Assembly: GCA_017454075.1 (NCBI GenBank)
Contig: JAFTDQ010000003.1
Coordinates: 1 to 13,798, forward strand
Length of the DNA: 13,798 bases
DNA from: Clostridia bacterium
GTDB taxonomy: Bacteria; Bacillota_A; Clostridia; Oscillospirales; CAG-272
Reading direction: 5' to 3'
How positions within the stretch are numbered: the stretch's first letter is position 1; every line of letters begins with the position of its first letter. Both the position numbers and the translations under genes were made by a program. Below the pieces are notes generated by a model. The model saw nothing but the letters and a program-made list of their open reading frames with translations. It did not search any database and was not told where the DNA came from. Positions 1 through 13,798 of the stretch are shown piece after piece.

Positions 1-132
1 CGATGCTTTGGATATTTTATATCTCCGGCATACAAACGATATGTCTTTCGTCAGCCTGTATAATTCCACCGCATACTTTTTTGTTGATATTTCATGTGGA
101 CAATACCTCTTTTTTGTGCTATAATCTTTCAT
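1..132 (-). CDS. Transposase, N-terminal fragment (cut by window edge)
   Basis: The first 44 codons of a minus-strand gene that runs off the left edge. The peptide begins MKDYSTKKRYCPHEIST and continues to a basic helix-turn-helix segment ending VCRRYKISKAS. That is how the DNA-binding front end of IS3/IS481-type DDE transposases looks, judged from memory of the family. The catalytic integrase core would lie outside the window. The start at 132 is supported by an AAAGGA ribosome binding site (143-149 on the plus strand reads tcctttc). Codons are AT-rich, unlike the thyA operon beside it, which fits a mobile element. Whether the element is intact cannot be seen. Confidence 0.7.
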   Translation of the reverse strand, partial: MKDYSTKKRYCPHEISTKKYAVELYRLTKDISFVCRRYKISKAS

Positions 133-222
133 GGTGATTGATTCCTTTCTGACAGATTGGCATTAGGGGTAATTCTATTCTATCAGAACTCAATCACTTT
201 TTCTATTCTTTTTTCCTTTTTC

Positions 223-248
223 AGTCTCACATCAATTGTAACTCTACA
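223..248. repeat. Putative insertion sequence end (terminal inverted repeat)
   Basis: Read on the minus strand, this stretch begins TGTAGAGTTACAATTGATG and lies about 115 bases upstream of the transposase start. Many IS3/IS481 elements start with TGT at such a distance. Base composition changes right here: AT-rich to the left, GC-rich (ctcgaggcggacggcg) to the right. The partner repeat lies outside the window, so this is inference from position, the TGT start and composition. Confidence 0.4.
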
Positions 249-278
249 CTCGAGGCGGACGGCGTTTAACAAAACGGC

Positions 279-307
279 TTGACTTTCGGCCTGCGATAAT
301 CTATAAT
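279..307 (+). promoter_or_regulatory. Sigma-A promoter of the thyA operon
   Basis: TTGACT at 279-284, a 17-base spacer and a perfect TATAAT at 302-307. Transcription would start near 314, about 24 bases ahead of the thyA start codon, so the leader is short with little room for a riboswitch. The promoter lies about 30 bases inside the inferred end of the neighbouring insertion sequence, so it belongs to the chromosome rather than the element. Confidence 0.85.
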
Positions 308-337
308 TATATAAATCTTTCCCGAGAGGCAGGAAAA

Positions 338-1168
338 ATGAGTTTATTCGACAGGACCTTCGTCGGCACTTGCCGTGACATACTCGAAAACGGCACGCTC
401 GTCACCGACACAAAGGTCAGACCGAAATGGGACGACGGCGCCCCCGCTTACACAAAAAAGCTGTTCGGCGTCGTGAACAGATACGACCTTTCAAAGGAAT
501 TCCCGATGGTCACTCTCCGCCCGATATCCCTTAAGCTCGCCGTCGACGAGCTGCTCTGGATATGGCAGAAAAAATCAAACAACGTCAAGGACCTCGGCTC
601 TCATATCTGGGACGCCTGGGCAGATGAAAACGGAAGCATCGGCAAGGCGTACGGCTATCAGATGGGGATAAAGCACCACTACAAAGAGGGCGACTTCGAC
701 ATGGTAGACCGGGTGATTTACGATCTGAAAAACAATCCGTGTTCCCGCCGGATAATGACGAATATGTATAATTTTTCCGATCTCAGCGAGATGGCGCTCT
801 ACCCGTGCGCCTATTCCGTCACCTTCAACGTGACGGAGGGGCGGCTCGACGCCGTTCTCAGCCAGAGATCACAGGATATGCTCGCCGCAAACGCCTGGAA
901 CGTCGCTCAGTACGCCGTACTCGTCATGATGCTCGCTCAGGTCACGGGGCTCGTGCCCGGCACGCTGCTGCACGTGATCGCAGACTGCCATATATACGAC
1001 AGGCACATACCGATCGTCGAGGAGCTGATCTCCCGGGAACAGTACGACGCTCCGCGCGTCACGCTCGATCCCGACGTAAAGGACTTTTACGATTTCACCC
1101 CCGACTCAGTCCGGATCGAAAACTACGTCCACGGTCCGTCCGTCGGACGCTTTCCCGTAGCAGTATGA
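338..1168 (+). CDS. thyA: Thymidylate synthase
   Basis: Converts dUMP to dTMP using methylenetetrahydrofolate, leaving dihydrofolate; a cytosolic homodimer in the known family. The 276 residues are close to the usual bacterial length. Visible motifs are the paired arginines that hold the dUMP phosphate (R137-R138), the catalytic cysteine C157 in LYPCAYS, the RSQD motif (177-180), the conserved asparagine in WNV (188), HIYDRH (218-223), and the typical C-terminal FPVAV that closes over the active site. The residue after the catalytic cysteine is alanine, where the E. coli enzyme has histidine; I recall similar PCAY sequences from other clostridial or phage-like ThyA proteins. An aggaaa ribosome binding site sits at 331-336. 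The stop overlaps the folA start by four bases (ATGA), so the two are translationally coupled. Confidence 0.95.
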   Translation: MSLFDRTFVGTCRDILENGTLVTDTKVRPKWDDGAPAYTKKLFGVVNRYDLSKEFPMVTLRPISLKLAVDELLWIWQKKSNNVKDLGSHIWDAWADENGSIGKAYGYQMGIKHHYKEGDFDMVDRVIYDLKNNPCSRRIMTNMYNFSDLSEMALYPCAYSVTFNVTEGRLDAVLSQRSQDMLAANAWNVAQYAVLVMMLAQVTGLVPGTLLHVIADCHIYDRHIPIVEELISREQYDAPRVTLDPDVKDFYDFTPDSVRIENYVHGPSVGRFPVAV

Positions 1169-1680
1169 GCATCAGACTTATCGCCGTGGCGGCGACGGAC
1201 GACAACAACGGAATAGGAAGGGACGGAAAGCTCCTCGCCCGCGTGTCGGAGGATATGAGGTGGTTCCGCCGCCTCACCGAGGGCGGAACGGTCATTGTCG
1301 GGCACAACACCCTGTCGTCCTTCCCGGGCGGGCGGCCGCTCAGAAACAGGCGCAATATCGTTTTCAGCCGCGACCGCTCCCTGAAAATTGACGGCGCAGA
1401 GGTCGTTCATTCGGTCAAGGAACTGTTCAAATCCCTCGACGGAGACGCTTTCGTCATAGGCGGAGGACGTATATACCGCATGCTCGTGCCGTTCTGCGAC
1501 ACTGTTTACATAACGAGATACAGGCGTTCCTTCCGCTCGGATACGTTTTTCCCGGTCCTGAGGGAATCCGACGGATGGTATCTCTCGGGCGTTGCCGGCT
1601 CTTTCGTAACGGGAGAGGGGGACGATCCCGAGGGAATGCTCTGCGATCTTCTCGTTTACAGGAGGAGAAATCAGACATGA
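1165..1680 (+). CDS. folA: Dihydrofolate reductase
   Basis: Reduces dihydrofolate to tetrahydrofolate with NADPH, regenerating the cofactor that ThyA oxidises. From the overlapping ATG the protein is 171 residues, normal for the family; a longer open frame upstream in the same phase lies inside thyA and is not used. Visible motifs are NNGIGRDGKLL near the N-terminus (14-24), the substrate-binding acid D30 in EDMRWFRR, the VGHNTLSSFPGGRPLRNRRN stretch that contacts NADPH and folate (45-64, divergent: GHNT in place of the usual GRKT), and the FVIGGGRIY nucleotide loop (96-104). The usual LPW after the first loop reads LLA. It has no clear ribosome binding site of its own, consistent with coupling to thyA. 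It overlaps the next gene by four bases. Confidence 0.93.
   Translation: MSIRLIAVAATDDNNGIGRDGKLLARVSEDMRWFRRLTEGGTVIVGHNTLSSFPGGRPLRNRRNIVFSRDRSLKIDGAEVVHSVKELFKSLDGDAFVIGGGRIYRMLVPFCDTVYITRYRRSFRSDTFFPVLRESDGWYLSGVAGSFVTGEGDDPEGMLCDLLVYRRRNQT
1660..1667 (+). promoter_or_regulatory. Strong ribosome binding site fixing the 1677 start
   Basis: AGGAGGAG lies inside the end of folA, nine bases before the ATG at 1677. It shows that the next protein starts at MIPEKF and not at the longer upstream frame beginning at 1575. Confidence 0.85.
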
Positions 1681-2336
1681 TACCGGAAAAGTTCAGAAAA
1701 GCGCTCGGGACAGCGATCCCGGTCGCGGCCGTTGTTCTCATCATCGCGCTCGCCGTGATATTCAGGGCGGACATCTTCCCGGGCTGGCACGAAAAGGACG
1801 GCGTTTTGACCTACGTCACCTTCCCGTTTGTAAGGGCCAAGGGCATGGCGGACATAGGCGGGCACCGGTACTATTTTTCGGAACGCGGCGGGAATCCGCT
1901 CGTAAAAGGGTGGTTCAAGACCGACGGATATTACTACTACGCCGACGAGAGCGGCCGGCTCGTCACCGGCGAACGGGTCATCGGCGGCGAAAGCTGGTCG
2001 TTTGAGGCGGATTACAGGAATTACCGCAACGAGGCGGTCATCGTCGGCGGCCGGCTCTGGTATTTTGACAGCCACGGATACAAGGTGTTCGGCATTGTCG
2101 AGCTCAACGGGGAAAAGTTCTGTTTCTCCGAAAACGGGAATCTCTCCCACGGGCTGCAGAACCTCGACGGAAAATACTATTATTTCGACCCCGAAAACGA
2201 AAATATGGTTTACGGACTTAAGACAGTCGGCGGAGCGGTCTATTACTTTGGGGAGGACGGAGCCGCATATACCGGGACTCACGTCATAGACGGCGTCGAA
2301 TACACGTTTGCCGAGGACGGCAAGAGGATAAACTGA
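1677..2336 (+). CDS. Membrane-anchored protein with cell-wall-binding repeats
   Basis: A 219-residue protein of unknown precise role. Residues 12-29 form one hydrophobic helix after a short basic N-terminus, so it is either a signal anchor or an uncleaved signal. The rest (about 59-219) is a row of roughly 20-residue aromatic, glycine-rich repeats such as GGHRYYFSERGG, DGYYYYADESGRLVTG, NGEKFCFSENGNLSHG, DGKYYYFDPENE and GGAVYYFGEDGAAYTG. This is the pattern of choline- or glucan-binding (CW_binding) repeats, which in known proteins hold onto cell-wall teichoic acid or glucan. No catalytic domain is attached, so it looks like a binding-only or scaffold protein. It overlaps folA by four bases and ends one base before asd, so it is firmly inside the operon. 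Confidence 0.82.
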   Translation: MIPEKFRKALGTAIPVAAVVLIIALAVIFRADIFPGWHEKDGVLTYVTFPFVRAKGMADIGGHRYYFSERGGNPLVKGWFKTDGYYYYADESGRLVTGERVIGGESWSFEADYRNYRNEAVIVGGRLWYFDSHGYKVFGIVELNGEKFCFSENGNLSHGLQNLDGKYYYFDPENENMVYGLKTVGGAVYYFGEDGAAYTGTHVIDGVEYTFAEDGKRIN

Positions 2337-2337
2337 A

Positions 2338-3435
2338 ATGAAATGCAATAATCCGGATAAGAAAATCAAAGTTGGAATAATTGGCGCGACGGGCATGGTC
2401 GGACAGCGTTTCATAACCCTGCTGAGCGATCACCCGTGGTTTGAGATCACCTCGCTCATGGCAAGCGGACGGAGCGCCGGTCGGACCTACGCCGAGGCAG
2501 TCGACGGAAGATGGAAGCTCCCCGTGCCCTGTCCCGAAAAGATACTCGGCATGAACGTCGCGGACGCGTCGGACGTCGGGGCAGCCGCAGACTCCTGCGA
2601 CATGGTGTTCTGCGCCGTCAACATGCCGAAGAGCGAGATACTTGCGCTTGAGGAAAAATACGCGCGCGCCGAGCTGCCCGTGGTGTCGAACAACTCCGCA
2701 AACCGCTGGACGCCCGACGTTCCGATGGTCGTGCCGGAGATAAACCCCGGCCACCTCAGCGTTATCGAACATCAGAGAAAGCGCCTCGGAACAAAGCGCG
2801 GGTTCATCGCGGTAAAGCCCAACTGTTCGATACAGAGCTACGTCCCGATGCTCACGCCGCTTCTCGACCTCGGTCCCCGGACAGTCCTCGCGACGACCTA
2901 TCAGGCGATCTCGGGTGCGGGCAAGACGTTCCGCGAATGGCCGGAGATGGTCGACAACGTCATCCCGTACATAGGCGGCGAGGAGGAAAAGAGCGAGCGC
3001 GAGCCGCTCCGCCTCTGGGGACGCGTCGAAAACGGAGAGATCGTCCCGGCGTCTTCTCCCGTCATTACGACCCAGTGCATAAGAGTCCCCGTGACGGACG
3101 GACACACGGCGGCGGTCTTCGTCAGTTTTGAGAACAAGGACGTGACGAAGGAAGAGATCGTTTCGCGCTGGAACTCCTTCGAGGGCGAGCCGCAGAAGCT
3201 CGGGCTCCCGTCGGCTCCCGCAAAGTTTATAACCTACTTTGATGAAGACGACCGCCCTCAGATAAAGACCGACCGCGAACTTTACGGCGGAATGGGCGTG
3301 AGCTGCGGACGGCTCCGCCGCGACACGGTGTTCGACTGGAAATTTGTCGGAATGTCCCACAACACCCTCCGCGGAGCGGCGGGCGGCGCTGTGCTCATCG
3401 CCGAGCTGCTCGCGGCAAAGGGGTATATAAAGTGA
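2338..3435 (+). CDS. asd: Aspartate-semialdehyde dehydrogenase, archaeal/fungal type
   Basis: Reduces aspartyl phosphate to aspartate semialdehyde with NADPH, the branch point towards lysine/diaminopimelate, threonine and methionine. The 365 residues start with a Rossmann nucleotide loop GIIGATGMVGQRF (13-25). The catalytic cysteine is C163 in KPNCSIQ, followed by TYQAISGAGK (187-196), and the RVPVTDGH stretch supplies a substrate arginine (R249) and the base histidine (H256). The PNCSIQ form and overall length match the branch first described in archaea and yeast rather than the E. coli Asd type. Diaminopimelate made downstream would serve peptidoglycan, which fits the surface-protein genes on both sides. 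Its stop overlaps the next GTG start. Confidence 0.93.
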   Translation: MKCNNPDKKIKVGIIGATGMVGQRFITLLSDHPWFEITSLMASGRSAGRTYAEAVDGRWKLPVPCPEKILGMNVADASDVGAAADSCDMVFCAVNMPKSEILALEEKYARAELPVVSNNSANRWTPDVPMVVPEINPGHLSVIEHQRKRLGTKRGFIAVKPNCSIQSYVPMLTPLLDLGPRTVLATTYQAISGAGKTFREWPEMVDNVIPYIGGEEEKSEREPLRLWGRVENGEIVPASSPVITTQCIRVPVTDGHTAAVFVSFENKDVTKEEIVSRWNSFEGEPQKLGLPSAPAKFITYFDEDDRPQIKTDRELYGGMGVSCGRLRRDTVFDWKFVGMSHNTLRGAAGGAVLIAELLAAKGYIK

Positions 3436-5030
3436 GCCGCGCAAAGATCGCGCTGCTCACCTCCCTGGTCGTCCTGTCGGCCGCCCTCGCCCTGTCTTCT
3501 CTCACTGCGGCCGCCGGGGAGGGCAAAATAATAGTCCCCGGGCGGACGGTTTCGACGCAGGAGGATTTCTTCGTCGCTCTCGGAGGGGAAAAGACCTCCC
3601 GGATAAACAGCGACGGCTCGATCTTTCTTTTTGAAACGATATACCTTGAAACGCCGATCGTCCTCTCGGAAGGGGATTTTCGTCTCGACGGAAACGCCGA
3701 CATAGTACCCGGAGATTTCCCGGCTTTTGTGCTTGAAAACGGCGCGACGCTCTCCGTCGGAAAGACGGAGCAGCCGGAAAAGCAGGACGAACGCGACGTC
3801 TCCATCGCGTTCGACGGCGAAGGGAAGACCTTTTCAACGCCGCTCATCAGGGTCGGCGAGGGCTGTACCCTTTCGACTCATTATCTTTTCAGAATAAAAA
3901 ACCGCGTTTCGACCTGCGACGGGTGCGCGATTGAAAACGCCGGGACGTTCGTCATGTACGAGGGCGAGATCTCTTCGTGCCGCAGTCTCGGAGCGGGAGG
4001 CGCCGTATACAATACCGGCACGGCGGTCCTGCGCGGCGGGACGATAACCGGCTGTTCCGCCGAAAACGGCGGCGCGGTCTCCGGAAGCGGCGAGCTCAAT
4101 CTCGCCGGGACTCAGATCCAGAATTGTATGGCGACCCTCGGGGGCGCGATATTCGGAACGGGAAAAACCGTCCTTACCGCCTCGTCGGTCATTGAGTGCG
4201 GCGCCGTTAACGGCGGCGCGTTCTGCGGGACCGGAGAGTTCGTGTTTTCCGGAGGCGTCGTCGAAAAATGCTCCGCCGACGAGCGGGGCGGCGGTCTGTT
4301 TATCGCAAAAGGCGGCTCTGCGGATATCAGCTCAGCCCTCTTTGACGGATGTACCGCCGCGATATCCGGGGGTTCGGTCCACAATGAGGGCGAACTCAAG
4401 CTCTCGGGAGGAATGCTGAGCGAAGGCGAGGCGGACCGCGGAGGAAACGTTTTCAACGTCTCCGGCGCCCGTACCGTCGTAACCGGCGGACAGTGCGTTC
4501 GCGGGAAAGCCGCCCTCGGCGGCGGGATATTCAACGAGGGGTATCTTTCGCTCACGGTAAGCGGAGTGTCGTCAAACAGAGCCGATCACGGCACCGCCGT
4601 ATTCAATTTCGGCGAGTTTCACATAAGCGGGTTTCCGTACCTGGACAAAAAACATGATTTCTTCCTCGTCATGAACGACGGGGATCCGCATCCTCTTTTC
4701 GTGGATTCGGAAATGAAAGCCGACGTTATCGCCCGGCTCACGCCCGGGACCTTTGACGGGCAGAGCGCCGTCCCCGTCTTTGACGAGGGGGTAAAGGTAC
4801 TCGAGGGCGATTTTGTCTCCCAGGCGAGCGGGCACTACACCCTGACGCAGCCGGAGGACGGGAGACAGCTCGTCATCTCGGAGGGCGTCGTCACACGCGT
4901 CCGCTCGGTTTTCGAGGGCCCCGTCATCTACGTAGCGGCTGCGGCGGTATACGTCGCGCTCATCGCGGGTATCGTGGCGGCGGCGCGCCTTGCCGATAAA
5001 AAGAAAAACCGGGACAAAAAACCGTCCTGA
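3432..5030 (+). CDS. Secreted, membrane-anchored beta-helix repeat protein
   Basis: A 532-residue surface protein that I do not recognise beyond its fold. It begins with GTG, supported by the site AAAGGGG at 3417-3423 nine bases upstream and by the signal peptide that follows (basic start, hydrophobic 6-26, AAAG cleavage-like site). Residues about 165-400 are 20-residue glycine-rich repeats (GGAVYNTG, GGAVSGSG, GGAIFGTG, GGAFCGTG, GGGLFIA, GGSVHNEG, GGNVFNV, GGGIFNEG). Many contain one cysteine (GCSAEN, NCMATL, ECGAVN, KCSADE, GCTAAI). This is typical of right-handed parallel beta-helix proteins of the Pmp-like kind. A transmembrane helix at about 498-518 and a lysine-rich tail anchor the C-terminus; there is no LPXTG sorting motif. 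It is the last gene of the thyA operon. Adhesin or structural roles are possible, but nothing in the sequence decides this. Confidence 0.78.
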   Translation: MSRAKIALLTSLVVLSAALALSSLTAAAGEGKIIVPGRTVSTQEDFFVALGGEKTSRINSDGSIFLFETIYLETPIVLSEGDFRLDGNADIVPGDFPAFVLENGATLSVGKTEQPEKQDERDVSIAFDGEGKTFSTPLIRVGEGCTLSTHYLFRIKNRVSTCDGCAIENAGTFVMYEGEISSCRSLGAGGAVYNTGTAVLRGGTITGCSAENGGAVSGSGELNLAGTQIQNCMATLGGAIFGTGKTVLTASSVIECGAVNGGAFCGTGEFVFSGGVVEKCSADERGGGLFIAKGGSADISSALFDGCTAAISGGSVHNEGELKLSGGMLSEGEADRGGNVFNVSGARTVVTGGQCVRGKAALGGGIFNEGYLSLTVSGVSSNRADHGTAVFNFGEFHISGFPYLDKKHDFFLVMNDGDPHPLFVDSEMKADVIARLTPGTFDGQSAVPVFDEGVKVLEGDFVSQASGHYTLTQPEDGRQLVISEGVVTRVRSVFEGPVIYVAAAAVYVALIAGIVAAARLADKKKNRDKKPS

Positions 5031-5045
5031 AACAAAAAAATCAAT

Positions 5046-5073
5046 GCGGGGATCGGTCGATCCCCGCTTTTTT
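5046..5073 (+). terminator. Intrinsic terminator ending the thyA operon
   Basis: Perfect 9-bp stem GCGGGGATC (5046-5054) with GATCCCCGC (5059-5067), loop GGTC, then six T. On the minus strand the same stem is followed, after five bases, by a run of seven T, so it may also stop the converging ABC transporter transcript. Confidence 0.92.
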
Positions 5074-5086
5074 CGTATCCGTTTTA

Positions 5087-7027
5087 TCAGTCGAGTTCTT
5101 TGATGCCGGTGTAAAGCTCGTAATAACGGCCTTTCAGGGCGAGCAGCTCGTCGTGAGTCCCGCGCTCGATTATCCTTCCCTTTTCGAGGACCATGATGGC
5201 GTCGGCGTTTCTGACCGTCGAGAGACGGTGAGCTATCACGAACGTCGTGCGGTCCTTCATCAGTCTGTCCATGCCGTGCTCGATATGCCGCTCGGTCCTC
5301 GTGTCGACCGAGCTCGTCGCCTCGTCGAGGACGAGTATCGGCGCCTTTGATATCGCCGCCCTCGCAATATTGAGAAGCTGCCGCTGACCCTGCGAAAGGT
5401 TCGAGCCGTCCCCGTCGAGAACGGTATCATATCCGTTTGAAAGCCGCATTATGAAGCTGTGCGCCGAGGCGGTCTTCGCCGCCTCCACGACCTCGTCGTC
5501 CGTCGCGTCCGGGCGGCCGTAACGTATGTTTTCCATTACCGTTCCGGTGAAAAGATGCGTATCCTGAAGGACCATCGCTATGTTTTTCCGGAGCACGTCG
5601 CGCCGGATATCCCGGATACTTACGCCGTCTATCGTGATCCTTCCCTCTTCAACGTCGTAGAATCTGTTCATAAGATTCGTGACCGTGGTTTTTCCGGCTC
5701 CGGTAGAACCGACGAACGCGATCTTCTGACCCGGATCTGCCGAAAGGGTTATATCGTGGAGCACCGTTTTTTCGGGAACGTACCCGAACGTGACGTTCTC
5801 GAGGCGTACCTCGCCCCTTATCGACGGCATATCGACGTCGGTCTCGTCGTCCGGCTCCTCGGGCTCGGCGTCCATGACCTCAAAGACGCGTTCAGCTCCT
5901 GCGAGCGCGGCGAATATCGTCGCCGTCTGCTGTGAGATCTGGTTTATCGGCATGGAGAAATGCCGGCTGAAATTCGCAAATACGGTGAGCCCGCCGGGCG
6001 TGAGCCGGCCGAGCACCATGAGCACTCCTCCGACCCCGACGGTGACGGCGTAGGAGATCTGGCTCGTGTTGCCGAGTATTGGTCCCATTACCCCGCCCCA
6101 GAACTGCGCCCTGAACTGCGTTCCGCGCATGTCGTCGTTGAGCATCCCGAACTCTTCGACGCAGACGTCCTCATGGTTGAATATCTTGACGACCTTCTGC
6201 CCCGTCACGGTCTCCTCCATATATCCGTTCACGGCGCCGAGCGCCGCCTGCTGGGCGGAATAATACTTCCCGGAGAATTTGCCTATCATCGCGCCGAGCC
6301 GGGCGAATACGGGAACGAACACGACCGTTACGAGAGTAAGCTGCCATGACGTCGTCACCATGAAAACGAAGGTCCCGACGAGCGTCACGAGCCCGGAAAC
6401 CAGCGACGTGAGCGAATTGTTTATCATCGTATCAATGTTGTCGACGTCGTTTGTGAACCTGGACATTATCTCGCCGGTCGGATGTGAATCGAAATACCTG
6501 ACCGGGAGGCGCTGGAGCCGTGAGAACAGATCGTTCCGTATCTTTTCCGTCACGCTCTGCGATATGCCTATCATGAGACGGCTCTGGAAATACGTCGTTC
6601 CGATCCCGATTATATATACAGATCCGAGGATTATCACCGCGGCCGCGACGTATCCCGTCACGCCGGCGCTTTCGCCCGCCGCTCCGTTTATCACCCTGTC
6701 GGCGACGGCCTCGGCCGGGCTCATCGTGACGACGGCGCCGGGAACGGTCTCGACCGTAAGTCTGTTTATGACCGGGGCGAGCAGGAACGTCCCGAAAAGG
6801 GACGTCACGGAGCTCACGAGCATGCAGAGGAGCACGACGGAAAACCGCCCCCAGTAGCCCTTCATATAACCGAGCATCCGTTTTATCGAGGCGGCCGCGT
6901 TTTTCGGCTTGCCGGTCATGCCCTGCATCCTCCCGCGGGGCGGACGCATCTGCGCCTTTCCGCCGTCCTTCTGCGCGCGGGAATTGTACCTGGCTCTCAG
7001 ATTTTCAAGATCTCTTGCGTGCGTCAT
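5087..7027 (-). CDS. ABC exporter half-transporter, catalytically competent partner
   Basis: A 646-residue protein with an N-terminal membrane domain of about six helices and a C-terminal ATPase. Motifs: Walker A GSTGAGKTT (440-448), Q-loop Q488, signature LSQGQ (544-548, where LSGGQ is usual), Walker B ILVLDE (564-569) with catalytic E569, and switch histidine H600. The partner gene just upstream has the complementary defects, so the two should form one heterodimeric exporter of the TM287/288, LmrCD or BmrCD kind, often drug or lipid exporters; the substrate is unknown. The start chosen is the ATG at 7027. It has AAAGGAG eight bases upstream and lies five bases after the partner's stop, whereas the longer frame from 7060 would start inside that gene. 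The polar, basic N-terminal 45 residues are an extension before the membrane domain. Confidence 0.92.
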   Translation of the reverse strand: MTHARDLENLRARYNSRAQKDGGKAQMRPPRGRMQGMTGKPKNAAASIKRMLGYMKGYWGRFSVVLLCMLVSSVTSLFGTFLLAPVINRLTVETVPGAVVTMSPAEAVADRVINGAAGESAGVTGYVAAAVIILGSVYIIGIGTTYFQSRLMIGISQSVTEKIRNDLFSRLQRLPVRYFDSHPTGEIMSRFTNDVDNIDTMINNSLTSLVSGLVTLVGTFVFMVTTSWQLTLVTVVFVPVFARLGAMIGKFSGKYYSAQQAALGAVNGYMEETVTGQKVVKIFNHEDVCVEEFGMLNDDMRGTQFRAQFWGGVMGPILGNTSQISYAVTVGVGGVLMVLGRLTPGGLTVFANFSRHFSMPINQISQQTATIFAALAGAERVFEVMDAEPEEPDDETDVDMPSIRGEVRLENVTFGYVPEKTVLHDITLSADPGQKIAFVGSTGAGKTTVTNLMNRFYDVEEGRITIDGVSIRDIRRDVLRKNIAMVLQDTHLFTGTVMENIRYGRPDATDDEVVEAAKTASAHSFIMRLSNGYDTVLDGDGSNLSQGQRQLLNIARAAISKAPILVLDEATSSVDTRTERHIEHGMDRLMKDRTTFVIAHRLSTVRNADAIMVLEKGRIIERGTHDELLALKGRYYELYTGIKELD

Positions 7028-7032
7028 GCCGG

Positions 7033-8760
7033 TCACTCCTTTCCCGTCTGCGAGAGGCATATCTCGCGGTATTCGTCGTTGCCGGCAAACAGCTCGTCGT
7101 GAGTGCCGACGCCGGTTATAACGCCGTCGTTCATCACGGCGATGAGGTCGGCGTCGCGCACCGAGCTTATCCGCTGGGCGATTATGATCTTGGTGGAACC
7201 GCCGAGCTCTTCGAGGAAGGCGCGGCGTATCTGCGCCTCGGTCGCCGTGTCGACCGCCGAGGTGCTGTCGTCGAGAATGAGTATCTTCGGCTTTTTAAGC
7301 AGGGCGCGCGCGATGCAGAGCCGCTGCTTCTGCCCTCCCGAGACGTTTTTCCCTCCCTGCTCTATCACCGTGTCGTATCCGTCGGTAAATGAACTCACGA
7401 ACTTGTCTGCCTGCGCGTACCCCGCGGCTTCGCGTATCTCTTCGTCGGTCGCGTCGCCGTCTCCCCATCTGAGGTTTTCGGCGACTGTACCCGAAAACAG
7501 GCTGTTTTTCTGCAGTACCATGCCGACGCCCTCGCGGAGATTCCTGAGAGTATAATCCCTCACGTCCCTTCCGTCGATAAGTATCTTCCCCGAATCGGCG
7601 TCGTAAAGCCGGGGAATAAGCGAGACGAGCGTCGTCTTTCCGCAGCCCGTCGAGCCGATTATCCCGACGGTCGAGCCCGCCGGTATCTTTATGCTGACGT
7701 CGTTCAGCACGGGGTCGGGGCTGTCCTTGTAATATCTGAAGCTCACGTGACGGAGCTCGATCTCGCCTTTTTCGACGGTGAGCGTCGGGTCGGCGTTCTC
7801 TCCGTCCTCGATGTCGACCTTTTCGTCAAGGACCTCGGCGATACGCCTGGCCGATGCGAAGGTCCTCGAGCTGCTTATCAGCATGAAGGTTATCATCACA
7901 AGAGAAGACAGTATCTGCGTCACGTAGGTTATGAACGCCGAAAGGTCGCCGACGGGCATGTCGCCCCTCAGCACTATCGGACCGCCGATGAGAATAACGG
8001 CGATTATCGTCGCGTTCATTATAACCGTCATGACCGGCTGCATGAATATCATGACCCTCATGGCGGAAAGGCCGGCCTTTTTGAGTTCACCGTTCACTCG
8101 GCCGAACTTGGCGGTCTCGAAGTCCTCGCGCACGAAGCTCTTTACCACCCGGACGTTCGTCACGTTCTCGCGGACAGTCGAGTTCAGCCCGTCGATCTTT
8201 TCCTGCATGCGCGAAAATCTCGGAAATCCGACGAATATGATCCCGCCGACCGTCAGGAGCATGACGGGAATGCTCACGGCGAACACCGTCGAGAGCGACG
8301 GGCGGATCGTGATCGCCATGACGAGCGCGGCGATCATCATGCCCGGCGAACGCAGCATCATGCGGAGCATCATGTTTATGAAGTTCTGCAGCTGCGTGAC
8401 GTCGTTCGTCAGTCTCGTGACGAGACTCCCGGTCGAGAACCGGTCGATGTCTGCGAAGGAATAGGATTGTATCTTCCCGTAAACGTCGGCCCTCAGGTCC
8501 GCGGCAAAATTCACCGAGGCCTTTGCGCCGAAATAGGCGCCTCCGACGCCTCCCGCCATCATGAGAAGCGCACAGAGGATCATGAGACCCATTATCAGAA
8601 GACTCCCGGGGACGGTGAGGACCCCGTCGTTCGCCCTGTTTATCACCTCGGCGAGGAGACGGGGCATGATTACCTCCCCGACGACCTCGACTATCATGCA
8701 GAGCGGACCGAATATAAAGTACGGAAGATACGGTTTTACGTATTTCAGCCAGCGTTTCAT
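7033..8760 (-). CDS. ABC exporter half-transporter, degenerate-site partner
   Basis: A 575-residue membrane-plus-ATPase protein, first gene of the exporter pair. Motifs: Walker A GSTGCGKTT (369-377), Q417, an intact signature VSGGQ (473-477), and Walker B ILILDD (493-498). Aspartate (D498) stands where the catalytic glutamate is expected, and the switch histidine is glutamine (Q529 in IAQR). Its own ATP site should hydrolyse poorly, while its good signature completes the partner's site. This is the known division of labour in heterodimeric exporters. Its stop lies five bases before the partner's start, and the AAAGGAG site for the partner overlaps its last codons. A TATAAT at 8812-8807 lies upstream; the -35 is poor. 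The ribosome binding site is weak (GGGAAA) and next to a GC palindrome. Confidence 0.92.
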   Translation of the reverse strand: MKRWLKYVKPYLPYFIFGPLCMIVEVVGEVIMPRLLAEVINRANDGVLTVPGSLLIMGLMILCALLMMAGGVGGAYFGAKASVNFAADLRADVYGKIQSYSFADIDRFSTGSLVTRLTNDVTQLQNFINMMLRMMLRSPGMMIAALVMAITIRPSLSTVFAVSIPVMLLTVGGIIFVGFPRFSRMQEKIDGLNSTVRENVTNVRVVKSFVREDFETAKFGRVNGELKKAGLSAMRVMIFMQPVMTVIMNATIIAVILIGGPIVLRGDMPVGDLSAFITYVTQILSSLVMITFMLISSSRTFASARRIAEVLDEKVDIEDGENADPTLTVEKGEIELRHVSFRYYKDSPDPVLNDVSIKIPAGSTVGIIGSTGCGKTTLVSLIPRLYDADSGKILIDGRDVRDYTLRNLREGVGMVLQKNSLFSGTVAENLRWGDGDATDEEIREAAGYAQADKFVSSFTDGYDTVIEQGGKNVSGGQKQRLCIARALLKKPKILILDDSTSAVDTATEAQIRRAFLEELGGSTKIIIAQRISSVRDADLIAVMNDGVITGVGTHDELFAGNDEYREICLSQTGKE

Positions 8761-8767
8761 CTGTTTC

Positions 8768-8781
8768 CCGGCCGCGGCCGG
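8768..8781. repeat. GC palindrome in the leader of the ABC exporter operon
   Basis: CCGGCCGCGGCCGG is a perfect 14-base palindrome that ends eight bases before the ATG at 8760. In RNA it could fold as a 5-bp stem with a CGCG loop next to the start site; as DNA it could bind a dimeric regulator. Either role is inference. Confidence 0.45.
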
Positions 8782-8806
8782 ACGCCTTTCTGGTTTCTTT
8801 CTTTTT

Positions 8807-8835
8807 ATTATACTATCGTCGGTATTTTTTCAGGT
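8807..8835 (-). promoter_or_regulatory. Probable promoter of the ABC exporter pair
   Basis: A perfect TATAAT on the minus strand (8812-8807), 47 bases ahead of the start codon. At 17 bases spacing the -35 would be ACCTGA (8835-8830), a poor match, so an activator or weak expression is possible. It lies just downstream of the terminator of the preceding minus-strand gene, giving the pair its own transcription unit. Confidence 0.5.
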
Positions 8836-8849
8836 TAACAAAATGTTAA
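8835..8849. repeat. TTAACA/TGTTAA inverted repeat next to the exporter promoter
   Basis: TTAACA (8835-8840), three A, then TGTTAA (8844-8849). It abuts the presumed -35 region of the exporter promoter, so it could be an operator. It also touches the T-run of the upstream terminator, so part of the signal may be accidental. Confidence 0.35.
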
Positions 8850-8876
8850 AAAACCCGCTCTCGGAGCGGGTTTTTT
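8848..8876 (-). terminator. Terminator of the small conserved gene at 8891-9457
   Basis: A 7-bp GC stem (CCCGCTC 8854-8860 with GAGCGGG 8864-8870, loop TCG) flanked by six A on one side and six T on the other, so it reads as an intrinsic terminator on both strands. Only the minus strand has a gene running into it, 15 bases after that gene's stop. Confidence 0.88.
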
Positions 8877-8890
8877 ACTGTTTTCGGGGA

Positions 8891-9457
8891 TTATGCCCAG
8901 GGATTTGCTTCCTTTGCCGGACGGATGCCCATGTAAAGGCCGGCGTCCTGGAAGATGAACCACTCGCCGGTCGAGGCCTTTTTGCGGAGGGTGACCGGTC
9001 TGTCGTTGTCGGCTCCGCCCGAATGGACGAAGAGCGTGAGATAACCCTGATCGTACTGATCCTTGCTGTGAGCGCCGAGGGAGACCTTGATCACGCCGGG
9101 CTCGTTCGGAGTATAGTTGTTTTCGGGAGTTGCGCCCTCGAAATAAGATCTCGGGAGATACTCGCCGTTTGCCATTACTCTGTCGTTAAGGAAAGAGATA
9201 TCCTGAGCGGAGAGCGGGCTCGGACCCTTGAGGAAATTGTAGATCTCCTTGCCGGCTTCCTTGTCGACCGTGTAAACGTTATACGCGATGATGGTCATGG
9301 CGACCACGTTAGCGGGAACGGTGAGATCGCAGATGCTGAGTTTCTTGAGCTCCTCGAGCGACGCCGGGATGGTGTCGATCCTGACCTCTGTGGTGTTGTT
9401 TGTTACGGCGTCGACAACTGCCTTTGCCTTTGCCTTGAGCGAATCGAAAAGTGACAT
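8891..9457 (-). CDS. Conserved Firmicutes protein of unknown function (DUF6935-like)
   Basis: A 188-residue soluble protein with no signal peptide or membrane helix. It starts MSLFDSLKAKAKAVVDAV and has GPSPLSAQDISFLNDR, YFEGATPENNYTPNEPG and a tryptophan-rich end GEWFIFQ...NPWA. I recall this pattern from a widespread, uncharacterised family in gut Firmicutes, which I believe is called DUF6935; the name is from memory. Family members I recall have the same short helical N-terminus followed by this compact domain, so it looks complete. The start at 9457 rests on AAAGGAGG (9466-9473) eight bases upstream; the frame is open for 22 more codons, but these cover the promoter. It has its own promoter and terminator, so it is a single-gene unit. 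No function is assigned. Confidence 0.8.
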   Translation of the reverse strand: MSLFDSLKAKAKAVVDAVTNNTTEVRIDTIPASLEELKKLSICDLTVPANVVAMTIIAYNVYTVDKEAGKEIYNFLKGPSPLSAQDISFLNDRVMANGEYLPRSYFEGATPENNYTPNEPGVIKVSLGAHSKDQYDQGYLTLFVHSGGADNDRPVTLRKKASTGEWFIFQDAGLYMGIRPAKEANPWA

Positions 9458-9465
9458 ATCAAGTG

Positions 9466-9473
9466 CCTCCTTT
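9466..9473 (-). promoter_or_regulatory. Ribosome binding site fixing the 9457 start
   Basis: AAAGGAGG on the minus strand, eight bases before the ATG at 9457. It decides between this start and an ATG 22 codons further upstream. Confidence 0.85.
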
Positions 9474-9494
9474 TTAATTTGGTTTGCTTTTGTT

Positions 9495-9523
9495 ATTATA
9501 TCATAACCGCGGGCGGATTGCAA
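9495..9523 (-). promoter_or_regulatory. Promoter of the DUF6935-like gene
   Basis: TTGCAA (9523-9518), 17-base spacer, perfect TATAAT (9500-9495) on the minus strand, 38 bases from the start codon. The upstream plsC gene ends only about 20 bases away with no clear terminator, so read-through from plsC may add to expression. Confidence 0.75.
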
Positions 9524-9543
9524 GGGTCGCGGAGTATTTTTTC

Positions 9544-10416
9544 TTATTTTCCGGAGGGATCGCCGCCGAGGGGATAGTAATCCACCCTTTTCGAGCCGTC
9601 GTACACCGGCGGATACAAGTTTTCGGCGGGGTCGATGCCGGCGAGACGGCAGACCGCGTCGTGCGAGCGGACGATGAGGTCTTCTATCCTCTTGTTCTCG
9701 GGGAGCGTTTCGTCGGGGACAAGCGGCTCGCCTATATTAAGGGTAAAAAGCGCCGTCTGGCGGAATATCCTGCGCCTTATCCAACCCGGCTTCCGGTAGC
9801 TGAACCCAAGGGGCACGAGCGGCCGCCCGCATTTCACGGCGAAATAGGCGGCGCCGCTCTTGAACGGCCTTATCGGGCGGTAGTACTCCCACATGCTCCC
9901 CTCGGCGTAGACGTGTATCCATCCGCCGCCCGTGACGAGCTTTTTCACGGCGGAGATCATTGCGATCGACGCCCTGACGTCCCCTTCCGGCACGGGAACG
10001 CCGCCGACCAGGCGGATGAGCGTCCCGTTTTCGCCCCTTATGTTCTTCGCCCAGGCGAGGATGTTCGTACGGAACGGCCGCACCGCGTACATGATCGCCA
10101 TATAGTCCCACAGGTGAACGTGGTTGGCGCACGAGACCGCCCCGCCCTTCAGGAGCTCGCGGTTCTTTTTAATGTTCTCACGGCCGAGAACTCTCAGTCC
10201 GAGGCGGACCCTCATCACGAGGAACGCGAAAACGTCGAGCGCAAGGCGGGCGAGCCCGCGTTTCAGCTTCCCCGCCCCCGACTCGTCGACGTAGGGATAG
10301 TTTTTGTCGAGCACCGTGCCGTTGTTTTTCTTTACGACGAGATAGTGCGATCCCGTGTCCTCCGGGAAGGGGTATTTTGTCGGTTTCGGATCGAAATCAG
10401 CCGGAAGCTTTTTCAT
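9544..10416 (-). CDS. plsC: 1-acylglycerol-3-phosphate acyltransferase family protein
   Basis: A 290-residue PlsC-family enzyme, likely adding an acyl chain to lysophosphatidic acid in membrane phospholipid synthesis. The acyltransferase signature is clear: NHVHLWD (98-104, the NHx4D catalytic block), the glycerol-phosphate block as AEGSMWE (171-177, where EGTRS is usual), and block IV PLVPLGF (199-205). The divergent EGSMWE block means the exact acceptor is uncertain; other lysophospholipids are possible. A 50-residue polar extension precedes a moderately hydrophobic helix at about 55-75 that may sit in the membrane. The ribosome binding site is gagga (10421-10425). It is driven by a near-consensus promoter at 10481-10453 that diverges from the RNA gene promoter. 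Confidence 0.87.
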   Translation of the reverse strand: MKKLPADFDPKPTKYPFPEDTGSHYLVVKKNNGTVLDKNYPYVDESGAGKLKRGLARLALDVFAFLVMRVRLGLRVLGRENIKKNRELLKGGAVSCANHVHLWDYMAIMYAVRPFRTNILAWAKNIRGENGTLIRLVGGVPVPEGDVRASIAMISAVKKLVTGGGWIHVYAEGSMWEYYRPIRPFKSGAAYFAVKCGRPLVPLGFSYRKPGWIRRRIFRQTALFTLNIGEPLVPDETLPENKRIEDLIVRSHDAVCRLAGIDPAENLYPPVYDGSKRVDYYPLGGDPSGK

Positions 10417-10452
10417 TTTGTCCTCACGCCCCGTTCTTTTATCATCTCCCGT

Positions 10453-10481
10453 ATTATATCACATTATTCCGCGTCGGTCAA
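10453..10481 (-). promoter_or_regulatory. Promoter of plsC
   Basis: TTGACC (10481-10476), exactly 17 bases, TATAAT (10458-10453) on the minus strand. Its -35 box is ten bases from the -35 box of the divergent plus-strand promoter, so the two face away from each other and could compete for polymerase or share a regulator. Confidence 0.85.
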
Positions 10482-10491
10482 GAAAAAAGGC

Positions 10492-10520
10492 TTGACATCT
10501 CCGTAATTACTTGGTATAAT
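10492..10520 (+). promoter_or_regulatory. Consensus promoter of the RNA gene
   Basis: TTGACA (10492-10497), 17-base spacer, TATAAT (10515-10520): all twelve bases match the sigma-A consensus. The expected start is near 10526-10528, exactly where the long closing helix of the RNA begins. Confidence 0.92.
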
Positions 10521-10525
10521 AAACG

Positions 10526-10738
10526 CGCCAAACAAACCGAATATGATGAAGCATGGGCGCTTTTTTCTTTTTTTGAGAGCAAAGCACGTTTTTTGTGTGC
10601 AGTTATCCCGAATTTGACAAAACGCGAATTCCCACAGATGACTGCACGGAAAAACTATGCTTCATTACGGTTTGTTTGGCGACGACCGGGAATTGCGTTT
10701 TTGTGCGTCGGTTCCGGCCGGCGCACTTTTTGTTTTGT
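10526..10738 (+). ncRNA. Structured non-coding RNA, possibly 6S-like
   Basis: This transcript has its own consensus promoter and terminator but no credible reading frame. Bases 10526-10539 (CGCCAAACAAACCG) pair perfectly with 10668-10681, and 10546-10554 (ATGAAGCAT) pair with 10657-10665, giving a closing helix of 14 plus 9 bp with a small asymmetric loop. Inside, GTGCAGTTATC (10597-10607) pairs with GATGACTGCAC (10637-10647), and GTTTTT pairs with AAAAAC just outside it, forming a long apical hairpin. The remaining unpaired part is a 5' bulge with two T-runs (10561-10574). A long rod with an internal bubble and an apical hairpin resembles 6S RNA, which mimics an open promoter and sequesters RNA polymerase. 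The one-sided bubble does not fit well, so the 6S call is tentative. It could instead be the leader of the lipoprotein gene 50 bases downstream. Confidence 0.6.
10703..10736 (+). terminator. Terminator of the RNA gene
   Basis: GTGCGTCGG (10703-10711) pairs with CCGGCGCAC (10718-10726) with one G-T pair, a 6-base loop, then TTTTTGTTTT. It would stop the RNA before the lipoprotein gene, or act as an attenuator for it. Confidence 0.85.
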
Positions 10739-10745
10739 AAAAACT

Positions 10746-10764
10746 ATCCGGATTATATCCGGAT
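10746..10764 (+). repeat. Doubled ATCCGGAT palindrome before the lipoprotein gene
   Basis: ATCCGGAT at 10746-10753 and again at 10757-10764, separated by TAT. Each copy is self-complementary, so together they form an 8-bp hairpin with a very tight loop or two half-sites for a regulator. The pair lies 12 bases ahead of the AAGGAG ribosome binding site (10776-10781). There is no good promoter between the RNA terminator and the start codon. Confidence 0.45.
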
Positions 10765-10789
10765 CGAAAAAACTCAAGGAGAAAAATAA

Positions 10790-12712
10790 ATGAAAAAAAA
10801 TTTGTCACTCATACTGGCTGTTATTATGGTGCTCGGCGTGCTCGCCGGGTGCGCCGAACATGTTCATTTTTTTGGAGAGTGGACAACTATAAAAAAGCCG
10901 ACATGCATCGAAAGCGGTTTGCGTGAGAGATATTGTTCATGCGGTGAAAAGCAACAGCAAATAATTCAAGCGGACGGACATGTCATGGTTGAGGGAGTTT
11001 GTTCAGTATGCGGATATAGCGAAAAGCACTTCCACAAAGTCGGAAGTGACTGGTATAGTGATGAAGCGCATCATTGGCGTATTTGTGAAGAATGTGGTGA
11101 CAAAGCCGAAGAAGGTGCCCATTCTTTCGGCGAATGGAAAATAACTAAGAACGCAACAGAACAGCAAGAAGGAGAAAAAAAGCGACAGTGTACGATGTGT
11201 AAATATGAGCAAACTGAAATAATTGCCGTCCTTTCACACACACATAATTGGTCAAACAAGTGGTCGTCAAACAGCACAAATCATTGGCACGCATGTGCGT
11301 CTTGTCAAGAAAAAAATTCTAACGCAAAACACAGTTTCAGTGATTGGATCATTACAAAAGAAGCGACGACTACTGCAAAAGGGGCAAAATACAGAACATG
11401 TACTGTTTGTGGCTATAAACAAACGGAGTCGATTGCCAAAGTATCTCATACCCATGAATGGGGAAACTGGAACATTATAACTTATCCTACCGAGCAATCT
11501 AACGGGGAAATGTATCATAAGTGTTCAAAATGTGGCGCAACTGAAAATCAGGTATTGCAAGGGGGGAAGATCAATCCAATAAAATCAGATGGAGTAATTC
11601 AGTATGTTGGTTCTTGTTTTTATAACGGATCTATTCTATGCATACCGGAAACATGTAATAATATCCTTGTAGAACACATTGATTTTTTGGAGGCCCCGCC
11701 TAAGGGAATCGAGATTATTATCATTCCTAAAAGCGTTAAAAGCATTGGTGTTTTCCCGGCATACATAGAAGGAGTTGATGGGGTTCGGCAGCCTACGTAC
11801 AGGGGGAGTTTAAAGGAAGTCGTCATTCAAGAAGGAAGTGTATTGACCGAAATATCTTCACATTGTTTTAATGACGCTAGACTACTGGAAAAGATTAACT
11901 TGCCGCAATCACTACGAAAGCTTGGCGAAGGAGCTTTTGAAAATTGCTCCAAGCTTAAAGACATAGGTCAATGGCCGCAATATATAACAAGCGTTCCAGG
12001 GAAAGCATTCGAAAATTGCAGTTCACTTGATGTCTTGTTGCCAAATACAATTACTGCGGTGGGCGCAAATGCATTTGCGGGAACTAGTATAACAAAAATT
12101 AGCTTTAATAGCGTTTATCTTGGTACGTTTGCATTTACCAATTCAAAATTGAAGAGTGTGTACATAAAGCAATTAACAAATCGAAATGGCGATAACACCT
12201 CATGTCAATTTTCTAATTGCAATGCTTTGGAAGAGATTGTTATAAACGAACTTGAGACGATACCACGTAGATTTTTATCAGACTGCAGTAATTTAAAAAA
12301 AGCAGAACTGTCAAAGGACTTCAAAAATAAGCGAATAACAATTGGAGACTATGCATTCCAAAATTGTTCAAACTTGATTTCAATCATTACTTCCGAAGAG
12401 ATTTGGATAAGGGCTTACGCATTTGCTGGATGTCTCAGTCTGGAAAAAATTGAGATCCGCTACTTTGCTGGTTATATTCCAAACAATTGCTTTTCTGGAT
12501 GCGCAAAGTTATCGAGCGTAACGTTTGAACGTTGGAATGGTAGTAGGGCTGTTGGAACAACTGCTTTTTTGAACTGTAAAAATCTTTCGAATATCACTGT
12601 GCCAATCTCGGTGAGCGAGTGGAACAAAATGACAAAAGGAGACAATTGGGATTATGGTACCGGCAGTTACATTGTTCACTGCTCTGACGGTGATGTTGTT
12701 AAAACCGGCTAA
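10790..12712 (+). CDS. Lipoprotein with CxxC repeats and BspA-like leucine-rich repeats
   Basis: A 640-residue exported lipoprotein. The signal is a basic start, a hydrophobic core and the lipobox LAGC, with C21 as the lipidated cysteine. Residues about 25-255 hold cysteine pairs (CSC 49-51, then CxxC at 71, 99, 134, 169, 204 and 245). Several lie in a repeated unit: H-S-F-x-x-W, a T/E-rich linker, then CTxCxYxQTExIA. Such units occur in surface proteins of gut Firmicutes, and the CxxC pairs suggest metal binding or disulphides. Residues about 285-620 are leucine-rich repeats of the LRR_5/BspA type (GEGAFENCSKL, PGKAFENCSSL, GDYAFQNCSNL, YAFAGCLSLEKIEI), known elsewhere in adhesion. The end, SEWNKMTKGDNWDYG...VHCSDGD, is a common finish for such proteins. 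The site AAGGAG is eight bases upstream. Base use is clearly AT-richer than in genes 338-10416, suggesting horizontal gain. Confidence 0.87.
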   Translation: MKKNLSLILAVIMVLGVLAGCAEHVHFFGEWTTIKKPTCIESGLRERYCSCGEKQQQIIQADGHVMVEGVCSVCGYSEKHFHKVGSDWYSDEAHHWRICEECGDKAEEGAHSFGEWKITKNATEQQEGEKKRQCTMCKYEQTEIIAVLSHTHNWSNKWSSNSTNHWHACASCQEKNSNAKHSFSDWIITKEATTTAKGAKYRTCTVCGYKQTESIAKVSHTHEWGNWNIITYPTEQSNGEMYHKCSKCGATENQVLQGGKINPIKSDGVIQYVGSCFYNGSILCIPETCNNILVEHIDFLEAPPKGIEIIIIPKSVKSIGVFPAYIEGVDGVRQPTYRGSLKEVVIQEGSVLTEISSHCFNDARLLEKINLPQSLRKLGEGAFENCSKLKDIGQWPQYITSVPGKAFENCSSLDVLLPNTITAVGANAFAGTSITKISFNSVYLGTFAFTNSKLKSVYIKQLTNRNGDNTSCQFSNCNALEEIVINELETIPRRFLSDCSNLKKAELSKDFKNKRITIGDYAFQNCSNLISIITSEEIWIRAYAFAGCLSLEKIEIRYFAGYIPNNCFSGCAKLSSVTFERWNGSRAVGTTAFLNCKNLSNITVPISVSEWNKMTKGDNWDYGTGSYIVHCSDGDVVKTG

Positions 12713-12738
12713 AAAAAGAGACAAAAAAGTGTGAAAAA

Positions 12739-12851
12739 GCGGAAAGATCCGCCAGGATGAGATCCAAGAGATGTTGGTCGGATTGAAGGCATTACCGTCG
12801 CCTCAACTAGTCTCGACGTCATCCCGGCTTTGGTAATGCGGCTCGGCGGAT
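12739..12851 (+). other. Structured intergenic segment, candidate RNA element
   Basis: The 195-base gap between the lipoprotein and the next gene holds nested inverted repeats. The outer pair is ATCCGCC (12747-12753) with GGCGGAT (12845-12851), and the inner pair is GCATTACC (12789-12796) with GGTAATGC (12832-12839). There are small local hairpins GGAT-GAG-ATCC (12755-12765) and GTCG/CGAC inside the inner loop. GCGGA/TCCGC (12739-12752) could compete with the outer stem. It is GC-richer than the flanking genes and carries no useful reading frame. It could be a leader element for the gene at 12908, a small RNA or a decayed mobile fragment; I cannot match it to a known riboswitch. Confidence 0.35.
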
Positions 12852-12853
12852 GA

Positions 12854-12882
12854 TTGCCTTATGGAATAAAACAATTTACATT
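12854..12882 (+). promoter_or_regulatory. Weak candidate promoter for the gene at 12908
   Basis: TTGCCT (12854-12859), 17-base spacer, TACATT (12877-12882), each matching four of six consensus bases. It lies just after the structured segment. If real, that segment would not be part of the transcript; if not, the gene may be read from the lipoprotein promoter. Confidence 0.3.
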
Positions 12883-12907
12883 TCACAAATAGAACGAGGA
12901 CAAAACA

Positions 12908-13348
12908 ATGAAAAAACTAAGTGAAATAATAAAATTTCAAGATCATAGCAATATCAAGGTCGAGTTTAATCGTGATGACGGGACAGAAAATCGCGAACTG
13001 ATGTATAAACATTGGCTTGCTTTCGACTCAAAAAGGCGAGAAAACGGTGACGTAAAGGACATTTGCTTCCACAATTCAAAAACAAAAGCAAACCTCAAAA
13101 CCGGAATGACCGTGTTTTCGTTTGCGCAAAAGCCGGGTGATAAAGATTTATGGGTTTTACTGTTAGTAGCGGAAATAACAAAAGGTGAAAAGAACAGTTA
13201 CTGCGATTTTAGTGTGTTGACAGAGTATAAGCCATATTTTGGGAATCTTGAAATTCGCTTTCACAAGTCAATGGCATGCAGAATCATGTGGCTTGACACG
13301 GTTATTGACAAGTGCACGATAGTGAAAAAAACCGAGACACAATCATAG
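12908..13348 (+). CDS. Hypothetical protein resembling the N-terminal part of GIY-YIG proteins
   Basis: A 146-residue soluble protein with no signal peptide or membrane helix. The order of features is a short amphipathic start (KLSEIIKF), VEFNRDDG, a variable stretch, GMTVFSF...DLWVLLLVAEITK (66-92), then LTEYKPYFGNLEIRFHK (104-120) and a final VIDKCTIVK. I recall this arrangement (WLL..I..V, EY.PY.G...I.FHK, then a region ending I...V..I) as the non-catalytic front part of some GIY-YIG nuclease family proteins in Firmicutes. Those continue into a nuclease domain, whereas this one stops. The match is from memory and moderate. The ribosome binding site ACGAGGA (12894-12900) is well placed. AT-rich codons match the lipoprotein gene. 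It may be a stand-alone domain or a truncated gene. Confidence 0.6.
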   Translation: MKKLSEIIKFQDHSNIKVEFNRDDGTENRELMYKHWLAFDSKRRENGDVKDICFHNSKTKANLKTGMTVFSFAQKPGDKDLWVLLLVAEITKGEKNSYCDFSVLTEYKPYFGNLEIRFHKSMACRIMWLDTVIDKCTIVKKTETQS

Positions 13349-13352
13349 GGCA

Positions 13353-13583
13353 ATGCAGAGGCGCAAAAAGAATTTGACAGTAAACAGTCATAAAAAACCG
13401 ACTGTAGCTGAAATATCAACAGGGGAGCGTCAGTGCTCAAAATGCAAAAGGATGTTTATTGTGAAAGAACAGTATGCAGAATATTCCAATGACTAATTTG
13501 CCTTGTCATGTCCGTGGTGCGGTGAAGTGCTTGTAAATTCTTTAACCGGGCAACATCATCAGTACACAACGCAAATAAAATGA
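13353..13583 (+). pseudogene. Small zinc-ribbon gene interrupted by one in-frame TAA
   Basis: From an ATG five bases after the previous stop, the frame reads 47 codons to a TAA at 13494-13496, then stays open in the same frame for 28 codons to TGA (13581-13583). The two halves form one sensible domain: CSKC (codons 28-31) with KRMFIVKEQYAEYSND before the stop, and FALSCPWCGEVLV after it. CxxC-x(n)-CPWCG is the classic four-cysteine zinc ribbon, so both halves are needed. A single C-to-T change from CAA (Gln) would create this TAA. It is likely a recent nonsense mutation or a sequencing error; readthrough is possible but unsupported. The ribosome binding site is poor (AGGG, two bases before ATG), so translation may depend on coupling to the upstream gene. 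Function unknown. Confidence 0.6.
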
Positions 13584-13625
13584 AATCAAACGTTTGAGAG
13601 AAATCTTGAATGATCTTTGTATTCT

Positions 13626-13644
13626 GCCCCGGCATTGCCGGGGC
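13626..13644. repeat. GC-rich hairpin without T-run
   Basis: GCCCCGGC (13626-13633), ATT, GCCGGGGC (13637-13644): a perfect 8-bp stem. No T-run follows on either strand, so it is not a standard intrinsic terminator. It could be a REP-like palindrome, a transcript-stabilising 3' end, or part of a dispersed repeat. Confidence 0.6.
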
Positions 13645-13690
13645 TATTAGATTTGCGATAATCCATTTTTCGACCGGCGTCTCGCTCCTC

Positions 13691-13713
13691 TTTCCCTTAT
13701 TTATTAAGGGAAA
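13691..13713. repeat. AT-rich inverted repeat
   Basis: TTTCCCTTA (13691-13699) pairs with TAAGGGAAA (13705-13713) around TTTAT. On the plus strand it is followed by the GCCCTT repeats. Role unknown; possible operator or part of a mobile or dispersed element. Confidence 0.5.
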
Positions 13714-13715
13714 AT

Positions 13716-13741
13716 GCCCTTACGCCCTTGATAATGCCCTT
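13716..13741 (+). repeat. Three short GCCCTT repeats
   Basis: GCCCTT occurs at 13716-13721, 13724-13729 and 13736-13741, the first and last inside the longer unit ATGCCCTTA. Spacing (8 and 12 bases) is irregular, so this is not a CRISPR or a regular iteron array. The 215 bases from 13584 to the window end otherwise contain no gene I can support. Confidence 0.4.
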
Positions 13742-13775
13742 AAAATGTCGCGATTTAAATGGAATCGACCGAGGG

Positions 13776-13798
13776 GCGGGCAACAATAAAAACCCCGC
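13776..13798 (-). terminator. Possible terminator half at the window edge
   Basis: On the minus strand the window begins GCGGGG followed by TTTTTATTG, which looks like the 3' arm and T-run of an intrinsic terminator for a minus-strand gene lying beyond the right edge. A partial pairing inside the window (GCGGG 13776-13780 with CCCGC 13794-13798) is an alternative. The other arm is not visible. Confidence 0.3.

Follow-up and report, generated by a model that had tools for sequence, protein, structure and literature searches.

What is the structured RNA that lies between a divergently oriented plsC gene and a gene for a lipoprotein-like protein in a Clostridia bacterium, and what does it do there? 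We addressed this question within a window of 13,798 nucleotides (the whole stretch of DNA analysed, from contig JAFTDQ010000003.1) and through homologues of the RNA in other genomes. An earlier note, made from the sequence of the window, had described an orphan structured RNA gene, proposed that it may be a 6S-type RNA and added, as a side suggestion, a role as a leader or attenuator. From the observations below we hypothesize, with a probability of about 0.58, that the RNA belongs to a clade-specific family of cis-acting, gene-independent leaders that attenuate transcription, a reading based on sequence comparison.

The RNA and its surroundings

The features of the locus are collected in Table 1. 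The consensus promoter, closing helix, apical hairpin and terminator reported in the earlier note were all recovered, and its description of a structured RNA gene with its own promoter and terminator is supported. The promoter agrees with the consensus at 12 of 12 positions, the apical hairpin is present in the computed fold, and positions 10520-10738 fold with an energy of -94.6 kcal/mol, compared with a mean of -58.2 kcal/mol for 200 dinucleotide shuffles, none of which was as good (z = -8.8). A promoter scan of both strands of 10300-10900 found four promoter-like sites where 0.7 were expected. On the minus strand, a divergent promoter at 10453-10481 (TTGACC-17-TATAAT, 11 of 12 matches), 10 bp from the -35 element of the RNA promoter, presumably drives plsC.

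The statement that the region holds no reading frame is a fair one: of the listed plus-strand frames of at least 60 amino acids, only a 138-residue frame starting at TTG (10377-10793) and a 64-residue frame starting at GTG (10595-10789) cross the RNA, and by eye both are implausible as genes. A conserved leader peptide starting from an ATG in strand X' was also considered and dropped by eye, the window and several other members having no ATG there. Between the terminator and the ribosome-binding site there is a perfect inverted repeat (10746-10764) with a terminator-like score on the minus strand. The GC content falls from 57.5% over positions 1-10440 to 39.9% in the gene behind the RNA, and a low-GC island extends from 10490 to the contig end at 13798 (35-45% in 500-base bins from 10501, compared with 57.5% before); it includes an open reading frame, 12908-13348, without a Pfam match.

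Table 1. Features of the RNA and adjoining sequence in the window
Feature	Position	Strand	Basis or remark
A-rich stretch	10480..10489	+	just upstream of -35, where the UP-element-like signal of the family has its A-rich half
Promoter TTGACA-17-TATAAT, TG ahead of -10	10492..10520	+	promoter scan; TTGACA 10492-10497, TATAAT 10515-10520
RNA, first conserved base to terminator T-run	10526..10731	+	model R1 match, 150.7 bits (the window RNA is one of the 30 sequences used to build R1)
Closing stem P1, 5' strand, GCCAAACAAACCG	10527..10539	+	fold, covariation
Closing stem P1, 3' strand, CGGTTTGTTTGGC	10668..10680	+	fold, covariation
Second rod helix, 5' strand, extends P1	10544..10554	+	fold; partner 10657-10667
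Second rod helix, 3' strand	10657..10667	+	fold; partner 10544-10554
Strand X (GAATTTG), local partner of apical strand X'	10610..10616	+	fold, alignment
Strand X', apical switching strand	10619..10633	+	pairing tests; partner X or X''
Strand X'', distal partner of X', just 3' of P1	10688..10702	+	pairing tests; five T at its end, adjoining the terminator
Intrinsic terminator, 10-pair stem (10703-10726) and T-run	10703..10731	+	terminator scan; covaries in the family
Ribosome-binding site AAGGAG of downstream gene	10776..10781	+	read from sequence
Downstream gene, lipoprotein-like, BspA-type leucine-rich repeats	10790..12712	+	PF13306, E 2.7e-48; lipoprotein signal called by eye and by a crude rule

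A multi-copy family with conserved helices

No family of Rfam 15 reaches its gathering score anywhere in the window; a lax search of 10350-10850 lists seven matches, all far below the gathering score and 6S not among them, and a scan of 18 further loci, mostly with short forms of the RNA, gave nothing above gathering except two tRNAs. The neighbouring PlsC has 1173 homologues at E ≤ 0.001. Scanning with a 20-protein PlsC alignment that included the window's own, we took the best 80 of 241 loci, by title mostly from Clostridia metagenome-assembled genomes (MAGs) and many of them from the rumen. Searches of these loci with blastn and nhmmer gave nothing convincing, and a tie of the RNA to plsC was rejected; the covariance model R1 (below) finds in them one weak match, of 25 bits and 3 kb from plsC (L003).

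When the RNA was compared by blastn with 196 relatives of the closest genome, strong matches were obtained, several of them in some genomes. Most concern the 3' part of the RNA and some its 5' end about 150 nt upstream; many of the weak matches in this search are chance. We examined 30 loci, 29 of which have a recognisable 5' start (L103, in which the 5' part was not found, was dropped), aligned these 29 homologues with the window RNA (alignment A2) and built R1 from these 30 RNAs. Closing stem and terminator are part of the model, and the pseudoknot described below is not. Of 98 relatives of one member genome, 55 have matches to R1, and a single genome may have as many as 16 copies. In the wider groups, matches occur in at least 68 of 118 genomes of the family, at least 99 of 295 of the order and at least 2 of 398 of the phylum, these two being the centre genome and a genome with a weak match. 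All four counts are lower bounds, as the filters were strict and few candidates were scored per genome. R1 also matches in 16 of 34 genomes with a PlsC relative, including a Saccharofermentans MAG and Ruminococcaceae bacterium AB4001, which is placed in the Oscillospiraceae by NCBI taxonomy and which we take to be a cultured rumen isolate. No blastn match to the RNA was found in plasmid records at E ≤ 1e-5 or in phage records at E ≤ 1.

Fitting copies to R1 gave alignment A4, with 106 copies from 99 sources; it is biased towards high-scoring copies, most of which come from the best matches listed in the search of the member genome's relatives. Twenty-four of the 106 are short forms (< 195 nt), one of which is in fact a long form truncated where its contig stops; the short form is without the middle hairpin region of the long form. 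Three loci (L165, L166 and L167) carry tandem pairs of the RNA on the same strand, 55-145 nt apart. The RNA is therefore no orphan, as the earlier note had called it; it belongs to a large, clade-specific family without an Rfam 15 match. At the level of titles and abstracts we found no such RNA family in the literature; an unnamed earlier prediction, in figures or supplementary alignments, is possible, and in human microbiomes 508 candidate RNAs at most 25 bp upstream of genes have been reported (PMC8040213).

Three helices covary in A2: the closing stem, the terminator stem and X':X'', the last being a pseudoknot between the apical strand and the strand that separates the closing stem from the terminator. 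The complementarity of 10688-10702 to the apical strand 10619-10633, like the spread of the RNA in many copies across the clade, lay outside the view of the earlier note, which had called for covariation in the two closing stems among homologues; covariation was looked for and is strong. In A4, 11 of 13 pairs of the closing stem and 7 of 15 pairs of the pseudoknot change on both sides, none of 500 shuffles of the whole structure reaches any of five measures, and slid-partner controls pair in 29-54% of cells, against 97.9% for the structure itself. The terminator stem likewise covaries and pairs in at least 97% of cells in both alignments. Since the pseudoknot is absent from R1, the fit of A4 gives it no advantage; its columns were chosen from one member.

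When both strands are fixed in A2 (30 sequences), the pseudoknot's own partners pair better than those in every one of 10000 permutations. In a permissive search of the whole interior (105 copies here and in the energy comparison, one of the 106 having been dropped), the preference for the own partner is kept in the 23 short forms, with 6 of 5000 permutations as good, and lost in the 82 long forms, with 553 of 5000 as good; the latter result speaks against partner specificity of X':X'' in the long form. The local helix X:X' is paired in 86.2% of cells, and 3 of its 7 pairs change on both sides. Strand X'' nearly repeats the sequence of strand X (in the window, GGGAATTG and GAATTTG, respectively; L225 has a similar near-repeat), so that the two conserved pairings of X' are mutually exclusive. 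In computed energies that ignore the loop cost, rod and pseudoknot differ by a mean of -0.02 kcal/mol (sd 8.6), the pseudoknot state being lower in 58 of 105 copies (50 of 82 long forms and 8 of 23 short forms) and, in the window, by 5.2 kcal/mol. An antiterminator built from the terminator arms was also considered, and none was seen by eye.

These findings bear on the first proposal of the earlier note, a divergent 6S RNA acting by polymerase mimicry. Like 6S RNA (RF00013), the window RNA is a rod of about 200 nt with an internal bubble and its own promoter; however, the Rfam covariance-model scan proposed in that note, once run, gave no RF00013 match in the RNA, even at E ≤ 10, and the family is multi-copy and has a conserved pseudoknot. 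In addition, 11 of 19 relatives have an RF00013 match at E ≤ 0.001 (four above the gathering cut-off), and six of these genomes carry such a match elsewhere as well as the leader RNA (G003, G004, G009, G016, G017 and G019, with only G009 and G019 above the cut-off), the matching sequences looking unlike the leader RNA by eye. The 6S RNA of a genome usually has no second 6S elsewhere, and in these six relatives the leader RNA would not be the sole one. A 6S identity is thus unsupported, and we consider it barely credible. As a separate observation, 7 of the 11 6S-family matches (L085-L091) lie below the Rfam gathering cut-off, so that annotation at the standard cut-off would miss them.

Placement before unrelated genes and in phages

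Promoter and terminator keep a fixed register with the RNA. In 92 of the 94 copies examined (the exceptions being L125 and L142), the best -35/-10 pair agrees with the consensus at 8 or more of 12 positions and has its end 5-6 nt upstream of the model start; the spacing is 17 nt in 89, and in 86 the promoter so placed agrees at 10 or more of the 12 positions. Over 104 copies, conservation extends from about 51 nt before the model start to about 5 nt past the model end, and the flanks are not conserved. The upstream limit near -51 is consistent with an UP element, a name that we assume to apply to this signal; its T-rich half (about -51 to -46) is absent from the window. Of 103 copies (three of the 106 were dropped), 69 have a ribosome-binding site and start codon no more than 60 nt past the terminator; the same arrangement follows 7 of 203 other terminators in these loci and 144 of 3000 positions chosen at random. 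In the remaining 34 copies crude gene calling found no such pair within that distance. The RNA is thus a structured element in the 5' leader of a gene, with an intrinsic terminator, as judged by sequence, between the two, and this placement makes the leader or attenuator role, mentioned only in passing in the earlier note, the best-supported reading.

The genes behind the terminator are diverse. The 71 downstream proteins analysed (A3; three of the 74 collected were left out) match 47 Pfam families in all, and the 25 listed include BspA-type leucine-rich repeats (10 proteins), collagen repeats (3), M23 peptidase (2), double zinc ribbon (2) and S-layer homology (1); by a crude rule, 26 of the 74 are lipoprotein-like. 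Three PADLOC defence families have one member each among the 71, which gives no link to defence. A small protein that starts with MI[IV]TFCGH recurs behind the leader in L151, L167, L178 and L175 (identity 50% for L151/L178 and 60% for L167/L178, with L175 alike by eye); it presumably resembles nucleotide-binding SLOG-type proteins, as judged by eye.

An RNA-protein pair of the type III toxin-antitoxin kind, in which the RNA would bind the neighbouring protein, has the same order of parts: promoter, pseudoknotted RNA, terminator and protein gene (ToxI-ToxN; PMC5086642). Unlike ToxI, however, the leader RNA has no tandem 34-36 nt repeats in the alignment, by eye, and similar RNAs precede proteins that are mostly unrelated to one another and span many families, ToxN not being among the 25 listed of the 47 Pfam families of the 71 downstream proteins. 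We regard this explanation as very improbable.

The independence of leader and gene is most evident in close pairs. Among the 28 RNA pairs that are at least 80% identical and have a protein behind each (22 of the 106 copies gave no usable protein), the downstream proteins are homologous in 3 and unrelated in 25, and the upstream flanks are similar in 1. The GC content of the downstream gene is below that of the upstream flank in 55 of 75 cases.

The RNA is also present in four phage contigs, three of which (L245, L246 and L247) carry the same sequence stretch and the fourth (L249) a related one; terminase genes were confirmed in L245 and L246. It precedes a zinc-ribbon-like gene in L246 and a different, PASTA-like gene in L249, both by Pfam matches below the curated cut-off. 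In L265 the site is empty, the flanks being 93 nt apart instead of 1187 and without an RNA match, and in L252 and L254 the same site is filled by another gene without the RNA. That gene, at the pre-terminase site (L252 2720-3730, L254 2795-3805), encodes an unrelated protein of 336 residues and has no leader. The pre-terminase site of these related phages is a cargo hotspot. Pattern scans of the viral collection gave no carriers of the RNA beyond these four contigs. Phage morons are autonomously transcribed extra genes in phage genomes, and the phage copies resemble them in having their own promoter and a cargo gene inserted where a relative has none; they differ in that the cargo genes vary behind one conserved, structured leader RNA. 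In full-text literature we found no paper that treats morons, prophages, leader RNAs and attenuation together.

Could the family instead be a small mobile element whose inverted ends mimic an RNA stem? The earlier note had named many genome copies with the same inverted ends as a sign of this, and there are indeed many copies per genome, tandem pairs and copies in phages, with dissimilar flanks on both sides; the ends, however, covary, as do the other stems and the pseudoknot, promoter and terminator keep a fixed register, and placement before genes is strong. Of 546 binned pairs, all with RNAs that align over 150 nt and are each followed by a protein, only one exceeds 90% identity. Target-site duplications gave no signal over 104 copies, 76 of 500 shuffled pairings being as long or longer, in a test with imprecise ends that could miss a short duplication. 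With neither duplications nor a population of near-identical copies found, we hold a miniature mobile element to be improbable.

We tentatively suggest a portable, gene-independent RNA switch: one design that may spread to, or capture, unrelated accessory genes in bacteria and phages. Genes newly gained would thereby come at once under a common signal sensed by the RNA, together making up a shifting regulon.

Attenuation as the preferred reading

A strong promoter, mutually exclusive pairings of nearly equal energy, a terminator and an adjoining gene start together make an attenuating leader the simplest reading. In the mechanism that we propose, the strong promoter would start the transcript at the closing stem and, during synthesis, the apical strand X' would pair first with the local strand X. 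Strand X'' would emerge just before the terminator and could then capture X', forming a pseudoknot directly against the terminator hairpin, and the partner kept by X' would set how often RNA polymerase reads through into the gene behind. Because the terminator arms lie outside the exchange of X', the step from pseudoknot to termination is an assumption; we suppose that the terminator works and is regulated, that the pseudoknot alters termination in one direction or the other, and that a ligand, a protein or an RNA shifts the balance of X'. The same leader would act in this way ahead of lipoproteins, BspA-type surface proteins, small proteins and phage cargo, all of them unrelated accessory genes, and, the leader being independent of its gene, a single signal could adjust a whole group of recently acquired genes.

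The strong promoter and the terminator also fit an abundant trans-acting small RNA, which would end at the terminator and act on other messages through the pyrimidine-rich X' (CTCC/TTCC), the next gene being a passenger reached by leak-through. Such an RNA would account for the promoter of at least 10 of 12 matches kept in place in 86 of 94 copies, for the conserved terminator stem and for the CTCC-like sequence, complementary to ribosome-binding sites as read from the sequence, in X' of the short form. It would not account for the translation starts that follow the terminator in 69 of 103 copies and in only 3-5% of controls, and a trans-acting RNA is not usually present in a genome as many diverged copies, each ahead of a different gene. 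We therefore think a trans-acting RNA rather unlikely, and retain the attenuating leader.

This leader shares with riboswitches and other attenuators its 5' position, its own promoter, exclusive alternative pairings and a terminator directly before the ribosome-binding site. It differs from them in being independent of the gene, with many copies per genome ahead of unrelated accessory genes, in having its switching strand outside the terminator stem, and in being without an Rfam 15 match (window and 18 loci) or a known ligand. The covarying exchange of X' opens the way to direct tests, and a named strain, AB4001, has a copy. Known leader RNAs usually precede the genes of one pathway and so reveal their ligand; in the present family, with as many as 16 copies in a genome, the genes that follow are surface and accessory genes mostly unrelated to one another and, in a few cases, phage cargo. 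This points to a signal of general state, or to a layer of control over acquired genes, in bacteria of the gut and rumen.
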